Shown in pieces: positions 1 through 64,000 of a stretch of DNA of 64,000 nt (positions are counted from its first letter, which is position 1; every line of letters begins with the position of its first letter). Source of the stretch: Cerasicoccus arenae (GTDB taxonomy: Bacteria > Verrucomicrobiota > Verrucomicrobiia > Opitutales > Cerasicoccaceae); NCBI RefSeq assembly GCF_014651635.1, contig NZ_BMXG01000012.1, forward strand, positions 1 through 64,000, given 5' to 3'. Under the pieces are notes generated by a model. That model was not told the DNA's origin. It saw only the letters and a program-made list of their open reading frames with translations, and did not search any database. The translations under genes were made by a program, and so were the position numbers.

Positions 1-2
1 GT

Positions 3-254
3 GGGGGGGGGGGGGTAATTGAGAAGCGAATATCAATAAGGGCGGCCTATCTAGTGGGTAGCGTCTGCGAGTTTGTTTGGAAAGGCTTCAGGCTGTCAGG
101 GGAGCCGCCGATGACGCGTTTTGTCGCAACAGAGCTGTCCAAAAGCCACTGGTTTTCCATCGACGCCGCGCGTCGTGATTTGGGCTACCGGCCCAGCGTC
201 GACCTTTCGGCTGCGCTGGACGATGTTGTTGCGGATTTGCAATCGGCGCGATGA
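3..254 (+). CDS. NAD-dependent epimerase/dehydrogenase, C-terminal fragment (5' truncated by window edge)
   Basis: The frame is open from the window edge to a TGA at 252-254, so this is the tail of a longer gene. The visible part has GEPPMTRFVA and SHWFSIDAARRDLGY, the conserved C-terminal signature of 3-beta-hydroxysteroid dehydrogenase / NAD-dependent epimerase proteins of the extended SDR superfamily. The Rossmann domain and catalytic Tyr/Lys lie outside the window, so the substrate cannot be inferred. The GTG at 54 is not a credible start, because family-like sequence begins upstream of it. The first bases are a run of 13 G, which may be a contig boundary rather than true coding sequence. 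Confidence 0.75.
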   Translation, partial: GGGGVIEKRISIRAAYLVGSVCEFVWKGFRLSGEPPMTRFVATELSKSHWFSIDAARRDLGYRPSVDLSAALDDVVADLQSAR

Positions 255-272
255 CGCGCAAGGGTCATTGCT

Positions 273-701
273 ATGCCTGAACCTGTTTTTGAATTTCGCA
301 GCGAGGTCTTTTTTGATGAGCTGGATGCGCTGTGGGTGCTGCACCACAGCCGTTACCTGATGCATTTGGAGCGCGCACAGCAGGCGCTTTTTCAGCAATT
401 GCTGGGTGTGTCGAACTTCGACGCTAAGCGCGATGAAGACATCTACGTGGTCGTGCGCAACCTGACCGTCGATTACCGAGTGCCGATTCGTAATCCTGGC
501 CCGGTGTTGATTCGCTATTTTCCAGAGCGCGTGCGCGCCGCCGGTCTTACGTTGGGTTTTGAACTTTGCTCCGGCGACGGCTCGGTCCTGCATAGCTCTG
601 GTTCACGCACCGTTTGCAAGCTGTCGGGCAAAACACATCAGCCAACTGAATGGACCCCAGTTTTCCGCGAAGCACTGGAGAATTGGTGCCGAGGTGTGTG
701 A
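273..701 (+). CDS. Acyl-CoA thioesterase, hotdog fold (4HBT/YbgC-like)
   Basis: A 142-residue protein, the usual size for a single-hotdog thioesterase. The N-terminal stretch FFDELDALWVLHHSRYL (residues 13-29) matches the family pattern in which an acidic residue precedes the HxxYL helix; Asp15 or Asp18 would be the catalytic acid. It is predicted to hydrolyse acyl-CoA or aryl-CoA thioesters in the cytosol; the substrate cannot be told. It starts 18 bases after the epimerase stop on the same strand, so the two are probably co-transcribed. The ATG at 273 fits the family N-terminus. Confidence 0.8.
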   Translation: MPEPVFEFRSEVFFDELDALWVLHHSRYLMHLERAQQALFQQLLGVSNFDAKRDEDIYVVVRNLTVDYRVPIRNPGPVLIRYFPERVRAAGLTLGFELCSGDGSVLHSSGSRTVCKLSGKTHQPTEWTPVFREALENWCRGV

Positions 702-1046
702 GTTTGAGCGGGAAAAGCTCGTTGTCGTGTAAATCGAGCAACACTTGGGCAACGATCATAGCAAGAATCGTCATTAAACTTTGTTTCGGCGTGTGAATTG
801 CTTCTTTTTGCAGTCAAAAAATGACTTAATTTTAATGAAAATCATCCCAGGGCGGACTACTGTATTTACCTGATTTTTAGGGAGATGCGGATTCACCGAG
901 TGGTGATTTTAGGCATGTGAATAACTTGGCGGTAACTAAAAATATCTCTTACTTGGCACCCGGGTGGGTTTCGTGGCATTCTGGTTACATTCTCCCCTAA
1001 GTGTTTCATTCGCCCGTACTCTCCGTTATCCCAAGTAATATCAAAA
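702..1046. other. Intergenic region with no gene seen
   Basis: This stretch between the thioesterase and the nrdB control region is AT-richer than its flanks. I see no credible ORF, tRNA or strong terminator in it. It probably holds the untranslated end of the upstream transcript and upstream parts of the nrdB promoter. Confidence 0.5.
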
Positions 1047-1094
1047 TTGCTATATCTAGTGGGTATTTTGTAAAATATTCCCTAGATGTAGTGG
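1047..1094 (+). promoter_or_regulatory. Paired NrdR-like boxes and promoter upstream of nrdB
   Basis: Two sites resemble the NrdR consensus ACACWATATATWGTGT: TTGCTATATCTAGTGG at 1047-1062 and TCCCTAGATGTAGTGG at 1079-1094. Each matches about 11 of 16 positions, and they start 32 bp apart. NrdR boxes are known to occur in pairs about three helical turns apart. A possible promoter, TTGCTA (1047-1052) with TAAAAT (1071-1076), lies such that the first box covers the -35 and the second sits just past the -10, as expected for repression. The boxes are about 125 bp upstream of the nrdB ATG. No nrdR gene is in the window. Confidence 0.6.
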
Positions 1095-1218
1095 TAGGTG
1101 TTGACATGCGTTTTATTCTGACCAACGGTTCTTTCCATCGTCGCCAAGTCTCCTGCCTGCCTTGGAGAGGCTGAATTTTCGCTAAATCTTCAACCTGAAT
1201 AACTTCCGCATAACTGCC

Positions 1219-2319
1219 ATGTCGACCGCCGTTACCACGACCATCACCATCGGAAACAAATCCTTCGTTCTGGACAAGGAAAAGGCTGAACAAGCCTTCG
1301 CTGCCAAGAGAATCATCAACGGCCGCGACACGATGTTTTTTAACATCCTGCCCCTCAAATATCAGTGGGCCTACGATCTTTACAAGACGATGAAGAACAA
1401 CCATTGGGAGCCGGAAGACATCCCAATGCAAAAAGACTGCGAGCAGTGGCGCGATTCCTCTGGCGCGATTACTGAGATTGATCATTGGATCATCAAAATG
1501 GCCATCGGCTATTTCTCGGCAGCAGAGGGTATTGTTGGCGATAATGTGCAACACGTCACCCGCGAGCTTGTCACGGCACCCGAGCTGAAGCTCGTTTTGG
1601 GCCGCCACGCTCACGAGGAAAATATCCACGCCGACAGCCTTGTATACATGATTTCCTCGCTGGGCATCAATCCACACGAGTGTGAGGCGATGTTCACGGA
1701 CATCAATACGATCGACCGCAAGACCGAGTTTCTCGTCCACAATTCCCGCGAATTGCGCCGCGATATGGACATGACCAAGACCGAGAACAAGCAGGCGCTG
1801 GCCAAAAACATGTTCCTCTTTGGTCAGGTGATGGAAGGCACGCAGTTCTACGGCCTGTTCGGGATGGTGCTCAGCCTCTACCGCCAGAACAAATTCCCTG
1901 GCATCGGTCAGATGTTCCGCTACACGCTGCGCGACGAGTCCAACCACATCGAGCTGTTCCGCAACTTGCTCATGGACTTGGTTGATGAAAATCCTGACGT
2001 GTGGACGTCCGCCTTTAAGGAAGAACTCACCGAAGCCATGCGCGATGGTGTGGCCATGGAAAAGGACTTCATCCGCGACTGCTTGCCAGTCAATGCGTTG
2101 GGCCTTTCCGCCGATGAATTTACGCAATACATCGACTACATCGCCGACCGGCGTCTAGAAGGCGTGGGCCTGAAGCCACTCAATCCTGGGATCGCAAATC
2201 CCTTCCCTTGGTTGGCTGAAATGATGGACATTCAGAAGGAGCAAAACTTCTTTGAAGGCCGCGTTACTGAGTATCAGAAAGCCAGCGCGCTGGACTCCGT
2301 GCATGACGACGAACTTTAA
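1219..2319 (+). CDS. nrdB: Ribonucleoside-diphosphate reductase, beta (radical) subunit, class Ic-like
   Basis: A 366-residue R2 protein that makes and holds the oxidant for ribonucleotide reduction with NrdA. Six metal ligands are visible: Glu103 (FSAAEGIVG), Glu134 and His137 (HEENIHADSL), Glu206 (GQVMEG), Glu240 and His243 (RDESNH). Tyr352 near the C-terminus is the likely radical-transfer residue. Two features differ from the standard class Ia enzyme: the first ligand is Glu, as in Chlamydia R2, and the residue four after His137, normally the radical Tyr (Phe in Chlamydia), is Leu141. This points to a tyrosyl-radical-free, class Ic-type Mn/Fe cofactor; metal content is inference. It is separated from nrdA by a methyltransferase gene, and each has its own NrdR-like boxes. 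Confidence 0.95.
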   Translation: MSTAVTTTITIGNKSFVLDKEKAEQAFAAKRIINGRDTMFFNILPLKYQWAYDLYKTMKNNHWEPEDIPMQKDCEQWRDSSGAITEIDHWIIKMAIGYFSAAEGIVGDNVQHVTRELVTAPELKLVLGRHAHEENIHADSLVYMISSLGINPHECEAMFTDINTIDRKTEFLVHNSRELRRDMDMTKTENKQALAKNMFLFGQVMEGTQFYGLFGMVLSLYRQNKFPGIGQMFRYTLRDESNHIELFRNLLMDLVDENPDVWTSAFKEELTEAMRDGVAMEKDFIRDCLPVNALGLSADEFTQYIDYIADRRLEGVGLKPLNPGIANPFPWLAEMMDIQKEQNFFEGRVTEYQKASALDSVHDDEL

Positions 2320-2374
2320 TCCCTTTTGCCGTGGACGCCTTGGAAACGTCCACACTGTGGCATGGTGGTAAATG

Positions 2375-2416
2375 GAAAGGATGGGGCCGCGGTCGGAAGA
2401 TCGCGGCCTTCTTTCC
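2375..2416 (+). terminator. Possible terminator after nrdB
   Basis: An interrupted hairpin lies 56 bases after the nrdB stop: an inner 7-bp stem GGCCGCG/CGCGGCC (2385-2391 with 2402-2408) and an outer GGAAAG/CTTTCC pairing. The following bases are pyrimidine-rich but not a clean T tract, so termination may be weak. Confidence 0.4.
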
Positions 2417-2463
2417 ACCGATGATAACAATCAGTAATTACGAAAAAACAGTTAGATTGATTG

Positions 2464-3774
2464 ATGAATCAGACTCTGTTCAACCTCAACACCATCCCAC
2501 CGCTCACCGTCTCGGACGAGGCGGCGCTGCATGCGGAGCTGGCGGCCTTTGCTGAGTTTGGCGAGGAGACGGTGATCGACGCTTGGCATGGCGAAGATTT
2601 GGAACTGCCCGTTTATATCAATGAGTTTTGGACGGCCAAGCAGCGCCAAGCCAATCCGCTCCACGAGATTTCCTATCGGGCGTGCTTCAAGCCGCAACTG
2701 CCGCGCTTTTTTATTGATCGCCTGTCGGCACCGGGAGACATCGTCTTAGACCCTTTCATGGGGCGCGGCACTACGCCGATTGAAGCCGCATTGGCCCAGC
2801 GTATTCCGTGGGGCGGGGATGTCAGCCCACTCGCCAAGCGCTTGGTCGAGCCGCGGTTGACACCGCCCTCGAACGACGAAGTCGAAACTCGCCTCAAGGA
2901 AATTAAGAAGCTTTGCGCTGCAAAGTCAGTCTTGGATGCAGCGGACCCCGACCTGTTGGTTTTTTATAACGCCAACACCTTACGCGATCTCGTGGTGCTG
3001 CGCGAATACCTGATCCAGCGTGAGAGTGACGGCCAGTTGGACTCAATCGACGCCTGGATTCGTCTGGTTGCTACGAATCGTTTGACCGGACATTCGACAG
3101 GCTTTTTCTCCGTCTATACGTTGCCGCCCAACCAAGCGGTCACCGCTGATCGTCAGCGTAAGATTAACGCAAAACGCGAGCAAACACCGCCGTTTCGGGA
3201 CGTCTTTGGGATCATCGAAAAGAAGAGTAAGCAACTGATGAAAGGCCTGCGCGATGAAGATTTTTCCGCACTGGAGCGTGCGCGGGGCGAGGCTCAATTT
3301 CATACGACATCTGCTGATCAGGCTGCCGCGCATTTTGCTGCGGAGTCCGTGTCATTGGTCGTTACTTCGCCGCCATTTCTCGATGTCGTGCAATACGCGC
3401 AAGACAATTGGCTGCGCTGCTGGTTCAATGGTATCGATGCGAGCGCCGTGCCCATGTGGAATTGCCGCCGCGTTGAAGATTGGACCGCTTCCATGACCGC
3501 CGTGATGGAGCAACTAAAGCAGCTGCTCAAGCCGAATGGTTGGGTCGCTTTTGAAGTCGGCGAAGTCCGCAATGGCCGTATTAAATTGGAGAATCATGTG
3601 GTTCGTGCTGGCGTTGAAGCTGGTCTCGAACCGGTGTTGATTTTAATCAACCAGCAGGACTTCACCAAAACCGCAAACTGCTGGGGCGTTTCCAATAACA
3701 CCAGCGGTACGAACACGAACCGAATCGTCCTTTTCCGTAAATGCGCCAGTAACAGGCAGTTAACGGAACGGTGA
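2464..3774 (+). CDS. Orphan site-specific DNA methyltransferase (amino-methylating)
   Basis: A 436-residue protein from ATG 2464 (a TTG lies directly before it). AdoMet-binding motif I is DPFMGRGTT at residues 96-104, and the catalytic motif IV is TSPPF at 301-305, the (D/N/S)PP(Y/F/W) type used by N6-adenine and N4-cytosine methylases. Motif I precedes motif IV with about 200 residues between, where target recognition may lie. It ends in a family-like stretch (NTNRIVLFRK). No restriction endonuclease or second subunit is adjacent, so it is probably a regulatory or stand-alone methylase; the target sequence cannot be read from the protein. It sits between nrdB and nrdA in the same direction. 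Confidence 0.88.
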   Translation: MNQTLFNLNTIPPLTVSDEAALHAELAAFAEFGEETVIDAWHGEDLELPVYINEFWTAKQRQANPLHEISYRACFKPQLPRFFIDRLSAPGDIVLDPFMGRGTTPIEAALAQRIPWGGDVSPLAKRLVEPRLTPPSNDEVETRLKEIKKLCAAKSVLDAADPDLLVFYNANTLRDLVVLREYLIQRESDGQLDSIDAWIRLVATNRLTGHSTGFFSVYTLPPNQAVTADRQRKINAKREQTPPFRDVFGIIEKKSKQLMKGLRDEDFSALERARGEAQFHTTSADQAAAHFAAESVSLVVTSPPFLDVVQYAQDNWLRCWFNGIDASAVPMWNCRRVEDWTASMTAVMEQLKQLLKPNGWVAFEVGEVRNGRIKLENHVVRAGVEAGLEPVLILINQQDFTKTANCWGVSNNTSGTNTNRIVLFRKCASNRQLTER

Positions 3775-3835
3775 CGAAAAAGTGTCGTCTGCGCCCAAAA
3801 AAGGCTGGTGGACAACATTTTTTCCAATATTCATT

Positions 3836-3895
3836 TTGACAATCCAATCTACTACATATTGTATGGTTCTTACAGAACGACGCTACATCTAGTGT
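3836..3895 (+). promoter_or_regulatory. Promoter with paired NrdR-like boxes upstream of nrdA
   Basis: Two sites resemble the NrdR consensus: CTACTACATATTGTAT at 3849-3864 (about 12/16) and ACGCTACATCTAGTGT at 3880-3895 (about 13/16). Their starts are exactly 31 bp apart. A perfect -35 hexamer TTGACA sits at 3836-3841, with a poor -10 (TTGTAT, 3859-3864, 17-bp spacer) inside the first box. This suggests nrdA has its own NrdR-repressed promoter despite lying downstream of nrdB. The rest of the 330-base gap (3775-4104) shows no gene. Confidence 0.65.
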
Positions 3896-4104
3896 AACGA
3901 GCAAAGAAAATCCACATGCGTATAAGTTCCAACAACTTCTGTTTGAGCTGCCCGATTCGGAGTGCTGTTTTCTTATCATGTTCGTTGTCCGCGCCGTTTA
4001 AGCGCTAACCATTCTACTCGCCGCAGGGCTTTGCTGTCTTCGGCTTTCCAAATTACATTTCAATTACATTTCCTGATTTAAATCGAAAATAGCCCTTTTG
4101 TCCT

Positions 4105-7100
4105 ATGATTCGCAACTACACTTTTGATGAAGACATCGCCCTGAAGCGCATTGTCGCCACCCCAGCAGAGCAAAAACAACGTTTCAACTGGCGCGAAGTC
4201 GTGCTGGAAGGAAATTCGCATCCTGAAGTAAAAATTGAACTCGCTGGCGAAGAGCGTGAATTCGAACTCGCTGAAGTCGCTGAAATCATTGGAAACGCCC
4301 TGACTGACCTCATGCTTTCACGTGAGGAAAATGATATTTTTACAGATAAGAATCAGACTTTCGTCGCGCAAGTGGCCAAGGAAGTTGGCGAAAATATCGC
4401 GCGCCAGATTCAGGGCAAGGGCGACATCACGCTGACCGATCTCGACATCAACCTGATCATTGAAAAGGCGCTCATTGAGCATGATGCACATGACGTTGCG
4501 CGCAGTCTTGTGGCGCAGCGTCGCAACGGTATTTTTGGTTCGGAAGACGAACCTGAGCCGATTCACGTGCGCCTGATCCGTCGCAACCGCCAGGTCGTGC
4601 CGTGGGATCCGAACAAGGTCGAAGTCGCCGTGCGCAAGTCTTTCCTTTCGCAGCAGCTCGACTCAGCGCCCGCCGTTGCGGTGTCGCGTGGCGTCACTGA
4701 GCGCGTGCGCACTCAAGGCGAGTCATTCATCCACATTGAGCAGGTGCAGGACATCGTGCAGGAAGAGCTGATGCGGCAAGGCCATTTCAAGGTCGCCGAA
4801 TCATACATTCTATACCGTGCGCATCGCCGCAATCTGCGCGATCAAGAAGCTGAAGAAGACTCGGAAGACAGCCGCCAGGATGCGATGATCATGCTGACCA
4901 GTAAGGATGGCAGCACTTTCTTCTGGGATCCTGCCGAACTGCGTAAGCGCATCGATTTCTCCTCCATCGGCCTTGATCTCTGCCTCACCAAGGATCAGAT
5001 CGAGTCGGAGTTGCGCCGTTCGCTCTACGCGGAAATGACCCGCGAAGACCTCCGCAGCACGATCATTCTCAACGCCAAGAGTCTCATTGAAAAAGACGCG
5101 GACTTCTCAAAATTTGCAGGGCGAATTTTACTGACCTACATTTATGAGGAAGTGCTGGACTGGGAAATTATCCGTGACGGCATAGAAGGCCTCAAGTCCG
5201 CGCACCGCCAGTATTTCAAAGCCTGCATGAAGCGTGGCGTTGAGCTGGAACGCTTGGACGCACGCCTGTTGACGTATGATCTGGATCGTCTCGCTGACGC
5301 GCTCGACCCATCCGCCGACCTCGACTTTGACTACCTCGGCATTTCGACGCTGTATGACCGCTACCTGATCATCGACAAGTCGAAGAAGGAAGCGCGTCGC
5401 CTGGAAACACCACAGTTGTTCTGGATTCGCGTTTCGATGGGCCTCTTCATGGATGAAAAGGAAGATCGCGAAGCTTGGGTCATCCGCCTTTACAATCTTT
5501 ATAAGAGCCGCCGCTTCTGCTCGTCTACGCCCACACTTTTCAACGCTGGCACACAGCACAGCCAGTTGTCGTCCTGTTACCTGTATAAGGTGGACGACTC
5601 AATCGAATCCATTATGCACCGCGGCATTGCCGAGAACGCATTCCTTTCCAAATGGGCCGGAGGCCTCGGTGGTTCGTGGACTGCGGTTCGCGGCACCGGC
5701 AGCTACATCAAGGGCACCAACGGCGAGAGCCAGGGCGTCATCCCGTTCCTCAAGTTGCACAACGACCAACTGGTCGCAGTCAATCAGGGCGGCAAACGTC
5801 GCGGTTCCGGTTGTGCCTATCTTGAAACGTGGCACAACGACATCATGGACTTCCTTGAGCTGCGTCGCAACGTTGGTGACGAGCGCCGTCGCACGCATGA
5901 CATGAACACCGCGAACTGGATTCCGGACTTGTTCATGAAGCGCATGGAGCTGCGTGCGGACTGGACATTGTTTCGCTCTAATGAAGCTCGCGACCTGCAC
6001 GATCTTTATGGCAAAGCCTTTGAAGAAAAGTATGTTGAATACGAAGCGAAGGCAGCTCGTGGCGAAATCTGGAGCCAGACCGTGAAGGCGATTGATATGT
6101 GGAAGTCGATGCTTCGCATGCTCTTTGAAACTGGTCATCCCTGGATCACCTTCAAGGATCCGTGCAACGTGCGTTCCCCACAAGACCACGTCGGCGTCAT
6201 TCACAGTTCGAACCTCTGCACTGAGATCACGCTGAATACGTCGGAAGACGAGACGGCGGTTTGTAATCTCGGTTCCGTGGTTCTCGACAGCCACCTCGAT
6301 GCGGATGGCCAGCTTGACCTCGAAAAACTCCGCGATACCATCCAAGTTGCCGTGCGTGCGTTGGACAACGTGATCGACATCAACTTCTATCCAACGAAAG
6401 CCGCCGAAACATCTAACCGTCGCCACCGTCCGATTGGCCTTGGTGTTATGGGCGTTCAAAATGCGCTCTACATGAAGGATGTGCCGTTTGCCTCCACTGA
6501 AGCCGTTGAGTTCAACGACGAGTTTATGGAAGCCATTGCCTACTACGCTTACGAGGCCTCCAGCGACCTCGCTTCCGAGCGTGGAAGCTACTCGACCTTT
6601 AAGGGATCGAAGTGGGATCGCGGCCTGATGCCAGCCGATACTCTTGAGTTGCTCGAGCAGGAACGCGGTGCCGAAATTGATGTACCTCGTGGCGGTAAGA
6701 TGGACTGGGACACGCTGCGCGCCAAGATCGGTGAACAGGGCATGCGCAATTCCAATGTGCTTGCCATCGCGCCAACCGCGACGATCTCGAACATCATGGG
6801 AACCAGCCCTTGTATCGAGCCGTATTATAAAAACTTCTATGTCAAGAGCAACTTGGGCGGCGACTTCGTGGTGCTGAATCACCACCTCGTTCGCGACTTC
6901 AAACGTCGTGGTTTGTGGACGCCGGAAATTCTCGACCAGTTGAAATACTATGATGGCGAGCTGACCAACATAGATGGCATCCCGGGCGAATTGAAGGACA
7001 AATATGCGACCGCTTTTGGCATTGAATTCGAATGGTTCATTGATGCGGCTGCACGTCGTCAAAAGTGGATCGACCAATCCCAAAGTGTGAATCTCTTCCT

Positions 7101-7362
7101 GCCCAAGCCGGAGCTCAAGGCGCTTTCGCATATGTATCGCTCAGCGTGGCGTAAAGGCCTCAAGACCACTTATTACCTACGCACTCTGGCGGCTTCCAAT
7201 ATCGAGAAGGCAACTGTTAGCGTGAAGAAGGAGATGCACGGCGTTATGGGCAGGGCCGATGAAGTCGCCGAAAAACCAAAAAAAGAATACACCGAGGAAG
7301 AAGTGAAGGCATGTAGCCTCGACGCCCTGATAAACGGGGGCGAGTGCGAGGCGTGCCAATGA
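4105..7362 (+). CDS. nrdA: Ribonucleoside-diphosphate reductase, alpha (catalytic) subunit
   Basis: A 1085-residue class I large subunit that reduces NDPs to dNDPs. The N-terminus is extended: a diverged ATP-cone-like segment (about 15-140), a canonical ATP cone (about 153-245, HVRLIRRNRQVVPWDPNKVE) and a third related segment (about 262-345) before the barrel. Catalytic residues are visible: Cys491 (SSCYLYKVDDSIESI), the N703-x-C705-x-E707 triad (NLCTEITL), partner Cys720 (AVCNLGS), the radical-transfer Tyr pair in LKTTYYLRTLAA and the C-terminal redox pair C1081-x-x-C1084. Length and extra cones recall chlamydial NrdA, matching the class Ic-like NrdB. A perfect terminator follows. Confidence 0.97.
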   Translation: MIRNYTFDEDIALKRIVATPAEQKQRFNWREVVLEGNSHPEVKIELAGEEREFELAEVAEIIGNALTDLMLSREENDIFTDKNQTFVAQVAKEVGENIARQIQGKGDITLTDLDINLIIEKALIEHDAHDVARSLVAQRRNGIFGSEDEPEPIHVRLIRRNRQVVPWDPNKVEVAVRKSFLSQQLDSAPAVAVSRGVTERVRTQGESFIHIEQVQDIVQEELMRQGHFKVAESYILYRAHRRNLRDQEAEEDSEDSRQDAMIMLTSKDGSTFFWDPAELRKRIDFSSIGLDLCLTKDQIESELRRSLYAEMTREDLRSTIILNAKSLIEKDADFSKFAGRILLTYIYEEVLDWEIIRDGIEGLKSAHRQYFKACMKRGVELERLDARLLTYDLDRLADALDPSADLDFDYLGISTLYDRYLIIDKSKKEARRLETPQLFWIRVSMGLFMDEKEDREAWVIRLYNLYKSRRFCSSTPTLFNAGTQHSQLSSCYLYKVDDSIESIMHRGIAENAFLSKWAGGLGGSWTAVRGTGSYIKGTNGESQGVIPFLKLHNDQLVAVNQGGKRRGSGCAYLETWHNDIMDFLELRRNVGDERRRTHDMNTANWIPDLFMKRMELRADWTLFRSNEARDLHDLYGKAFEEKYVEYEAKAARGEIWSQTVKAIDMWKSMLRMLFETGHPWITFKDPCNVRSPQDHVGVIHSSNLCTEITLNTSEDETAVCNLGSVVLDSHLDADGQLDLEKLRDTIQVAVRALDNVIDINFYPTKAAETSNRRHRPIGLGVMGVQNALYMKDVPFASTEAVEFNDEFMEAIAYYAYEASSDLASERGSYSTFKGSKWDRGLMPADTLELLEQERGAEIDVPRGGKMDWDTLRAKIGEQGMRNSNVLAIAPTATISNIMGTSPCIEPYYKNFYVKSNLGGDFVVLNHHLVRDFKRRGLWTPEILDQLKYYDGELTNIDGIPGELKDKYATAFGIEFEWFIDAAARRQKWIDQSQSVNLFLPKPELKALSHMYRSAWRKGLKTTYYLRTLAASNIEKATVSVKKEMHGVMGRADEVAEKPKKEYTEEEVKACSLDALINGGECEACQ

Positions 7363-7423
7363 TTTTCAGTTGGAAAGCAAACAAACTGACGCAGACATAA
7401 ACTGACAAGACTGGTAAAGAAGA

Positions 7424-7452
7424 CGGCTCCAGAAAACTGGAGCCGTTTTTTT
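7424..7452 (+). terminator. Intrinsic terminator of nrdA
   Basis: A perfect 9-bp stem CGGCTCCAG/CTGGAGCCG (7424-7432 with 7437-7445), loop AAAA, is followed directly by seven T. It ends the nrdA transcript about 60 bases after the stop codon. Confidence 0.95.
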
Positions 7453-7553
7453 ATGGAACTAATAAAGGCTTTGCATTACAAAGTAGCTTTGTGATGCAAA
7501 GTAAGTTTTCAAATTCCTCGCCACGTGCACCGCGGATTTGCCGTCTGACCACG

Positions 7554-7862
7554 ATGCGGCATGTGTCATTGAACCTAGATGCCGCGACGTCGTTGCGTTG
7601 GAGCATTCGTCGATTGCGCGATCTGCCTCTTGGAGACTGGCATCGTGGGTTTCCCTATTTCGGCGAAGCGTCAGAGTTGCTGGAGACTTGGGGCCTTTAT
7701 TCCCGTAGCGCAGTCATGGCGGTGTTGCGGGCAGAGACAGGCTTGGCCTTGGGGGACGAATTGCGGCATTCTGTTTGTTTGCGTGAGGGACGGCTGCCTC
7801 GGCTTTATTTGGCGGACTTGAGCTGCCGCCGTTTGCATCGGCTGATTCCAGATTTGCACTAG
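7554..7862 (+). CDS. Hypothetical small protein, doubtful
   Basis: A possible gene of about 102 residues from ATG 7554 (the frame is open from about 7491). The translation has plausible amphipathic composition, rich in Arg and Leu, without signal peptide, membrane segment or motif I recognise. No clear ribosome binding site is seen. It lies between the nrdA terminator and a DUF1697 gene, and two other frames are also open here, so it could be spurious. Confidence 0.3.
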   Translation: MRHVSLNLDAATSLRWSIRRLRDLPLGDWHRGFPYFGEASELLETWGLYSRSAVMAVLRAETGLALGDELRHSVCLREGRLPRLYLADLSCRRLHRLIPDLH

Positions 7863-7969
7863 AGGCGCTCGCCAAAAAAAATACCAACCCTGCTGAGGTT
7901 GCATTTCCCCCCCCCCTCGCTGATTAAATTGGCTCGGAAAATCGACGTATATCGCCATGTTTATGAGTC

Positions 7970-8497
7970 ATGATCTACGTCGCGCTTTTTCGGGGAATCA
8001 ATGTTGGTGGTAAGAATATTCTGCCGATGAATGAGTTGCGCACGGCGATGGAGTCCCTCGGCGCAAGGGGTGTTCAGACCTACATTCAGAGCGGCAACGC
8101 CGTCTTTGTGAGTGACGAGGACGATGCCGGGATTTGGTCCAAACGCATTCGCGAGGCCATCCGGCGGGCCCACGGTTTCGAGCCGCAAGTAATGGTGTTG
8201 CCGCTTCCCGAGTTGGAGCAGGCTATTGCCGATAACCCCTTCCCCGAGGGCCAGTCCGATCCGAAGACCCTGCACTTAGGCTTCTTGTTAGAGCCAGCGA
8301 CTGCAACCAAGCTCGACAAACTCGATGCTCTGAAGTCTGCCAGTGAACGCTATCAGATGACGGACAAGGTCTTTTATCTGCATGCTCCGGATGGTATCGG
8401 GAAATCCAAGCTTGCCGTCGGAGCCGAGAAGACAATCGGCGTCCCTATGACCATGCGCAACTGGAACACCGTGCAGAAAATACGTGAGCTGGCTTGA
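7970..8497 (+). CDS. DUF1697 family protein
   Basis: A 175-residue protein. MIYVALFRGINVGGKN at the very N-terminus is the hallmark of DUF1697, and the usual second block (VQTYIQSGNAVF) and the C-terminal RNWNTVQKI block are present, so it is full length. The biochemical function of the family is not established. An unusual run of ten C (7907-7916) lies about 55 bases upstream of the start. Confidence 0.9.
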   Translation: MIYVALFRGINVGGKNILPMNELRTAMESLGARGVQTYIQSGNAVFVSDEDDAGIWSKRIREAIRRAHGFEPQVMVLPLPELEQAIADNPFPEGQSDPKTLHLGFLLEPATATKLDKLDALKSASERYQMTDKVFYLHAPDGIGKSKLAVGAEKTIGVPMTMRNWNTVQKIRELA

Positions 8498-8561
8498 AGA
8501 CCCTTTACTTTGAGGCGAGAAATAATTTGCGCATCTCGCCGAACCGCATTCGATAGCAGGT

Positions 8562-9974
8562 ATGGCGGGGCTATCTTATCAGCAAATTCAAGAATCGTTG
8601 GCGGCACAGCCTTTGTTTGAGAACAAGACGTGGCGTCTTTCGCCGGAACCTTGGCGGTTGACCCGCAAGCAGGTCACTGAACTGGAGACGATCGGGCAAG
8701 GGTGCCTAGACTTCTATCTGGCGCTAGACAACCTCTACCGCCGCTGTGCTGAGGGCAAAAACCTGCTCCGCAACCGCGAGCTCACCGCACCTTGGGTTTG
8801 CAGCTACTTGGATCGAGGGAAGCCGCGCCGCCTCGTTGAGCACGCGCGCCTCAAGCAGTTTAAGGGGCAGGTGCCGCTCGTTTTGCGACCCGATTTGCTC
8901 CAGACTGAGCACGGTTATGCGTTGACTGAGATGGACAGCGTCCCCGGCGGCCTTGGCCTAACCGCCTTCCTCAACCGCCTCTACGGTATGAACGAGCGCG
9001 AGTTTGCGCCGGACATCGTGGGCGGAGTTGGAGAGGTCGAGATGGACTGGCATCGCTGCCTCGCCGCCTTAGCCCCGGGCAAGGACAATCCGCTCATCAT
9101 CATTATTGTGAGTGACGAGGCTGCGGTCTATCGGCCGGAATTTGATTACCTCTCGGCGCGTTTGCGCGAGCGCGGGTTGCGAGTGCATGCGCGGCATCCC
9201 GACGACCTCATGCCGATGGGGGACAGCTTGTGCGCGCCTATTGACGGCAATCCGGAGGAGATCGACATTATTTACCGCTTTTGGGAACTCTTTGACGTAG
9301 GTAACGTCTCCACGGCGCAGGACATTCTCCGCGTGGCCGAAGACGGCGGTGTGATCGTCTCCCCCCCCATGAAGGCGTATCAGGAGGAAAAGCTCAATCT
9401 CGCGCTGTTGCATCATCCGGTGCTCGACGATTATTGGCGGGAAAATCTCCCGCGCCGCTCCTTTAAAGTGCTCAAGCAAATCGTGCCGCATTCGTGGATT
9501 ATCGATCCGGTGGAGCTGCCGCCCAATGGCGTGCTCGACGCGCCCTGGATCAACGGCAAGCCCATCCGTGAATGGGAGCAGCTCGCCGAGGCTAGCCAGA
9601 AAGAGCGCAACTTAATCATCAAGGCGAGCGGCTTTCATGAGACCGCATGGGGTGCGCGCAGCGTTACTCTAGGTAGTGATAGCTCCAAAACGGACTGGCA
9701 GGAGGCAATTGAATCTGCAGTTGATTTGGCCGATGAGACGCTTCACATCTTGCAGGATTACCGTAAGCCCATTCGCCTGAAACACCCGGTTTTTGCGGAG
9801 GGCGGGGCCTCGGTTTACGAGATGGATGGCCGTCTGCGGCTCACTCCATTCTTCCTCGTAGAGGGAGACCAAGCCAAGCTTTCCGCCTGTTTGGCGACGT
9901 TCTGCCCGGCCGATAAAAAAATCATCCACGGCATGAAAGACGCCGCGATGCTGCCTTGTCGTGTGGTGGATTGA
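8562..9974 (+). CDS. Conserved hypothetical protein, possible ATP-grasp fold
   Basis: A 470-residue soluble protein without signal peptide. I do not recognise it firmly. Several blocks resemble ATP-grasp ligases related to glutathionylspermidine-synthase-like proteins: VLRPDLLQTEHGYALTEMDS (about 107-126), the possible nucleotide-binding lysine in LIIKASGFHETAWGAR (about 350-366), and RLRLTPFFLVEGD near the C-terminus. If so it would join an amine to a carboxylate with ATP, but the substrates are unknown. It starts 64 bases after the DUF1697 gene on the same strand. Eight C in a row (9361-9368) encode a Pro pair inside it. Confidence 0.7.
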   Translation: MAGLSYQQIQESLAAQPLFENKTWRLSPEPWRLTRKQVTELETIGQGCLDFYLALDNLYRRCAEGKNLLRNRELTAPWVCSYLDRGKPRRLVEHARLKQFKGQVPLVLRPDLLQTEHGYALTEMDSVPGGLGLTAFLNRLYGMNEREFAPDIVGGVGEVEMDWHRCLAALAPGKDNPLIIIIVSDEAAVYRPEFDYLSARLRERGLRVHARHPDDLMPMGDSLCAPIDGNPEEIDIIYRFWELFDVGNVSTAQDILRVAEDGGVIVSPPMKAYQEEKLNLALLHHPVLDDYWRENLPRRSFKVLKQIVPHSWIIDPVELPPNGVLDAPWINGKPIREWEQLAEASQKERNLIIKASGFHETAWGARSVTLGSDSSKTDWQEAIESAVDLADETLHILQDYRKPIRLKHPVFAEGGASVYEMDGRLRLTPFFLVEGDQAKLSACLATFCPADKKIIHGMKDAAMLPCRVVD

Positions 9975-9982
9975 GGGGCGGT

Positions 9983-10375
9983 TTATCGTAGATAAAAGCC
10001 CGCGACCTTGCCATCAACGATCCACATTTCTGCGAGTAAATCGTGGTCTGGCTTGGATGAAAAATGCAGCTTCCAGTAGTAGGCATGGTTGCCGCTGGGG
10101 CGATTGAGCATACCCCAATACTGCTTGTCGTAGCCTGCCTTCAGGGGGCCTGCGATCTGCGTGGACACCTTTTTGAGCGTCTCCGGGGTCATGGCCTTGA
10201 TCATCTCTTGATCGCAGACGGAGTGGAATTTCGCGATGTCGTTGGCTTGGATTGCGTCGAGCAAAACATCCAACTGCGTGTTGACGGAAGGGGGGGGGGC
10301 AGAGTCTGCTACGGCCGATAAGGCGAATAATGTGAGGGCGGAAAAAAGGGCCAGAAAGGTTTTCATGCGGTTCAT
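9983..10375 (-). CDS. Small secreted protein of unknown function
   Basis: About 130 residues from ATG 10375 (alternative ATG 10366). The N-terminus MNRMKTFLALFSALTLFALS followed by AVADSAPP is a clear Sec signal peptide with cleavage near AVA-DS. The mature part, about 107 residues, has a DUF4864-like or NTF2-like look (HSVCDQEMIKAMTPETLKKV, AEMWIVDGKVAGFYLR at the end), but I cannot name the family. Three prolines just after the cleavage site are encoded by a run of ten C (10290-10299 on the + strand). It is convergent with the ATP-grasp-like gene. Confidence 0.75.
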   Translation of the reverse strand: MNRMKTFLALFSALTLFALSAVADSAPPPSVNTQLDVLLDAIQANDIAKFHSVCDQEMIKAMTPETLKKVSTQIAGPLKAGYDKQYWGMLNRPSGNHAYYWKLHFSSKPDHDLLAEMWIVDGKVAGFYLR

Positions 10376-10599
10376 TAGTGGGTTGGGAGGGTTGCGTTCG
10401 TCTAAAACTACTCTAGGGGGCGGGTAGATGTCAAGTTGGCGGCAACAGAGAAGAGAGGCAAAAACTTTGCTGTAGTTTCCATTTTTGGAGCAAAATGGAC
10501 TCGAAATGAGCATAAAAGTATCAGTTTGCTCTGATGCGAAACAGGCCGAATCCGCGAAATGAACCTGATCTGGGACTAAATGTCCCGCTCGGGCAGCGA

Positions 10600-12828
10600 T
10601 CAAACCTTTAGCAGGCGCGCTTCTCCGGGGGCCAGCTTGGTGGTGGAGGCCGGGTGATTCGCTGGTCGATCTGCTAAGGCCGGGTGATCCGTTAAGGCCG
10701 TGAGGCCGTCCAAGGCGGCGATGGACACGTTTTCCGCGCCGAAGTTGGCAGCGAAGACGTATTCCTCACCGTTTTGGCCGAGGATGCACACCGCGCGGAC
10801 GTCGTCGTGGCCGGTATTGATCACGGCTGCGCGGGTGGCGGCACAAGTGGTCTCAGTGGAAACGGCGTTGACGCTGGCCAACGTGATCCAGCCAGAGTCG
10901 AGGATCATTTCTCCCGCTTCGTAACGTCGAGGGCCGATGACGAGCGGGCTGCAAAGGTGCTCCACATAAAGGGATTGCATGGCACCTGCTCGACGCTCTG
11001 GTGAGCGGTGAATGCGCAGGCTATCGGCTCCGTAGAGGCTGACTGCACCGAGGCGGTCCTCGATGTTGGCCCACTGACTTTCGAGTTCGACAATGGTCTC
11101 CTTGGCGGGTGGCGAGCTTAGCGAGTGTACGCCGCTGGCACTGAATACTTGGCGTTGAAAGCCGTTGAAGAGGTCGTTGGGCAGATTTAGGTGCAGCCCT
11201 TTGACGGTGGCCACGTAACCCCGGCGCGGCCCCATACGGCAGTGCTGTAGACCGACAACGGTGTGCCCATCTGGCAGGGCGGCGAATGCCATCTGGTGGA
11301 CGGCGGAGTCCGTGCCAGTCCAGCTCTCGGCGAGCTTCAGGGAATCGCCTTCGCTGACGGCACCGCTTGTCACAAAACCGCCGGGAAAGGACTCGACGGC
11401 ATGGCGCAGGATGCGGCGGTGCATTTTTGTTGTTTCGGTGGCACCGGGTTTGGGGTGGTGGCAAAACTCCACGAGCCCTCCCATGTTGTGCTCCCATTCG
11501 GCAAGATGCCCGTCACTCGGTGGCAGGCAGAAGCCCTGAGCTAAGCGATAGGCACGCCAGGAAAAGGATGCCAGCCGCGTCGGGCAGCGATGGGCGACGG
11601 CACCGTATTCAGGCTCGATCCAGCCACCCGCGACGGATTCCTCAAAATCCTCCATCGGCTTTGCGGGCGCAGAAATGGCGTCGTGATAGGTGATTATCTG
11701 GCCGAGCGCGCAAGCGCGGTCAGTTTCCAGTCGGGTGAAATACAGTGGGCTCTGGCGGCGGAGTTGTGCCAGTCGTTTTGAGTAAAAGTGGCCGTCGCCG
11801 TTAAAGTCGGCCTCAGCTTGGATCAGCTCCAGTTGGCGTTCAATGAGGCCCAAGGCGTGGGCGTCGCCGAGGTGGTCGGCGGCGTAGGCGAGGGCGGGCA
11901 GCAGGTATTCCTGGCAGTAGGCGTAGCGCACGCGGGTGTCGCCGCCAACGCGAGCTAGACGGCCATCGGCAAAGATAAACCGCCGCAGCACCTGCCACAA
12001 ATCGCGCTGATGCAGGTCGAGGCTGTCCGGGCGGGGCAGGCCGGATTGCTTGAGGTCGAAGTGGAGCATCGCCACGTTGCTCACGCAGATGACCATGTAG
12101 CCGACGTTAAAATAGCCGTGGTGATCTAGCGCCCAGTGCGGGAAAAAACTCGGGCCGATATGGCGCTCGCGGAGCGGCTTGCCAGCGACGAGGCGTTCCT
12201 CGTCGGCGTCGGCGTCCACGCTGGCGCCGTTGACCAGAAAGCAGTGCGCTCGCTCTTGCCAATCGCTCGCGTGCGGGTGGTCAGGATAGCGGGCGGCGGC
12301 GCGCCAGAGCAGCGCGCCATTCCAGATGTTGGACTCTGGATCATTGCCCCATTCATGGTTCCATTTAGTGGCCGTGATGCCCTTGTGTTGGCCGCGATGA
12401 TAATCCGTCAGCAGCCATTCTGCTTCGCTGCAGAGCATGGTGCGGAGCGCGTCGTGGTCGGCCTCGGTGAAGTGAGGCTCAAGCAGTCGCATGGCAAACA
12501 TCATGCGTTCGATGCCGAGCGCGCTGATCCAGGTGTGGCCCCACTGATCGCCGTCCAGACAGCGTTCCGTGCCGGTAAGATGACTGGCCAGATTGAAGCG
12601 CAGCGCGGCCATTGCGCGGTCAAGCGCCCATTCGTGATTCAGGCCGGGGAGGTCGCCTTTGCTCGTGGCCAGCGTCGCCATTGCGGCGAGATATTTTTGC
12701 TGAGTCTGAACGCCCCAGCCGTTGTAACCCGTCCCGTAGACGCCATATTGCGGGTGCCCGGGCACGGTGGACCAGTCAGCTTCTGCCGCTAGAGCCCAGG
12801 ATTGGAGTAATTTTAGCGCATTTACCAT
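10600..12828 (-). CDS. Large protein of unknown function, possible alpha/alpha-toroid glycan-active enzyme
   Basis: 742 residues without a signal peptide or membrane segment. The N-terminal 450 residues are helical, with repeated aromatic and His/Trp/Asn-rich loops (NHEWGNDPESNIWNGALLWR, about 155-174; FPHWALDHHGYFNVGY, about 228-243), as in (alpha/alpha)6-toroid lyases and hydrolases such as the heparinase II/III group. The last 300 residues look beta-rich, as in those enzymes. This is a resemblance, not an assignment; the substrate is unknown and the lack of a signal peptide suggests cytosolic action. It is a single gene, with repeats upstream and 224 bases without a gene before the small secreted protein. 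Confidence 0.65.
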   Translation of the reverse strand: MVNALKLLQSWALAAEADWSTVPGHPQYGVYGTGYNGWGVQTQQKYLAAMATLATSKGDLPGLNHEWALDRAMAALRFNLASHLTGTERCLDGDQWGHTWISALGIERMMFAMRLLEPHFTEADHDALRTMLCSEAEWLLTDYHRGQHKGITATKWNHEWGNDPESNIWNGALLWRAAARYPDHPHASDWQERAHCFLVNGASVDADADEERLVAGKPLRERHIGPSFFPHWALDHHGYFNVGYMVICVSNVAMLHFDLKQSGLPRPDSLDLHQRDLWQVLRRFIFADGRLARVGGDTRVRYAYCQEYLLPALAYAADHLGDAHALGLIERQLELIQAEADFNGDGHFYSKRLAQLRRQSPLYFTRLETDRACALGQIITYHDAISAPAKPMEDFEESVAGGWIEPEYGAVAHRCPTRLASFSWRAYRLAQGFCLPPSDGHLAEWEHNMGGLVEFCHHPKPGATETTKMHRRILRHAVESFPGGFVTSGAVSEGDSLKLAESWTGTDSAVHQMAFAALPDGHTVVGLQHCRMGPRRGYVATVKGLHLNLPNDLFNGFQRQVFSASGVHSLSSPPAKETIVELESQWANIEDRLGAVSLYGADSLRIHRSPERRAGAMQSLYVEHLCSPLVIGPRRYEAGEMILDSGWITLASVNAVSTETTCAATRAAVINTGHDDVRAVCILGQNGEEYVFAANFGAENVSIAALDGLTALTDHPALADRPANHPASTTKLAPGEARLLKV

Positions 12829-12961
12829 ATCGTGTTCCCTTATTTGGACAGCAGACTTTCACGATGGCGAAGAACAATTCCTTCAAATCCGCATTACTCG
12901 TAATGCAAGAAGGCGTTGGCGGGAAAGGCGCTGGTAGTGGCGTAAATTCATCCTTCTCTAA

Positions 12962-12995
12962 GGTAGCGCAGGCGCGGGGACGCGCCTACGCTACC
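12962..12995. repeat. Palindromic repeat, GTAGCGCAGGCGCG type
   Basis: A hairpin with 15-base arms and a GGGA loop; one arm base differs from perfect complementarity. The flanks (about 12947-13010) pair imperfectly as well. The arm motif recurs at 13221-13236 and 17461-17542, so it is a dispersed intergenic repeat, REP/BIME-like in appearance. Confidence 0.8.
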
Positions 12996-13047
12996 CTAAA
13001 GAATGGGGTACCTTCAGCGAGGGGTGATGTTGCGTTTTCGTTGTCCA

Positions 13048-13133
13048 AGGTGGAGTCCGGTGTCCCTACCGGGCAAACCTTGCCTCACCGCCAGCAGGAT
13101 GTAATAGCCCGGTAGGGACACCGGGCTCCACCT
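13048..13133. repeat. Long inverted repeat, GGTGTCCCTACCGGG type
   Basis: Two 26-base arms (13048-13073 and 13108-13133) are complementary at 25 of 26 positions and separated by 34 bases. The right-arm motif ACACCGGGCTCCACC recurs at about 17601-17615. It is an intergenic palindromic element of a second sequence family, next to the first family at 12962. Confidence 0.85.
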
Positions 13134-13156
13134 GGGATAATGCCGATTCGCTTAGC

Positions 13157-13236
13157 TGGGTTGTCGTTTACTATGTGTTGCCTCATTCCAATTATACGTT
13201 GTCTTATTGGGGGGGAGAGAGACGCGCCTGCGCTAC
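13157..13236. repeat. Partial copy of the repeat found at 17461-17580
   Basis: This stretch resembles the reverse complement of 17543-17580 (shared CCTCATTCCAAT and flanking bases, with several mismatches) and then carries GACGCGCCTGCGCTAC at 13221-13236, one arm of the 17461 palindrome. It looks like a decayed or rearranged copy. The region 12829-13248 otherwise has no gene. Confidence 0.65.
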
Positions 13237-13248
13237 TATTTGCTGCTG

Positions 13249-13782
13249 CTATTGGGGCGGCTTGGGGATCTCGACGGGAGCTGTGTTACCGGCGAAAAGT
13301 TTTTGGTAAATCTTATTCGTTGGGGCCTCGAGCTTGCTGACGGCAAAGCCTACATCCTTGAGCGCATAGGGGCCGTAGCGATAACAAGCCGCCAACCGCG
13401 CGTAGCTGAAGGCGTGATTTTGCTTGAGGAAATGCCTCAGGAATTGCAGGTAATCGACGCCGACCTTGAGGTTGGTTTCGGGGTGATAGGCCATCGCATA
13501 GGGCACGTCGCTGACTTCGCGCCAGCCAATGCGGCTGACTTGCATCAGGCCACGCGCATAGCCGCTGTCGGCGCGGGGCTTGAGGGAGCTTTCGGCCATG
13601 CAAATCGCGTAAACAAACTCGGGCTTGATGCCGGTGTCGGCGGTTGCGGCCTGCACATCTTGCCAGACGGTGTAGGCGTCCATCTTGCGCGGTTGCCCGA
13701 TCCAAAAGAACAGCGCAAACACGCCGACCGCCACGATCGACAGATACAATTCAAAGCGTCTCTGCGCCCAAACATTGGTCAT
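13249..13782 (-). CDS. Lytic transglycosylase, SLT domain, membrane-anchored
   Basis: 177 residues with one N-terminal membrane anchor (about 12-28) and a compact SLT domain. AICMAESSLKPRADSGYARG (59-78) has the catalytic glutamate, Glu64, with the following GLMQVS motif, and AACYRYGP matches the family's later AYNxGP block. It is predicted to cleave peptidoglycan glycan strands from the periplasmic side of the inner membrane. It ends in a Pro-rich stretch. The gene is single, with palindromic repeats directly downstream. Confidence 0.88.
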   Translation of the reverse strand: MTNVWAQRRFELYLSIVAVGVFALFFWIGQPRKMDAYTVWQDVQAATADTGIKPEFVYAICMAESSLKPRADSGYARGLMQVSRIGWREVSDVPYAMAYHPETNLKVGVDYLQFLRHFLKQNHAFSYARLAACYRYGPYALKDVGFAVSKLEAPTNKIYQKLFAGNTAPVEIPKPPQ

Positions 13783-13879
13783 GTAATTACGCTAGTGCGC
13801 GTCGTGTTGGCGAACGAGCAAAAAGAGATTCATACGCATTATTGAAAGAGTGTATGAGATTATCGCATAGCTCCGTGAC

Positions 13880-14722
13880 TCAAAAATTGTCGATAGAAAT
13901 AGAATAATCTTCCAACTTACCGAATGATGGGCGGTGGTTTGAGCTCAAGTTGTGAATGACGTAAACTTGATGGTCATCGAACCAGAATGTATAACCCTTT
14001 GGCTCCAAGGCGATTCGGAAAACTTCCTGCCAACAGACGTTACGCAGCTTAATGGAAGTGCGAATTTTGCTGAGTGCGGGCGGAATCTGGACTTCTAACG
14101 CGTATAGATCTGCGCAATTACGGAGGACAGAGCCTACTGCCTCGTTGGGAAAATCGACGCTGATGGTGTCGTAGGAGGGCATGTAGTGCAGGGCAAGAAC
14201 GAGTGGGATTTCAAGATCGAAGATATTCGATTTGGGAACTCCGAAGGAGTCTACGACGAGCGCTAGCCCTTCATTAATCATTTGCACGGAATTAGGCCTG
14301 AACCAGCGGTTGCTGCCATCATCAAAGCCCGCTTCGATGAAGATCAAATTCTCGTCCTTTCGATAGGTAAAGCGGGTTCCTGCTAGCGCGGTTTCAAAGA
14401 TTTCTTCCCAGGTCGGGTGATACAACTGGAAGGACGTCCTGCCTTCAAGCAACGGGTGGATGAAGAGGTTCAAATCGTAATTGTTCGACGTTTCGCGGAG
14501 GATCTTCCGTATTTCCTCATCGTGGAAATCGACATTCTGAGGTTGAGTTTCTTCATCATCATCAGTTGGCCTGCCAAACACGATGAACCCGTCGAAGGCT
14601 TCGTCCGTATTAGAAAAACCAATGAGCGGGACGAGATCAAGATCATCGGTTTTATCCTGCGCCCGAAGCGTTAGTAGTGAGAAACTGCAAAACAGCCCAA
14701 CCTGTAGCCAAAGCCAACGCAT
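13880..14722 (-). CDS. Secreted protein with two secretin-N/STN-like domains, no secretin barrel
   Basis: 280 residues from ATG 14722, beginning with a signal peptide (MRWLWLQVGLFCSFSLLTLRAQ). Residues about 64-130 (NVDFHDEEIRKILRETSNNY...LIFIEAG) follow the STN/secretin N-domain pattern seen in PilQ and TonB receptors, and about 172-257 repeat it in diverged form (ISVDFPNEAVGSVLRNCADL...YVIHN). The secretin pore domain is absent, so it is not itself an outer-membrane channel; it may be a periplasmic adaptor. It starts 4 bases after the DAHP synthase stop and is the last gene of the operon. The frame is open further upstream, but that part is antisense to the DAHP synthase gene. Confidence 0.75.
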   Translation of the reverse strand: MRWLWLQVGLFCSFSLLTLRAQDKTDDLDLVPLIGFSNTDEAFDGFIVFGRPTDDDEETQPQNVDFHDEEIRKILRETSNNYDLNLFIHPLLEGRTSFQLYHPTWEEIFETALAGTRFTYRKDENLIFIEAGFDDGSNRWFRPNSVQMINEGLALVVDSFGVPKSNIFDLEIPLVLALHYMPSYDTISVDFPNEAVGSVLRNCADLYALEVQIPPALSKIRTSIKLRNVCWQEVFRIALEPKGYTFWFDDHQVYVIHNLSSNHRPSFGKLEDYSISIDNF

Positions 14723-14726
14723 TACC

Positions 14727-15779
14727 TTACCCCGCCAGTGGCGCGTTGTACTTCCGGCGCAGTTCCCAGACCATGCGGGCGTCGACGAATAACTGGCGGC
14801 AGACGTCGGGCGTGATGGACTGCTTGGGGTCGTCGCCAATGCCGTGCGAAGGATTGATGTGGGACTCGACGACGACGCCGTCGGCACCATAGGACATGGC
14901 GGCGAGGACCGCGCCGGGCACGTAGCGCGCGCGGCCCACCGAATGCGACGGGTCGACCACGACGGCAGCCCAGGTTTTTTCCTTGAGGAGCTGCGTGATG
15001 CACTCGTCCGGGTGGTTGCGGTAGCCATCGATGGAGGGCAGGGTGCCGCGTGGGCAGAGTAGAATGTTGGGATTACCGGCGGCGGCGATGTATTCTGCGG
15101 CGGCGAGAAATTCGTCCACGGGTGCCATTGGGCGACCGCGCTTGAGGAGGACTGCGGTTTTCGTGCCCGCGGTGGCGGCACCGATTTTGCGCAGGAGAGA
15201 GTAGTTGACGGCGTTGCGGGCACCGATCTGGATCATGTCGATCTTGGCGTCCATGACGAGCTTGAGCTGGTCGTCGTCCATGACCTCGGTGTTGATTGGC
15301 AGGCCGGTGCGGGCGCGGGCCTCGACTAAAATCTCCAGTGCTTTTTGATCACCCTGATAGGAGTAGGGCATCGTGCGGGGCTTCCAAACGCCGCCGCGAA
15401 GGATGTGGGCACCGGCCTCCTTGAGGGCCTCGGCGGTTTCGTAGAGCAGGTTTGGCTGCTTGGGATCGATCGTGCAATGCCCGGCGATGAAGAGTGGTTC
15501 CTTGCCGAGGGTGACGCCGCCCAAGGTAAGCTCGCCGCTGGCCAGCTCGGAATGGATGTCCATCAGCCGATAAGGGGAGTCAATCTGGTCCACGCGGTCA
15601 ACGTATTCGAGGCCGAGGATGCGGTTGATCATCGTCTCGTGGCGCTCGTCGCCGAGGATTGCGTAGATGCTGCGCTTGGCACCCACGATGGGCTGGATCA
15701 CGCAGTTATATTCAGTGACGATGGCTTCGACTTCCGCGAGCTGCGCGGGGGTCAGTTTGGGCTCCTTGGGGATGATCAT
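14727..15779 (-). CDS. aroF: 3-deoxy-7-phosphoheptulonate (DAHP) synthase
   Basis: 350 residues. It condenses phosphoenolpyruvate and erythrose 4-phosphate, the first step of aromatic amino acid synthesis. Residues about 1-80 form a small ferredoxin-like regulatory domain, as in Thermotoga-type (type I-beta) enzymes. The catalytic barrel follows, with GAHILRGGVWKPRTMPYSYQ (about 128-147) holding the PEP-binding KPR motif, plus LLKRGRPM and VDPSHSVGRARYV. Metal-ligand candidates (Cys in GHCTID, the His of PSHS) are present. It starts 24 bases after the pseudo-HtrA gene, placing it in an unusual operon with envelope proteins. Confidence 0.95.
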   Translation of the reverse strand: MIIPKEPKLTPAQLAEVEAIVTEYNCVIQPIVGAKRSIYAILGDERHETMINRILGLEYVDRVDQIDSPYRLMDIHSELASGELTLGGVTLGKEPLFIAGHCTIDPKQPNLLYETAEALKEAGAHILRGGVWKPRTMPYSYQGDQKALEILVEARARTGLPINTEVMDDDQLKLVMDAKIDMIQIGARNAVNYSLLRKIGAATAGTKTAVLLKRGRPMAPVDEFLAAAEYIAAAGNPNILLCPRGTLPSIDGYRNHPDECITQLLKEKTWAAVVVDPSHSVGRARYVPGAVLAAMSYGADGVVVESHINPSHGIGDDPKQSITPDVCRQLFVDARMVWELRRKYNAPLAG

Positions 15780-15803
15780 GGAATTGGAAAATTTGAGTTT
15801 CTT

Positions 15804-17198
15804 CTACTTAAGCTTGGCGCGAAGGACTTTGGTTTCGTTGTTACGCTCGACCAGGAGGACGAATTCTTCGCGGCTGGGGTCTGCATCAACGGTCTGGAGC
15901 GCGGTGATGGCTGCCTCGTAGCTGTCAACGGGTTGCCCATCGACTTCGCGAATCCAGTCACCGGATTGAAGCTCGGCGGACTGCACGGGGCTGTTGGGCT
16001 TGATGAAGTCGACCACGGCGGCGTCGATGTCACTCTTGAGCTCACGTTTGGCAAGCGCGTCGGCTAGGGTAAATTGACGGGCAGACATGCCGAGTTGGTC
16101 GAAGTATTCGCGCTTGGCGTCACGCAGTGCGAGGGGTTGCTCGGCAATGACGATTTCCACCTGCTTGCCATCGTTGCCACTCACGATATCGAGGACGACT
16201 TTGCCCCCGATGGGCGTTTCCAGCATTTCTTTTTCAAACCAACTAACGGTGACGAAATCCGGGGAGAACTTCGGGAGCTTTTTGCCGTTGAGGCCTACCA
16301 CGATGTCGCGGGATTTTAAGCCTGCTTGAGCGGCGGGGGAAGCCTCGATGACATCGCTGACACTGAGTGCGCCCTGATCACTCAGGCCCATGATTTCGGC
16401 CACTTCTCGATCGAGTGCCTGCATGCCCGAGACACCGAGCCAGGGGCGCTTGTCACCCGAGGGCGTGGTGGGTATTTGCGGGGCGTATTTAAGGACGACG
16501 TCCGCCGTCATGAAGGCATTGGATTCGCGCGTTAGCTGAACAGCGGCAGCGTATTTTCGGCCGTTCATGTAGATGATTTTTTCGTCGGTAGTTGGTGGCC
16601 CCATCCAACCGACAAAGCGGCCTTCTGCATCAAAGGCGAGTGAGCCGGGCGAGCCGATGGGCCGATCACTAAAGCCGACGAGCCAAGGGAGGGGCTCTTG
16701 GGCGCTGATTCGGGCGCTGAGGAAATACGGGGTGTAGTCCCAGCTATCACCCATCACGGCGATACCCCACACGAAGGAACCGGTTTTGACCGAAGCATGG
16801 CCGAAGGTCGTGATCGGGGTCAGTTCTTTACGAGCAGCTTCTTCCACTTGGAGATAATGCCAGCCGCTGACGAAATTTTGGCCGAGGTAAGTTGCGTCCC
16901 AACCGTCATCATCCTCGCCCAGACGCTTGACCTTGAAGTTCTTGAAACGCTCTGGCGGGATCCAACCGGGGATGGCACCATCGAGCAACAAAATGTGGCC
17001 TTCGGCATCGAGCACCAGGCCCATGGATTGAGAAGGCGTGCGGTCAATTTCGTTCTGGATGAAGAACTCAACCGCCACGACAGAAAGGCAACGCTCCTCG
17101 AAGGCTTTTTCGAAATCCTCAGGGATTTCTGCGTGGAGTGTGAGGGTAGCCAAGCAGGCCACGACGGACCAAATGATAGAGCGGATCGGGAAATTCAT
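15804..17198 (-). CDS. HtrA-like periplasmic protein with two PDZ domains and a degenerate protease domain
   Basis: 464 residues with a signal peptide (about 1-23). Residues about 35-245 follow the trypsin-like fold of DegP/HtrA, but the active-site blocks are gone: the GNSGG serine motif reads GSPGS (182-186), and the positions expected for the catalytic His and Asp hold neither. Two PDZ domains follow, about 253-350 (RPWLGVSGM...DIVVGLNGKKL) and about 365-460 (SPVQSAELQSGDWIREVDGQ). It is therefore likely a peptide-binding or scaffolding protein rather than a protease. First gene of an operon with aroF and the secretin-N protein. Confidence 0.85.
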   Translation of the reverse strand: MNFPIRSIIWSVVACLATLTLHAEIPEDFEKAFEERCLSVVAVEFFIQNEIDRTPSQSMGLVLDAEGHILLLDGAIPGWIPPERFKNFKVKRLGEDDDGWDATYLGQNFVSGWHYLQVEEAARKELTPITTFGHASVKTGSFVWGIAVMGDSWDYTPYFLSARISAQEPLPWLVGFSDRPIGSPGSLAFDAEGRFVGWMGPPTTDEKIIYMNGRKYAAAVQLTRESNAFMTADVVLKYAPQIPTTPSGDKRPWLGVSGMQALDREVAEIMGLSDQGALSVSDVIEASPAAQAGLKSRDIVVGLNGKKLPKFSPDFVTVSWFEKEMLETPIGGKVVLDIVSGNDGKQVEIVIAEQPLALRDAKREYFDQLGMSARQFTLADALAKRELKSDIDAAVVDFIKPNSPVQSAELQSGDWIREVDGQPVDSYEAAITALQTVDADPSREEFVLLVERNNETKVLRAKLK

Positions 17199-17240
17199 AG
17201 CCGCGCAGTCAAGCGGCTCAGATTGATCAGCGCAATCCGG

Positions 17241-17277
17241 AAAAAAATCCGGCCGACCCAGAATCTGAGTCGGCCGG
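17241..17277 (-). terminator. Intrinsic terminator or attenuator upstream of the pseudo-HtrA operon
   Basis: Read on the minus strand, a perfect 9-bp stem CCGGCCGAC/GTCGGCCGG with an 11-base loop (hairpin 17249-17277) is followed by A and seven T (17241-17247). It lies only about 43 bases before the pseudo-HtrA start codon and just after a micro-ORF, so it may act as an attenuator in the leader of that operon. Alternatively it ends a short RNA transcribed from about 17400. Confidence 0.8.
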
Positions 17278-17280
17278 TCA

Positions 17281-17331
17281 TCAGGGGTGATGAGGAGAAC
17301 AAGCTATCGTCAACAAAAGTAACGGGACCAT
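17281..17331 (-). CDS. Possible leader peptide (16 codons) with four successive Leu codons
   Basis: The reading frame encodes MVPLLLLTIACSPHHP and has a good ribosome binding site, AAGG, five bases before the ATG. The stop codon lies 3 bases before the terminator hairpin at 17249-17277. A short ORF with a run of Leu codons beside a terminator is the layout of amino-acid attenuators, but the genes that follow are pseudo-HtrA and DAHP synthase, not leucine genes. It could equally be chance. Confidence 0.3.
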   Translation of the reverse strand: MVPLLLLTIACSPHHP

Positions 17332-17460
17332 TATCACCTTGGCAAGCAAAAGTGTTGCTGTTTTTAGAAATTAATTTTGCTAATGTATTGGCCCTGCTTT
17401 GGATAGCGTCCATTGCCGCATGTCTGCCCATTATTAATGATGCTTTTCACCCACAAAACG

Positions 17461-17616
17461 GTAGCGCAGGCGCGTCCCGCGCGGCTGGACCATTCGGCTG
17501 GACCAGCGATACTGTATGCGGCGCGGGACGCGCCTGCGCTACGTGACGTATATTGGAATGAGGGAACGCATAATAAACGGCACCCCTGCTAAGTAGTTGG
17601 ACACCGGGCTCCACCT
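17461..17616. repeat. Palindromic repeat, two families side by side
   Basis: A perfect 22-base inverted repeat (17461-17482 with 17521-17542, 38-base loop) carries the GTAGCGCAGGCGCG motif also found at 12962. It is followed at about 17601-17616 by ACACCGGGCTCCACC, one arm of the second family at 13048. The intervening 17543-17580 resembles the reverse complement of about 13160-13200. The surrounding gap, 17332-17694, holds no gene I can support. Confidence 0.85.
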
Positions 17617-17694
17617 TTTTAATTTCCAATCTCACTGCCACCACACGCCTTTTTTGCGCACTGTGCAAAACACTCGGTCCAGCGGGACGCTGGG

Positions 17695-18567
17695 TTAGCC
17701 GAGTTCGAAGGTGGTGATTCCGTAAATGTTGGCCCAGGGTAATGAAGGGGTTGTGCCGTAATACATGCGGGCGCAGCCGAAGACTTCCTCCATGCCGTTT
17801 TCTTTGGCGAGGGCCAGAGCAGCAGGGTTATTTTCGGGGGTGTCGAGGAAGAGTGGTTCGCCCGATGCGCGGTCACTGAGGGCGGCGAAAAGTTGGCCGG
17901 CGAGTGTGGCGTCGTCGGCGAAGAGTGGGCCGATTTTGTAGCCACTTTGGCAGGCGCGGACAACGCCGTAGCCGACGAGTTTTCCATCGCGGACGGCTCC
18001 TAGCGCCAACCCTTCCTTAGGCTCAATCCAGCGGCGGAGGAAGGTATCGCGCGCAAAGCCGAAATGCCGTTGGTCATAGGCAGAGACTTCGTCAAAGGGT
18101 GCGGCGGAAAGCTCGGTCAGGCAACTGGCTGGTTGGCTCGGCTGCCCTACGCCCGCCATGCGGAGATTTCGATGGGTGAATTGAAAGCCACCCTGAGCAT
18201 ACCAGTCTTGCATGGCGAAGACGCCATCCATCCCAATGGGCGCATCGGGCAGCAGACGCGCCTTGAGCGTATCGCGGCGCCAAAACCAAAACTTTGTGCC
18301 CAGGCCCTTGCTACGGAGGTCCGGACGGACGATGAAAAAACCCATGAAGCCGAAGGATTGCCCGTAAGCGACGATGGAGCCGGTGGCGACGATTTCGTCG
18401 TCCAGCGTGGCGCAGACAAACCCTTCGGGATCGGTGTCCCAAAAAATGTCAGCGTCGTGTTTGCCGGGGTTCCAGCCTTCGGCGGCGGCCCAGTCGACCG
18501 CGAGATTGAACTCTTCCCGCCGCATGGGGCGGAACTTCAGGGCATTGGCGAGCGCATCGTCGTGCAT
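17695..18567 (-). CDS. GNAT family N-acetyltransferase (two-domain)
   Basis: 290 residues from ATG 18567. The acetyl-CoA-binding motif is GFFIVRPDLRSKGLGTKFW (about 76-94), with the R-x-x-G-x-G/A signature. The second half (about 150-290) resembles the C-terminal GNAT-like domain of YitH-type proteins (GLALGAVRDGKLVGYGVVR, KIGPLFADDATLA). It would acetylate a small molecule or protein amine; the acceptor is unknown. The open frame extends upstream to 18876, but the conserved domain starts near residue 10 and the divergent transporter gene overlaps the extension. Confidence 0.88.
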   Translation of the reverse strand: MHDDALANALKFRPMRREEFNLAVDWAAAEGWNPGKHDADIFWDTDPEGFVCATLDDEIVATGSIVAYGQSFGFMGFFIVRPDLRSKGLGTKFWFWRRDTLKARLLPDAPIGMDGVFAMQDWYAQGGFQFTHRNLRMAGVGQPSQPASCLTELSAAPFDEVSAYDQRHFGFARDTFLRRWIEPKEGLALGAVRDGKLVGYGVVRACQSGYKIGPLFADDATLAGQLFAALSDRASGEPLFLDTPENNPAALALAKENGMEEVFGCARMYYGTTPSLPWANIYGITTFELG

Positions 18568-18700
18568 GAAAATTAAGGTGGCGATTTGCGGGAAACGGGC
18601 AACAAATTTCACCTCGCTGTCACAAACACGAACAGCAAACCATTGACGCCCGCCGCCGCTCATGGACTGATCAAGAAGCGCACTTTGGCGAAACTTCACG

Positions 18701-20302
18701 ATGACGGAGCAACTGCTACACATATTGGCGGGCTTGGGCCTGTTTTTTGTCGGCATAAAAATGCTGAGCAAGAGCCTGCGCGCCATGGCGGGGGGCTCCC
18801 TGCGAAAGCTGGCCCGCAAGATGAGCGCGAACCAGTGGCTGGCGGGCTTCTGGGGCGGGGTGGCTGGCTTTGCCACTCAGAGCGGCCGAACGACGGCGCT
18901 GATCATGGCCAGTCTCGTGCAAGGCCGCATTGTCGAGGTGCGCTCGTCGATCCCCATTGTCATCTGGGCGAACTTCGGGTGCACGCTGATCGTGTTCGCC
19001 GTGGTGTTCCCAATTAATTTCTTCGTGCTGTTCCTGCTCGGGGTCGCGGGTTTGGCGGTGGCCTTTGAAAAACCGCGTAATTTCCTGAATGTCGTCACGG
19101 CGACGTTTGGCTTAGCGCTGATGCTCTACGGGCTGTCCATGATCTCCGCCGCGGCGAGTGAATTTACCGAATACAGTTGGTTTGAGAATTCACTCGACCT
19201 GATGAACAAGTCGTTCGTCCTGGCGTTTTTCATCGGTCTGGCGGTCACGGTGCTCGCGCAGTCGCACATGGCGATTATCTTGATCACTTTGGCAATGACG
19301 AAAAGCGGGCTGCTGGATTTCGAGCACGCGGTGATGATCATCTACGGCACGCACGTAGGTTCGAGTGTGATCACTTACCTGACAGGAGCACATTTCAAGG
19401 GCCGTGCGCTTCAGGTTGTTTGGGCGCAGATACTTTACAACTTGGTCGCAGTCGCGATTTTTCTCGGGTTGTTTTTCTTCGAAGCGCTCTGCCACAGCCG
19501 CCTGCTGCACGACTTGGCAATGTCCTTGTCTGACGAGATCAATGTCCAGGCTGCGTTAATCGCCATCCTGATGAATTTGGTGACGCCGCTGGCGCTGATG
19601 CTCACACGTAAGAGCTTCACTGGGGCCTGCGAACGCGCCTCGCCGCCCTCGGAAACGGAGAACCTTTCCGAGCCCGAATACCTGCAAGAGGAACTCGTAG
19701 AAAGCCCAGTGGCTGGCCTCATGCTTTGCGAAAAAGAGCAGCTTCGTTTGCTCAAGCGCTTACCAAGCTATCTCGGGATGTTGCGCATTGGGGAAGAGTC
19801 GCCGCTGGTGACGCCGGAGTCGTATCACCAAGCCTACGAGGTGATTGCACGGAACATTCTCCAGTTCCAAAGTTCGCTGATCTCGCATGCGCTTTCGCCC
19901 GATGACACTGAGTGGCTCATCAATCTTCAGAACCGTCAAGAGTTGTTGAACACGATCGAGGCATCCTGTTTTGAGTTGTGTGAGGAACTCGGCAAATCGT
20001 CGGTCAATGAAAACGTGGACGTCCTCGGCCAGCAGATTATCGAGGCGCTCGACACCATGATTTTGACCGCCATTGCCGCGATTGAAAACAACGACGACGC
20101 GGAATGCGATATGCTCGATACCATGACTTCTGAGCGCGGCGAGTCCATGGAGCAAATTCGCAAGCGTTACTTGGCCTCAGCCGAGCGCGTTTCCGCGAGC
20201 ACTCGTAATCAGGTGCTCCACATTACGAACGTGTTCGAGCGTGCCAGTTGGTCATTGGGTCGTTTCAGCAAGCTCATCCGCCAAGCTCCGCAGGTTAAGT
20301 AA
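18701..20302 (+). CDS. Na/Pi cotransporter family protein with PhoU-like C-terminus
   Basis: 533 residues: about eight membrane segments in the first 310 residues (first LLHILAGLGLFFVGIKML), then a cytosolic helical domain (about 345-525) like PhoU. The inverted-repeat signatures of the NptA/PNaS family are present but altered: ATQSGRTTALIMASL (about 58-72) and LAQSHMAIILITLAM (about 184-198) keep the QS pair but not the full QSSS motif. The substrate may therefore differ from phosphate. It is divergent from the GNAT gene and convergent with ilvA. Confidence 0.88.
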   Translation: MTEQLLHILAGLGLFFVGIKMLSKSLRAMAGGSLRKLARKMSANQWLAGFWGGVAGFATQSGRTTALIMASLVQGRIVEVRSSIPIVIWANFGCTLIVFAVVFPINFFVLFLLGVAGLAVAFEKPRNFLNVVTATFGLALMLYGLSMISAAASEFTEYSWFENSLDLMNKSFVLAFFIGLAVTVLAQSHMAIILITLAMTKSGLLDFEHAVMIIYGTHVGSSVITYLTGAHFKGRALQVVWAQILYNLVAVAIFLGLFFFEALCHSRLLHDLAMSLSDEINVQAALIAILMNLVTPLALMLTRKSFTGACERASPPSETENLSEPEYLQEELVESPVAGLMLCEKEQLRLLKRLPSYLGMLRIGEESPLVTPESYHQAYEVIARNILQFQSSLISHALSPDDTEWLINLQNRQELLNTIEASCFELCEELGKSSVNENVDVLGQQIIEALDTMILTAIAAIENNDDAECDMLDTMTSERGESMEQIRKRYLASAERVSASTRNQVLHITNVFERASWSLGRFSKLIRQAPQVK

Positions 20303-20312
20303 TTTCCGTGGG

Positions 20313-21851
20313 CTAAATCATACGCTCGACGACAGAGGCAGGGACGGGACGGCAGTGGCGGTAGCCCTTGCCTGATGGCGGGAGCCAAGCAAGGAATTCC
20401 TCGTGCTGGGTGCGGTCGGAGAACTCCAGGCCGATCAGTGCGCGGCCAATGCGTTCCCCGGTGTAGCGGTAGTTGAAGTAGCAGAAATTGGCGCGGCCAC
20501 GGATCGTCTCGGAAAGGAAGTCGTGCAGGGCACCAGGACGCTCGTAGAACTCAAGCTTGAGAAAGAGCGGGTGCGACAGGAGCTCGGCATGGCAGGGAAT
20601 GGCGCGGAACTCGATGTCTTCGCTGCCCGTAACGTTCCCCCAGCGATAGCCGCTCGTGTTGAGCTTTTCCGTGATCTCCGCGAATCGTTCGGGCGTGCTG
20701 TCGATGCCGAAAATTGGCCAAGCCTCCTGCGGGTCGGTCTTGCCATACAGGAAGTCGTTAATGCTGACGTCGGCCAAGACGTCGTCGAGCAGGTGTAGCA
20801 TGCTGCCGGGGATTTCTGGAATATTGATGCGCAGGAAATAGCGGGACTGGAGGCCAGAACTGGCTGTCTCGGCGATCAACGCGAGCTTGCTGAAGTCTAG
20901 GTTAGCGCCGCATAGCACGGTCAAGCAGCGCTTGCCAGCGAGGGAGGCTTTACATTGCAAAGCTCCAGCGAGCCCCATCGCTCCGGCGGGTTCGGGGATT
21001 GCGCGCAAGCCCTCCCACATCACGCGGATGGCCTCGGAGACTTCCTTGTTGGTCACGGTTATAATGTCGTCCAGCAGTTCGTGGCAAATCTCAAAAGGGA
21101 GGGCACCAGCCTGGCGGACGGCGGAGCCATCGCAGAAGATGTCAATGTTGTCGAGGCGCACCGGGCTACCGGCGGCGAACGCGGCCTTCATGCTGGCCTG
21201 GTCAACGCCTTCCACACCGATCAGCTTGATGTTGGGCCAAAAGGTGCGCAGCCAGCAGGCAACGCCAGCGGCCATGCCGCCGCCACCGATCTGCAAGAAG
21301 GCGACATCGAACGGACCTTGCCCCGACATGACGACTTCGTCCGCCAATGTGCCTTGGCCCGCCATCACATGCAAATCGTCGTAAGCGTGGACAATTGTTG
21401 CGCCACTTTGCGATGCAAAGTGATTGGCGGCGTGGACGGAATCATCGTAGGCGTCGCCGGATAAATGGATTTGCACGCGATCTCCGCCAAGACGTCGCAC
21501 GGCGTTTTGCTTAACCGCCGGCGTGGTGCTGGGCATGAAGATATCGGCATCTACCCCGAGCAGACCTGCGGCCAGCGCAACGCCCTGGGCATGATTACCA
21601 GCGGAAGCGGTTACGACGCCCGCGGCGGCTTCCTCGGCGGTCATCACGGCCATCCGGTTAAAGGCACCGCGCCACTTGTAGGCCTTGATTGGTGATACGT
21701 CTTCGCGCTTCACCCAAATCTCGCCAGTGAAGTCCGGTAGCTCCAACTTCTCCAGTGGAGTCGGCGAGCCAGCCCGGTAGATGCGCTGCCGGGCAAAGAG
21801 AACTTCCTGCCGCAGGCGGCGGAGCAATGACATGGGTTTGTCGGATTCCAT
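20313..21851 (-). CDS. ilvA: Threonine dehydratase (threonine ammonia-lyase), biosynthetic
   Basis: About 512 residues from ATG 21851 (ATG 21833 also possible), close to the usual 514. It deaminates threonine to 2-oxobutanoate for isoleucine synthesis. The PLP lysine is Lys59 in AYKWRGAFN; SAGNHAQGVA binds the PLP phosphate side, and IGGGGMAAGVA is the Gly-rich loop. The C-terminal 180 residues contain two ACT-like regulatory domains (SRYFLRINIPEIPGSMLHLL and LFLKLEFYERPGALHDFLS), which in the family mediate isoleucine inhibition and valine activation. No other ilv genes are nearby. Confidence 0.95.
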   Translation of the reverse strand: MESDKPMSLLRRLRQEVLFARQRIYRAGSPTPLEKLELPDFTGEIWVKREDVSPIKAYKWRGAFNRMAVMTAEEAAAGVVTASAGNHAQGVALAAGLLGVDADIFMPSTTPAVKQNAVRRLGGDRVQIHLSGDAYDDSVHAANHFASQSGATIVHAYDDLHVMAGQGTLADEVVMSGQGPFDVAFLQIGGGGMAAGVACWLRTFWPNIKLIGVEGVDQASMKAAFAAGSPVRLDNIDIFCDGSAVRQAGALPFEICHELLDDIITVTNKEVSEAIRVMWEGLRAIPEPAGAMGLAGALQCKASLAGKRCLTVLCGANLDFSKLALIAETASSGLQSRYFLRINIPEIPGSMLHLLDDVLADVSINDFLYGKTDPQEAWPIFGIDSTPERFAEITEKLNTSGYRWGNVTGSEDIEFRAIPCHAELLSHPLFLKLEFYERPGALHDFLSETIRGRANFCYFNYRYTGERIGRALIGLEFSDRTQHEEFLAWLPPSGKGYRHCRPVPASVVERMI

Positions 21852-21914
21852 GCGGGCACATTGGAAGGCATTGAGACGTGGCGCAATGCGGAATGCGCAA
21901 TCTCGTGGCACCAG

Positions 21915-22856
21915 CTATTTGAGCGGGGCGTCTTTAACGGGCAGCACGGAGTCGTTGATCATTTTAACGCCAGCCTTCGGCGTGAAATGCGTGGGATCGG
22001 CGGGAAAGAAATTTTCTGGCGCGGAGTATTGGCTGTCGATCAAGTCCACGGTGGTGGGGAAAATATCTTCGATCCGTGCCTTCCACTCTTCTAACTGTTC
22101 GGCGGCGGGGGTGCCCTCCATGAGTTCCAGACTGTGCTCGTGCATCGGGGCGAGGACGGCGACCGTCCAGATGCCGCGACCACGAAGGTATTCCGCCAGT
22201 CGAGTGATGTAGGTCATGCGATCGGGCGAGATCGAAAAATCAGCGAACCAGCGGGCGTGCTCATTGAATTCGCGCTGGGCCAGAATGTCGTTGGGCGTGG
22301 ACTTGCTGATGATCCAGCGGTGCGCGATGAATGAGCCATCAGGCGAGAATGCAGGCGGCTCGCCTTGTATGTTTCGGCGCAGGGTTTTTATGGATTCATC
22401 CAGCGTGTTAATGCTGAAGAGCTTATCGAGCGTTTCGGTTAATGTTGGCGGTGCGAAGGGATCTTCCTTGATGGGGAATTCGTCACGGAAACTCCAGAAA
22501 TCGAGTAGCACGATGGCAACCTCGCCATGGTCTACGTAACGGTCAGCAAAGTAGTAGAGTTCTTCGGGCATTGCGCCACCAAAAGTAGCACTGAAGAAAT
22601 CATATTTATTAAGTGCAGCGGCAGGAATCATGGCGGCCTTACTGTTACCCATGATCACGGCATTAAAGTCGCCCTTTTGGTAAGCTTGGGCTTTGGATTC
22701 GCGGTCTGCGCTAGCGTAGATGCCCAAGTGATTGACGCCGAAAATGCCATAGGCATCGGTCCAGTAGTTAAAGCCGCCTACCGCCGCTATGCCGCCGAGA
22801 ATGATGATCGCCAGGGTGATGAGGTAACGGCGGAAGGGTTTCAGTTGTCCTGTCAT
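21915..22856 (-). CDS. SGNH/AlgJ-like protein partnered with an MBOAT acyltransferase
   Basis: About 313 residues from ATG 22856; a GTG at 22886 would overlap the upstream gene by 26 bases. One N-terminal membrane segment is followed by a periplasmic domain with the SGNH-type motifs GNSKAAMIP (catalytic Ser) near the start and DPTHFTPKAG (Asp-x-x-His) near the end. Proteins of this type (AlgJ/AlgX, DltD, PatB) transfer or remove acyl groups on exported polysaccharide together with an AlgI-like partner, and that partner lies directly upstream here. The polymer is unknown. Confidence 0.85.
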   Translation of the reverse strand: MTGQLKPFRRYLITLAIIILGGIAAVGGFNYWTDAYGIFGVNHLGIYASADRESKAQAYQKGDFNAVIMGNSKAAMIPAAALNKYDFFSATFGGAMPEELYYFADRYVDHGEVAIVLLDFWSFRDEFPIKEDPFAPPTLTETLDKLFSINTLDESIKTLRRNIQGEPPAFSPDGSFIAHRWIISKSTPNDILAQREFNEHARWFADFSISPDRMTYITRLAEYLRGRGIWTVAVLAPMHEHSLELMEGTPAAEQLEEWKARIEDIFPTTVDLIDSQYSAPENFFPADPTHFTPKAGVKMINDSVLPVKDAPLK

Positions 22857-22860
22857 GGCC

Positions 22861-24354
22861 TTAAAATTGGTAGTAGAGGAATTCACTCCGGGAGGACAGG
22901 GACAAGAAGGCCGTTAAGAAGACAATCGCCGTCAGCAACGCCCAGCGAACGGTGGGGTGCCAGGCGATGCGTGCCGGTTCCACTGGATCGGCGCAGTCTC
23001 CATCGGGTGGCTGAAAGTGGTTGGCTAAAATGCGCTGTAGATTTGGGCATGCCCAACAGAAGGCCACCAGCACCGCAATGAAGGCGAAAATTTGCGGCTT
23101 AAACAACTGTACATGATCGCCAGCTTGTTGGCCCAGCATGGCTTGATAAAAATAGGTGGCAGCTGAGAATCCGTCGGCGCGAAAAAGCACCCAAGTCAGA
23201 ACGACGCATAAGAATGTTAAGGCCACGCCCAAGATTTTTCCGAGGCTGAACTTTGCGTCCGAAGGTGATTTTGCAATTGAAAGCTTCTTCCTGAATTCCG
23301 CGAAATGGTGATTGATGAGCAGGAGCACGCCGTGGGCCATGCCCCAGAGGACAAACGTCCAACCCGCGCCATGCCAGAGGCCGCCAATGAACATGGTCGC
23401 CATGATGTTGACGTCTCGCAGGAGCTTGCCATGTCGGTTGCCACCCAGAGTGATGTAGACATAGTCGCGCAGAAAACGGGAGAGCGTCATGTGCCAGCGT
23501 CGCCAGAACTCGATGATGCTGTGGGCTTGGTAAGGCGAATTAAAGTTGAGCGGGATGCGGATGCCAAAGAGTAGCGCGAGGCCGATGGCCATGTCCGTGT
23601 AGCCGGAAAAGTCGAAGTAGATTTGTAGGGTGTAGGCCAGCGCGCCTGCCCAAGCCTCCCACGCATAGAGCGGTAGGCCGTCCGCCGCCGCACCAAAAGC
23701 TTCGGAGGCGCGAATGCCCAGCGTGTCGGCAATGATGACTTTTTTAAACAAGCCAAAGGTAAAAAAGGTCAGCCCAACGGCGATGTTTTCCCATTTGAGG
23801 TGATAGGTCTTCTTTTCCTCGAATTGAGGCATCATCTCCTTGTGGTGGACGATGGGGCCTGCGACGAGTTGTGGGAAGAAAATGATAAACAGCAGGTATT
23901 CGCGAAATTCGTAGAGCGGCGCGTTGTCCTCGTAGACGTCGACCAGGAAGGCGATCTGTTGGAAGGTGAAGAACGAGATCGCCAGTGGCAGGATGACTTC
24001 GGACAGCGTCCAACCGACATCAAGCGTGGCGTTGATGTTATCCACAAAGAAGTTGGCGTATTTAAAATAGGCCAAGAGGGCGATGTTCACCACGATGCCA
24101 ACGATGAGCAGTGGTAAGTTGGGAATACGCGCTCGAGTGAACCGCCCAATAATGCCGCTGATCCAATAGTTGAAAAGCACAGAGCCAAGGATTAGGACCA
24201 AGTAAACTGGGTTCCACCAACCGTAGTAAAATAGCGACGCGGCGATCAGCCAGGCCTGCGCCATCTCAACTGCGGCGAATCTGGCCAGCAGGTAGTAACC
24301 GATTACTACCAAGGGCAGAAACGCCAATATAAATTCGTAGGAGTTAAATAGCAT
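22861..24354 (-). CDS. MBOAT family O-acyltransferase (AlgI-like)
   Basis: About 497 residues from ATG 24354, with some ten membrane segments starting with MLFNSYEFILAFLPLVVIGY, the typical AlgI N-terminus. Family blocks FFPQLVAGPIVHHKEM, YFDFSGYTDMAIGLALLFGI, PYQAHSIIEFWRRWHMTLS and the catalytic-His block GLWHGAGWTFVLWGMAHG are all present. It is predicted to pass acyl groups across the inner membrane for O-acylation of an exported glycan. Its stop and the start of the AlgJ-like gene lie within a few bases, so the pair is translationally coupled. Upstream, its open frame overlaps the anti-sigma-like gene end. Confidence 0.95.
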   Translation of the reverse strand: MLFNSYEFILAFLPLVVIGYYLLARFAAVEMAQAWLIAASLFYYGWWNPVYLVLILGSVLFNYWISGIIGRFTRARIPNLPLLIVGIVVNIALLAYFKYANFFVDNINATLDVGWTLSEVILPLAISFFTFQQIAFLVDVYEDNAPLYEFREYLLFIIFFPQLVAGPIVHHKEMMPQFEEKKTYHLKWENIAVGLTFFTFGLFKKVIIADTLGIRASEAFGAAADGLPLYAWEAWAGALAYTLQIYFDFSGYTDMAIGLALLFGIRIPLNFNSPYQAHSIIEFWRRWHMTLSRFLRDYVYITLGGNRHGKLLRDVNIMATMFIGGLWHGAGWTFVLWGMAHGVLLLINHHFAEFRKKLSIAKSPSDAKFSLGKILGVALTFLCVVLTWVLFRADGFSAATYFYQAMLGQQAGDHVQLFKPQIFAFIAVLVAFCWACPNLQRILANHFQPPDGDCADPVEPARIAWHPTVRWALLTAIVFLTAFLSLSSRSEFLYYQF

Positions 24355-24428
24355 GCCAACCGGAAACCCCGTTTCCAAAGGGCAACCACTAAGAATTTCT
24401 CGCCGTTTGCAAAGAAAATAACGGTCAA

Positions 24429-24911
24429 TTAGCCTGCGGGCGACTCGTCCACCCACACAACAGACCACCCCGAAAGCTTGTCTACGTAGACGATCGGTGT
24501 GGCACCTTCGAGGTCGGTTTCAACTAAATCGACCGCATTATAAGGGCTGCGGGGGAGGGAGGGTTCACTGCGAGGAAAGAGAAAAATAACGGATGCTAGG
24601 GCAAAGACAGCGGCAGCAGCACCCCAGGTCCAGTATCGACTCCAAGCCATCCAATTAATTACTTTGGGCTGCTCTGTTTCTGGTTCGGCAGTGAACAAGC
24701 GTGCTTGCAGGGACTGCCAATCACTTGTGATGTCATCTTCCGATAGGACGGACGGCAGTTCTCGCCATTGCTGTTGCTGCTCCGCCATTTTCGCCAACCA
24801 TTCGGCGGCGTCGGGGTCTTCGCGCAGTAAATGCTCCGCCGCGGCCTTTTCGGTGGGCGGGCACTCGCCATCGAAATAGCGAGTCAGTAGCTCTGCGTCG
24901 GAGTCTTTCAT
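24429..24911 (-). CDS. Anti-sigma-factor-like membrane protein
   Basis: 160 residues. The N-terminal cytosolic part (MKDSDAELLTRYFDGECPP and onward) resembles the helical anti-sigma/FecR N-domain seen in Planctomycetes and Verrucomicrobia. One membrane helix follows at about 94-113 (WGAAAAVFALASVIFLFP), then about 45 periplasmic residues. No ECF sigma gene is adjacent, so the partner is unknown and the role is inferred. It lies 74 bases upstream of the MBOAT start, possibly in the same transcript. Confidence 0.65.
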   Translation of the reverse strand: MKDSDAELLTRYFDGECPPTEKAAAEHLLREDPDAAEWLAKMAEQQQQWRELPSVLSEDDITSDWQSLQARLFTAEPETEQPKVINWMAWSRYWTWGAAAAVFALASVIFLFPRSEPSLPRSPYNAVDLVETDLEGATPIVYVDKLSGWSVVWVDESPAG

Positions 24912-24952
24912 GGCTTGTCTGTTCGGTCAGATACAAGGCGTCAGCGTGAGAA

Positions 24953-24988
24953 AAGGCGAGGCGAAAGGTTTCCCCTTCGCCTGCGCCT
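24953..24988 (-). terminator. Terminator of the Gly/His-rich secreted protein gene
   Basis: On the minus strand, a long near-perfect stem (AGGCGCAGGCGAAGG with CCTTTCGCCTCGCCT, one bulge) with a short loop is followed by TTTT. It lies about 20 bases after the stop at 25009. Eight G in a row (25000-25007) fall between stop and stem. Confidence 0.65.
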
Positions 24989-25008
24989 GTTGGTGTTCTG
25001 GGGGGGGA

Positions 25009-25491
25009 TTAGCGACGCCGGCAGCTTTGGCTATGGCCGTTGACCCAGACCCGCTCCTTGACGAAGTCGAAGTAAGCTGGGGTGAATGTGCGGTTGCGCA
25101 GACCACAGCTGTTGACCTGCCAGCCGAATTGCGCGGGGACTAGCACGCGGCGCTCAACGACTTTCCAATGACCGCCGCCACAGCTGCATTTTCCATGGTT
25201 GTCACGCCCGCGATCTTTGCCGTGGGCATCATGACCGCGTCCGCGGCCTTTGCCGTAGCCATCATTGTGGCGGCCTTGGCCTTGACTACGGTCGTAGGTG
25301 ACTTGGTATTTGGTGCTGCGGTTGCGGTCATGATCGTGGATGGCTTCAGAAACGATGACTCCGCCAATAAAGCCGCCCAGTGCGGCCCAGGCTTCGTTGT
25401 CGTTGTTATGGCCGCCCCGGGCTTGGGCGGAGAGTGCGCTGACCAGAAGGACGAGCGTGCAAATTGCCCCGGTTTTGATAGTGTTTTTCAT
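25009..25491 (-). CDS. Secreted Gly/His/Arg-rich protein
   Basis: About 160 residues from ATG 25491, with signal peptide MKNTIKTGAICTLVLLVSALSAQA. A short hydrophobic glycine motif (AALGGFIGGVIVSEA) follows, then a charged, glycine- and histidine-rich stretch (about 65-105), and a conserved-looking end (WKVVERRVLVPAQFGWQV...FDFVKERVWVNGHSQ) typical of YXWVPGHW-type periplasmic proteins. Function unknown; the His/Cys content could bind metal. Its start region overlaps no other gene and is divergent from the MBL gene. Confidence 0.7.
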   Translation of the reverse strand: MKNTIKTGAICTLVLLVSALSAQARGGHNNDNEAWAALGGFIGGVIVSEAIHDHDRNRSTKYQVTYDRSQGQGRHNDGYGKGRGRGHDAHGKDRGRDNHGKCSCGGGHWKVVERRVLVPAQFGWQVNSCGLRNRTFTPAYFDFVKERVWVNGHSQSCRRR

Positions 25492-25599
25492 GTGTTTGAT
25501 TTGGTTGTGTTGCGCTAGTTGAACGATGCAGCCTTCTAGTTTATTCGATTTTTTCGGAAAAAATTCGCACGGGCACATTTTTTCAACAGTGCTTTCTGC

Positions 25600-26235
25600 A
25601 TGCAAATCGAGGTCTTTGAATTACCACCCATCGGCACCAACGCCTACTTGCTCAGTGATGCTGAGCGGGGCGAAGCCATTTTGATCGACGCGCCCATGAT
25701 GGCTTGGGAGACGATTGCCCCACGGCTAGATGGTGATGGGCTCAAGTTGACAGCCGTACTGTTGACGCATGGACACTTCGATCACGTGCTCGGTGCTGCG
25801 ACCTTTAACCAACAGGGTGTGCCGGTTTACGCGCATGCGGATGACCGCGAAATGCTCGCGAACTTGCCACAGCAGATGCGCATGTTTGGGATACCAGGCG
25901 AAGTGCAGGCCCCGACGGTGGATCACTGGATCAATCCAGAGGAGCCGCTTAATCTGTTGGGCCGTTCAATCGAAGTGCGCCATACGCCTGGTCATTGCCC
26001 GGGCAATGTAACTTTTTACTTCGCCGATGAGGGGGCGGCATTTGTCGGGGATGTCATCTTTGCCGGAGGCTATGGACGCACCGATTTGCCAGGTGGGGAT
26101 GCTGCGCTGTTGCGAAAGACGTTTTTCGAGCAGATTTTTACTCTGCCGGAAAAAACTCTTCTTTACCCCGGCCACGGGCCACAGACCAGTGTTGAGCAAG
26201 AGCGCTACACGAATCCTTTGACTTCGGGCAATTAG
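25600..26235 (+). CDS. MBL-fold metallo-hydrolase (glyoxalase II-like)
   Basis: 211 residues. The metal-binding motif is THGHFDH (His57, His59, Asp61, His62), followed by HTPGHCPGN, FVGDVIFAG and YPGHGP, the complete set of dinuclear-site blocks. The short length without a C-terminal helical domain matches YcbL-type hydrolases rather than full glyoxalase II. It likely cleaves a thioester such as S-lactoylglutathione, though the substrate is not certain. Single gene. Confidence 0.92.
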   Translation: MQIEVFELPPIGTNAYLLSDAERGEAILIDAPMMAWETIAPRLDGDGLKLTAVLLTHGHFDHVLGAATFNQQGVPVYAHADDREMLANLPQQMRMFGIPGEVQAPTVDHWINPEEPLNLLGRSIEVRHTPGHCPGNVTFYFADEGAAFVGDVIFAGGYGRTDLPGGDAALLRKTFFEQIFTLPEKTLLYPGHGPQTSVEQERYTNPLTSGN

Positions 26236-26370
26236 GGCCAGATGGCCGCGTGCTTTTCGGATTCACCCCAGATGGCGATACGGCCTTGCCTGAAATGTGT
26301 AAATTTATAATAGATAGCAGCATACGTCTATAAAAGACCGTTACTACGACTGCTACTACTCGCTAAATAA

Positions 26371-26399
26371 TGCTGGGAGGGGCTAATCTCCTCCCAGCA
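26371..26399. terminator. Intergenic hairpin between convergent genes
   Basis: A perfect 10-bp stem TGCTGGGAGG/CCTCCCAGCA with a 9-base loop lies about 135 bases after the MBL stop. No T tract follows on the + strand (sequence GCCAAGC), and the minus side reads TTATTTAG, so it could be a weak bidirectional terminator or an unrelated structured element. The rest of 26236-26536 shows no gene. Confidence 0.4.
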
Positions 26400-26536
26400 G
26401 CCAAGCTATGCTCTAGCATCGGCTTAATTGAGCCGCGTTGTGCATTTCATGCAGAAGGATTTTGGGGTATAGCGCGAATTTATTCGCCCTTGAAGGTGCC
26501 CAATAATTCGCGCTTTGCTGGAGTGGAAAAGCGGGC

Positions 26537-28411
26537 CTAATCTTCTACTTTGGGTTTGGCAGTCTTTTTAGCCGCTTTCTTAACCGCCTTCTTGGCGGCT
26601 TTTTTCACTGCTTTTTTGGCGGCAACTTTCTTAACGGCCTTTTTGACGGCTTTTTTCTTGGGCGCAGCAGCTTCGCCGTCGGTCTTGGCAGGCTTTTCTG
26701 CCTTGGGCTTGGCTACACGCTTCGCTGCTGGCTTAGGTGCCTCCTTAGGCTCTGGTTTGGGTGCTGGTGCTTCACGCTCAGGCGCTGTGGCGCGCTGTGG
26801 GCGTTCATCATTGCGAGCGGAGCGATCCAATTTCGGCTGTTCGACTTGTCGCTGTTCGCCTGCTGGTGCCTCTTGGCGGTCACGGGGTGGGCGTTGATCA
26901 CGGCGTGGCTGATCACGACGCTCTTGACGTTCTGGCTGACGATTTGATTGCTCAGACCGACGATCCTGATGCTCGGAGCGGCGCTCTTGTGGCTCAGGAC
27001 GGCGTGATTGACCTTCGGAAGATGGTTCGCGGGAAGATTGACCATCAGATGGCTCATGGCGATGACGAGATTCACCTTGGGCAGGATGTTCGCGAGAAGG
27101 TTGTCCGTCGTTGGGTTGGCCCTGGCCATCACGATCCCGCCGATTGCGTCCACCGCGACGACGACGGCGACGGCGCTTTTTGCTGCCATCCTGATTGTCG
27201 TCCTGCCCTTGGCCTTGGCCGGGGCGATTTTCGCCGCCTTGCTGACCGCCATCACGTTGATCGCTATCGCGCGGGTTATCGTTGTGTGGGGCATCGTCAG
27301 TTGCGACTTCTCGTGAAGAGTCATCAGAAGTGCGGTCCTGTGGACGGTCCTCGCGTGGTCCACGGTCGCGGTCGCGTTGACCGCCGCTATCAGGTCCATC
27401 ACGTCTGCCGTCGCGTCGGCCCCCTCGGTCGCGTCCGCCGCGCTCATTGCGTGGGCCTTTTTGCTGGCTGCGTTCGCGGGTGCGTTCGAGGTGGCGCTGG
27501 GCTTCTTCCTTTTGCTTTTTCAGGAGCTTGCGGGATTCTTCAAGGAGCGCGTCTAGTTCGTCGTCTTCGTCCTCATCCTCGTCCCAATCATCTTCGTCCG
27601 GTGGTGGCGCATCGAATGGGCGCTCACGTGGCGGGGTAGGGATGGGCTCGGGCTCGACTGGGAAATACTGGCGTTCGGGCAGGGAAACAGCGTGTGCAGC
27701 CTTCGGCATCGGTGGAATGGCGACCGGAATTTTCGGCTCCTCGCGTGTGCCTTGGGGGCGGATGACAATCTGGCTGATGCAGTTGTTTTCCTTGAAGCGA
27801 AGCACGGTTTCTACGGCCTGCGCAAAAAGCGCGGCTTCAATGGCGCTTTGGGGCTCCATTTGGATACGTGCTTTGGGGTCCCCTTCGCCTACATTGAACT
27901 GCGGGTAGAGTGTGGAGACCTTGACGCCTGCGTCGCGGACTTCCTCAAAAAGCTGTTGCCCAAAATGGTGGAGGCCACCTTGACTGGCGGCTGCGGTTGC
28001 GCTGGGCGCAACGCTTTGCCCATTCCATGCGATGTTAATCACGTAGCCGTGGAATTTGATCAGCGAGGGCAGTGTGAGGCGTGTCAGGTAGAGCGGGCAG
28101 AGCAGCTCTGTTTGCAGCGCGTATTCGATCTCCTCCAGCGAGGTCTCTTCAAAGCTCTTAGTCGGCGTGTGGCGTGCGGCGTTAACGAGGACATTGACCA
28201 TGGGGTCGCGCTCGTAGATCTGCGCATAGGCGCTCTCCAGCTCGGAACGTGAGGTGAGGTCGCAATTGACGGCGAGGAAATCTGGATGCTCGAAGGGGCA
28301 TTTGGAAAAGTCCTGAGCCAGCCCGTAAACACGGAATCCAAGGTCGATTAATTTCCGGGCGATCTGCAGGCCAATGCCGCGTTCAGCGCCGGTGATAAGT
28401 GCTATATCCAT
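26537..28411 (-). CDS. Degenerate short-chain dehydrogenase fused to a long charged, disordered, histone-H1-like tail
   Basis: 624 residues. Residues 1-225 form an SDR Rossmann fold (TGAERGIGLQIA at 7-18, NVLVNAAR at 73-80), but the catalytic residues are missing: the YxxxK position reads A140...Q144 (ATAAASQGGL) and the Ser site reads IAW. Residues about 230-275 are Pro-rich, about 271-292 strongly acidic, about 293-310 a short coiled coil, about 315-540 rich in Arg, Asp, Gln and Gly with a run of seven or more Arg near 415, and about 580-624 an AKKAVKK-type repeat like histone H1 or bacterial HU/H1 tails. The basic tail would bind nucleic acid. Function unknown. Confidence 0.85.
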   Translation of the reverse strand: MDIALITGAERGIGLQIARKLIDLGFRVYGLAQDFSKCPFEHPDFLAVNCDLTSRSELESAYAQIYERDPMVNVLVNAARHTPTKSFEETSLEEIEYALQTELLCPLYLTRLTLPSLIKFHGYVINIAWNGQSVAPSATAAASQGGLHHFGQQLFEEVRDAGVKVSTLYPQFNVGEGDPKARIQMEPQSAIEAALFAQAVETVLRFKENNCISQIVIRPQGTREEPKIPVAIPPMPKAAHAVSLPERQYFPVEPEPIPTPPRERPFDAPPPDEDDWDEDEDEDDELDALLEESRKLLKKQKEEAQRHLERTRERSQQKGPRNERGGRDRGGRRDGRRDGPDSGGQRDRDRGPREDRPQDRTSDDSSREVATDDAPHNDNPRDSDQRDGGQQGGENRPGQGQGQDDNQDGSKKRRRRRRRGGRNRRDRDGQGQPNDGQPSREHPAQGESRHRHEPSDGQSSREPSSEGQSRRPEPQERRSEHQDRRSEQSNRQPERQERRDQPRRDQRPPRDRQEAPAGEQRQVEQPKLDRSARNDERPQRATAPEREAPAPKPEPKEAPKPAAKRVAKPKAEKPAKTDGEAAAPKKKAVKKAVKKVAAKKAVKKAAKKAVKKAAKKTAKPKVED

Positions 28412-28790
28412 AGGTATAAGGTTTCCGCTACAGGCGAACGACCCGATTGGGCAACAAGCGCACCCGCCTCAGTATGGCGGGAGCAGTCGGATGCAGGTCG
28501 GAGTTTCTTCAAGCGGTAAAAATATTCGTAGTGAACCGGAATTCGGTCAGGGCCAGTGTGGTGAGCGGCACTAGACAAAATTCGGGTAAAGGTTTGAGCA
28601 ATCAAAAGTCGGTAAGTAAACCCCCTGACAGCGATGAGCAAGACTTGTTCATGGAACATTCTTAAATGCGCGTACCCATGGGAGGGGGGGGGGATGGGAT
28701 TTGCGATGGACATTTTCCGGCTGAGAACCCAAGTTCGCATCTTCCCTGCTTAGCCATTCCCAGGGGCAATCATAATGAACTGAATGAGCA
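28412..28790. other. Intergenic region between divergent genes, with a G10 tract
   Basis: This gap must hold the promoters of the pseudo-SDR gene and of queC. It contains a run of ten G at 28684-28693. I looked for a preQ1 riboswitch before queC and did not find the pattern. No credible ORF is seen. Confidence 0.5.
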
Positions 28791-29495
28791 ATGAATGCAG
28801 TCTTAATTTATTCTGGAGGCTTGGATTCCACGGTCCTACTCCACCATTTACACCAAGCAGGAAACGAGCTTGCCGCGCTGAGCGTCAACTATGGGCAACG
28901 CCACTCCCGTGAAATTGAGTGTGCCCGCCAGCAATGTGCGCGACTTGGCATTGAGCACCGTGTGGCGGATTTGCGTTCGCTGGCTCCATTGCTTGGTGCC
29001 AATAGCCTTACAGATAGCGCAGTCGATGTGCCTCAGGGCCATTACACTGAGGAGACGATGAAGGCCACCGTGGTCCCGAATCGAAACATGATCATGCTCT
29101 CCGTTGCCACTGGTTGGGCCATCAGCCGCAAGTCTGATTGCGTGGCTTATGCCGCTCATTCTGGTGACCATGCGATCTACCCGGACTGCCGCCGCGAATT
29201 CGCAGAGGCGTTGGACGCCGCCATTCGCCTAGCGGACTGGCACGAAGTCCACCTTTACCGCCCTTTTGTTGACTGGACTAAGGCTGACATTGCCAAACGC
29301 GGCGAAGAACTGGGTGTACCTTTTGCCGAAACTTGGTCCTGTTATCAGGGGGGCGAGGTGCATTGTGGGCAATGCGGCACCTGCATTGAGCGGCGTGAGG
29401 CTTTTTATTTGGCCGAGGTTGATGACCCGACCCCATATGCGATGGAGGCACCTACCGTGGATCAGCTCGTCGCGCAATTTTGGAGATTATCATGA
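28791..29495 (+). CDS. queC: 7-cyano-7-deazaguanine (preQ0) synthase
   Basis: 234 residues. It converts 7-carboxy-7-deazaguanine to preQ0 with ATP and ammonia. The PP-loop motif is SGGLDS (8-13) and the zinc site is Cys184, Cys192, Cys195, Cys198 ([16 protein letters not shown]). [13 protein letters not shown] and [14 protein letters not shown] are further family blocks. The stop overlaps the queD start as ATGA, so the two are translationally coupled. The ribosome binding site is weak. Confidence 0.97.
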
Positions 29496-29929
29496 TTACC
29501 TGCCGCAAGACTTACCGCGATGTTCCCTTTGCACATCGGCAACCATTTCACGATGGTCATTGCGCCTATATTCACGGGCATAATTGGTCGATCACGGTGA
29601 CCTTTGCTGCGCATGAGCGCGACAGAAACGGCTTCGTCGTGGATTACGGTAAGCTGGGTTTTCTGAAGGATTGGATTGAGGAGCACCTCGACCACGCTTG
29701 TGTTTTTCATAAAGATGATCCCCTCCGCGAACAGCTCGTCAGTGCGGCACCGGAAGCGTGGAAAGTCTACGTGGTTGATGACTGCTCCAACGAGGGCATC
29801 GCAATGCATTTGAGCGAAGTCTTTGGCCAGTTGGTGGACGAGTTTACCCAAGGCCGCGTTTGGGTCATCTCAGTGGAGGTGGAAGAGGACAGCAAAAACG
29901 CCGCGTGTTATACGCGGCCGACACAATGA
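29492..29929 (+). CDS. queD: 6-carboxytetrahydropterin synthase
   Basis: 145 residues from the ATG overlapping the queC stop. It makes 6-carboxy-5,6,7,8-tetrahydropterin from dihydroneopterin triphosphate in the queuosine route. The zinc ligands are His15, His28 and His30 (FAHRQPF, YIHGHNW), with Cys24 in the catalytic-cysteine position; HLDHACVF and a late Glu (VEVEEDS) match the remaining active-site blocks. The length is slightly above the E. coli 121. Confidence 0.95.
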
Positions 29930-29943
29930 AACAAACTGGTAGA

Positions 29944-30468
29944 TTAGGCGGAGCGCGCCATATTCTTCTGCCGCGCGTCCTGCTTCTGCTTGTTTTCCTG
30001 CTTTTGCTCCAGCTCAACGCGCAGCTCTTCCAGTTCTTGAGCTTTATGCATCAACGCTTCTTCGGATTCTTGCATGTAGCGTTCGCGTTCTTCCAACTCG
30101 GCCTTGCGCGAGTCATACATTTCATTGAACTGAATAAATTCTCGGAGAATTTCAATGATACGGTGCGTGTCGGTCAGATTCGCTTTTTGTTCAGCGACTT
30201 GTTCTTGCATTATCTGGATCGGTCCGGCGGGGCGGAACGGGTTCCGTTCGCCTTCGACAACTTCCTCCGTCATCAGAATCCAGCTCGTGTCATCTCCGGT
30301 ATTGTCTTCGTGAAGGATGCAAATTTCCCAGTCTGGATACTTCTCGCCAAGGGCCTTGATCTGCGGCATGGTTTGCGGTTCGTCCAAAACGTTTTCACCC
30401 AGAGCCACCCACCATCGATCTTGCTTTTTCGCGGTTTTTAAGAAGTTTTTGAGCTGAGATAAAGTCAT
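29944..30468 (-). CDS. Hypothetical protein with C-terminal coiled coil, inside the que cluster
   Basis: 174 residues, soluble. Residues 1-85 look globular (RWWVALGENVLDEPQTMPQI, DTSWILMTEEVV). Residues about 88-170 are a charged Glu/Gln/Lys helix with strong coiled-coil character ending in KQDARQKNMARSA. I do not recognise the family. It is encoded opposite to queD and queE, ending 15 bases from the queD stop (convergent), and divergent from queE, so its promoter region is shared with queE. Confidence 0.75.
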   Translation of the reverse strand: MTLSQLKNFLKTAKKQDRWWVALGENVLDEPQTMPQIKALGEKYPDWEICILHEDNTGDDTSWILMTEEVVEGERNPFRPAGPIQIMQEQVAEQKANLTDTHRIIEILREFIQFNEMYDSRKAELEERERYMQESEEALMHKAQELEELRVELEQKQENKQKQDARQKNMARSA

Positions 30469-30541
30469 CCCGTGAAATATATAATCGAGGTTGGGGCGTA
30501 GGTAAATACAACGTCCAAATCTATTTTCTGTAAAGCATATT

Positions 30542-31192
30542 ATGACAATTACTTTACAACTACAGGATAAACATTACCCGATAGCGGAGCATTTTTCCTC
30601 ATTTCAAGGAGAAGGGCTGTATAGTGGGCGCTCTGCTTTTTTTATTCGGACGTATGGCTGTCCAGTGCGCTGCCCTTGGTGTGATTCCGCCAATACTTGG
30701 CACCCTGACCATCGTCCGCCGAAAATCCCCCGGATGTCCGTGGAACAACTGGTGTCGCTTGCGTTGGAGGCCAAGCCGGAATTTGTCGTCATCACTGGTG
30801 GGGAGCCAGCCGTGCATGACCTACGCCCACTCACTAGAGCGCTTCATTCGGAGGGGCTGGCGATTCATCTGGAAACGAGCGGGACCTACGCGCTCAAGGG
30901 CGATTTCGACTGGGTCACGGTCAGCCCTAAAATTTATCAAGCGCCGCTGCCCGAGCTGATTGAGCGGGCGAGCGAACTCAAGCTGATCATGGAAAACGCT
31001 GAGTCCGTGGCCTATTGGGAAACACAGTTGGGCACCGAGTTGATCCGCAAGGATCGTCCTGTCTGGCTACATCCGGAATGGTCCCGACGCGAAGACCCGG
31101 AAATCCTTGGCTTAATCTCCCGCACCGTTCGCGAGCGAGGTGCACCCTTCCGCGCGGGTTGGCAACTGCACAAACTCTACGGGGTGCTTTAG
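30542..31192 (+). CDS. queE: 7-carboxy-7-deazaguanine synthase (radical SAM)
   Basis: 216 residues. The radical-SAM cluster motif is C40-x3-C44-x2-C47 (GCPVRCPWCDSANTWH), preceded by SSFQGEG, the family's typical entry. VVITGGEP (GGEP motif) and LETSGTY follow. It converts 6-carboxytetrahydropterin to 7-carboxy-7-deazaguanine. It has its own start region, separated from queD by the antisense coiled-coil gene. Confidence 0.96.
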   Translation: MTITLQLQDKHYPIAEHFSSFQGEGLYSGRSAFFIRTYGCPVRCPWCDSANTWHPDHRPPKIPRMSVEQLVSLALEAKPEFVVITGGEPAVHDLRPLTRALHSEGLAIHLETSGTYALKGDFDWVTVSPKIYQAPLPELIERASELKLIMENAESVAYWETQLGTELIRKDRPVWLHPEWSRREDPEILGLISRTVRERGAPFRAGWQLHKLYGVL

Positions 31193-31229
31193 AGAAAAGT
31201 GAAGGGGGGCTGGAAGTCCGTCCGTTGGC

Positions 31230-31601
31230 TTAACTGAAATACGGCGGAATTGGGCCTTCGTATTGTGGGTCTGCGTTTTCCGCGATCATGTTGGAGCGAA
31301 TACCGCCGCGCCCCCGCCAGATTGTTTCCAGTCGCATCCAGCGAGGGTTCATGAGCGCCCACATCTCGTCGAAAATGGAATTCGTGACTGCTTCGTAGAA
31401 AATGCCCTTGGTGCGGAAGTCTTGTAGGTAAAGCTTGTAGGCCTTCAGCTCAACGCAGACGTTTCCTGGGACATAGGTGAGCACGATGGTGCCGAAATCC
31501 GGGTGTCCGGTCTTCGGGCAAAGCGACGTAAATTCGTCTGCCACATGCTGGATAACATAATCGCGCCCAGGTGCCGGATTCGGAAAGGTTTCAATGTCCA
31601 T
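31230..31601 (-). CDS. queF: preQ0 reductase (NADPH-dependent 7-cyano-7-deazaguanine reductase), short type
   Basis: 123 residues, the single-domain (YkvM-type) form. It reduces preQ0 to preQ1. Catalytic Cys28 and Asp35 (SLCPKTGHPDF) and Glu70 have the spacing seen in Bacillus QueF, and the motif E51-L-K-A-Y-K is the QueF signature. It is convergent with queE, 38 bases away, closing the que cluster. GTP cyclohydrolase I, tgt and queA/queG are not in the window. Confidence 0.96.
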   Translation of the reverse strand: MDIETFPNPAPGRDYVIQHVADEFTSLCPKTGHPDFGTIVLTYVPGNVCVELKAYKLYLQDFRTKGIFYEAVTNSIFDEMWALMNPRWMRLETIWRGRGGIRSNMIAENADPQYEGPIPPYFS

Positions 31602-31649
31602 AGTAATCGGGATACTTGCCGCACGACTGGAGGCAAAGCAAAAAAAACG

Positions 31650-32516
31650 TTAGTCGTTTAGGAGTTCAGGGCTTGGAGTTAGGGGACTCGTATGCGGGGT
31701 CTCCAGAATCGGGGCTGCAAAGAGAATTGGTGAGTGGGAATCGACCAAGTCAATCTCCTCAATTATCAATTCAGATTCCAGTTCGCCACTCAAGTAATGC
31801 TGCGCCTTATGCGCTAGTTTAATGCCGTCGATGTCTTGATAGTCGCTTAGGCGAACGGTGCGAAATTTAAAGCCGCCGTCTTCATAATCTGTCTTTATTT
31901 CTCGCGTAGTGAGGTAGGTCTCTGGATCAAGCCAGTAGTTGATGACACTGCCATTGCTCAGCTTCACTTCAATGCCAATTTCACCCGAGGTATTATTGCT
32001 CGCATTGATCATACTGAATGAAGCGGGTTCGCTTTCGGACTCTAGCATGTAGTCGAGTATTAGAGCGTCGCGCGCCATCCCGGCATTGGCTTGTCGGTCC
32101 ATCCACTTTGCTCCGGTTTGAGGATCCGCTCCAACTGGCACGAACCAGCCGCGGTCACCGTCGTAAGCCTGAATCATCACTCCATCTGGTGTTTCCAGAT
32201 CCAAGCGGAAATAATGCGGGCGCATTTTTAAAACAGTAAATGCGTAAGCGTTGTCTTTGGTGAGGTAGCGCCCCTTGATTGTCATCGCCTGAATGGCATC
32301 AGGAGAGTGCTGCGCAAGTACTGCTGTTCGGTGCTGGTCGATCACGGACTTAAGCTGAGAGGACCATTCCTGCTGATCGTCGGACTGCCAGTTTGCGACA
32401 TCGAGCTTTTCAAGAAGACCGTCCGTGAGGACGTTCAGGGCGCTGGCTGAGTTCGCCAGCATCAATGAATTTAGGAAAAACGAGAGCAGCAAAAATCTCA
32501 CTGGATGTGGTCTCAT
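31650..32516 (-). CDS. Secreted protein, LolA/outer-membrane-lipoprotein-sorting-like
   Basis: 288 residues with signal peptide MRPHPVRFLLLSFFLNSLML and cleavage near NSASA. The mature part is beta-rich with the run of strands expected of LolA/LolB-like half barrels (FRLDLETPDGVMIQAYDGDRGW, YLTTREIKTDYEDGGFKFRT, IDGIKLAHKAQHY). Verrucomicrobia carry many such DUF4292/LolA-like proteins; exact role unknown. It lies 66 bases downstream of the PEP-CTERM gene on the same strand. Confidence 0.7.
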   Translation of the reverse strand: MRPHPVRFLLLSFFLNSLMLANSASALNVLTDGLLEKLDVANWQSDDQQEWSSQLKSVIDQHRTAVLAQHSPDAIQAMTIKGRYLTKDNAYAFTVLKMRPHYFRLDLETPDGVMIQAYDGDRGWFVPVGADPQTGAKWMDRQANAGMARDALILDYMLESESEPASFSMINASNNTSGEIGIEVKLSNGSVINYWLDPETYLTTREIKTDYEDGGFKFRTVRLSDYQDIDGIKLAHKAQHYLSGELESELIIEEIDLVDSHSPILFAAPILETPHTSPLTPSPELLND

Positions 32517-32582
32517 TAAGTGAAAGAAAAACCTCCCCTCAGCTAGAGGGAAGGTTGGTGGAATTCTCTATCGTGGCTTGCC

Positions 32583-33209
32583 TTACTTGTGACGACGCTT
32601 GCCAGCGTAAAGCAGCATCGCGACGCCAAAGATAGCAGCATAAGTGCTGGGCTCCGGCACAGCGGCTACTGTGAAGGATGGGGTCAGGGTGTTTAGCGCT
32701 GAAGGTGGTGTGTTACTAAAGCCATTCGGTGGCACTACCATATTACTGCCATTATCTCCTGCGGCACCGTAAATCGATGAGGTGTTTGCGTTTTCTGATG
32801 GAAACCAAACCAGTACGAATTGATTGCCGTTACTGATGTTATTATTTTGAATGTTAGCGTTACCCAAGACTGTTCCGTCACCAAATCCAAATAATGAACC
32901 GTTCTGCGTTTGTGGAGGAGTCTGTGAAGAGCCAAGCGTGCCTCCATAGACAAACCAATCGTCTGTGAACGTATTTCCTCCGTCCAGTGACAAAAATTGA
33001 CCGTTTGTGGTGATGTCCCAGGCAGTGTAGTTCCCTAGGTCAAACGTGTTTGTTCCAGAGGTATCAACAATAAAGCCAAAGGACATGCCGTTTGTGGCAG
33101 TGCCAGAAGCATTTTGTAATCCATCTTTGTTAATGGAGAATGTCACGGAAGCAAAGCTTGTGGTGCAAGTTAGGGCAAAAACAATTGCTGTAAATGGACT
33201 TCTTTTCAT
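32583..33209 (-). CDS. PEP-CTERM sorting-domain protein
   Basis: 208 residues with an N-terminal signal peptide (MKRSPFTAIVFALTCTTSFA). The C-terminus AVPEPSTYAAIFGVAMLLYA followed by GKRRHK is a complete PEP-CTERM signal: PEP motif, membrane helix, basic tail. This signal is known to be processed by an exosortase, which is not in this window. The mature part is Ser/Thr/Asn/Gly-rich and beta-like, as usual for these surface or exopolysaccharide-associated proteins. Confidence 0.93.
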   Translation of the reverse strand: MKRSPFTAIVFALTCTTSFASVTFSINKDGLQNASGTATNGMSFGFIVDTSGTNTFDLGNYTAWDITTNGQFLSLDGGNTFTDDWFVYGGTLGSSQTPPQTQNGSLFGFGDGTVLGNANIQNNNISNGNQFVLVWFPSENANTSSIYGAAGDNGSNMVVPPNGFSNTPPSALNTLTPSFTVAAVPEPSTYAAIFGVAMLLYAGKRRHK

Positions 33210-33260
33210 ATTGATCTTCAGAGGAAAGCGGAGGGCGGGTGGAGTTGCAAAGAGCTAAAA

Positions 33261-34286
33261 TTATTGTAGATAGTTAGGAAGGTATGTCCATTCTACTGAG
33301 TCATTAGAACCTGTGGAGGGCTTTCGTAGAATGAAGCTGCCGCCAGCTGGCAGTATAACGTCATTTGAGAGATTAAAGCTAGTGTCACCCCAATTTTCAG
33401 ATGCTGCGAAATAGGTGTATACCTCAGGGGCTTTGAAGTAGCCTGAGGCTGTATTGTCATAAAGTAAGATTTGCGTTCCATCTTGTATTCCAAGGTTTGA
33501 AGTGCCCAGTGTTACGTCAATGGGTGAATATACACCGTAAAACAGATCATTCGCCGACGTGTCTGAAGCGACTACTTGACGATTTTGGAACATTGGTACC
33601 GCTCCGGACACAGTTAAACTGAGGTCGCTGCTTGCTGGAGGTGTTTTAACAATCAAACCTTCACCTGGGTATATGATCGCATCATTAACAAGGTTGAAGC
33701 TTGTATCGCCCCAATTGCTGGATGCGTCAAAGTACGTGTAAACCTCGGGTGCTTTGAATGTATTGATTGTGGAGTTGTCGTAAACGAGGATTTGAGTTTG
33801 ATCTGGCAGCGTTGCGCTAGCAAACAGGCTTGCTGGGGTCCAGTAAGGGATGATTTGGAAAACGTCGCCGTTGCCTGCTCCGTCGACTGACTCGGATTGG
33901 ACACCGGTTAGGTTTTCGTTGCCGAGAGCGACAGTGATTGAGCTGGCGTCGTTGGCGGTGATTTCCAAAGCGAGTCCTTCTTTTGGACCAGTGAGGAAGA
34001 CCATGTAGTAGGTGTTCGCTGGGTCGAGGGAGTCGGCGTCGCCGTATATAAACTGGTCATCGGCCCATGCAGGGGTACCTAGTGCTGTGATCGTGCTGCC
34101 GCTAAGAGAGTCAATACGTCCTTCAAAAACAATCCCACGGCTGAAAGGTATGCTGATGCGCGTGTCCGATGCTCCTTTGATGGGAATCACCATGCCACCC
34201 ATGGGGTCGGTGGTTGCGGCATTGAGGAGGGGACCGCAGAGGACACTGGCGATCGCAAAGAGTTTTAGGTAGGGTGTATGTTTCAT
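33261..34286 (-). CDS. TIGR02597-like secreted protein with internal duplication
   Basis: About 341 residues from ATG 34286, with signal peptide MKHTPYLKLFAIASVLCGPLLNA ending before ATTDPMGG. The start of the mature protein and the ISIPFSRGIVFEG and SGSTITALG blocks fit the Verrucomicrobia-associated TIGR02597 family. Two copies of an about 55-residue unit occur in the second half: FKAPEVYTYFDASSNWGDTS and FKAPEVYTYFAASENWGDTS mark them. Function unknown. It is followed, 52 bases later, by the PEP-CTERM gene. Confidence 0.7.
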   Translation of the reverse strand: MKHTPYLKLFAIASVLCGPLLNAATTDPMGGMVIPIKGASDTRISIPFSRGIVFEGRIDSLSGSTITALGTPAWADDQFIYGDADSLDPANTYYMVFLTGPKEGLALEITANDASSITVALGNENLTGVQSESVDGAGNGDVFQIIPYWTPASLFASATLPDQTQILVYDNSTINTFKAPEVYTYFDASSNWGDTSFNLVNDAIIYPGEGLIVKTPPASSDLSLTVSGAVPMFQNRQVVASDTSANDLFYGVYSPIDVTLGTSNLGIQDGTQILLYDNTASGYFKAPEVYTYFAASENWGDTSFNLSNDVILPAGGSFILRKPSTGSNDSVEWTYLPNYLQ

Positions 34287-34339
34287 TGGACAATAATTCG
34301 GGAACGATATTAAGTCTGAATTCGGCGTTGAGATCAAGT

Positions 34340-34391
34340 CTATATTGGTTGCTCGCCTTGATGTAGGCTAAAAGTATACCTATATTGGTTG
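34340..34391. repeat. 12-base direct repeat spaced 40 bp, upstream of the TIGR02597-like gene
   Basis: CTATATTGGTTG occurs at 34340-34351 and 34380-34391. It lies between the divergent TIGR02597-like gene and the Fur-family gene, so it may be a regulator or promoter site; four helical turns separate the copies. Confidence 0.45.
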
Positions 34392-34508
34392 GTTTTACGT
34401 TTTTTTAAGAAAGAGGGTTCTAACAGTTAGATTATTCCGGCGTCTTTTTGGCGGGTTTTTGGGGTAATCGCTAATTGTAATGAAATTAGTTCTCAAAAGG
34501 GTTGATTT

Positions 34509-34523
34509 TTGGAATCATTCCAA
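34509..34523 (+). promoter_or_regulatory. 7-1-7 palindrome, likely Fur/PerR-family operator
   Basis: TTGGAATCATTCCAA is a perfect 7-1-7 inverted repeat, the architecture of PerR, Fur and Zur boxes (PerR consensus TTATAATNATTATAA). It ends 18 bases before the ATG of a Fur-family regulator and may serve for autoregulation. A ribosome binding site is not obvious. Confidence 0.6.
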
Positions 34524-34541
34524 TTTACTTCTATTCTCAGC

Positions 34542-34988
34542 ATGGTCACATTGTCAAATACCGCAAAATCCCACTTGGATGAAGCACTGTCCCGCAGCGG
34601 ACTGCGCTCCACCCGTCAGCGGGAGCAGATCTATGCGGTGCTCCTGAAGCGCCGGGATCACCCGACGGCGGACGAAGTTTACGCTCGTGCCAAGGAGGTC
34701 ATGCCTACGATTTCTCTGGCCACCGTCTACAATTGCCTAGAAACGCTGGTCGAATGCAGTTTGGTTAAGCGGCTTAATTATGAGCGTGAGCCCAGCCGCT
34801 TTTGTCCGAATGACGGCGAGCATGCTCATTTCCTAGACGAGGTGAATGGCCGAGTTTACGACATCCTTTTGCCGGAGGATTTCCAAGAAAGCGTTACAAA
34901 AATCCTTCCCGATGGGTTTGAGGTGAAAAAAGTGAAGGTGACCTTCACTGGTTATGCTCCGAAGGGCCTCGACACGAACTCCTTGTAG
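34542..34988 (+). CDS. Fur-family transcriptional regulator (Fur/PerR-like)
   Basis: About 148 residues from ATG 34542 (a TTG at 34509 is less likely, since it would lie in the palindrome). The winged helix spans about 8-85 (LRSTRQREQIYAVLL, ISLATVYNCLETLVECSLV). The C-terminal part has HAHFLDEVNGRVYDI in place of the usual HHHxxC...C block; the Cys-x-x-Cys zinc pairs are missing, as in some PerR/Irr-like members. It stands directly upstream of sufC in the same direction, so iron- or peroxide-linked control of Fe-S assembly is a reasonable inference. Confidence 0.88.
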   Translation: MVTLSNTAKSHLDEALSRSGLRSTRQREQIYAVLLKRRDHPTADEVYARAKEVMPTISLATVYNCLETLVECSLVKRLNYEREPSRFCPNDGEHAHFLDEVNGRVYDILLPEDFQESVTKILPDGFEVKKVKVTFTGYAPKGLDTNSL

Positions 34989-35048
34989 CTTTCACATCCC
35001 TATTTTACGCACTCACTCACTTTAGATTTTTGAAAATTAAAATTTCTC

Positions 35049-35807
<759 letters not shown>

Positions 35808-35826
35808 CCATCCACCAGATCCTACA

Positions 35827-36828
35827 ATGAAAATCCAAGCCTACGCCGCCGCCTCGCCTAAAGCCGCATTTGAACCCTTCGAGTATGAAGCGGGTGAGTT
35901 GCGAGCGGATGATGTCTTGGTCGAGGTGGAGCATTGCGGGCTTTGTCACAGCGATTTGTCGATGCTCAACAATGATTGGGGCCGCACAGCGTATCCTTTT
36001 GTTGGCGGGCATGAAGGCGTGGGCAAGATCGTTGCCATTGGTGATCATGTTACTCATCTTAAGGTTGACCAACACGTAGGTGTGGGCTGGTTCTCTGGTT
36101 CTTGTATGCATTGCCAAGAGTGCATGTCCGGCCACCACAATCGCTGTGGCACAGTGGAGGAAACCATTGTCAACCGCCACGGTGGATTTGCGAGCCATGT
36201 GCTTTGCAAGGCCGAGTGGGCGTTGCCAATTCCAGAAGCATTGGACGCCAGCAAGGTTGGTCCGCTATTCTGTGGCGGTTTGACGGTCTTTAACCCATTG
36301 GTTCAGAACAATATCCGCCCGACGCAACGCGTTGGCGTGATCGGGATTGGCGGGCTAGGGCACTTGGCGCTGCAATTCAGTAACAAATGGGGCTGCGAAG
36401 TAACCGCTTTTTCTACTAGTCCAGACAAGGAAGCTGAAGCCAGGAAATTGGGGGCGCACCATTTTGTTAATTCCAAGGACGAATCGGCTCTCAAGAAGAT
36501 TGCTGGTTCGCTGGACATGGTCCTCGTCGCAGTGAATGTCGGGCTGGACTGGAGCGCATATTTGAATATATTAAGACCAGGCGGTGTGTTGCACTTTGTG
36601 GGGGCGGCACCGACGAGCGAATTCATCCCATTTCAACTGATCGGCGGGCAAAAATCGATTTCCGGCTCCCCGTTGGGTAGCCCTGCTACTGCGGTGGATA
36701 TGCTGGAGTTCTGTGCCCGCCACGATTTAGCGCCCGTTACTGAGCATTTCCCACTGGCCCAAATCAACGAAGCGTTTGAACACCTCGAATCAGGTAAAGC
36801 CCGCTACCGCATCGTCCTCGACAACTAA
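35827..36828 (+). CDS. Zinc-dependent alcohol dehydrogenase, NAD(P)-dependent (YahK/CAD type)
   Basis: 333 residues from ATG 35827. The catalytic zinc ligands are in HCGLCHSDL (Cys) and GGHEGVGK (His-Glu). The structural zinc Cys set is SCMHCQECMSGHHNRCG. The cofactor-binding GIGGLGHLALQFSNKWG follows. Its position 19 bases after sufC and before a DJ-1-like gene suggests detoxification of aldehydes together with Fe-S repair, an inference from context only. Confidence 0.93.
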   Translation: MKIQAYAAASPKAAFEPFEYEAGELRADDVLVEVEHCGLCHSDLSMLNNDWGRTAYPFVGGHEGVGKIVAIGDHVTHLKVDQHVGVGWFSGSCMHCQECMSGHHNRCGTVEETIVNRHGGFASHVLCKAEWALPIPEALDASKVGPLFCGGLTVFNPLVQNNIRPTQRVGVIGIGGLGHLALQFSNKWGCEVTAFSTSPDKEAEARKLGAHHFVNSKDESALKKIAGSLDMVLVAVNVGLDWSAYLNILRPGGVLHFVGAAPTSEFIPFQLIGGQKSISGSPLGSPATAVDMLEFCARHDLAPVTEHFPLAQINEAFEHLESGKARYRIVLDN

Positions 36829-36852
36829 GTTTTTTGATTAAGAGCACTGACC

Positions 36853-37557
36853 ATGGAAATCGTTAACATCATTATCCTGTTCATCGTCACCAGCCAGGCC
36901 CAAATGGGCGAGGCTGGCAAGCCGACTGGTGTCTGGATGGAGGAAGTGACAACGCCTTACTACGCATTCGTTGACGCGGGTTACGACGTGGTGGTGGTTT
37001 CGCCCGAAGGCGGCCAAATGCCGGTCGATCCGCGGAGCCTCGAAGGTGGTGCGGTAACGCAATCCGTGAAGCGCTATCAGGCGGACGAAGCGGCGCAAAA
37101 GGTTTTTACGGACACCCACAAGCTTTCTGAGTGGAAAGAAGTCGTAAACGCCGTTTTCCTGCCTGGTGGTCATGGCCCAATGTTTGATTTGGCCAACAAC
37201 CAAGACGTTGCCATGGTCGTTGTTCAGCACTACGCGCTGGGCAAGCCAGTCGCTGCCGTCTGCCACGGGCCTGCTGGTCTGTTGACCGCCACGGATGACT
37301 ACGGCAACTGGATTTTCGCAGACAAGGAAGTCACCGGATTTTCCAATGCCGAGGAAGCCGCTGTGGGCCTGACAGACGAAATGCCCTTCCTGCTGGAAGA
37401 CAAGCTCGTCGAACTCGGTGGCAAATACGTCCGTGTAGAAAATTTTCAGCCGAATATCGTTGTCGACGGCAACTTGATTACCGGCCAAAACCCGGCTTCA
37501 GCCGAAGGGGCGGCACAGGCCGTCATTAAAAAACTTGAAGACCCGAATCAGGGTTAA
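36853..37557 (+). CDS. DJ-1/PfpI family protein (Hsp31/glyoxalase III-like)
   Basis: 234 residues. Class I glutamine amidotransferase-like fold, with the nucleophile in [10 protein letters not shown] (about 135-144) and a conserved Glu in [15 protein letters not shown]. Length and motif fit Hsp31/YhbO or glyoxalase III-like proteins that handle methylglyoxal. It lies 24 bases after the alcohol dehydrogenase and 22 bases before sufB; the two genes interrupt the suf operon. Confidence 0.9.
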
Positions 37558-37579
37558 CGTATCAAAGAGGAGCACAACC

Positions 37580-38989
37580 ATGAGCACCGAAGCACCAGAA
37601 ATTAACATCGACCGCGACAAGGGAGATTTCTCCTATGCCGAAGACTACGCCTACGACGCTGGCATCGGTCTGAATCCTGGCACCATTGACTATATTTCCA
37701 AGGTCAAGGGCGAGGACGCGTGGGTGAATGAGTTCCGCCACAAGGCGTTGAAAATCTTTGAGGATAAGCCCATGCCGACGCATTGGGCCAGCGAAGATCT
37801 TAACTCGATTAAGTTCCAGGACGTGCGCTATTATTTGTCCAAGGGGCAGAAGCCAAGCCGCACGTGGGACGAGGTCCCGGACGACGTCAAGCAGACCTTC
37901 GAGCGTTTGGGCATCCCCGAGCAGGAGCGTGCATTCCTTGCTGGTGTGGAGGCGCAATTTGACTCCGAGGCTGCTTACTCCCGTATGAAGGAGGAGATGG
38001 AAAAGCTCGGCGTGATTTTCGTCGGCCCACACGAAGGACTCCACGAGCACCCGGAGATTTTCAAGCGCTTCTTCGGCAAGGTCATTCCGATTGGTGACAA
38101 CAAGTTCTCTGCGCTCAACAGCGCGTGTTTCTCCGGTGGCAGCTTCATCTATGTGCCTAAAGGAGTAAAGGTGGCCCAGCCGCTTCAGGCCTACTTCCGC
38201 ATCAACGCGGAAAACTTTGGGCAGTTTGAGCGCACACTGATCATTGCCGACGAAGGAGCCGAAATTACCTACATGGAAGGTTGCACGGCCCCCAAGTTTG
38301 ACACTGCCACTTTGCACTCCGCTGTTGTGGAACTCGTTGCACTCAAGGGTGCCAAGATCCAGTACATTACGGTGCAAAACTGGTCCAACAACGTCTTCAA
38401 TCTTGTCACCAAGCGTGGCATGGCCGAAGAAGACGCGGAAATTCGCTGGATCGACTGCAACATCGGTAGCCGCTTGACCATGAAATATCCGGGCGTCGTC
38501 CTCAAGGGCGAGCGCGCTCGCGGCGAAGTGCTCTCCATCGCTTTGGCGAACGACGGCCAGCACCAAGATACTGGTGCGAAGATGATCCACGCGGCGTCCA
38601 ACACGACCTCTAACGTCATTTCGAAGTCGATCTCTATTGGTCAGGGACGGAGCACCTATCGCGGACAGGTTCACATCCCGAAGCGGCTTTCGAACTGCAA
38701 GAACAACACCGAGTGTGATGCCTTGCTGATCAACGCCAATTCCCGCACCGACACCTATCCGGCCATCACGGTTCGCGGCGACCACAACTCCGTGCAGCAC
38801 GAGGCCAGCGTGTCGAAGGTTAGCGCCGAGCAAATCTTCTACATGCAACAGCGTGGCCTCAAGGAAGCCCAGGCAATGAGCCTCGCCGTCAATGGCTTCG
38901 TCAATGACCTCGTCCGCGAATTCCCCATGGAGTATTCGGTCGAGCTCAAGCGCCTAATCGATATGGAGATGGAAGGTTCCGTCGGTTAA
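37580..38989 (+). CDS. sufB: Fe-S cluster assembly scaffold SufB
   Basis: 469 residues from ATG 37580, with a strong ribosome binding site (AGAGGAG) 8 bases before. Characteristic SufB blocks: [16 protein letters not shown] (about 189-204), [12 protein letters not shown] (with the conserved Cys), [17 protein letters not shown], and [13 protein letters not shown] near the end. It forms the SufBCD complex that builds nascent Fe-S clusters. sufD follows 65 bases later. Confidence 0.97.
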
Positions 38990-39054
38990 TTGCCCGTGCC
39001 GGTTTCATTCAGCCGGTTTCAGCATTCAGAATTTATCATTTTGCATTTCTAATC

Positions 39055-40383
39055 ATGTCTCTTGTGACGACACCAGTTAACGAAAAATTTAGCGACGAGA
39101 ACTTCCGCCACCATCTGGATGCCTTCTGGCTCAATGTACCTTGGGTGCAAGAGCTCAAGGAAAACAGCTGGCGTGAATATCAGGAGCTGCGTCCACCCGT
39201 TCGTACCGACGAGCACTGGCGCTTCACTGACCTGCGTAAGCTCAAACTCGAAGGTTTTAGCCCCTCTCAGGAGCCTGAAGAAGCGCAGAAGGCCGCCGTG
39301 CTGGAGCAATCGAATGTCGTGGGCAGTCCTGCTGGGCGTCTCGTTTTCGGGGACAATTTCCTGATCGATTTCGATGGCGTCAGCGGCGAGCTTGCGGCCA
39401 AAGGCGTGATCTGGATGCCTTTGAGTCAGGCTGTGGTCGAGCATCCGGAGCTGGTTCAGAAATACTTCCTCAATGAAGAGAATCGCCTCGGCTCGGAAAA
39501 GCTTTTGGCGCTGCACAATGCATTTTTCCACGGCGGCAGCTTCCTTTATGTGCCCAAGGGTGTGGAAATTGAGCAGCCGCTCTGCGCTTATTATTGGTCG
39601 ATCGGCTGCAACGAAGCCATTTTCCCGCACACCCTGCTTGTCGTTGAGGACAATGCCAAGGTCGACTTTGTCGATTATTATGGCTCCTACGGCGATGATT
39701 GCTGCTCCACACTATCCTGCGGTGTTGGCACCATTTACGCCGGTCAGGGCGCGCAAGTCTTTCGCAAGATTGTGCAGAATTTCAACGAAGAAACACTGTC
39801 CTTCCAATTGGAGGCCAACATAGCCAGCCGCGACAGTTCGGTGAAGACGATCGCCGTCAACCTTGGTTCGGCCTACGCTCGTTTACAGAACCACACGCGT
39901 ATCGTTGGCCCCGGTGCCGACGTGAAAATGTACGGACTGACTATTGCCAAGGGTGAGCAGGAGTTTGATCAGCGGACTTTACAAATCCACGAAGCGCCTC
40001 ATGCCGTCAGCGATTTACTCTTTAAGAATGTGTTGCTCGATGATTCACGGACGATCTTCTCCGGCCTGATTAAAGTCGATAAGGACGCTCAGCAAACCGA
40101 CGCCTACCAGACCAATCGCAACTTACTGCTTTCCAAGTCCGCCGAGGCGAATAGCCTGCCAGGCTTGGAGATCGAGGCGAACGATGTGAAGTGCTCTCAC
40201 GGTGCGACCACGGGACAGGTCGACGAAAACGAACTGTTCTATCTGATGGCCCGCGGCATCCCTCGTGCTACTGCCTACGAGTTGCTTGTCTATGGATTCT
40301 TCGAGGAAATTGTTGAAAAAATCAGCAACGAAGACCTCCGCGAAAACGTTCGCCTGCTTGTGCGTAAGAAATTTGCTCAGTAA
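39055..40383 (+). CDS. sufD: Fe-S cluster assembly protein SufD
   Basis: 442 residues. It shares the beta-helix of SufB (HGGSFLYVPKGVEIEQPL, about 159-176; GLIKVDKDAQQTDAYQTNRN; CSHGATTGQVDENELFYLMARG), including the conserved His of the C-terminal block. The last 60 residues are the helical SufB/D end. No cysteine desulfurase (sufS) follows, so sulfur supply must be encoded elsewhere. Confidence 0.96.
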   Translation: MSLVTTPVNEKFSDENFRHHLDAFWLNVPWVQELKENSWREYQELRPPVRTDEHWRFTDLRKLKLEGFSPSQEPEEAQKAAVLEQSNVVGSPAGRLVFGDNFLIDFDGVSGELAAKGVIWMPLSQAVVEHPELVQKYFLNEENRLGSEKLLALHNAFFHGGSFLYVPKGVEIEQPLCAYYWSIGCNEAIFPHTLLVVEDNAKVDFVDYYGSYGDDCCSTLSCGVGTIYAGQGAQVFRKIVQNFNEETLSFQLEANIASRDSSVKTIAVNLGSAYARLQNHTRIVGPGADVKMYGLTIAKGEQEFDQRTLQIHEAPHAVSDLLFKNVLLDDSRTIFSGLIKVDKDAQQTDAYQTNRNLLLSKSAEANSLPGLEIEANDVKCSHGATTGQVDENELFYLMARGIPRATAYELLVYGFFEEIVEKISNEDLRENVRLLVRKKFAQ

Positions 40384-40499
40384 ATTACGTCACAATTTCA
40401 GTGATATATTTTTAATAGGCTGAAAAAGGCGGTCCATTGGTAAATAGGGCTGAATCGCATTGAATTGATAGCAATAGACCCTAACATTGGGCAGTAGTG

Positions 40500-42362
40500 A
40501 TGCGTCTTTTCATTCATTTGCCGATTTTTTGTCTGTTTCTTTGGGGGATCGCTATACCGGCTGTTGGTGATCCGCTGGAAGACTTCAATCCGGTTACTCC
40601 ACTGGAGGACCCTGGGGAAATTCTCAATCTTCTGGACGAACTGGAGAGTGAGAGCCCTGACAGCGACGATGTTGGCTACCTTTTGCATCCGGCAAATACG
40701 AGTAGCCCACGGGATACGACCGTCAGCTTCCTCAAACTGACACAGCGGTTTTACGATCTAATCTCCGATGAAAGCTATTCCAGCAAGGAACGTGTGGAGG
40801 TTTTTCATCTATTTGGTCAGATGCAGGAATTCTTCGATCTGCGTGGGGTCGCGCCGTCTCTCCAGAAAGATTATGCCTCCGCTAGCGCGATTTATCTACG
40901 CGAAATCATTGACCGGGTTGGGTTGCCTCTACTGGAGGATATTCCGGACGAAAGAATGATGAGCAAGGCGATCAAGGATGGATTCCCTGCGCGGTGGCAA
41001 CTGCCCGGTATGCCGTTTGAGATCATCCGGATTGATAGCGGCGAAGATGAAGGCCACTATGTTTTTAGCTCGGAAACGTTGATGGAGGTGAAGCCACTTT
41101 TCTCCGAAATACGTCATTTGCCTTACCGCACCGATAAAGCGAAGGATTTCTATTATTATTTCTTTCTCACACCCAATCCGGTTATCCCGAGTGCGTTGAT
41201 CGATAATCTGCCATCTTGGGCGTTGGCGGATTTTTATGAGCAGACCGTTTGGCAGTGGCTCTCCATGCTGATCGTGTTGTTGGCTGCGGTACTTAGCGTT
41301 CTGCTACTACGGATGCTCATTAAGCGTATTGCCAATGGTAAGGCTGACTTGGTCCGGCATAGCTTGTTTTTGATTCCTCCGGGATACACGATAGTCGTTT
41401 GCTACATCAGTCACGACTTGATCGACGACAAAATTTTCATCACCGGTGATGTCTTTCAGGTAGTGGTCTATGTCATCTATGCAATCATTCTGATGTGCGC
41501 GATTATCCTCATCTTTATGCTGGGGACCATTGTTGCAGACATCGTCACTGGTTCCAAGCGTCTGCACCAAAGTTTTGACTCTCAGTTAACGCGTATTGGT
41601 ATTCGCATCCTCAGTATTGTTGTTTGTTTGGCGATTCTGATCCAGGGCTTGCACCATATAGGTTTTTCGCTGGCAACCGTTATTGCTGGTGCCGGGGTGA
41701 CAGGCCTCGCGGTGGCGTTGGCCGCGCAAAGCACGTTACGTAATGTCTTTGGCAGCCTGATGATCCTGCTCGATAAGCCTTTTCGGGTGGGGCAGCGTAT
41801 TAAGGTCGGTGCAACGGATGGGGTGGTCGAGGAGATTGGCCTACGCTCCACTAAAATCCGCCTACTCACTGGCCACGTAACCAGTATCCCGAATGAACGC
41901 ATGGCGGACGCCGAAATCGAAAACATCGGACAGCGCCCCTACATCCGTCGATTGACGAACATCACCATCACCTATGGCACACCTATACCGAAAGTCCGGC
42001 GAGCCGTGGAAATCATTCGTGAGATACTTTCTGTGCCGGAGGACTTTATCGCCGAAGTGGGCAACCAGCATCCGAATGCCTGCATCAATCACCCCGACTT
42101 CAGACCCCGCGTCGCGTTCAATGAGTTCAACCCAGATTCGCTAAACATCTTAATGATCTACTGGCACTTTCCGCCAGACTACTGGGAATCCATGGCCTTC
42201 ACCCAGCGAATCAACGAAACGATCATGAAGCGATTCGAAGAAGAGGGTATCGAGTTTGCATTTCCGACTCAAACGATTCATCTTGCGGGAGAAAAGGTAA
42301 CGCCGTTTCCTAACATTGAAGCGGAATCCAACGGACCTGCCAACGAAACCACGTCATCATGA
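40500..42362 (+). CDS. Mechanosensitive ion channel, MscS family, with large periplasmic N-domain
   Basis: 620 residues from ATG 40500. A signal peptide ([20 protein letters not shown]) leads to a periplasmic region of about 220 residues, then four membrane segments, the last being the pore helix [22 protein letters not shown] (about 400-420, AxxG-rich like TM3 of MscS). The beta domain ([20 protein letters not shown]) and C-terminal alpha/beta domain follow. Its stop overlaps the sufT start as ATGA. The reason for its place in the suf cluster is unknown. Confidence 0.92.
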
Positions 42363-42916
42363 GCGCTAATAACCAACGCACGCTAACCCGCGATGTCGAA
42401 GCCACGGTCATCCCGGCCGGGGATAAAATCAACCTGCCCATTGGGACCAAGGTCGACATCACCCACCGCCTCGGCGGCAACTTTACAGTGGTCTGCGACT
42501 ACGGCATGTTCCGTATTCTCGGGACCGACGCCGATGCACTCGGTGAGGAAAAGCCCGAGGCGGTTGCAAAAGGAGACTCGGCGAATGGTGAGACCCATGA
42601 GGGGCCTCCTGGCGAAGATGCTATTTGGGATGCCCTTAAATCTGTTTACGACCCGGAAATTCCGGTTAATATTGTCGATCTGGGCCTCGTTTACTCGATG
42701 GACATCATGTCTGAGGAAAATGAGCACCATGTGGCCGTGCAAATGACGTTGACCGCGCCTGGTTGCGGGATGGGCCCAGCTATCGCAGAGGATGCCAAAG
42801 GCCGCGTTGAGTCCGTGCCAGGCGTCAAATCTGCCCAAGTGGACATCGTTTGGGATCCGCCTTGGACTCAAGACATGATTTCTGAAGAAGGTAAAATGGA
42901 ATTAGGCCTTATCTAG
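42359..42916 (+). CDS. sufT: Fe-S cluster assembly protein SufT (MIP18/DUF59 domain)
   Basis: 185 residues. The C-terminal half has the DUF59 pattern [16 protein letters not shown] (about 97-112) and [11 protein letters not shown] with the conserved Cys. The N-terminal half (residues 1-80) carries the extra SufT-specific domain. SufT proteins assist Fe-S maturation of target proteins. Translationally coupled to the MscS gene. Confidence 0.93.
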
Positions 42917-42958
42917 TTGCCAACGCAGAAGTGATAATTAGCTTCCGGAAAAGTTATT

Positions 42959-43573
42959 ATGGAATCAATTTACAAAAATCCCGTTTTCGAGTGCGACGAA
43001 GAAAAAGCGAAGGATGCTGGCAAGGGCGGCATCCAGATGATCATGGAAAAGAAGTTCCTTGAGGAACGGAAGATTTTCCTGTGGGGCGAAGTCAATGACG
43101 AGTCGATGAAAACCGTCATGGAAAAGATGCTCTATCTGGAGGCCGAAAAGCCCGGCGAAGAAATTAAGTTCTACCTTAACACGCCAGGTGGTTCGATCAC
43201 TGCTGGTATGGCTCTCTTCGACACCATGAAGATGCTCTCTTCGCCGATTACGTGCATCGTCATTGGGATGGCGGCTTCGATGGGCAGCATCCTGCTTTCA
43301 GCTGGCAAGAAGGGTAAGCGCTTTGTCTTCCCACACGCCCGCGTGCTGATTCACCAGCCACTGATTATGGGCCGCATTGTCGCTCCAGCGGTTGACATCA
43401 ACATCCAGGCCGAGGAAATGGAAAAGCTCCGTGAAGAGCTCAACAACATCCTTGCTAGCGCCTCTGGCCAGCCCATAGAGAAAATCCGTAAGGATACCGA
43501 TCGCGACTTCTATCTGAATGCACAAGAGGCGATCGACTACGGTTTGGCCGACGCCATTATCGACAAGCTCTAA
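42959..43573 (+). CDS. clpP: ATP-dependent Clp protease proteolytic subunit
   Basis: 204 residues with catalytic triad Ser107 (GMAASMGSILLSAG), His132 (ARVLIHQP) and Asp181 (KDTDRDFYLNAQEA), at the spacing of E. coli ClpP. The N-terminus (MESIYKNPVF) is longer than that of other ClpP, about 25 extra residues before the first strand. No clpX or clpA follows; the next gene is convergent. A run of eight C (43583-43590) lies just after the stop. Confidence 0.95.
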   Translation: MESIYKNPVFECDEEKAKDAGKGGIQMIMEKKFLEERKIFLWGEVNDESMKTVMEKMLYLEAEKPGEEIKFYLNTPGGSITAGMALFDTMKMLSSPITCIVIGMAASMGSILLSAGKKGKRFVFPHARVLIHQPLIMGRIVAPAVDINIQAEEMEKLREELNNILASASGQPIEKIRKDTDRDFYLNAQEAIDYGLADAIIDKL

Positions 43574-43626
43574 GCTGGTTGGCCCCCCCCTAGCCAAATG
43601 CGTGGGGCAAATAAACGAGATTCGGG

Positions 43627-45285
43627 TTATTTCTTCTTAGCAGCTTCGCGGGCAGCCTTACGGCGCTCGGCTAGTTCTGCGCGCTTACGCTTAATGGCGG
43701 CAATTTCGGTCTCCCATTTTACGGCATATTCGCGCTCACGAAATTGGTTAGCCAATGGAATGCCAGACTGCATGAAAGTCATCTTGGCTTCGTCACTCCG
43801 GGCTTCATTGGCTAACGTGCGGATGATCTGGTAACCGGTTTCACGCTCATTCATGCCAATGAGCATCTCTGCGATCTGATAGGCCAGGCCGAAGTCTTCG
43901 GGAGTGAAGGTTCCCATCTGCGCAACAAACTCAAGTTGCTTTACTGCCTTGGTGCGCTCATTACGCTCTTCCCAGCCTTGAGCGATGGCATAGGCCAGCG
44001 CCAGCCCAGGGGCTCGGTTGAAACCGCGGCGCTGATATTCAAATGCAGCGTCCTTGCCGGACTCTTTACCAATTCGTTCCGCTTCGCGAAGGATTACGTA
44101 TTGATCGAGTGAGTTGTCTGCTTTCACGTTGGTCAATTGCTCATCGAGCGAAACCTTGAATGGCTGATAGAGCGGATCGCCGAGGAAGATCGTCATCCAG
44201 CTTAGGCCTTGTAGTGAATAATAGGCGGCCTCGCCAGTTGACATGCCGTCAACCAGTGCCTCAAGGAACAGGTGAGGCTGGTGGGTCAGCTGAAGGTAGG
44301 GCTCGTAGACGTTTCCTACTGTGGCTGCGACCCCACGCTCGACGAATCCGCCGCTCCAGCGCATGCTCGGTTGGCGCAATGCGTCGCCGGAAAAACTACT
44401 GATATGAATGGCAACAGAACCTGACGGCAAACGGAAAAGAGGGTCGTCAAATGGGCCATTTGGGACGTGGGTCCACCAGCCAAAATAGAGTGCTGGGGCA
44501 TCCATACGATCTTTCCAGGAAAATTGCGGCTTTTCTGTGTCAATGCTTAGAGGGTAATTCAGTTGTTCGATCAATTTACCACATTGATCGAGCCACTCTT
44601 CACCCTGTTTATGTGGCCCTCCTTTGTCAAGGTAGGCACGTCCTTTCAGTCCTTGAGCTTCGCCCGCCAAGGCGCTGTCGATTAGGCGTTTAACGGCGGC
44701 CACGCTAGGTCCGTCTAAACGTGCGATACGCACGATACTGTTGAGCGCCATATAGCTCGGTTTTTTCTGTTGGAAAAGCGGATTGTTGACGGGTCCGGCC
44801 AATGGTGTGTCAATAAGCGGAAGCAGTGATAGCTCGCTGTCGACCGATGACTGGCTGTTGGCCATGGCTCCGGTCAGGTTATTGGGAAACGCCTCGAGAG
44901 CCTCCGTGGAGTGACCTTTGATCTGATAAGGCAGCCGACACAGCACGAGGTATCCGATTTTATGCCCCATGGAAACAACCTTTCGTCTGCCCGCCCCGTC
45001 GTTGTCCCGCGCCAAGACACCATTGATCCATTCGCGCTCGATCAGTTCTACCCGGAGTGGGTTGAAAATCTCAGCGAAGAACTGCTCGCCTGAAATTGCC
45101 TCGGCTTTGGTTGTGGAGAGCTTAATCAGGTTTTTGGGGGGAATGTCCCGTTTCGCCATGTAATACTCGGCAATGGCTAGCGAGTCTGGGTCATTTTCAT
45201 TGGCAACGACGACAACATCTTCCGGCCCAATCGCGTAGATTCGCGCGGAGATTGCGAGCCAGGTTATCAGGGTGAAAAGGCGCAT
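43627..45285 (-). CDS. TIGR03790 family protein (secreted)
   Basis: 552 residues from ATG 45285 (a TTG at 45294 is less likely), with a signal peptide (MRLFTLITWLAISARIYA). The opening GPEDVVVVANENDPDSLAIA and YYMAKRDIPPKNLI with the later LGDPLYQPFK block are the hallmarks of TIGR03790 proteins, which are frequent in Verrucomicrobia and Planctomycetes and of unknown function. The last 140 residues are helical and charged, like TPR-type repeats. It is the last gene of the infC operon, 10 bases after crcB. Confidence 0.88.
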   Translation of the reverse strand: MRLFTLITWLAISARIYAIGPEDVVVVANENDPDSLAIAEYYMAKRDIPPKNLIKLSTTKAEAISGEQFFAEIFNPLRVELIEREWINGVLARDNDGAGRRKVVSMGHKIGYLVLCRLPYQIKGHSTEALEAFPNNLTGAMANSQSSVDSELSLLPLIDTPLAGPVNNPLFQQKKPSYMALNSIVRIARLDGPSVAAVKRLIDSALAGEAQGLKGRAYLDKGGPHKQGEEWLDQCGKLIEQLNYPLSIDTEKPQFSWKDRMDAPALYFGWWTHVPNGPFDDPLFRLPSGSVAIHISSFSGDALRQPSMRWSGGFVERGVAATVGNVYEPYLQLTHQPHLFLEALVDGMSTGEAAYYSLQGLSWMTIFLGDPLYQPFKVSLDEQLTNVKADNSLDQYVILREAERIGKESGKDAAFEYQRRGFNRAPGLALAYAIAQGWEERNERTKAVKQLEFVAQMGTFTPEDFGLAYQIAEMLIGMNERETGYQIIRTLANEARSDEAKMTFMQSGIPLANQFREREYAVKWETEIAAIKRKRAELAERRKAAREAAKKK

Positions 45286-45295
45286 GTCGGCCAAG

Positions 45296-45673
45296 CTAAG
45301 TGGTGGCTATGGCGATGGCCAGCCTGATTCCGACCCAAGTCGCCGCTAGGCAGAGCATCACATTGAGAGCGATGTTTCCTAGCCCAGCTGCCCAGCGCTG
45401 TTGGTCCAGCATTGCCAGTGTTTCATAGCTGAAAGTGGAGAATGTGGTAAAGGCACCGCAGAAGCCAGTGGCGAAGAGGAAACGCAATGCATGTGGTGCA
45501 TTTGTCTTGGCCCCCATCCAGCCCAGTACGATGCCAATGATCAGCGAGCCTAGCACGTTTACGGTGAAAGTTCCCCAAGGAAATCCGCCTCGCATCCAGT
45601 GGCTAATCAAAGCGCGAGATACCGCGCCCAACGCGCCTCCGATGGCCACGTAGAGCAATTGGACGGCGCTCAT
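45296..45673 (-). CDS. crcB: Fluoride efflux channel CrcB/FluC
   Basis: 125 residues with four membrane segments. GGALGAVSRALISHW, NVLGSLIIGIVLG and GFCGAFTTFSTFSYE are the CrcB/Fluc signatures; the last block holds the conserved Phe and Thr/Ser residues of the fluoride pore. It works as a dual-topology dimer to export fluoride. Start and amidase stop overlap as ATGA. No fluoride riboswitch can be recognised, and there is no room for one. Confidence 0.96.
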   Translation of the reverse strand: MSAVQLLYVAIGGALGAVSRALISHWMRGGFPWGTFTVNVLGSLIIGIVLGWMGAKTNAPHALRFLFATGFCGAFTTFSTFSYETLAMLDQQRWAAGLGNIALNVMLCLAATWVGIRLAIAIATT

Positions 45674-46695
45674 GAATCGAAACCACGTGCTCGGTTCAGG
45701 GCTTTCTGGTAATTCAGGATTCCGGTGACTATACCGTCTGCCAGTTTTTCTCGGTAAGCTGCGCTGCCGATGTTTCGGCCTTCGGTTGGGTGACTAACAA
45801 AGCCGCCCTCAACAAGGACGCCTGGGCATTGTAAATCTTTGAGCACTGCAAATCGCGCGTGTTTAAGGCCTCGGTCGTCTGCGCCGGATTTCTCAATCAA
45901 CGAGGATTGGATATGGTAACCCGCCAAGGCGCTCCAGGCTTCAGCGCGATTACCCGCATAAGACCGCTTATCGGCGGTGCTGGCGTTGGTCGACGCGTGT
46001 CCGGCAGGCGTCATCACAAAGGTTTCTATGCCATCGACCTTGGAGGAGTCTACTGCATTGAAATGCAGACTAACAAAGAGATCTGCGTGAGCTTTGTTAG
46101 CGATTGCGGAGCGATCATTAAGGGAGATGAACCGGTCGCCTGAGCGGGTGAGCGTTACCTTATAGCCAAGCTTTTCGAGGCGACTTTTGACACGGAGGGT
46201 GAGGTCCATTACCAGGTTTTTCTCCTGCAACTTCAGTGATTTATTCTGTGCACCGCTGTCCTTGCCGCCGTGACCGGGGTCTAGCACGATATGGTAGAGC
46301 TTAGGCTTGGGGTCGAATTGGTGGGGGAATAGCAGTGGTTTGAGCAAGCTATTATAGTCGATCTCTGAAATGTGCAGTACTCGCTGGTGCATCGCGACAG
46401 GTGCGCCCAAATATACTCTCTGCCCATTATAAGTGAAATCACGCTGGTGCAGTGTGAAGTGCAAATCTGACCAGCGACTCGTGATCGATGCTTGCTGCTG
46501 GGCCACACGCCACTGATGTTCCATGCCAAAGCGCTTGGCAACATCGGGCAGGGAGACGTAATCTTGCCCGTTAATTGTGACTGCGCCGAGTGTGCCCATC
46601 CCCAAAACTACGCAGAGAATGGGCAGATAGGCAATTAGGCAGCGATGAGAGATCGCGCGAGCGGCGCAGATAATCTGTGCCACAGGAAGGCTCAT
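45670..46695 (-). CDS. N-acetylmuramoyl-L-alanine amidase (Amidase_3)
   Basis: 341 residues, with an N-terminal membrane segment (about 19-40) acting as signal or anchor. Residues about 41-125 resemble a copper-amine-oxidase-like N-domain/AMIN region. The amidase domain has the zinc ligands His142 (LDPGHGGKDSG), Glu158 (LQEKNLVMDL) and the His of LFVSLHFNA, plus the late catalytic Glu in VEGGFVSHP. It cleaves the amide between muramic acid and the stem peptide. Overlaps infC stop and crcB start by four bases each. Confidence 0.93.
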   Translation of the reverse strand: MSLPVAQIICAARAISHRCLIAYLPILCVVLGMGTLGAVTINGQDYVSLPDVAKRFGMEHQWRVAQQQASITSRWSDLHFTLHQRDFTYNGQRVYLGAPVAMHQRVLHISEIDYNSLLKPLLFPHQFDPKPKLYHIVLDPGHGGKDSGAQNKSLKLQEKNLVMDLTLRVKSRLEKLGYKVTLTRSGDRFISLNDRSAIANKAHADLFVSLHFNAVDSSKVDGIETFVMTPAGHASTNASTADKRSYAGNRAEAWSALAGYHIQSSLIEKSGADDRGLKHARFAVLKDLQCPGVLVEGGFVSHPTEGRNIGSAAYREKLADGIVTGILNYQKALNRARGFDS

Positions 46696-47390
46696 TCCTC
46701 GCGTGTTTCCTCTTCCTGGTGATCGTCCTCCTCGTGATGATCATCCTCTTCGTGAATATCGTCTTCCTCGTGATCCTCATCGTCGTCTTCGTCAATATCC
46801 TCACCAACGTGAAGATTGTATTTCAGCGTCTTTCGCTTGCTGACGGGAAGGGGGGACATCGTCGTGGTGATGTTACGCCCAACTAGACGTGGGGCGCTGT
46901 CGGCCTGACCAATATGGTCGAGATCCTTGATGGCACGATTGACGACAACGAAGCCTAAATCCTGGTGCTGCATTTCACGGCCGCGGAACATCAGTGTTAT
47001 CTTCAGCTTAGAGCCATGGTTGAGGAACTCCTCCGCTCGGCGTAGCTTCGTGAGAAAATCGTGTTCTTCGATGCGCACGCGGAACTTCACTTCCTTGAGT
47101 CGACCAGCGGATTGGGACTTCTTGCTGACCTTTTCCCGTTTGCTCTGCTCGTATTGGAATTTTCCAAAATCGAGGATGCGGCAAACTGGCGGTCGCGCAT
47201 TCGGCGACACCTCCAGCAGGTCGAGTCCGGCCTGTTTGGCCAAATCGAGTGCGTCACGAGTCTTCATGACACCTACCTGCCTGCCGTCTGGTCCGATTAC
47301 CCGAATTTCAGGCACGCGGATGCGTTCGTTTTTGCGTGGACCGCGTGGCACGTAGCGACCGCGCCCTTTTCCAAATGGTGATTTTCCCAT
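46692..47390 (-). CDS. infC: Translation initiation factor IF-3 with acidic/His-rich C-terminal tail
   Basis: 232 residues. The IF-3 N-domain (IRVIGPDGRQVGVMKTRDAL), linker and C-domain (LKEVKFRVRIEEHDFLTKLRRAEEF) occupy about residues 20-195. The last about 36 residues are an almost pure Glu/Asp/His tail starting with EDIDEDDDED. Such a tail is not part of the E. coli protein (180 residues). The ATG at 47390 is a normal start, not the AUU typical of E. coli infC. rpmI and rplT, usually next to infC, are absent; an amidase follows instead. Confidence 0.95.
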   Translation of the reverse strand: MGKSPFGKGRGRYVPRGPRKNERIRVPEIRVIGPDGRQVGVMKTRDALDLAKQAGLDLLEVSPNARPPVCRILDFGKFQYEQSKREKVSKKSQSAGRLKEVKFRVRIEEHDFLTKLRRAEEFLNHGSKLKITLMFRGREMQHQDLGFVVVNRAIKDLDHIGQADSAPRLVGRNITTTMSPLPVSKRKTLKYNLHVGEDIDEDDDEDHEEDDIHEEDDHHEEDDHQEEETREE

Positions 47391-47579
47391 TAAGAATTAG
47401 ATACTAGCAGATTCCCGCAAATGCGCAGGGTCTCGCCTAGGTTAATGCTCGTTTTGCTAACGAATGTGTTCTTGGACATAAAAATCAGACTACAGTCTAT
47501 TGCATCCGGGAAATTTTTTTCAATCACTTTCGCTCAAAAAGAAAAAGTAGGGCGAAAATCATTAATTTTGGGGCAAATA

Positions 47580-48977
47580 TTACCGGGCACCTTGCCCGCT
47601 GAGCACTGTAGGCACAGTCTGACAGAGGATCCGCATATCCAACCAGAAACTCCATCGATCGATGTATTCAAGATCGAGGCGCACCCATTCTGCGAAATCT
47701 TTGATGTCGGAACGGCCGGAAACTTGCCAGAGTCCAGTGAGGCCGGGAAGCACGCTCAAGCGTCTACGATCACGAAAGGCGGAAATTTTCTCGGTTTCGT
47801 GGACGGGGAGGGGACGGGGGCCGACGAGGCTCATTTCGCCACGAAGGATGTTCCACAACTGAGGGAATTCGTCGAGGCTGTAGCGGCGCAGCCAGCGGCC
47901 AAAGGAAGTGACGCGTGGGTCATCGCTGGCCTTAAACGCTGGGCCGGCCAACTCGTTGCTCTGCGCCAGCTCACCTTGTTGAGACTCGGCGCCAGCGATC
48001 ATGGTGCGAAATTTCCACATAGCGAACGACCGACCGCGCCAGCCAGTGCGCTGTTGCTTAAAAATAATTGGGCCTGGCGAGCTGAGCTTTACGCCCGTCG
48101 CCAGCACAGCTAAAAGCGGGCTAAGCGCCAGTAACAGAGCGAGTGCGCCGATGACGTCGAAAGCGCGTTTGTAGAAAAATTTACCCTCATAATGCGGCAC
48201 TGTGGAAAAAACCACGATTGGTTCGCCGCCAAATTCGTCAAACTCTGGGCGCGCGAGCAGAGGGGAGAGGAAATTTGCCCGATACCAGACCTCGACACCT
48301 TGTTCTTCGGCGATCTCAATGGCGCGTTGGGCATCTGGGTGATTGCCTAGCAGCACGAGATCGTATTTGCCGGAGGAGAGTTCGTCCGCCAGTTCGTCGA
48401 CGTTGGTTAGGGAGTGCTCCAGATGCACGGAGGCGTGGTCGGTTTGGGAAAAGCGGGTGCACAGGATGTCCAGCTCGGTCGTCGGGCATAGCAGGAGCGC
48501 GCGCAGGGGGTTGGCCTTAAATCGGCGCTGGATCACGAATCGCCGAAAGAGCAGTTCTTTGACGGTTAGATATAGACCAAACAAGCCAAAGAAGCCGAAC
48601 AGCAGCGAGCGGTTTACGTTGATAATCGAGAAGAAATAGAAAAACACCGTGACCAGCCCCAGCCCGACCAAGGTGGATTTTGCCGCTGCGAAGACGATTT
48701 TGCGCCGGTCAGCGAAGAAATCGATGGCGTAAAAACGGTTCGTCCAGAGCGACAGGAACAAGCACAGTAGGATGACGGAGAACAACCAGCCTTGATCAGT
48801 CAGGTGCGCGACCCCCTGAAAACGAAACGGATAGCCGCTGATGTAGGACAGTGACCGCTGCCACAGAGGCGAAGCGTAAAGCAACGCGAGGTAGATGGCT
48901 TCCAAGCACACCACTGCGGTTACCGCGTCCAGCAGGAAGCTACAAGTTCGGTACGTGCGTTTTTGTCGACCCAGCAT
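47580..48977 (-). CDS. Undecaprenyl-phosphate sugar transferase (bacterial sugar transferase family)
   Basis: 465 residues from ATG 48977 (a GTG at 48986 is less likely). Four membrane segments with a CoA-binding-like domain (about 150-245) are followed by a fifth segment and the catalytic domain: RAFDVIGALALLLALSPLL, FKQQRTGWRGRSFAMWKFRTM, DEFPQLWNILRGEMSLVGPRP and LPGLTGLWQVSGRSD. It starts exopolysaccharide or O-antigen synthesis by loading the first sugar phosphate on undecaprenyl phosphate. No other glycan genes are adjacent. Confidence 0.93.
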   Translation of the reverse strand: MLGRQKRTYRTCSFLLDAVTAVVCLEAIYLALLYASPLWQRSLSYISGYPFRFQGVAHLTDQGWLFSVILLCLFLSLWTNRFYAIDFFADRRKIVFAAAKSTLVGLGLVTVFFYFFSIINVNRSLLFGFFGLFGLYLTVKELLFRRFVIQRRFKANPLRALLLCPTTELDILCTRFSQTDHASVHLEHSLTNVDELADELSSGKYDLVLLGNHPDAQRAIEIAEEQGVEVWYRANFLSPLLARPEFDEFGGEPIVVFSTVPHYEGKFFYKRAFDVIGALALLLALSPLLAVLATGVKLSSPGPIIFKQQRTGWRGRSFAMWKFRTMIAGAESQQGELAQSNELAGPAFKASDDPRVTSFGRWLRRYSLDEFPQLWNILRGEMSLVGPRPLPVHETEKISAFRDRRRLSVLPGLTGLWQVSGRSDIKDFAEWVRLDLEYIDRWSFWLDMRILCQTVPTVLSGQGAR

Positions 48978-49074
48978 CAGGCGCACATACTACAGGCATG
49001 ACACGAGCTTTCAAGCCGCAAGCCCGAGCCGATACTGAATTGGCAGGTCCGATGATTGAACAAGAGGGGGGGGG

Positions 49075-49452
49075 TTAGACGGAGAAGCTTTCGCCGCAGG
49101 AGCAACTGCTCTTGGCGTTGGGGTTGGTGAATTTGAATCCCCCGCCCACCATTTGGTCGGAATAGTCCATGACCGTGCCTTTGATATAGAGGGCGCTCTT
49201 CATATCGACAATGACCTGTATGCCCGCAGTCGGCACGAGGATGTCGTTCTTCTTTGGGGCAGAGACAAATTTCATCTTGTAAGAGAGGCCGTTGCAGCCG
49301 CCGCCGTTGATTGCCACCCGTAGGTATTGCCCTTGTTGTTCGCGATTAATGAGGGCTGCGGCCTTTTTACCCGCCGACTCGGTCAATTGCACGAGGCGCT
49401 CATCGCCGACGCGTACTTCGGGGGGGGGATTAAGGGTGGCTTGTTCTGACAT
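49075..49452 (-). CDS. A-type iron-sulfur carrier (IscA/SufA/ErpA family)
   Basis: 125 residues from ATG 49452, somewhat longer than the usual 107-114. Cluster ligands Cys53 (GGCNGLSYKM), Cys117 and Cys119 (SSCSCGESF) form the C-x63-CxC pattern. It delivers Fe-S clusters from the Suf scaffold to targets. It is separate from the suf operon. Three prolines near the N-terminus are encoded by nine C in a row (49420-49428 on the + strand). Confidence 0.93.
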   Translation of the reverse strand: MSEQATLNPPPEVRVGDERLVQLTESAGKKAAALINREQQGQYLRVAINGGGCNGLSYKMKFVSAPKKNDILVPTAGIQVIVDMKSALYIKGTVMDYSDQMVGGGFKFTNPNAKSSCSCGESFSV

Positions 49453-49500
49453 TACCTTATCCAAACCCCATCCGGCGAAAAAATCAAGCTCAGGGTCAAT

Positions 49501-50235
49501 TCAAGCACCCGGATCATCTGGATCGAACTTGCCTAGGTATTCATTAATGCGCTGGGCCTGGATTCGATACGAGTCGGGGCGCTTCGGCGGACGGAGGATC
49601 ATCAAAGTGCGTCGATCGGGAGAAAAGCTGAGTTTGCTGTACAATACTTTGTGGATTTGGTCGCCGTCTTTTACGATCAGGCCGAGAGGTGCCTCGCCTT
49701 GATAGTAGGCGCTGATATCAATGGGCTGGTTGCTTCCCGGCTCTATTTTTAGCTCATTTTCGCCCAAAATACCGCTGAAACTGGCTGCGGTGGTGTTGAA
49801 AAATAACACGCTGCCCTCTGGAAAAGCGGATTCGTCATATAGGAAGGTGTGGCTCCGGTAAGGGGGGGGGGCTTGGGTGGTTTTTTCAAGGAGGACAAGC
49901 CACTCCCCGCGAACGTCGGGGAAGCTTATTTGATAAGCCTGTATCAATTGAGTCTTTTCCTCTTTGTCTTTCACTTTGTGGAAGATCGGCATCGGGTTGG
50001 GGCCTTGGTAGTGGTAATACTGTGAGCGTTCGCGTGGGTTGAGGCTTAGCTCGACGGCATTTGAGACCGATGGCTCGCCGTCATCGGTGTAAAACAGCTC
50101 TTGCTCAACCAAGGCAGAATCGAGCGGTAGAACGGCGAAATTCAAATTCAACCGGGACTGATCGTTTAATTGGGCGCTGAGGGACAGAGCTGCCATCATG
50201 ACCACTGCTATTGCACTTCCGATTTGTCTAACCAT
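49501..50235 (-). CDS. Secreted protein of unknown function, partner of the pilin-like protein
   Basis: About 244 residues from ATG 50235 (an ATG at 50241 is also possible); signal peptide MVRQIGSAIAVVMMAALSLS, cleaved near SLSAQ. Beta-rich mature part; I recognise no family. A run of ten G (49862-49871 on the + strand) encodes the prolines in QAPPPYRS. It overlaps the 3' end of the pilin-like gene by about 28 bases, so the two are coupled. Confidence 0.7.
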   Translation of the reverse strand: MVRQIGSAIAVVMMAALSLSAQLNDQSRLNLNFAVLPLDSALVEQELFYTDDGEPSVSNAVELSLNPRERSQYYHYQGPNPMPIFHKVKDKEEKTQLIQAYQISFPDVRGEWLVLLEKTTQAPPPYRSHTFLYDESAFPEGSVLFFNTTAASFSGILGENELKIEPGSNQPIDISAYYQGEAPLGLIVKDGDQIHKVLYSKLSFSPDRRTLMILRPPKRPDSYRIQAQRINEYLGKFDPDDPGA

Positions 50236-53081
50236 CGCCATGAAACAATTTCGAATTTTCGTGGATTGAGTGCAGTTGCATTGAGGTGGGGGGCGGCTTC
50301 GGTGATCAGTGTGGGTTTGCGTCTCACAATGGCTTCGATCCAGGCGCGTGCGGCGACTTCATTGGTGTAGGGGTCGACTGCGTCGCCGAATGAGCGAATG
50401 AGGAAGGTGTCGGATCGCGCCGTTAAGAGCTCGGCTCGCTGCGCGGCGATGTCTCCTTGCGTGATGTAGACATTGGAGTTTTTCATTATATTGGCGTTAA
50501 TTCCTCCCCCGTCGGCTGTTTCGGGCGATTCCAGCAGATCCTGAATTATGCCCGCATCGAGAAATTCCTGGACTGATTTGTAGGGCTTACCGCGCGTCTT
50601 TAAGTGCGTAACAATCCCCTTGGCGATGAAGAGTAGCTGGTCTTTGGCTTTCGCCGAATCAAGTTGCCGCATGCCCTGCTGATAGACGGGGGGGAAATAG
50701 AATGGCGTGGTTTCGAGCTTCGTTGTGGATATTTCAATCCTCGGATTCGCGGCGCTATAGTAGGGGAGGCGAGTAAACAAATTCCGGGCGTATTCCTCGT
50801 CGCCCGATGTTGTTTCGATGAGACCGCGGCTGCTCAGAAATGTCGCCCATGCGGCCACGGATGTGCTGTTCACATTAAATCCACCTTTGACCAACGCTGA
50901 TGAAGCGACTTCCGCCAAATCAGGGCTTCCGGTTGCATCCAGGTAGGCAAGGTGCGGGTTGCTTTTATTACTATCTTCGACAAAGAACCGGTCAAAAATG
51001 TCATTGTTTGCATCAGAATGCGGCATCCCCATCGTGGTCGATGCTTTTTTCCATCGAGGGAGGTACCGTAAGGCACCGAGCGAAACAAAGTCGCTGTCAT
51101 CGCGTGGCAGGTCATAGGCGAGTACTCTTTCACTCAGTTTATGGCTTCGTGTGGTTGCGTCACGGTAGATATCCAGCAGGGAGAAGGTGTTCGCTTTAAG
51201 CTGGGCAGCGTCGGCAGGGTCTGTACTTGCGGAATCAATGAAATCGGAAACTTTGTAGGTAACGCCTTCGTGATCGGTAAAAGTGGCCCCTGCATCCAAG
51301 ACAGGATGTTGCAAATCCAAGCCATCAAGAAGTTCCTTGAGCACACCCGGGTCTGATTCATCGGTGGCCAAACGGAAATGATAAGCGATGGTGTAATCCT
51401 CAACACTATAGGTGAGGCTTTCTGGGCGGGAGAAGGAATCCGCCGCATCGCTTGAGTTGGTCTTGCGGAAGGTCTTCTTGATCGTGAAATCGTCGAATTT
51501 CAAATTTTCGATCGTGAAGACTGGCTGGCCGGACAAATAGTCCTCAATGATGATTCTTACGCCGTCTTTGGGGTGCTTGGCCTTGATCTCAATTTTAGCG
51601 TTATCTGGCGGGCGGGTGTCGTATTCCTCGGCCCAAAGTTGTGTCCCGAAGTCACGTGCCAAGCCTTCCGTTTGGACCATTGGATTTGGCTCCATCACGC
51701 GATAAACTTCGCCCGGCTCCAATTGAGGGCGGTCTTCAAGGTCGATCGGGGCAATGTCTATCCAAGAGCTAATACCCTTCCGGGGGTCATTTGGGGTAGG
51801 GTAAGCGGAGAGATCGTTCAGGTCTTCGGTGATCGTGGGCGCTACACGCTTTTTGGTGGCCTGCCGAATGGTGATGGTTGGCAAGTTTTCAAAGCGGACC
51901 ACAAAAGCTCGATCATGCATCGGATCAGGGTCGGGCGGATAGATGAGGGGCAGGGTGTAGGGATTCCAGAATTCTGCTTCGACGTGAAAACGGATACGTA
52001 GCTGGGCATCTTTCCACGTGTGGAAAATGCCCATCCAGAGCACGATCTCCGTTGGTATTGTTTGCGGAGCGAAGTAGGGTTCCCCTTCTTTACGTAAGGG
52101 GGGGGCGTTGCCCGGCGCCGCTAATAGCGGATCGGGATAGCCGGATAAAAAATCGCGGGTGGCGCGGGTGGCCATCGGGTCATTCAACGTTTCGTCCAGT
52201 AGATTGGCTTTAAGGCCACCGTGGTTAGAATTGGCTAAAACCGTCCATGATGCCGCCGTGGCGTTATGGGAAAAGCTGTCTGCGCGCCATTCTGGAAACG
52301 CCGGTTGGCCACTGGATAGCTCAAGAGCGGTCAATTGATTGTTGGAAAAGGCGACGTCGAGCCGGTTGCTCAGGGCGGGATCAGCTTCCAGATTAAAGTT
52401 GTCGGTTTCTGGGGTGCTGTAGCCTTCTCCTGAAAGGTAATTGAGATCTGGCGCACCGTTCTGAAATTCCAAATACCTCCGTTCGGTCTTGGTTGTGGGG
52501 AAATCATGGATGCGCTCTAAGGCGCTTAAAGCAATTTTGTCGTTTTCGCCACTTATCCAGAATGCGTAATTGCCGACGTGGACGCCGTTCTCATTGATCT
52601 CGATCTTAGGGACACGAATCGCGGCTTTTGTATGTCCGTCGATTACAGAGGCCGATGCTTTGACCAATGATTCACCCGACAGAAACTCGGCTGTTACGTC
52701 CGTCTCACCCGAGACAAGCCAGACAGGAGCGGCGTTGATGTTGGTCGTGTTCCAGACGCCGGTCCAATATTGGTTTCCATCGGCGTAATGGTTGTCACCC
52801 AGAATGTCTGCTCGCGCGGTGACGCGTTGGTCGGGGCCAGCACTTTGCTGGAGTTTGCCCAGCGCGATGAGCAGGCCGAGGCGGGCATTTTCGCGGGCGT
52901 CTTGCCGTTGTTGATCGTGGGTTGCGCTAGCTAGTTCGACTTGTGAGAGGGTGGACAGACTGAGGGTCAGCAAGAGGATGAAGCTCATCAAGCTGATCGC
53001 CACGACCAATGCAAATGCCGGGCGTTTGGGAGATAAACGCCGGATCGTTGCAGTAGATTTGTGTATTGGTGCGCGACTCAT
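50208..53081 (-). CDS. Very large pilin-like secreted protein (Verru_Chthon cassette protein A-like)
   Basis: 957 residues from ATG 53081. The N-terminus RPAFALVVAISLMSFILLLT is a PilX-like pseudopilin leader: basic start, then a single hydrophobic helix. The rest is a long extracellular part with Asp/Asn-rich and WxG-type blocks (YWTGVWNTTN), as in Verru_Chthon cassette protein A (TIGR02600), a group linked to Verrucomicrobia type II-like secretion. Other Verru_Chthon cassette members are not adjacent. G8 (52098-52105) encodes a Pro pair. Confidence 0.65.
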   Translation of the reverse strand: MSRAPIHKSTATIRRLSPKRPAFALVVAISLMSFILLLTLSLSTLSQVELASATHDQQRQDARENARLGLLIALGKLQQSAGPDQRVTARADILGDNHYADGNQYWTGVWNTTNINAAPVWLVSGETDVTAEFLSGESLVKASASVIDGHTKAAIRVPKIEINENGVHVGNYAFWISGENDKIALSALERIHDFPTTKTERRYLEFQNGAPDLNYLSGEGYSTPETDNFNLEADPALSNRLDVAFSNNQLTALELSSGQPAFPEWRADSFSHNATAASWTVLANSNHGGLKANLLDETLNDPMATRATRDFLSGYPDPLLAAPGNAPPLRKEGEPYFAPQTIPTEIVLWMGIFHTWKDAQLRIRFHVEAEFWNPYTLPLIYPPDPDPMHDRAFVVRFENLPTITIRQATKKRVAPTITEDLNDLSAYPTPNDPRKGISSWIDIAPIDLEDRPQLEPGEVYRVMEPNPMVQTEGLARDFGTQLWAEEYDTRPPDNAKIEIKAKHPKDGVRIIIEDYLSGQPVFTIENLKFDDFTIKKTFRKTNSSDAADSFSRPESLTYSVEDYTIAYHFRLATDESDPGVLKELLDGLDLQHPVLDAGATFTDHEGVTYKVSDFIDSASTDPADAAQLKANTFSLLDIYRDATTRSHKLSERVLAYDLPRDDSDFVSLGALRYLPRWKKASTTMGMPHSDANNDIFDRFFVEDSNKSNPHLAYLDATGSPDLAEVASSALVKGGFNVNSTSVAAWATFLSSRGLIETTSGDEEYARNLFTRLPYYSAANPRIEISTTKLETTPFYFPPVYQQGMRQLDSAKAKDQLLFIAKGIVTHLKTRGKPYKSVQEFLDAGIIQDLLESPETADGGGINANIMKNSNVYITQGDIAAQRAELLTARSDTFLIRSFGDAVDPYTNEVAARAWIEAIVRRKPTLITEAAPHLNATALNPRKFEIVSWRWLDKSEVQ

Positions 53082-53171
53082 ACCTCGAACCACTCAGCAA
53101 GTTGTATGCGAGCGTGCGAAATAAAACGAGGTTACCGCACAAATACAAGCACGGCTTCGCGAGCCAATTAA

Positions 53172-55733
53172 TTAGCCCTTTCCAGGCAAAGTCTTTTGAA
53201 TTAAGCGTTTCGTTTCGGTGAAGCGTTTATTGGCAAATGCCGTTAGCTCATCAAGATTCATGGCCCGGACTCGGTCTGGATATTCACGCCACGAATTAAC
53301 TGGCAGGTCGTAGAGCACATTGAGACAGGCATGCATCGCTCGGGAGCCCGGAGACTGTTGGCTTTGCTCACGACGGACGATGAGCCGTGTCTTGCATGCG
53401 GACCATTCGCCTACGGTAAATTTACCGCTGCGGGCGCGCTCAACTTCGGCTAGGATTTCGGCTTCTACTTCGTCTGCCTGTGCAGGGCTGGTGCCCGCAT
53501 AGAAGGAGAACATGCCGCAATCCAGGCCGAGTATGCGTTGTGAGCCGACAAAGTAGGCCATGCCTTTTTCCTCCCGCACTCGCTGGAACAGTTGGCTGGA
53601 CATGCCGCTGAAGAGTTCGTCCAGGGCCTCGCCCGCGAGGTATTCGTCACGTTGGTGAACGCCGCAGTCAGGGTAGGCAACGAGCACAATGGCTTGCTCG
53701 CGGTCGCGCTGTTCGTCATGCGTGCCGATCAGCGAGGGGGCGTCATGGGCAGGGCAGTTGAGAGGGGCAAAGTCGGCTGGCAGGGCTTCCAGAATAGGCC
53801 CTAAGGTGTCGACAATGGCGTTGCGCTCGAATTGCCCCGTGACGGCGAGCAGGGCGTTGGGCCCGGCAATCAGTCGTTTGGCTAAATCGCGGATATGGTC
53901 CACCGTCAAGTGGTTCAGGTCGTCTTCGCTGCCCAGATAATCAGCGGCGTAAGGGTGCTTCCCGAAGAATTTCTGCCGTAATCGGCGGCGACTCCATTCG
54001 AGTACTTCGTCTTCGTCTTCGTGGATTCCGGCGATTTGCGCGTCGCGCTCGATCTCAAAGGTCTTGAGGAGCAGGGCTGGGCGCAGTAGGGCGTCTGCAA
54101 GTAGTTCGGCAGCGAGTGGGAAATCCCCGGTCAGGGTCTCCATGGCTAGGCCGAAGGTATTATTGCCCACTTGCTCTTCAAAGCTTCCGCCAATGGATTC
54201 AATGGCGGCGGCAACTTCGGATTGGCTGCGGTTGGCGGTATCGCGGGTCAGCAGTGTGGCAAGCACGCCAGTGGCTCCACGTTGGCCTACAGGGTCCCAG
54301 AGTGGGCCGCCGGAGGCTACGTAGCGCAAGTGTGTCTTGGGGACGCTTCCGCCGGGCTGAAGGAGCAATTTAGCGCCATTGGCAAAGGGCACCACTTCGA
54401 AATCAGGCAAAGCGGCACCGGTATTGATGCTCGGTGCCGTGATTTCCGCGGGCTTGGGGTCGAGCGAGGCCACGGTTTCAGCCGTTTTGATCAAATAACG
54501 TACTGCGGCGGATTGAACGGACTCAGGAGTGAGTTGCGCGAGACGAAGCAGGTGCTGGCGCGGGAAACCGAGATCACCCGCGACGACTTCCGCGGAACCG
54601 AGACGGCTGGCTTGCCCGCTGACGGTTTTGCGAGCGTTCACTTCGGCTACGAGGGATTGGCGGACCACCTTGGCGACTTCGTCGGGGCGGGGGATGCGCT
54701 TTTGGGCCTGTTCTAGTTCGCTGCGAATGGCGTCTTCGACGGCTTCGCGTTTGCCTGGGTCGCAGACGAAACTGATCCAGAGCAGCCCGTGGTCGCCGGG
54801 GTTCCAGCAGCCAGCGCCGATACTATGGACCAAGCGTTGACGCTCGCGGAGGCTCTGCCAGAGCCAGGAGCTTGCGCCGTGGCCGAGCAGGCGGGCCAGA
54901 ACGTCGAGAGCGGGGGCGTCCTCAGCCGAGAGGCCGGGCACTTTGTAGCCAATGAAGCCACGAACGATGTTAAAATCACCCACTGCACGGTCGCTGCGGG
55001 GAGCGAGTTGGGCGGGTTCGTCAGGGAACCAGGCTGGGGCGAGCTGGCGCATGGGCGCTTGGCCAAAATATTTGTCAGCGAGTTCGCGGCACTCGGTTTC
55101 CCCAAGCGCGCCTACGACGATCAGCACAATATTGTTGGGCGCATAGCGGCCTTGATAGTAGTCTCGCAGATGCGTTGGCGTGACGCCCTCAAACAGTGAC
55201 CGATGGCCGATGACCGGATGCCGATAAGGGTGCTCACGGAAGGCGGAGTGGGCGAAGGTGTGAAAGAGGCGGCGATCAGGGTCATCAAGGCCCATGTCAA
55301 TCTCGCGCAGGATTACGTCTCGTTCGCGTAGGATCTCCGCTTCTGGGAGCGCGGAGTTCAGGGACATGTCGGAAAGCACGTCAAAAAGTGTTTCTGCCGC
55401 GCTCGACGGCCCATCAATGTAATACACGGTGCGGTCAAAGGTGGTGTAGGCGTTCACATAGCCGCCGCAACTGTTGATTTCCCGACTGATGTCCAATGGG
55501 CCGCGCTTCTCGGTACCCTTGAAGAGTAGGTGCTCCAGATAGTGCGATAGGCCAGCGCCGAGCATGGTGCCTTCGTGCATGCTGCCCGTCTTGACCCATG
55601 TTTGCACGGAGATCAGCGCCGCCGCACGATCCTCCTTGTGGATGACCGTTAGCCCGTTGGGCAACTGGTAGCGGTGGACGGTTTCTTGGGCAAGTGCGTC
55701 GATGAGATCGGCGTTGGTAGATTGGTCAGACAT
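53172..55733 (-). CDS. M16 family metallopeptidase (two fused halves)
   Basis: 853 residues without signal peptide. The inverted zinc motif HxxEH is His64-Tyr-Leu-Glu67-His68 (GLSHYLEHLLFKGT), with a distal Glu expected near 144 (ERDVILREIDMG). A full N-half (M16 plus M16_C) is followed by a second, inactive copy (about 430-850) with PDFEVVPFANGAKLLLQ and the later EEKGMAYFVGSQRILGL. This is the pitrilysin/insulinase-like layout of the PqqL/processing-protease type. It cleaves peptides, substrate unknown. Start ATG 55733. Confidence 0.93.
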   Translation of the reverse strand: MSDQSTNADLIDALAQETVHRYQLPNGLTVIHKEDRAAALISVQTWVKTGSMHEGTMLGAGLSHYLEHLLFKGTEKRGPLDISREINSCGGYVNAYTTFDRTVYYIDGPSSAAETLFDVLSDMSLNSALPEAEILRERDVILREIDMGLDDPDRRLFHTFAHSAFREHPYRHPVIGHRSLFEGVTPTHLRDYYQGRYAPNNIVLIVVGALGETECRELADKYFGQAPMRQLAPAWFPDEPAQLAPRSDRAVGDFNIVRGFIGYKVPGLSAEDAPALDVLARLLGHGASSWLWQSLRERQRLVHSIGAGCWNPGDHGLLWISFVCDPGKREAVEDAIRSELEQAQKRIPRPDEVAKVVRQSLVAEVNARKTVSGQASRLGSAEVVAGDLGFPRQHLLRLAQLTPESVQSAAVRYLIKTAETVASLDPKPAEITAPSINTGAALPDFEVVPFANGAKLLLQPGGSVPKTHLRYVASGGPLWDPVGQRGATGVLATLLTRDTANRSQSEVAAAIESIGGSFEEQVGNNTFGLAMETLTGDFPLAAELLADALLRPALLLKTFEIERDAQIAGIHEDEDEVLEWSRRRLRQKFFGKHPYAADYLGSEDDLNHLTVDHIRDLAKRLIAGPNALLAVTGQFERNAIVDTLGPILEALPADFAPLNCPAHDAPSLIGTHDEQRDREQAIVLVAYPDCGVHQRDEYLAGEALDELFSGMSSQLFQRVREEKGMAYFVGSQRILGLDCGMFSFYAGTSPAQADEVEAEILAEVERARSGKFTVGEWSACKTRLIVRREQSQQSPGSRAMHACLNVLYDLPVNSWREYPDRVRAMNLDELTAFANKRFTETKRLIQKTLPGKG

Positions 55734-55825
55734 TGCGGCGAGGAAAAGGATTCATCGCAGAAAATGAAAGCACAAAGCAACGAACGCTTGGCCTTATGGA
55801 TTATTACCGTGGCTTCGAAAACAGC

Positions 55826-56272
55826 CTATTCGATGGCATGAAATGATCCATAGACTACGCCTAGAAGGTTCTCGGGCGTCACGTAGTCTGGATCTTCAAA
55901 GGCGTTGTTAATGCCTTGGACAGTCCAATACTTGCCCTCCTTAGCCAAGAGTGCATGAACGACTTTGCGTCCACTCAAGTCCTTATAAGCCACCACCATT
56001 CCTGGCTTCAGTTCATCGTAATTGATGGGGTTGATGACCAAGTAGGCGTTTTTCCCATAGAGCGGCTGCATCGAGGTTCCCTCAGCGGGGCCGCTGATAC
56101 GCCCGTCGCCGAGGTCTTCCACGATCATGGCAGCGCGCCCAGCTTCCCTATAGCCTAACGATGAGACTGGGGCCACTTCGTTTGGAGAGGATTCCAGAGT
56201 GCAACCGCCAGATAAGGCTGCTAAAGCCGTCAGCAGACCTAAGGTTGGAAGTCGCAATTTGGTACTAATCAT
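55826..56272 (-). CDS. Lipoprotein with signal-peptidase-I-like (S26, ER-type) domain
   Basis: 148 residues. N-terminal signal and lipobox-like site (ALAALSGGC). Residues 60-142 follow the signal peptidase I fold in order: Ser67 in EGTSMQPL (box B), LKPGMVVAYKD (box C-like), His106 in KVVHALLA where ER/SipW-type enzymes have the catalytic His, and TVQGINNAFEDPDYVTPENLLGVVYG (box E; usual GDNN reads GINN). The Ser-His distance of 39 residues fits SipW-type enzymes. Unlike them, it has no C-terminal membrane helix and is probably anchored by lipid. Diverges from the similar gene at 56505. Confidence 0.75.
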   Translation of the reverse strand: MISTKLRLPTLGLLTALAALSGGCTLESSPNEVAPVSSLGYREAGRAAMIVEDLGDGRISGPAEGTSMQPLYGKNAYLVINPINYDELKPGMVVAYKDLSGRKVVHALLAKEGKYWTVQGINNAFEDPDYVTPENLLGVVYGSFHAIE

Positions 56273-56504
56273 TGTGTAAATAAAATGATTTTTTCCGTCG
56301 GGTCTTAACTGTATTCGGTGTAATGCGAACTGGCTAAGCCATCTACAGTCTTCACTGTCTTTTTATGCAGTCTGCGCAGTGGTTTTGTCCGTCCTGTTTT
56401 GTACAATATAGCAGTGTGGATTGTCTTAAATTAAATTAACGGCGAAGTACATATCCGGCCTCAAGTGAATACCTTTATCGACTGCTGTATGAGAGAATTA
56501 AGGC

Positions 56505-56999
56505 ATGAAAGCGTTAATCTCTTTAATTTTATTTTCCACCGGTATCTTCGGTCTCGTTTCTCTTGAAGCGTCGAATGTCGAAGTAAGCATGCATACTACT
56601 GTTCCTTTGAAGCAGGCGATTCAGGATGCGATGAAGGTTGCAGATCGAAATGCTAATTGGGAAGTGATGCTGGGGCAGGGGAAGTCGATGAGTCCGTATT
56701 TTAACAGTGGCTCAGTGCTCTTGGTTGATAATGCGCCATTCAGGAAGCTTAAGCAGGGCATGATGGTAGTCTTTAAAGATGCTGAAGGCGATTGGGAATG
56801 TCACTGGCTTGTTCGGAAAGAGGCAGATAAGTGGGTCACACAGGGTGTCAATAATGCTTCGGTGGACCCTGACTTAATAGGGGAGTCTAATTACCGGGGA
56901 GTTGTTTTCGGGGTGTTGAATTCTGCGGGTGCTGAGCCTGAGGGGCTCGCATACGCACAGAGCCTAGGGTTGGAGAGTGCAATCGGGAAAACTCGATAA
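56505..56999 (+). CDS. Secreted protein with signal-peptidase-I-like (S26, ER-type) domain, paralogue
   Basis: 164 residues with a signal peptide (MKALISLILFSTGIFGLVSLEA). It repeats the block order of the lipoprotein at 55826: Ser61 in GQGKSMSPYF, KLKQGMMVVFKD, His100 in ECHWLVRK, and TQGVNNASVDPDL...YRGVVFG. The Ser-His distance is again 39. Lys at the bacterial-type position is replaced by Trp97. It may be an active Ser-His peptidase or an inactive paralogue. About 230 bases separate it from its divergent partner. A helical C-terminal tail of about 25 residues follows. Confidence 0.75.
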   Translation: MKALISLILFSTGIFGLVSLEASNVEVSMHTTVPLKQAIQDAMKVADRNANWEVMLGQGKSMSPYFNSGSVLLVDNAPFRKLKQGMMVVFKDAEGDWECHWLVRKEADKWVTQGVNNASVDPDLIGESNYRGVVFGVLNSAGAEPEGLAYAQSLGLESAIGKTR

Positions 57000-57109
57000 G
57001 AGGAATGGGGCTGAATAGCATTTGTGCTCAAGCCCACTTCGATAATTCAAGGGCATGGTCGTCTCAATTGTCACAACCCATAACATGAGCAGCCTACTCC
57101 TCAGGTGCC

Positions 57110-57748
57110 TTAGTTAACGCCGACAAGTCCGCTGGCAATTGCGTAGCGAGTCAGGCCGGGGGCATCATGGATATTCAGTTTATTGATGATGCGGTTACGG
57201 TGGGTTTCAGCGGTCTTAACACTGATGCCGAGCTTTTCAGCGATTTCCTTGTTGCTGTTGCTTTCGGCGATCAACTGAAGAATTTCCCGCTCCCTGAAAG
57301 TCAGATCATCAGCTGTTTCCACTTGAGATGGGTTCAGCATTAGATCGCGCATCATTATTGAAATGTTTGGGCTGAAGTAAGTCTGTCCTTCGGCAACCAT
57401 TTTAATCGCTGTTTCCAAGACTTGAAGCGATTCTGTCTTTTGTACCAAGCCATTGGCACCCGCCTCAATCATTTGGCGAACTTGGCTTCGATTGGAAAAT
57501 GAAGAAAAACCGAGAACAAGAACATCAGGCATTTCTTTACTTAGTCGCTTTAACATGCTGATGCCGTTTAAGCCTGGAAGCACGACATCGAGTATTATCA
57601 TGTCCGGCTTGTGTTCTTTGATTAGGTTATAACCCTCTAGCCCATCGCCGGTATCACCAACGAGTTCGAGCATCGGAAAGTTCTGAACCATAACCTTAAT
57701 AAATTCCCGAAGGATTTTTTGGTCTTCTATAACAACTATACGTTTCAT
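57110..57748 (-). CDS. Response regulator, NarL/FixJ family (REC-LuxR HTH)
   Basis: 212 residues from ATG 57748. The receiver domain has the phosphoacceptor Asp54 (MIILDVVLPGLNG), acidic pocket residues Glu8/Asp9 and the conserved Lys of LVQKTES. The LuxR-type HTH (about 140-205) includes LTFREREILQLIAESNSNKE and ISVKTAETHRNRIINKL. No histidine kinase is adjacent, so the signal is unknown. It is convergent with the S26-like gene at 56505 and lies upstream of three PEP-CTERM/prepilin genes. Confidence 0.93.
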   Translation of the reverse strand: MKRIVVIEDQKILREFIKVMVQNFPMLELVGDTGDGLEGYNLIKEHKPDMIILDVVLPGLNGISMLKRLSKEMPDVLVLGFSSFSNRSQVRQMIEAGANGLVQKTESLQVLETAIKMVAEGQTYFSPNISIMMRDLMLNPSQVETADDLTFREREILQLIAESNSNKEIAEKLGISVKTAETHRNRIINKLNIHDAPGLTRYAIASGLVGVN

Positions 57749-58009
57749 ACAGGTTATAATGTAAACGAACAACTGTATGGATTCAATGTATAGTCATCCC
57801 TATTTGCCTGTTGAATGCCGTCTAATATTGGGGGGTTTTTAGCCTTAAGTTTTCAAGACTAGTGTGTATGATTGAGTTTGTTGATTGAGAACACACTATT
57901 TTCCGAAATTCTATACACTTTCAGTATAATGTGCACTGATTCAGTATTAATCCAAGTTTTTGAATGTCCAGACACGGGCTTAATGAAGCCTCTGGCATTG
58001 TCTTGAGCT

Positions 58010-58597
58010 TTAACTTCTCTTGTGACGTCGCCAGATGAATACTCCCAGTGTGGCAAAGCCAGCGAGGGCTATGTAGGTGGAAGGTTCGGGGATGGGCGCA
58101 GCCGAAGCCGTGATGATGGCGCTGTCGCCAGCCCAACTCACGTTAATGACTCCTGGGGTGATGCCCATGCTTGAGAGCGTGTAGCCGTTGAAGACCGCAA
58201 TATTATTAATGCCGCTAGCAATCTGAGGAGAGCCGTTGGGGATTGAGATCACATTGTTGTCCAAGCTGACAAAGAACGGGTGACTAATGGAAAAAAAGTC
58301 AGGAGTAATTGCGCCCGTGATCCCAGCAAAGGTATTATCGAAGGTGATCGGATAGCCGTCAGCGTTGGGGCCAGGTGTTTTCCAGCCATAGGCACCGCCA
58401 CCGCCCACAGGCATAACAACCGCGTTATTGCCTAAACCGACACCAGAACCGGGGCTAAGCGCACTGAAGTCATAGCTGCCCGTAGCGGTCATCGTGAGGT
58501 TAGTCCCATTATCCGTAATATTGATGACGAGGACTGCCATTGCGTTATTGGAGGTAATCGCGAAGGCGAGGAGTAGCAATTGTGAATACTTACGCAT
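58010..58597 (-). CDS. PEP-CTERM sorting-domain protein
   Basis: 195 residues with signal peptide MRKYSQLLLLAFAITSNNAMA. The C-terminus IPEPSTYIALAGFATLGVFI followed by WRRHKRS is a full PEP-CTERM signal. The mature part is Gly/Asn/Ser/Thr-rich and beta-like. It is the last of a run of minus-strand genes, 67 bases after the prepilin. Confidence 0.93.
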   Translation of the reverse strand: MRKYSQLLLLAFAITSNNAMAVLVINITDNGTNLTMTATGSYDFSALSPGSGVGLGNNAVVMPVGGGGAYGWKTPGPNADGYPITFDNTFAGITGAITPDFFSISHPFFVSLDNNVISIPNGSPQIASGINNIAVFNGYTLSSMGITPGVINVSWAGDSAIITASAAPIPEPSTYIALAGFATLGVFIWRRHKRS

Positions 58598-58663
58598 GAG
58601 AATGCTATGGGTGAAATGTCAATAGCGTGGCTTGTCAAATCCAATGCCGTTCGGCGTGCGTGA

Positions 58664-59398
58664 TTACCGTTTACCTGCGAGTGACGGGTTCCAATGGTTT
58701 ATGCCATTTGACGGGTCGTAGGTTTCGCTTGGTGCCACCCATTCGACGTGTCCATCGCAATAGGCGATGCCCGCCTGCTCGCCATTACGTGCGTCCAGGT
58801 CGTGTTCAGCGTCGGTACGACTTACCCAGTAGTGCGCCATGAAATGGTCACTGGTTTCCAGCTTATTGGTGGCAAAGATGACCGTGGATTCTGGGAATGG
58901 GACATTGAAATTTTTGTTCCAACGCGTTGGTTTTCCTTCGTAATCGTCATGTTCGCCCAGTTGCAGGTACACGTTGAATCCATAGCTGAAGCGGTTTGCA
59001 TGCGTTCCGTCGTTTTGTTCGACGACATCCAGTGGATCGCGCAGCATCTGCTCATGATAGCGGGCAAAGGCTGGATTGGATGCACTGGTAATGGGCTCGT
59101 TCCATAGGTAAGGGGACAGCGCCAACCACCATTGGGGCGATTTGCGGTCATAGGCATGCGTACTGCGGGGCCATTCACCTTGATGGTCGGCAGTATGGAG
59201 GATGGCGGCTTGGCCGAGATTACGAAGCCGTGAGGTGGAGCTTGCCAGTTTGCCCTGTTGCCGGACATGCCCAACGACTGGAATCAGGATTGTCGCAAGT
59301 ATGCCGATAATGGCGATTACCGTTAGCAGCTCAACCAGCGTGAAGGCCGCCCTGGAATTTTTCCGAGGGCGGCTCATTAAACAGGTGGGCTGAATCAT
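58664..59398 (-). CDS. Prepilin-type protein (DUF1559-like, type II pseudopilin)
   Basis: 244 residues. The prepilin leader RAAFTLVELLTVIAIIGIL (about 16-34) has the methylatable Phe after the cleavage site and the conserved Glu5. The mature part has IAYCDGHVEWV, the typical Planctomycetes/Verrucomicrobia C-terminal block. Its ATG overlaps the stop of the PEP-CTERM gene upstream (ATGA), an unusual coupling. Confidence 0.9.
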   Translation of the reverse strand: MIQPTCLMSRPRKNSRAAFTLVELLTVIAIIGILATILIPVVGHVRQQGKLASSTSRLRNLGQAAILHTADHQGEWPRSTHAYDRKSPQWWLALSPYLWNEPITSASNPAFARYHEQMLRDPLDVVEQNDGTHANRFSYGFNVYLQLGEHDDYEGKPTRWNKNFNVPFPESTVIFATNKLETSDHFMAHYWVSRTDAEHDLDARNGEQAGIAYCDGHVEWVAPSETYDPSNGINHWNPSLAGKR

Positions 59399-60069
59399 CC
59401 GATTTTGCGCTTACGTTGACGAACAAACGCTATGCATGCGCCCGCGACGCCGGCCATTAAGGCATAGGTGGATGGCTCTGGCACCGCAGTAAAGTTCAGG
59501 GTGAAGGGAGCTGCGTCGTAGGTGATGTCCATGATCCCACTGGCGTCCCCAATATACACTGAGCCACTGATTGAGTAGTCCCCTGCAAGAGACGTGGCAA
59601 ATACCGGGTGCGTCATCGAGTTGGGGAATTCCCACAAGGTACTTGAACCATCAGTTCCGAAAATCGGAGTGAAGGTCTCCGGTGTTTCGCGATAAAAATA
59701 TGCTTCCAAGTTATCGCTGGTGGCATTGAGATCGATCCAGAAAAAACGGTCAACCGGGGCTGGATCAAGGGTGGATACAAACCCGAAACGCCGAGTCCAT
59801 GCTTGGCCTTCCTGACTAGGATCAAGCGTGGTGTACCAAGGTGCGGTTGGGCTAAAGCTGTCTCCTGGAGAAAGAATGCTGAGAGGCGTCATCTGTGGCA
59901 CGCCAGAATCCACATGAACGTCGAGCTCGCCGAGGAATTCGTTGTATTCGATATTGATGTGAACCATGGGCATGAACTGCCCGACGCTGGAAAGCTCTGC
60001 GGCACTTGCATTGGCAGCGCACAGAAGGAGAAATGTGCTGGTTTGAAGAAGAAACTTAGAGGTGTACAT
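59395..60069 (-). CDS. PEP-CTERM sorting-domain protein
   Basis: 224 residues with signal peptide MYTSKFLLQTSTFLLLCAAN. The C-terminus AVPEPSTYALMAGVAGACIA followed by FVRQRKRKIG is a full PEP-CTERM signal. The start of the mature part (HINIEYNEFLGELDVHVDSG) resembles surface-anchored, all-beta domain proteins of these bacteria. It is translationally coupled to the prepilin downstream, suggesting shared export or assembly. Confidence 0.92.
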   Translation of the reverse strand: MYTSKFLLQTSTFLLLCAANASAAELSSVGQFMPMVHINIEYNEFLGELDVHVDSGVPQMTPLSILSPGDSFSPTAPWYTTLDPSQEGQAWTRRFGFVSTLDPAPVDRFFWIDLNATSDNLEAYFYRETPETFTPIFGTDGSSTLWEFPNSMTHPVFATSLAGDYSISGSVYIGDASGIMDITYDAAPFTLNFTAVPEPSTYALMAGVAGACIAFVRQRKRKIG

Positions 60070-60149
60070 AGTTAGATTGGATTGTATTTTAATAGCAAAC
60101 AGCAGTCACACGCCGATTGCGTGTGAAGCCAGATAGACAATTAACCAAT

Positions 60150-60551
60150 CTAAACTTGGGGGGGGGGCGTTTCTGGAGTCCAGGCGCGTAGGCCGGGGAT
60201 TGCTTCTTCTCGAGGGAGCGCTAGCAGCGTTTCTGTCGGAATGGGTAGGCCAGGGGCCTGACTCAGTAAAATCAGTTTGCCTTCGCTGTTACTGGGGAGG
60301 GCGGACCAGTCAGTGGGAAATTCGTCTGAGGTGGGCAATTCGCCACAGAATTCCACATCGCCCAGAGCGTGATCAAGCGCCTCGGTAAGTGTCATGAATT
60401 CGCTGTAACGCTGAAAGAGGTCCACGCTGCGCGCCGCCTGTTGGCTGACCAATGGCCACATGCCCGCCAGATTGACCAACAGGACGAGGAGGACAATCGC
60501 GGTAATACGGAGCCGGTTGGCGTTGCGGAGAAACATCGGCAGTGAGATCAA
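60150..60551 (-). CDS. Small membrane-anchored hypothetical protein
   Basis: 133 residues with one N-terminal membrane helix (RITAIVLLVLLVNLAGMWPL) and about 100 residues outside, ending in a Pro-rich tail encoded by a run of ten G on the + strand (60158-60167). No family recognised. It precedes the PEP-CTERM gene by 80 bases on the same strand. Confidence 0.65.
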   Translation of the reverse strand: MISLPMFLRNANRLRITAIVLLVLLVNLAGMWPLVSQQAARSVDLFQRYSEFMTLTEALDHALGDVEFCGELPTSDEFPTDWSALPSNSEGKLILLSQAPGLPIPTETLLALPREEAIPGLRAWTPETPPPQV

Positions 60552-60708
60552 TTATCAAGAGACTTATTGTCAATGTTGAACGAAACCCGGCTGAGGTTTG
60601 TCCAAATTGGGCAATCAACTAGCTATAACCCCCTATTTTTGGCACTCTCCTTTGAGCTAGCCTTACGTCGGATTATTCTATTACATCCACCGAAAATTTC
60701 AACACACG

Positions 60709-61203
60709 ATGGATCAACTTCACGCCTATTGGCGCATGGCCTATATCGAAGCTCCCAAACCAGAAAATGGGGGCGGGAATCCGTTTACCCGTATTCCGGC
60801 GAGTGATGATGATCGTGCAAACCATCTGATCTGGCGTGGAGAGCACACATTCATTGTAATGAATAAATTTCCATACAATGCTGGGCATTTACTCGTGGCA
60901 CCCTATCGAGAGGTCCCCACGTTGGCGGAGCTGACGGCGACTGAGCGCGCGGACTTGATGGAGACGATTGTCCTAGGGCAGCATATTTTAACCGATGCGA
61001 TCCAACCGGATGGGTTCAATGTCGGCTTTAATTTTGGCGGCGCGGCTGGGGCGGGCATTCCGCAACACCTCCATTGCCACATTGTCCCTCGCTGGAACGG
61101 CGACACAAACTTCATGCCCGTTTTGGGCGAAACCAAAGTCCTGCCCGAGAGCATGGACACCATGTGGCAGCGTCTGCGTTCTTTTGCACCAGCGCACGCC
61201 TGA
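60709..61203 (+). CDS. HIT family hydrolase/nucleotidyl transferase
   Basis: 164 residues. The HIT motif HLHCHIVPRW (His120-x-His122-x-His124, with His122 as the expected nucleophile) follows GHLLVAPYREVPTLAEL, the usual helix-2 block. It resembles AP4A phosphorylase-like members from Gram-negative bacteria. The exact nucleotide is not clear. It opens an operon with phoH and the 7TM-HD gene. Confidence 0.94.
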   Translation: MDQLHAYWRMAYIEAPKPENGGGNPFTRIPASDDDRANHLIWRGEHTFIVMNKFPYNAGHLLVAPYREVPTLAELTATERADLMETIVLGQHILTDAIQPDGFNVGFNFGGAAGAGIPQHLHCHIVPRWNGDTNFMPVLGETKVLPESMDTMWQRLRSFAPAHA

Positions 61204-61222
61204 TCTCTCGAGTACGCATTTC

Positions 61223-62194
61223 ATGGCAACTGAAAAACTGCAATTCCCCAGCCCGCGTCACCTCAGCTCGCTTTATTGCGCTAAGAATGACAACCTGAGC
61301 TGGGCGGAGAAAGTATTCGACGTAAACATCGTCACCCGCGAGGCTTGGCTTGACTTGGAGGGCGCGGAGAAAAGCGTGGTGGCTGCTGTCGACTTCTTTA
61401 ATACGCTGGACGCTGCGCGTAATCAGGGCATCAATCTGACCAACAACGACTTCTCGCACATATTGGAGGCATTTGAGCGAGGTGAGGGCCAAGATGTCAT
61501 GGAGGTCTTTAACGACCCATTGGTCATCCGGCTGCGCAAGGCGAGCATCATCCCCAAGACGATCAACCAGAAGCGCTACCTGCAATTCATCCAAAAGAAC
61601 GACGTCGTTTTCGGCATCGGTCCAGCAGGCACGGGTAAGACCTACTTGGCCATGGCGGCGGCGCTCTACGCACTGCAGGAGGGCGAGGTGAAGCGCATCA
61701 TCATCACCCGACCAGCGGTGGAAGCCGGAGAAGCCTTGGGCTTTCTGCCAGGTGAGCTTGAACAGAAACTGGACCCCTATTTACGCCCGATTTATGACGC
61801 GATGTATGACATGATGGGCAAGGAGGACTCCGCTAAAATGCGTGAAAAGGGCCTCATTGAAATTGCTCCGCTTGCCTACATGCGTGGCCGTACGCTTTCC
61901 CATGCCTATGTGATTCTGGATGAAGCGCAGAACACCACCCATGAGCAAATGATGATGTTCCTGACGCGTCTGGGAGAAGGGTCGAAAATGATCGTTACGG
62001 GTGACATTACTCAGGTGGACCTTCCTCGCTCCAAGATGTCAGGCCTCAAACAGGCCGTGCAAATCCTCGCCAACATCAAGGGCATTAAGCTCTTTTACTT
62101 CGACGCAATGGACGTCGTCCGTCATCCGCTCGTGAGCCGAATCATCCAGGCCTACGAAAAATGCAACCTTGAGAAACAGAACGACCGGCGTTAA
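61223..62194 (+). CDS. phoH: PhoH-family ATPase
   Basis: 323 residues from ATG 61223 (the open frame extends back into the HIT gene in another frame and is not the start). An N-terminal helical region of about 120 residues precedes the ATPase domain: Walker A GPAGTGKT (133-140), [19 protein letters not shown] and Walker [10 protein letters not shown]. In many genomes phoH precedes the 7TM-HD gene and ybeY, as it may here; role in RNA metabolism is presumed from the family. Confidence 0.95.
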
Positions 62195-62223
62195 ACTGCC
62201 AGCCTCTGCAGAAAGGAATACAC

Positions 62224-64000
62224 ATGCCCATTCTGCCCAAGAAAAAGTCGAAAAAACAGCAAACCGCGGATGCGCGCCGGAAACGGCGCGATGCGGAGCC
62301 GCAGAAAGCGGCGACCTTCTTTGAGACGAGTCAGGCAGTGTCATTTGGCATTTTCTTGCTGATGGCCTTCCTGATCATTGTCATTTGCTTTTTGGGGCAA
62401 TCCCCCGCTGGTCCGCCAATTACACCTAAGCAGGTTGCCAAAGTGCGCATCGTGGCGGACTTCCCGTTTAGCTTCGAGAGTAAGCTGGAGACCGAGCGTG
62501 CACGCCAACAGCGCCGTCAACGCGTACTCCCGCGTTACCGCCTCGATCAAAAGCCTTTCCAAGAGTTTAGCACTGCGATTGACGGGCTAAACTCCGCTTT
62601 GGAAACCGAACTGATGCCGGAGTTGGCCAACCTGCCGCGCAATGAATGGCCTCCGGTCATTGACCAGTTCACCGCCACCTACGGAGCGGAAACCGGCCTA
62701 ACGGTTAGTGCTGACGATCTTGCCATTTTGCTGGATAAAACAACGCCTGAGGAGCGTGCTTCTTTACTCCGAGAAGGCTCACTGGCCCTGCGTGACGTTA
62801 TGCACGACGGTGTATTCGAGCAACCAGCCAGTGCTACGACTAGTATGGACGGTTCGCTGCTTGTTCCGATGGTGGTTATCGGTGGCCGAGGCGATAACAT
62901 TCAGTCTGAAGAAGAGGCGGCCCGCCTGCTTAACATTAATTTGGCGGGTCTTGGGGACGACTTGAGCCTTTCCCGTGCGCTTTACCGGATATTCCAGAAA
63001 GGCCTCAAGCCCAACCTCGAATATGATGTGGAAACGACGGAGTCCATCAAGGAGCAGGCCGCCGCTGGCGTGGAGCCGGTTCATGTGGTTTTCCTGCAGG
63101 GGCAGGTCATCGTGGAACCGGGCAATATCGTATCATTGGAGCAAGTGGAAGCGGTCGCAGCCTACCGAGAACAGTTGACTAAAAGTGCGGAAATTGTCTG
63201 GGGCTTCAACGCCACGCTGGTGCACCGTTCAGTCATGACGATCGTGCTCATGCTGTGCGGAATCTTGTTCATGCAGACGGTCTTTTCGCTTAACGGGCGT
63301 TCGAACCGTCGCTTCGGGCTGATTGCGACAGTGCTGATCATCAATTTACTGCTCTTGCGAGTCATCCAGCAATTCGGTGAAACGTCGTTCTTTGGCGGTA
63401 ATAGCAGTTTGTTGGCCATGTTGCCCTTTGCCGCGCCTGTGGCCTTGGGTGCCATCGTGATGGCGATCATGGTTGGCCCTCGTCCTGCGGCTTTGATTAC
63501 GATTGCTGTCAGCGCGTTGCATTCGCTGATGTGGGGGGGGGCTATTGACAGTTTCCTCGTTTCCTTATTGGGCGGCATGGTGGCGATATATTTTGCGCGG
63601 GAAGTCCGTTTGCGGGGTAAGTTGATGCGTGCCAGCTTGGCTTCGGGCCTCGTCGTGGCCTTGGTCGCAGCCTTTCTGGGCTTTCTCAACGAACTCCCGC
63701 CGATAACGGTGGGCCAGCAGGTGTTAACTGCCATCGGTGCAGGCTTAGTCACCGGTGTGATTGTTATTGGTCTGTTGCCGATTATGGAGCACATCTTCAA
63801 ATACACGACAGACATCACGCTACTGGAGTTGACGGATTTCAACCACCCGCTTCTACGCAAACTGCAGATGGATGCCCCCGGCACGTACCACCACTCGCTG
63901 ATGGTCGCCAATTTGGCCGAACGTGCCGCGAACGAAGTTGGGGCTAATGCCTTGCTTTGCCGCGCAACCAGCCTCTATCACGATATTGGCAAGACGGTGA
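62224..64000 (+). CDS. 7TM-HD domain phosphodiesterase (PgpH-like), truncated at window end
   Basis: About 592 residues visible and still open. A basic N-terminal tail ([12 protein letters not shown]) leads to a first membrane helix (about 41-59), a large extracytoplasmic 7TM-HDED-like domain (about 65-330), six further membrane helices, and the start of the HD domain ([19 protein letters not shown], then LYHDIGK). The last visible bases fall inside that motif. In the family this is a c-di-AMP phosphodiesterase. A G9 tract (63533-63541) falls in one membrane segment. It starts 29 bases after phoH. Confidence 0.94.

Follow-up and report, generated by a model that had tools for sequence, protein, structure and literature searches.

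The window analyzed here is a stretch of 64,000 nucleotides from Cerasicoccus arenae (contig NZ_BMXG01000012.1, positions 1 to 64,000), whose genome assembly comprises 4.13 Mb in 63 contigs. Two divergent genes in this window, here called A and B, encode small proteins predicted to be exported and to possess a signal-peptidase-fold protease domain. Between them lies a putative promoter region, and next to them lies a gene encoding a LuxR-type response regulator. The features are as follows.

55826 to 56272, minus strand: gene A, predicted lipoprotein with a signal-peptidase-fold protease domain, 148 aa (open reading frame confirmed)
55892 to 55894, minus strand: A Asp127 codon, third residue of the putative triad (invariant in 29/29 A; aligned to the last Asp of SEC11A/C GDNNxxDD)
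55955 to 55957, minus strand: A His106 codon, putative base (invariant in 29/29 A)
56072 to 56074, minus strand: A Ser67 codon, putative nucleophile (invariant in 29/29 A)
56273 to 56504, no strand assigned: A/B divergent promoter region (tandem CTGWAT sites in relatives L033, L046, and L047; window copy degenerate at most)
56505 to 56999, plus strand: gene B, predicted exported soluble signal-peptidase-fold protease, 164 aa (open reading frame confirmed)
56685 to 56687, plus strand: B Ser61 codon, putative nucleophile (invariant in 34/34 B)
56802 to 56804, plus strand: B His100 codon, putative base (invariant in 34/34 B)
56865 to 56867, plus strand: B Asp121 codon, third residue of the putative triad (invariant in 34/34 B; aligned to the last Asp of SEC11A/C GDNNxxDD)
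57110 to 57772, minus strand: LuxR-type response regulator, recurring neighbor of A/B (family-model match begins at 57748)

Protein A begins with a lipoprotein-type signal that ends in an LSGGC lipobox, and then displays S67 in GTSMQP, H106, and GINN at residues 120-123. Protein B has an N-terminal signal, followed by S61 in GKSMSP, H100, and GVNN at residues 114-117. In each protein, 39 residues separate the Ser from the His. Both open reading frames therefore agree with the first-pass annotation of this DNA, which had described the S26 block order with Ser in SM(Q/S)P and a His 39 residues on; the lipobox of A and the N-terminal signal of B likewise fit its designation of A as a lipoprotein and of B as a soluble or signal-anchored protein. 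Sequence comparison shows A and B to be 32% identical (E 5.9e-17). Given this relatedness, together with the invariance of Ser, His, and the second Asp in 63/63 relatives, the resemblance within the pair is not a matter of chance.

Sequence models place both proteins near signal peptidases. The best Pfam match for each is Peptidase_S24 (PF00717), which is weak (A 0.02, B 4.3e-4). Among NCBIfam models, the best is TIGR02228, the archaeal-type signal peptidase (A 3.6e-8, B 8.5e-12), at scores of 33.4 bits for A and 45.2 bits for B that fall under its curated cut-off of 51.85 bits. The best of the relatives score above the window proteins (E 2.3e-17), and TIGR02228 is matched at E 1e-3 or better by 34/34 B and 29/29 A sequences. 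The SipW model NF046067 is matched at E 1e-3 by 20/34 B and 12/29 A; its cut-off is 190 bits, window B reaches 17 bits, and window A yields no match at E up to 10. When a profile of 32 relatives was run against PDB sequences, the top matches were SEC11C (2.2e-8) and then SEC11A (4.4e-7).

Predicted structures point to the same superfamily. AlphaFold models were generated for A (29-sequence alignment; pLDDT 88.8, pTM 0.72) and for B (34-sequence alignment; pLDDT 92.5, pTM 0.81). The fold search with the A model retrieved the C-terminal domain of lambda repressor at rmsd 3.6, as well as SEC11A (E 3.1e-4, but at rmsd 20.4 over the whole chain). With the B model, Foldseek returned nothing below E 0.001, the best match being 1.3e-3. 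In a VIA-align comparison of B, the first 43 rows are all S24/S26 proteins (Z 5.6 to 9.7), ahead of any other fold. These include UmuD' (Z 9.1, rmsd 3.4, 95 aligned), LepB (Z 9.0, rmsd 1.9, 91 aligned), SEC11C (Z 8.8, rmsd 3.7, 110 aligned), and SEC11A (Z 8.7, rmsd 3.5, 108 aligned). According to these models, A and B share the LexA/signal-peptidase fold that is a criterion of the S26B type I signal peptidases.

The candidate catalytic residues are invariant. Specifically, Ser, His, and Asp are present in 63/63 sequences (S61, H100, and D121 in 34 B; S67, H106, and D127 in 29 A), against a mean column identity in the alignments of 39% for B and 34% for A. The base position is His in all 63, and the S24-type Ser-Lys dyad is absent. 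The Pro of the SMxP box is kept in 30/34 B and 29/29 A. In one family (L104, L105, L107, and L108), B carries SMGD or SMGE in the place of SMxP and keeps Ser, His, and Asp.

The GDNN segment is altered: its first position is Asp in 0/34 B and 2/29 A, and the invariant Asp lies six residues past the replaced residue (D127 in A, D121 in B). When A and B are aligned with SEC11A/C, this invariant Asp falls on the last Asp of GDNNAVDD. We take the catalytic Asp of the SEC11A triad to be residue 122. In the alignment, the invariant Asp of A and B corresponds to SEC11A residue 122, the chain numbering being offset by one and fixed by S56 of PMC13385932. That paper states a Ser-His-Asp triad, with the Ser numbered S56. 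Of the two Asp residues of the box, the review PMC2913515 describes both as essential in yeast and just one as essential in archaeal enzymes. The predicted Ser-His-Asp triad is complete in A and B. Since the third catalytic residue is kept, the change in box E is no sign of lost activity. We considered loss of activity from the altered GDNN and rejected it, because the second Asp is invariant in 63/63 and aligned to the last SEC11 Asp.

These analyses refine the first-pass annotation. Its statement that the box E Asp is changed in both proteins is correct for the first Asp of GDNN and incomplete in that the Asp six residues on is retained. Its Ser-His active site of the ER/SipW type withstood a check of conservation, with the active-site residues invariant in 63/63, and its proposed S26/S24 fold withstood structure prediction and a fold search, from which no different fold emerged.

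Export and anchoring were judged from sequence features. The catalytic part, defined as everything from 18 residues upstream of the Ser onward, contains no 19-residue window at a hydropathy of at least 1.6 in 63/63 sequences, and the N-terminal part reaches 1.6 over such a window in 27/34 B and 20/29 A. The lipobox Cys is aligned in 27/29 A. The lack of such a window supports the earlier description of proteins without membrane anchors as far as the catalytic part is concerned. Residue +2 of A is Asp in none of the A sequences. By the E. coli sorting rule, a lipoprotein without Asp at +2 favors the outer membrane. Thus, if that rule applies, A probably resides there. Among B sequences, 28/34 have AxA somewhere in residues 15-47; this count is loose, covering sites within the hydrophobic stretch and downstream of it as well. 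Window B has no AxA in these residues. Export being judged by motifs, an uncleaved signal is possible in some B proteins. The permanent N-terminal transmembrane anchor of S26B enzymes appears to be absent from A and B, for B on motifs only. Finally, the window genome has a separate LepB-type gene (C7, 475-aa frame), so the A/B pair is not the housekeeping signal peptidase.

The pair belongs to a family that is concentrated in one bacterial order. At the phylum level, 29/288 genomes match at 1e-10, with 25 of them within the order and the other four representing weak local matches. At E up to 0.001, the S26 family is present in 44/223 genomes of the order. More permissive and narrower searches gave, respectively, B-like matches in 26/54 relatives at E up to 1, some of them by chance, and four loci with a set of 8 sequences, three from Cerasicoccus and one from a Verrucomicrobiota MAG. 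We studied 53 loci, consisting of the window and 52 stretches from relatives (32 + 20); three of the genomes, G001-G003, share their genus with the window genome. At 25/53 loci (21 genomes), both A and B are found, divergently at 23 and convergently at 2 (L051, L102). The regulator sits between A and B at L044, L050, L099, and L101, and other genes separate A from B at L106. Unlinked copies of both A and B, with A beside the regulator, are retained by G004 and by three f14 family genomes (G057, G105, G116).

In the tree, for which only a midpoint root is available, B forms a single clade (100/99) with members from several families of the order, and A and unassigned sequences are placed around it. 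The simplest history would be one old A/B duplication and a subsequent loss of the lipobox in B. More distant single relatives (L036, L053, L054, L059, L060, L061, L064) have a signal-like stretch at the N terminus together with an unaltered GDNN, and the six distant GDNN-intact relatives included in the tree all fall on one branch. Signal-peptidase-fold proteins without a membrane helix may extend more widely than the A/B pair. Judged by sequence conservation, A and B form a genuine and well-conserved lineage within the signal-peptidase superfamily, found in a single bacterial order. A literature search, with subscription journals mostly outside its coverage, found no description of such a pair.

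The recurring partner of A and B is a response regulator. The window regulator (57110-57772) consists of a receiver domain and a LuxR HTH, and its phosphorylation residues are conserved. A regulator of this subfamily lies within 4 kb at 22/53 loci: 18 are at most 225 bp from an A or B gene, 2 are at 1.1 kb, and 2 are at 3.9 kb with a kinase in between. Every one of the 22 belongs to the 38 loci at which A or B scores above 150 bits, and none to the other 15. At 16 of those 38 strong loci, the regulator is absent from the examined stretch, and some of these stretches end at a contig edge. The regulator model, which was built from 13 of the 22 loci, finds 9/20 loci that gave it no sequence. The window genome, which also has paralogues of the regulator, contains only six LuxR-type HTH matches, all over cut-off, making chance adjacency to A/B unlikely. 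Across genomes, the regulator subfamily is present at E 1e-40 in 41/44 with the S26 family and in 59/179 without it, and is thus not restricted to genomes with the pair.

Candidate operator sites exist in some A/B gaps. At L033, seven CACTGWAT-like sites follow one another in steps of 21-23 bp (7321 to 7452; array 7321-7459). The gaps of L046 and L047 have three CTGWAT sites each, also spaced by 21-23 bp, and L042 has a weaker set; L042, L046, and L047 are close relatives from one genus. Applied to 223 genomes, a strict three-site pattern finds the A/B gaps of G001, G008, and G009 and, elsewhere, a 21-bp tandem repeat (G134) and 7-bp-unit repeats (G017, G061); the backward control of this pattern gives one match (G076). 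A two-site pattern applied to 10 family genomes gives 7 matches, 2 of them in the L033 array, with 0 for the backward control and a chance estimate of about 4. No wider CTGWAT regulon was found with the strict two-site (10 genomes) and three-site (223 genomes) patterns. On 31 other upstream stretches, several of which come from close relatives and are non-independent, the motif is weak (Fisher p 0.024, 100 mononucleotide shuffles each). K-mer and phased-repeat scans of the upstream stretches were mostly not significant. In the window gap, any such array is degenerate at best (p 0.04, 100 shuffles), and the strict CTGWAT pattern has no match in the window genome. The phased array fits a regulator that would stack on one face of the DNA. 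The neighboring regulator is the candidate binder, with no such regulator in the examined stretch at L046 and L047.

A few other neighbors recur. At L040:6526-10916 (G004) and L044:2882-7299 (G006), B is transcribed in the same direction as a LolA-like gene (PF17131) and a large gene resembling transporters. The large gene in L044 encodes MMPL and cyclic-nucleotide-binding domains, and that in L040 belongs to the same sequence cluster. At L058, an A-like gene is divergent from members of the LolA-like and large-gene clusters. The LolA-like and transporter-like neighbors of B fit an outer-membrane theme and are too rare to decide the matter. In the window, an M16 peptidase gene (53172-55733) adjoins A, and its cluster is restricted to Cerasicoccus among the first 33 loci (window, L034, L038, L039). 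Two adjoining genes at 49501-53093 (246 and 961 aa) have no Pfam match and occur at the same four Cerasicoccus loci.

We propose, with moderate confidence, that A and B are exported, probably active envelope endopeptidases that have dedicated substrates and are under the command of a LuxR-type two-component regulator. The notion is that two exported endopeptidases would have arisen from an ER/archaeal-type (Ser-His-Asp) signal peptidase, retaining its catalytic domain but not its membrane helix. A would be tethered to a membrane, probably the outer one, by a lipid on its N-terminal Cys, and B would move freely in the periplasm. The timing of their production would be governed by a LuxR-type response regulator dedicated to them. 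The two enzymes would then cleave one particular envelope or secreted protein, or a small number of them, like SipW-type enzymes with few dedicated substrates. Catalytic activity, compartment, and control by the adjoining regulator are what we infer from the features above. Points against this proposal are the replacement of the first GDNN Asp, the SMGD or SMGE box of B in one family, the strong loci without a regulator, the occurrence of the regulator subfamily in genomes lacking the S26 family, the motif-based view of B signal cleavage, the Foldseek result for B, and the whole-chain SEC11A superposition of A.

SipW is of the Ser-His type and is membrane-bound. The SipW enzymes of Bacillus and Clostridium (NF046067) resemble the proposed system in having few substrates and, in Clostridium perfringens, in depending on two-component control. 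Specifically, PMC7395162 describes a C. perfringens sipW operon that requires the BsaR/BsaS two-component system, with SipW serving BsaA. By analogy, SipW/BsaR/BsaS would be the nearest working parallel to A and B. We also entertain, tentatively and with some doubt, a two-enzyme proteolytic relay beyond the inner membrane. The freed domain would have been duplicated into an outer-membrane lipoprotein and a periplasmic form, with its own regulator on a helically phased operator array, and the relay would act once translocation is over, either maturing or degrading an envelope substrate of its own.

Among the alternatives, the one that fares best, and that we nonetheless regard as unlikely, is signaling proteolysis. 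In this case, A and B would generate or degrade a peptide or receptor domain in the periplasm that serves as input to kinases upstream of the regulator, and the pair would be part of a sensing loop rather than an output. The varied gene orders in which the regulator is linked to the pair (next to B, next to A, or between the two) are in keeping with such a loop. So are kinases of one sequence cluster at 8/33 loci, near the pair in L033, L035, L037, L045, L048, L050, and L052; the five that were checked are PAS-type, mostly hybrid. The window pair speaks against it, having no adjoining kinase. The neighboring open reading frames considered were those of at least 70 aa, a threshold that smaller peptide genes could escape.

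The surroundings of the window pair suggest another role, the processing of PEP-CTERM or prepilin-type surface proteins, which the first-pass annotation had put forward. The neighbors it had named are indeed there: domain matches, each above its Pfam cut-off, identify the response regulator and, after it, a prepilin-like N_methyl protein as well as two PEP-CTERM proteins. In a rough motif scan of the 579 flanking open reading frames of the 53 loci, a PEP-CTERM-like gene is no more than four genes away from the S26 gene at 6/53 loci (window, L033, L038, L039, L042, L102), of which L033 looks false, and a prepilin-like gene is equally close at 3/53 (window, L038, L039). The window genome, however, has at least 44 PEP-CTERM genes among an estimated 3,600 or so genes, and thus about as many loci with a PEP-CTERM neighbor are expected by chance; the other 47/53 loci have no such gene within four genes. 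Co-occurrence with exosortase points both ways. At E 1e-3, exosortase is found in 159/223 genomes of the order, 15 of which are over the curated cut-off. It accompanies the S26 family in 43/44 genomes, yet it is also common without the family, in 116/179 (Fisher value for this contrast 1.5e-6, kinship ignored). With neighbors near the chance level and an exosortase so widespread, the proposed processing role is not supported, and we consider it improbable.

Still less probable is that A and B are catalytically idle chaperones or assembly factors with a signal-peptidase fold, like SipA of Streptococcus pyogenes (4n31), which is used for pilus polymerization. SipA lacks the catalytic residues. 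It tops the VIA-align comparison of B (Z 9.7, rmsd 2.2, 90 aligned), yet its score is within 1 of those of several active proteases. A and B, for their part, keep the catalytic residues: the SipA-type loss is absent from their relatives, in which Ser, His, and Asp are invariant in 63/63 while the rest of the protein diverges. Finally, it is very improbable that A and B are auxiliary ordinary signal peptidases that cut the signal peptides of a few Sec substrates while held at the inner membrane by a lipid or an uncleaved signal, either of which could stand in for the helix, for although the closest curated model is a signal peptidase and window B lacks AxA, many B proteins have AxA after the hydrophobic stretch (by the loose count) and the +2 residue of A would, by the E. 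coli rule, favor the outer membrane.

A and B share with the ER/archaeal signal peptidases (SEC11A/SEC11C, TIGR02228) the predicted fold, the Ser-His-Asp order, and the GxNNxxxD segment. They differ in having no helix before the catalytic domain except the export signal, in the replacement of the first GDNN Asp, and in window scores under the curated cut-off. For these three reasons, we do not class A and B as signal peptidase I, although they probably work like one. The S24 proteins, namely LexA, UmuD, and the lambda repressor C-terminal domain, are soluble versions of the fold. S24 proteins are cytoplasmic Ser-Lys self-cleavers, whereas A and B are exported, as judged by their signal motifs, and carry Ser-His-Asp.

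Type I signal peptidases are regarded as membrane enzymes that work at the translocon, where they cut preproteins. If our proposal is correct, this conserved, helix-free pair with a full triad would represent a signal-peptidase domain reused for regulated proteolysis in the envelope. Moreover, the small soluble domain of B could serve as a model for the Ser-His-Asp mechanism, which is membrane-embedded in SEC11 and SipW.
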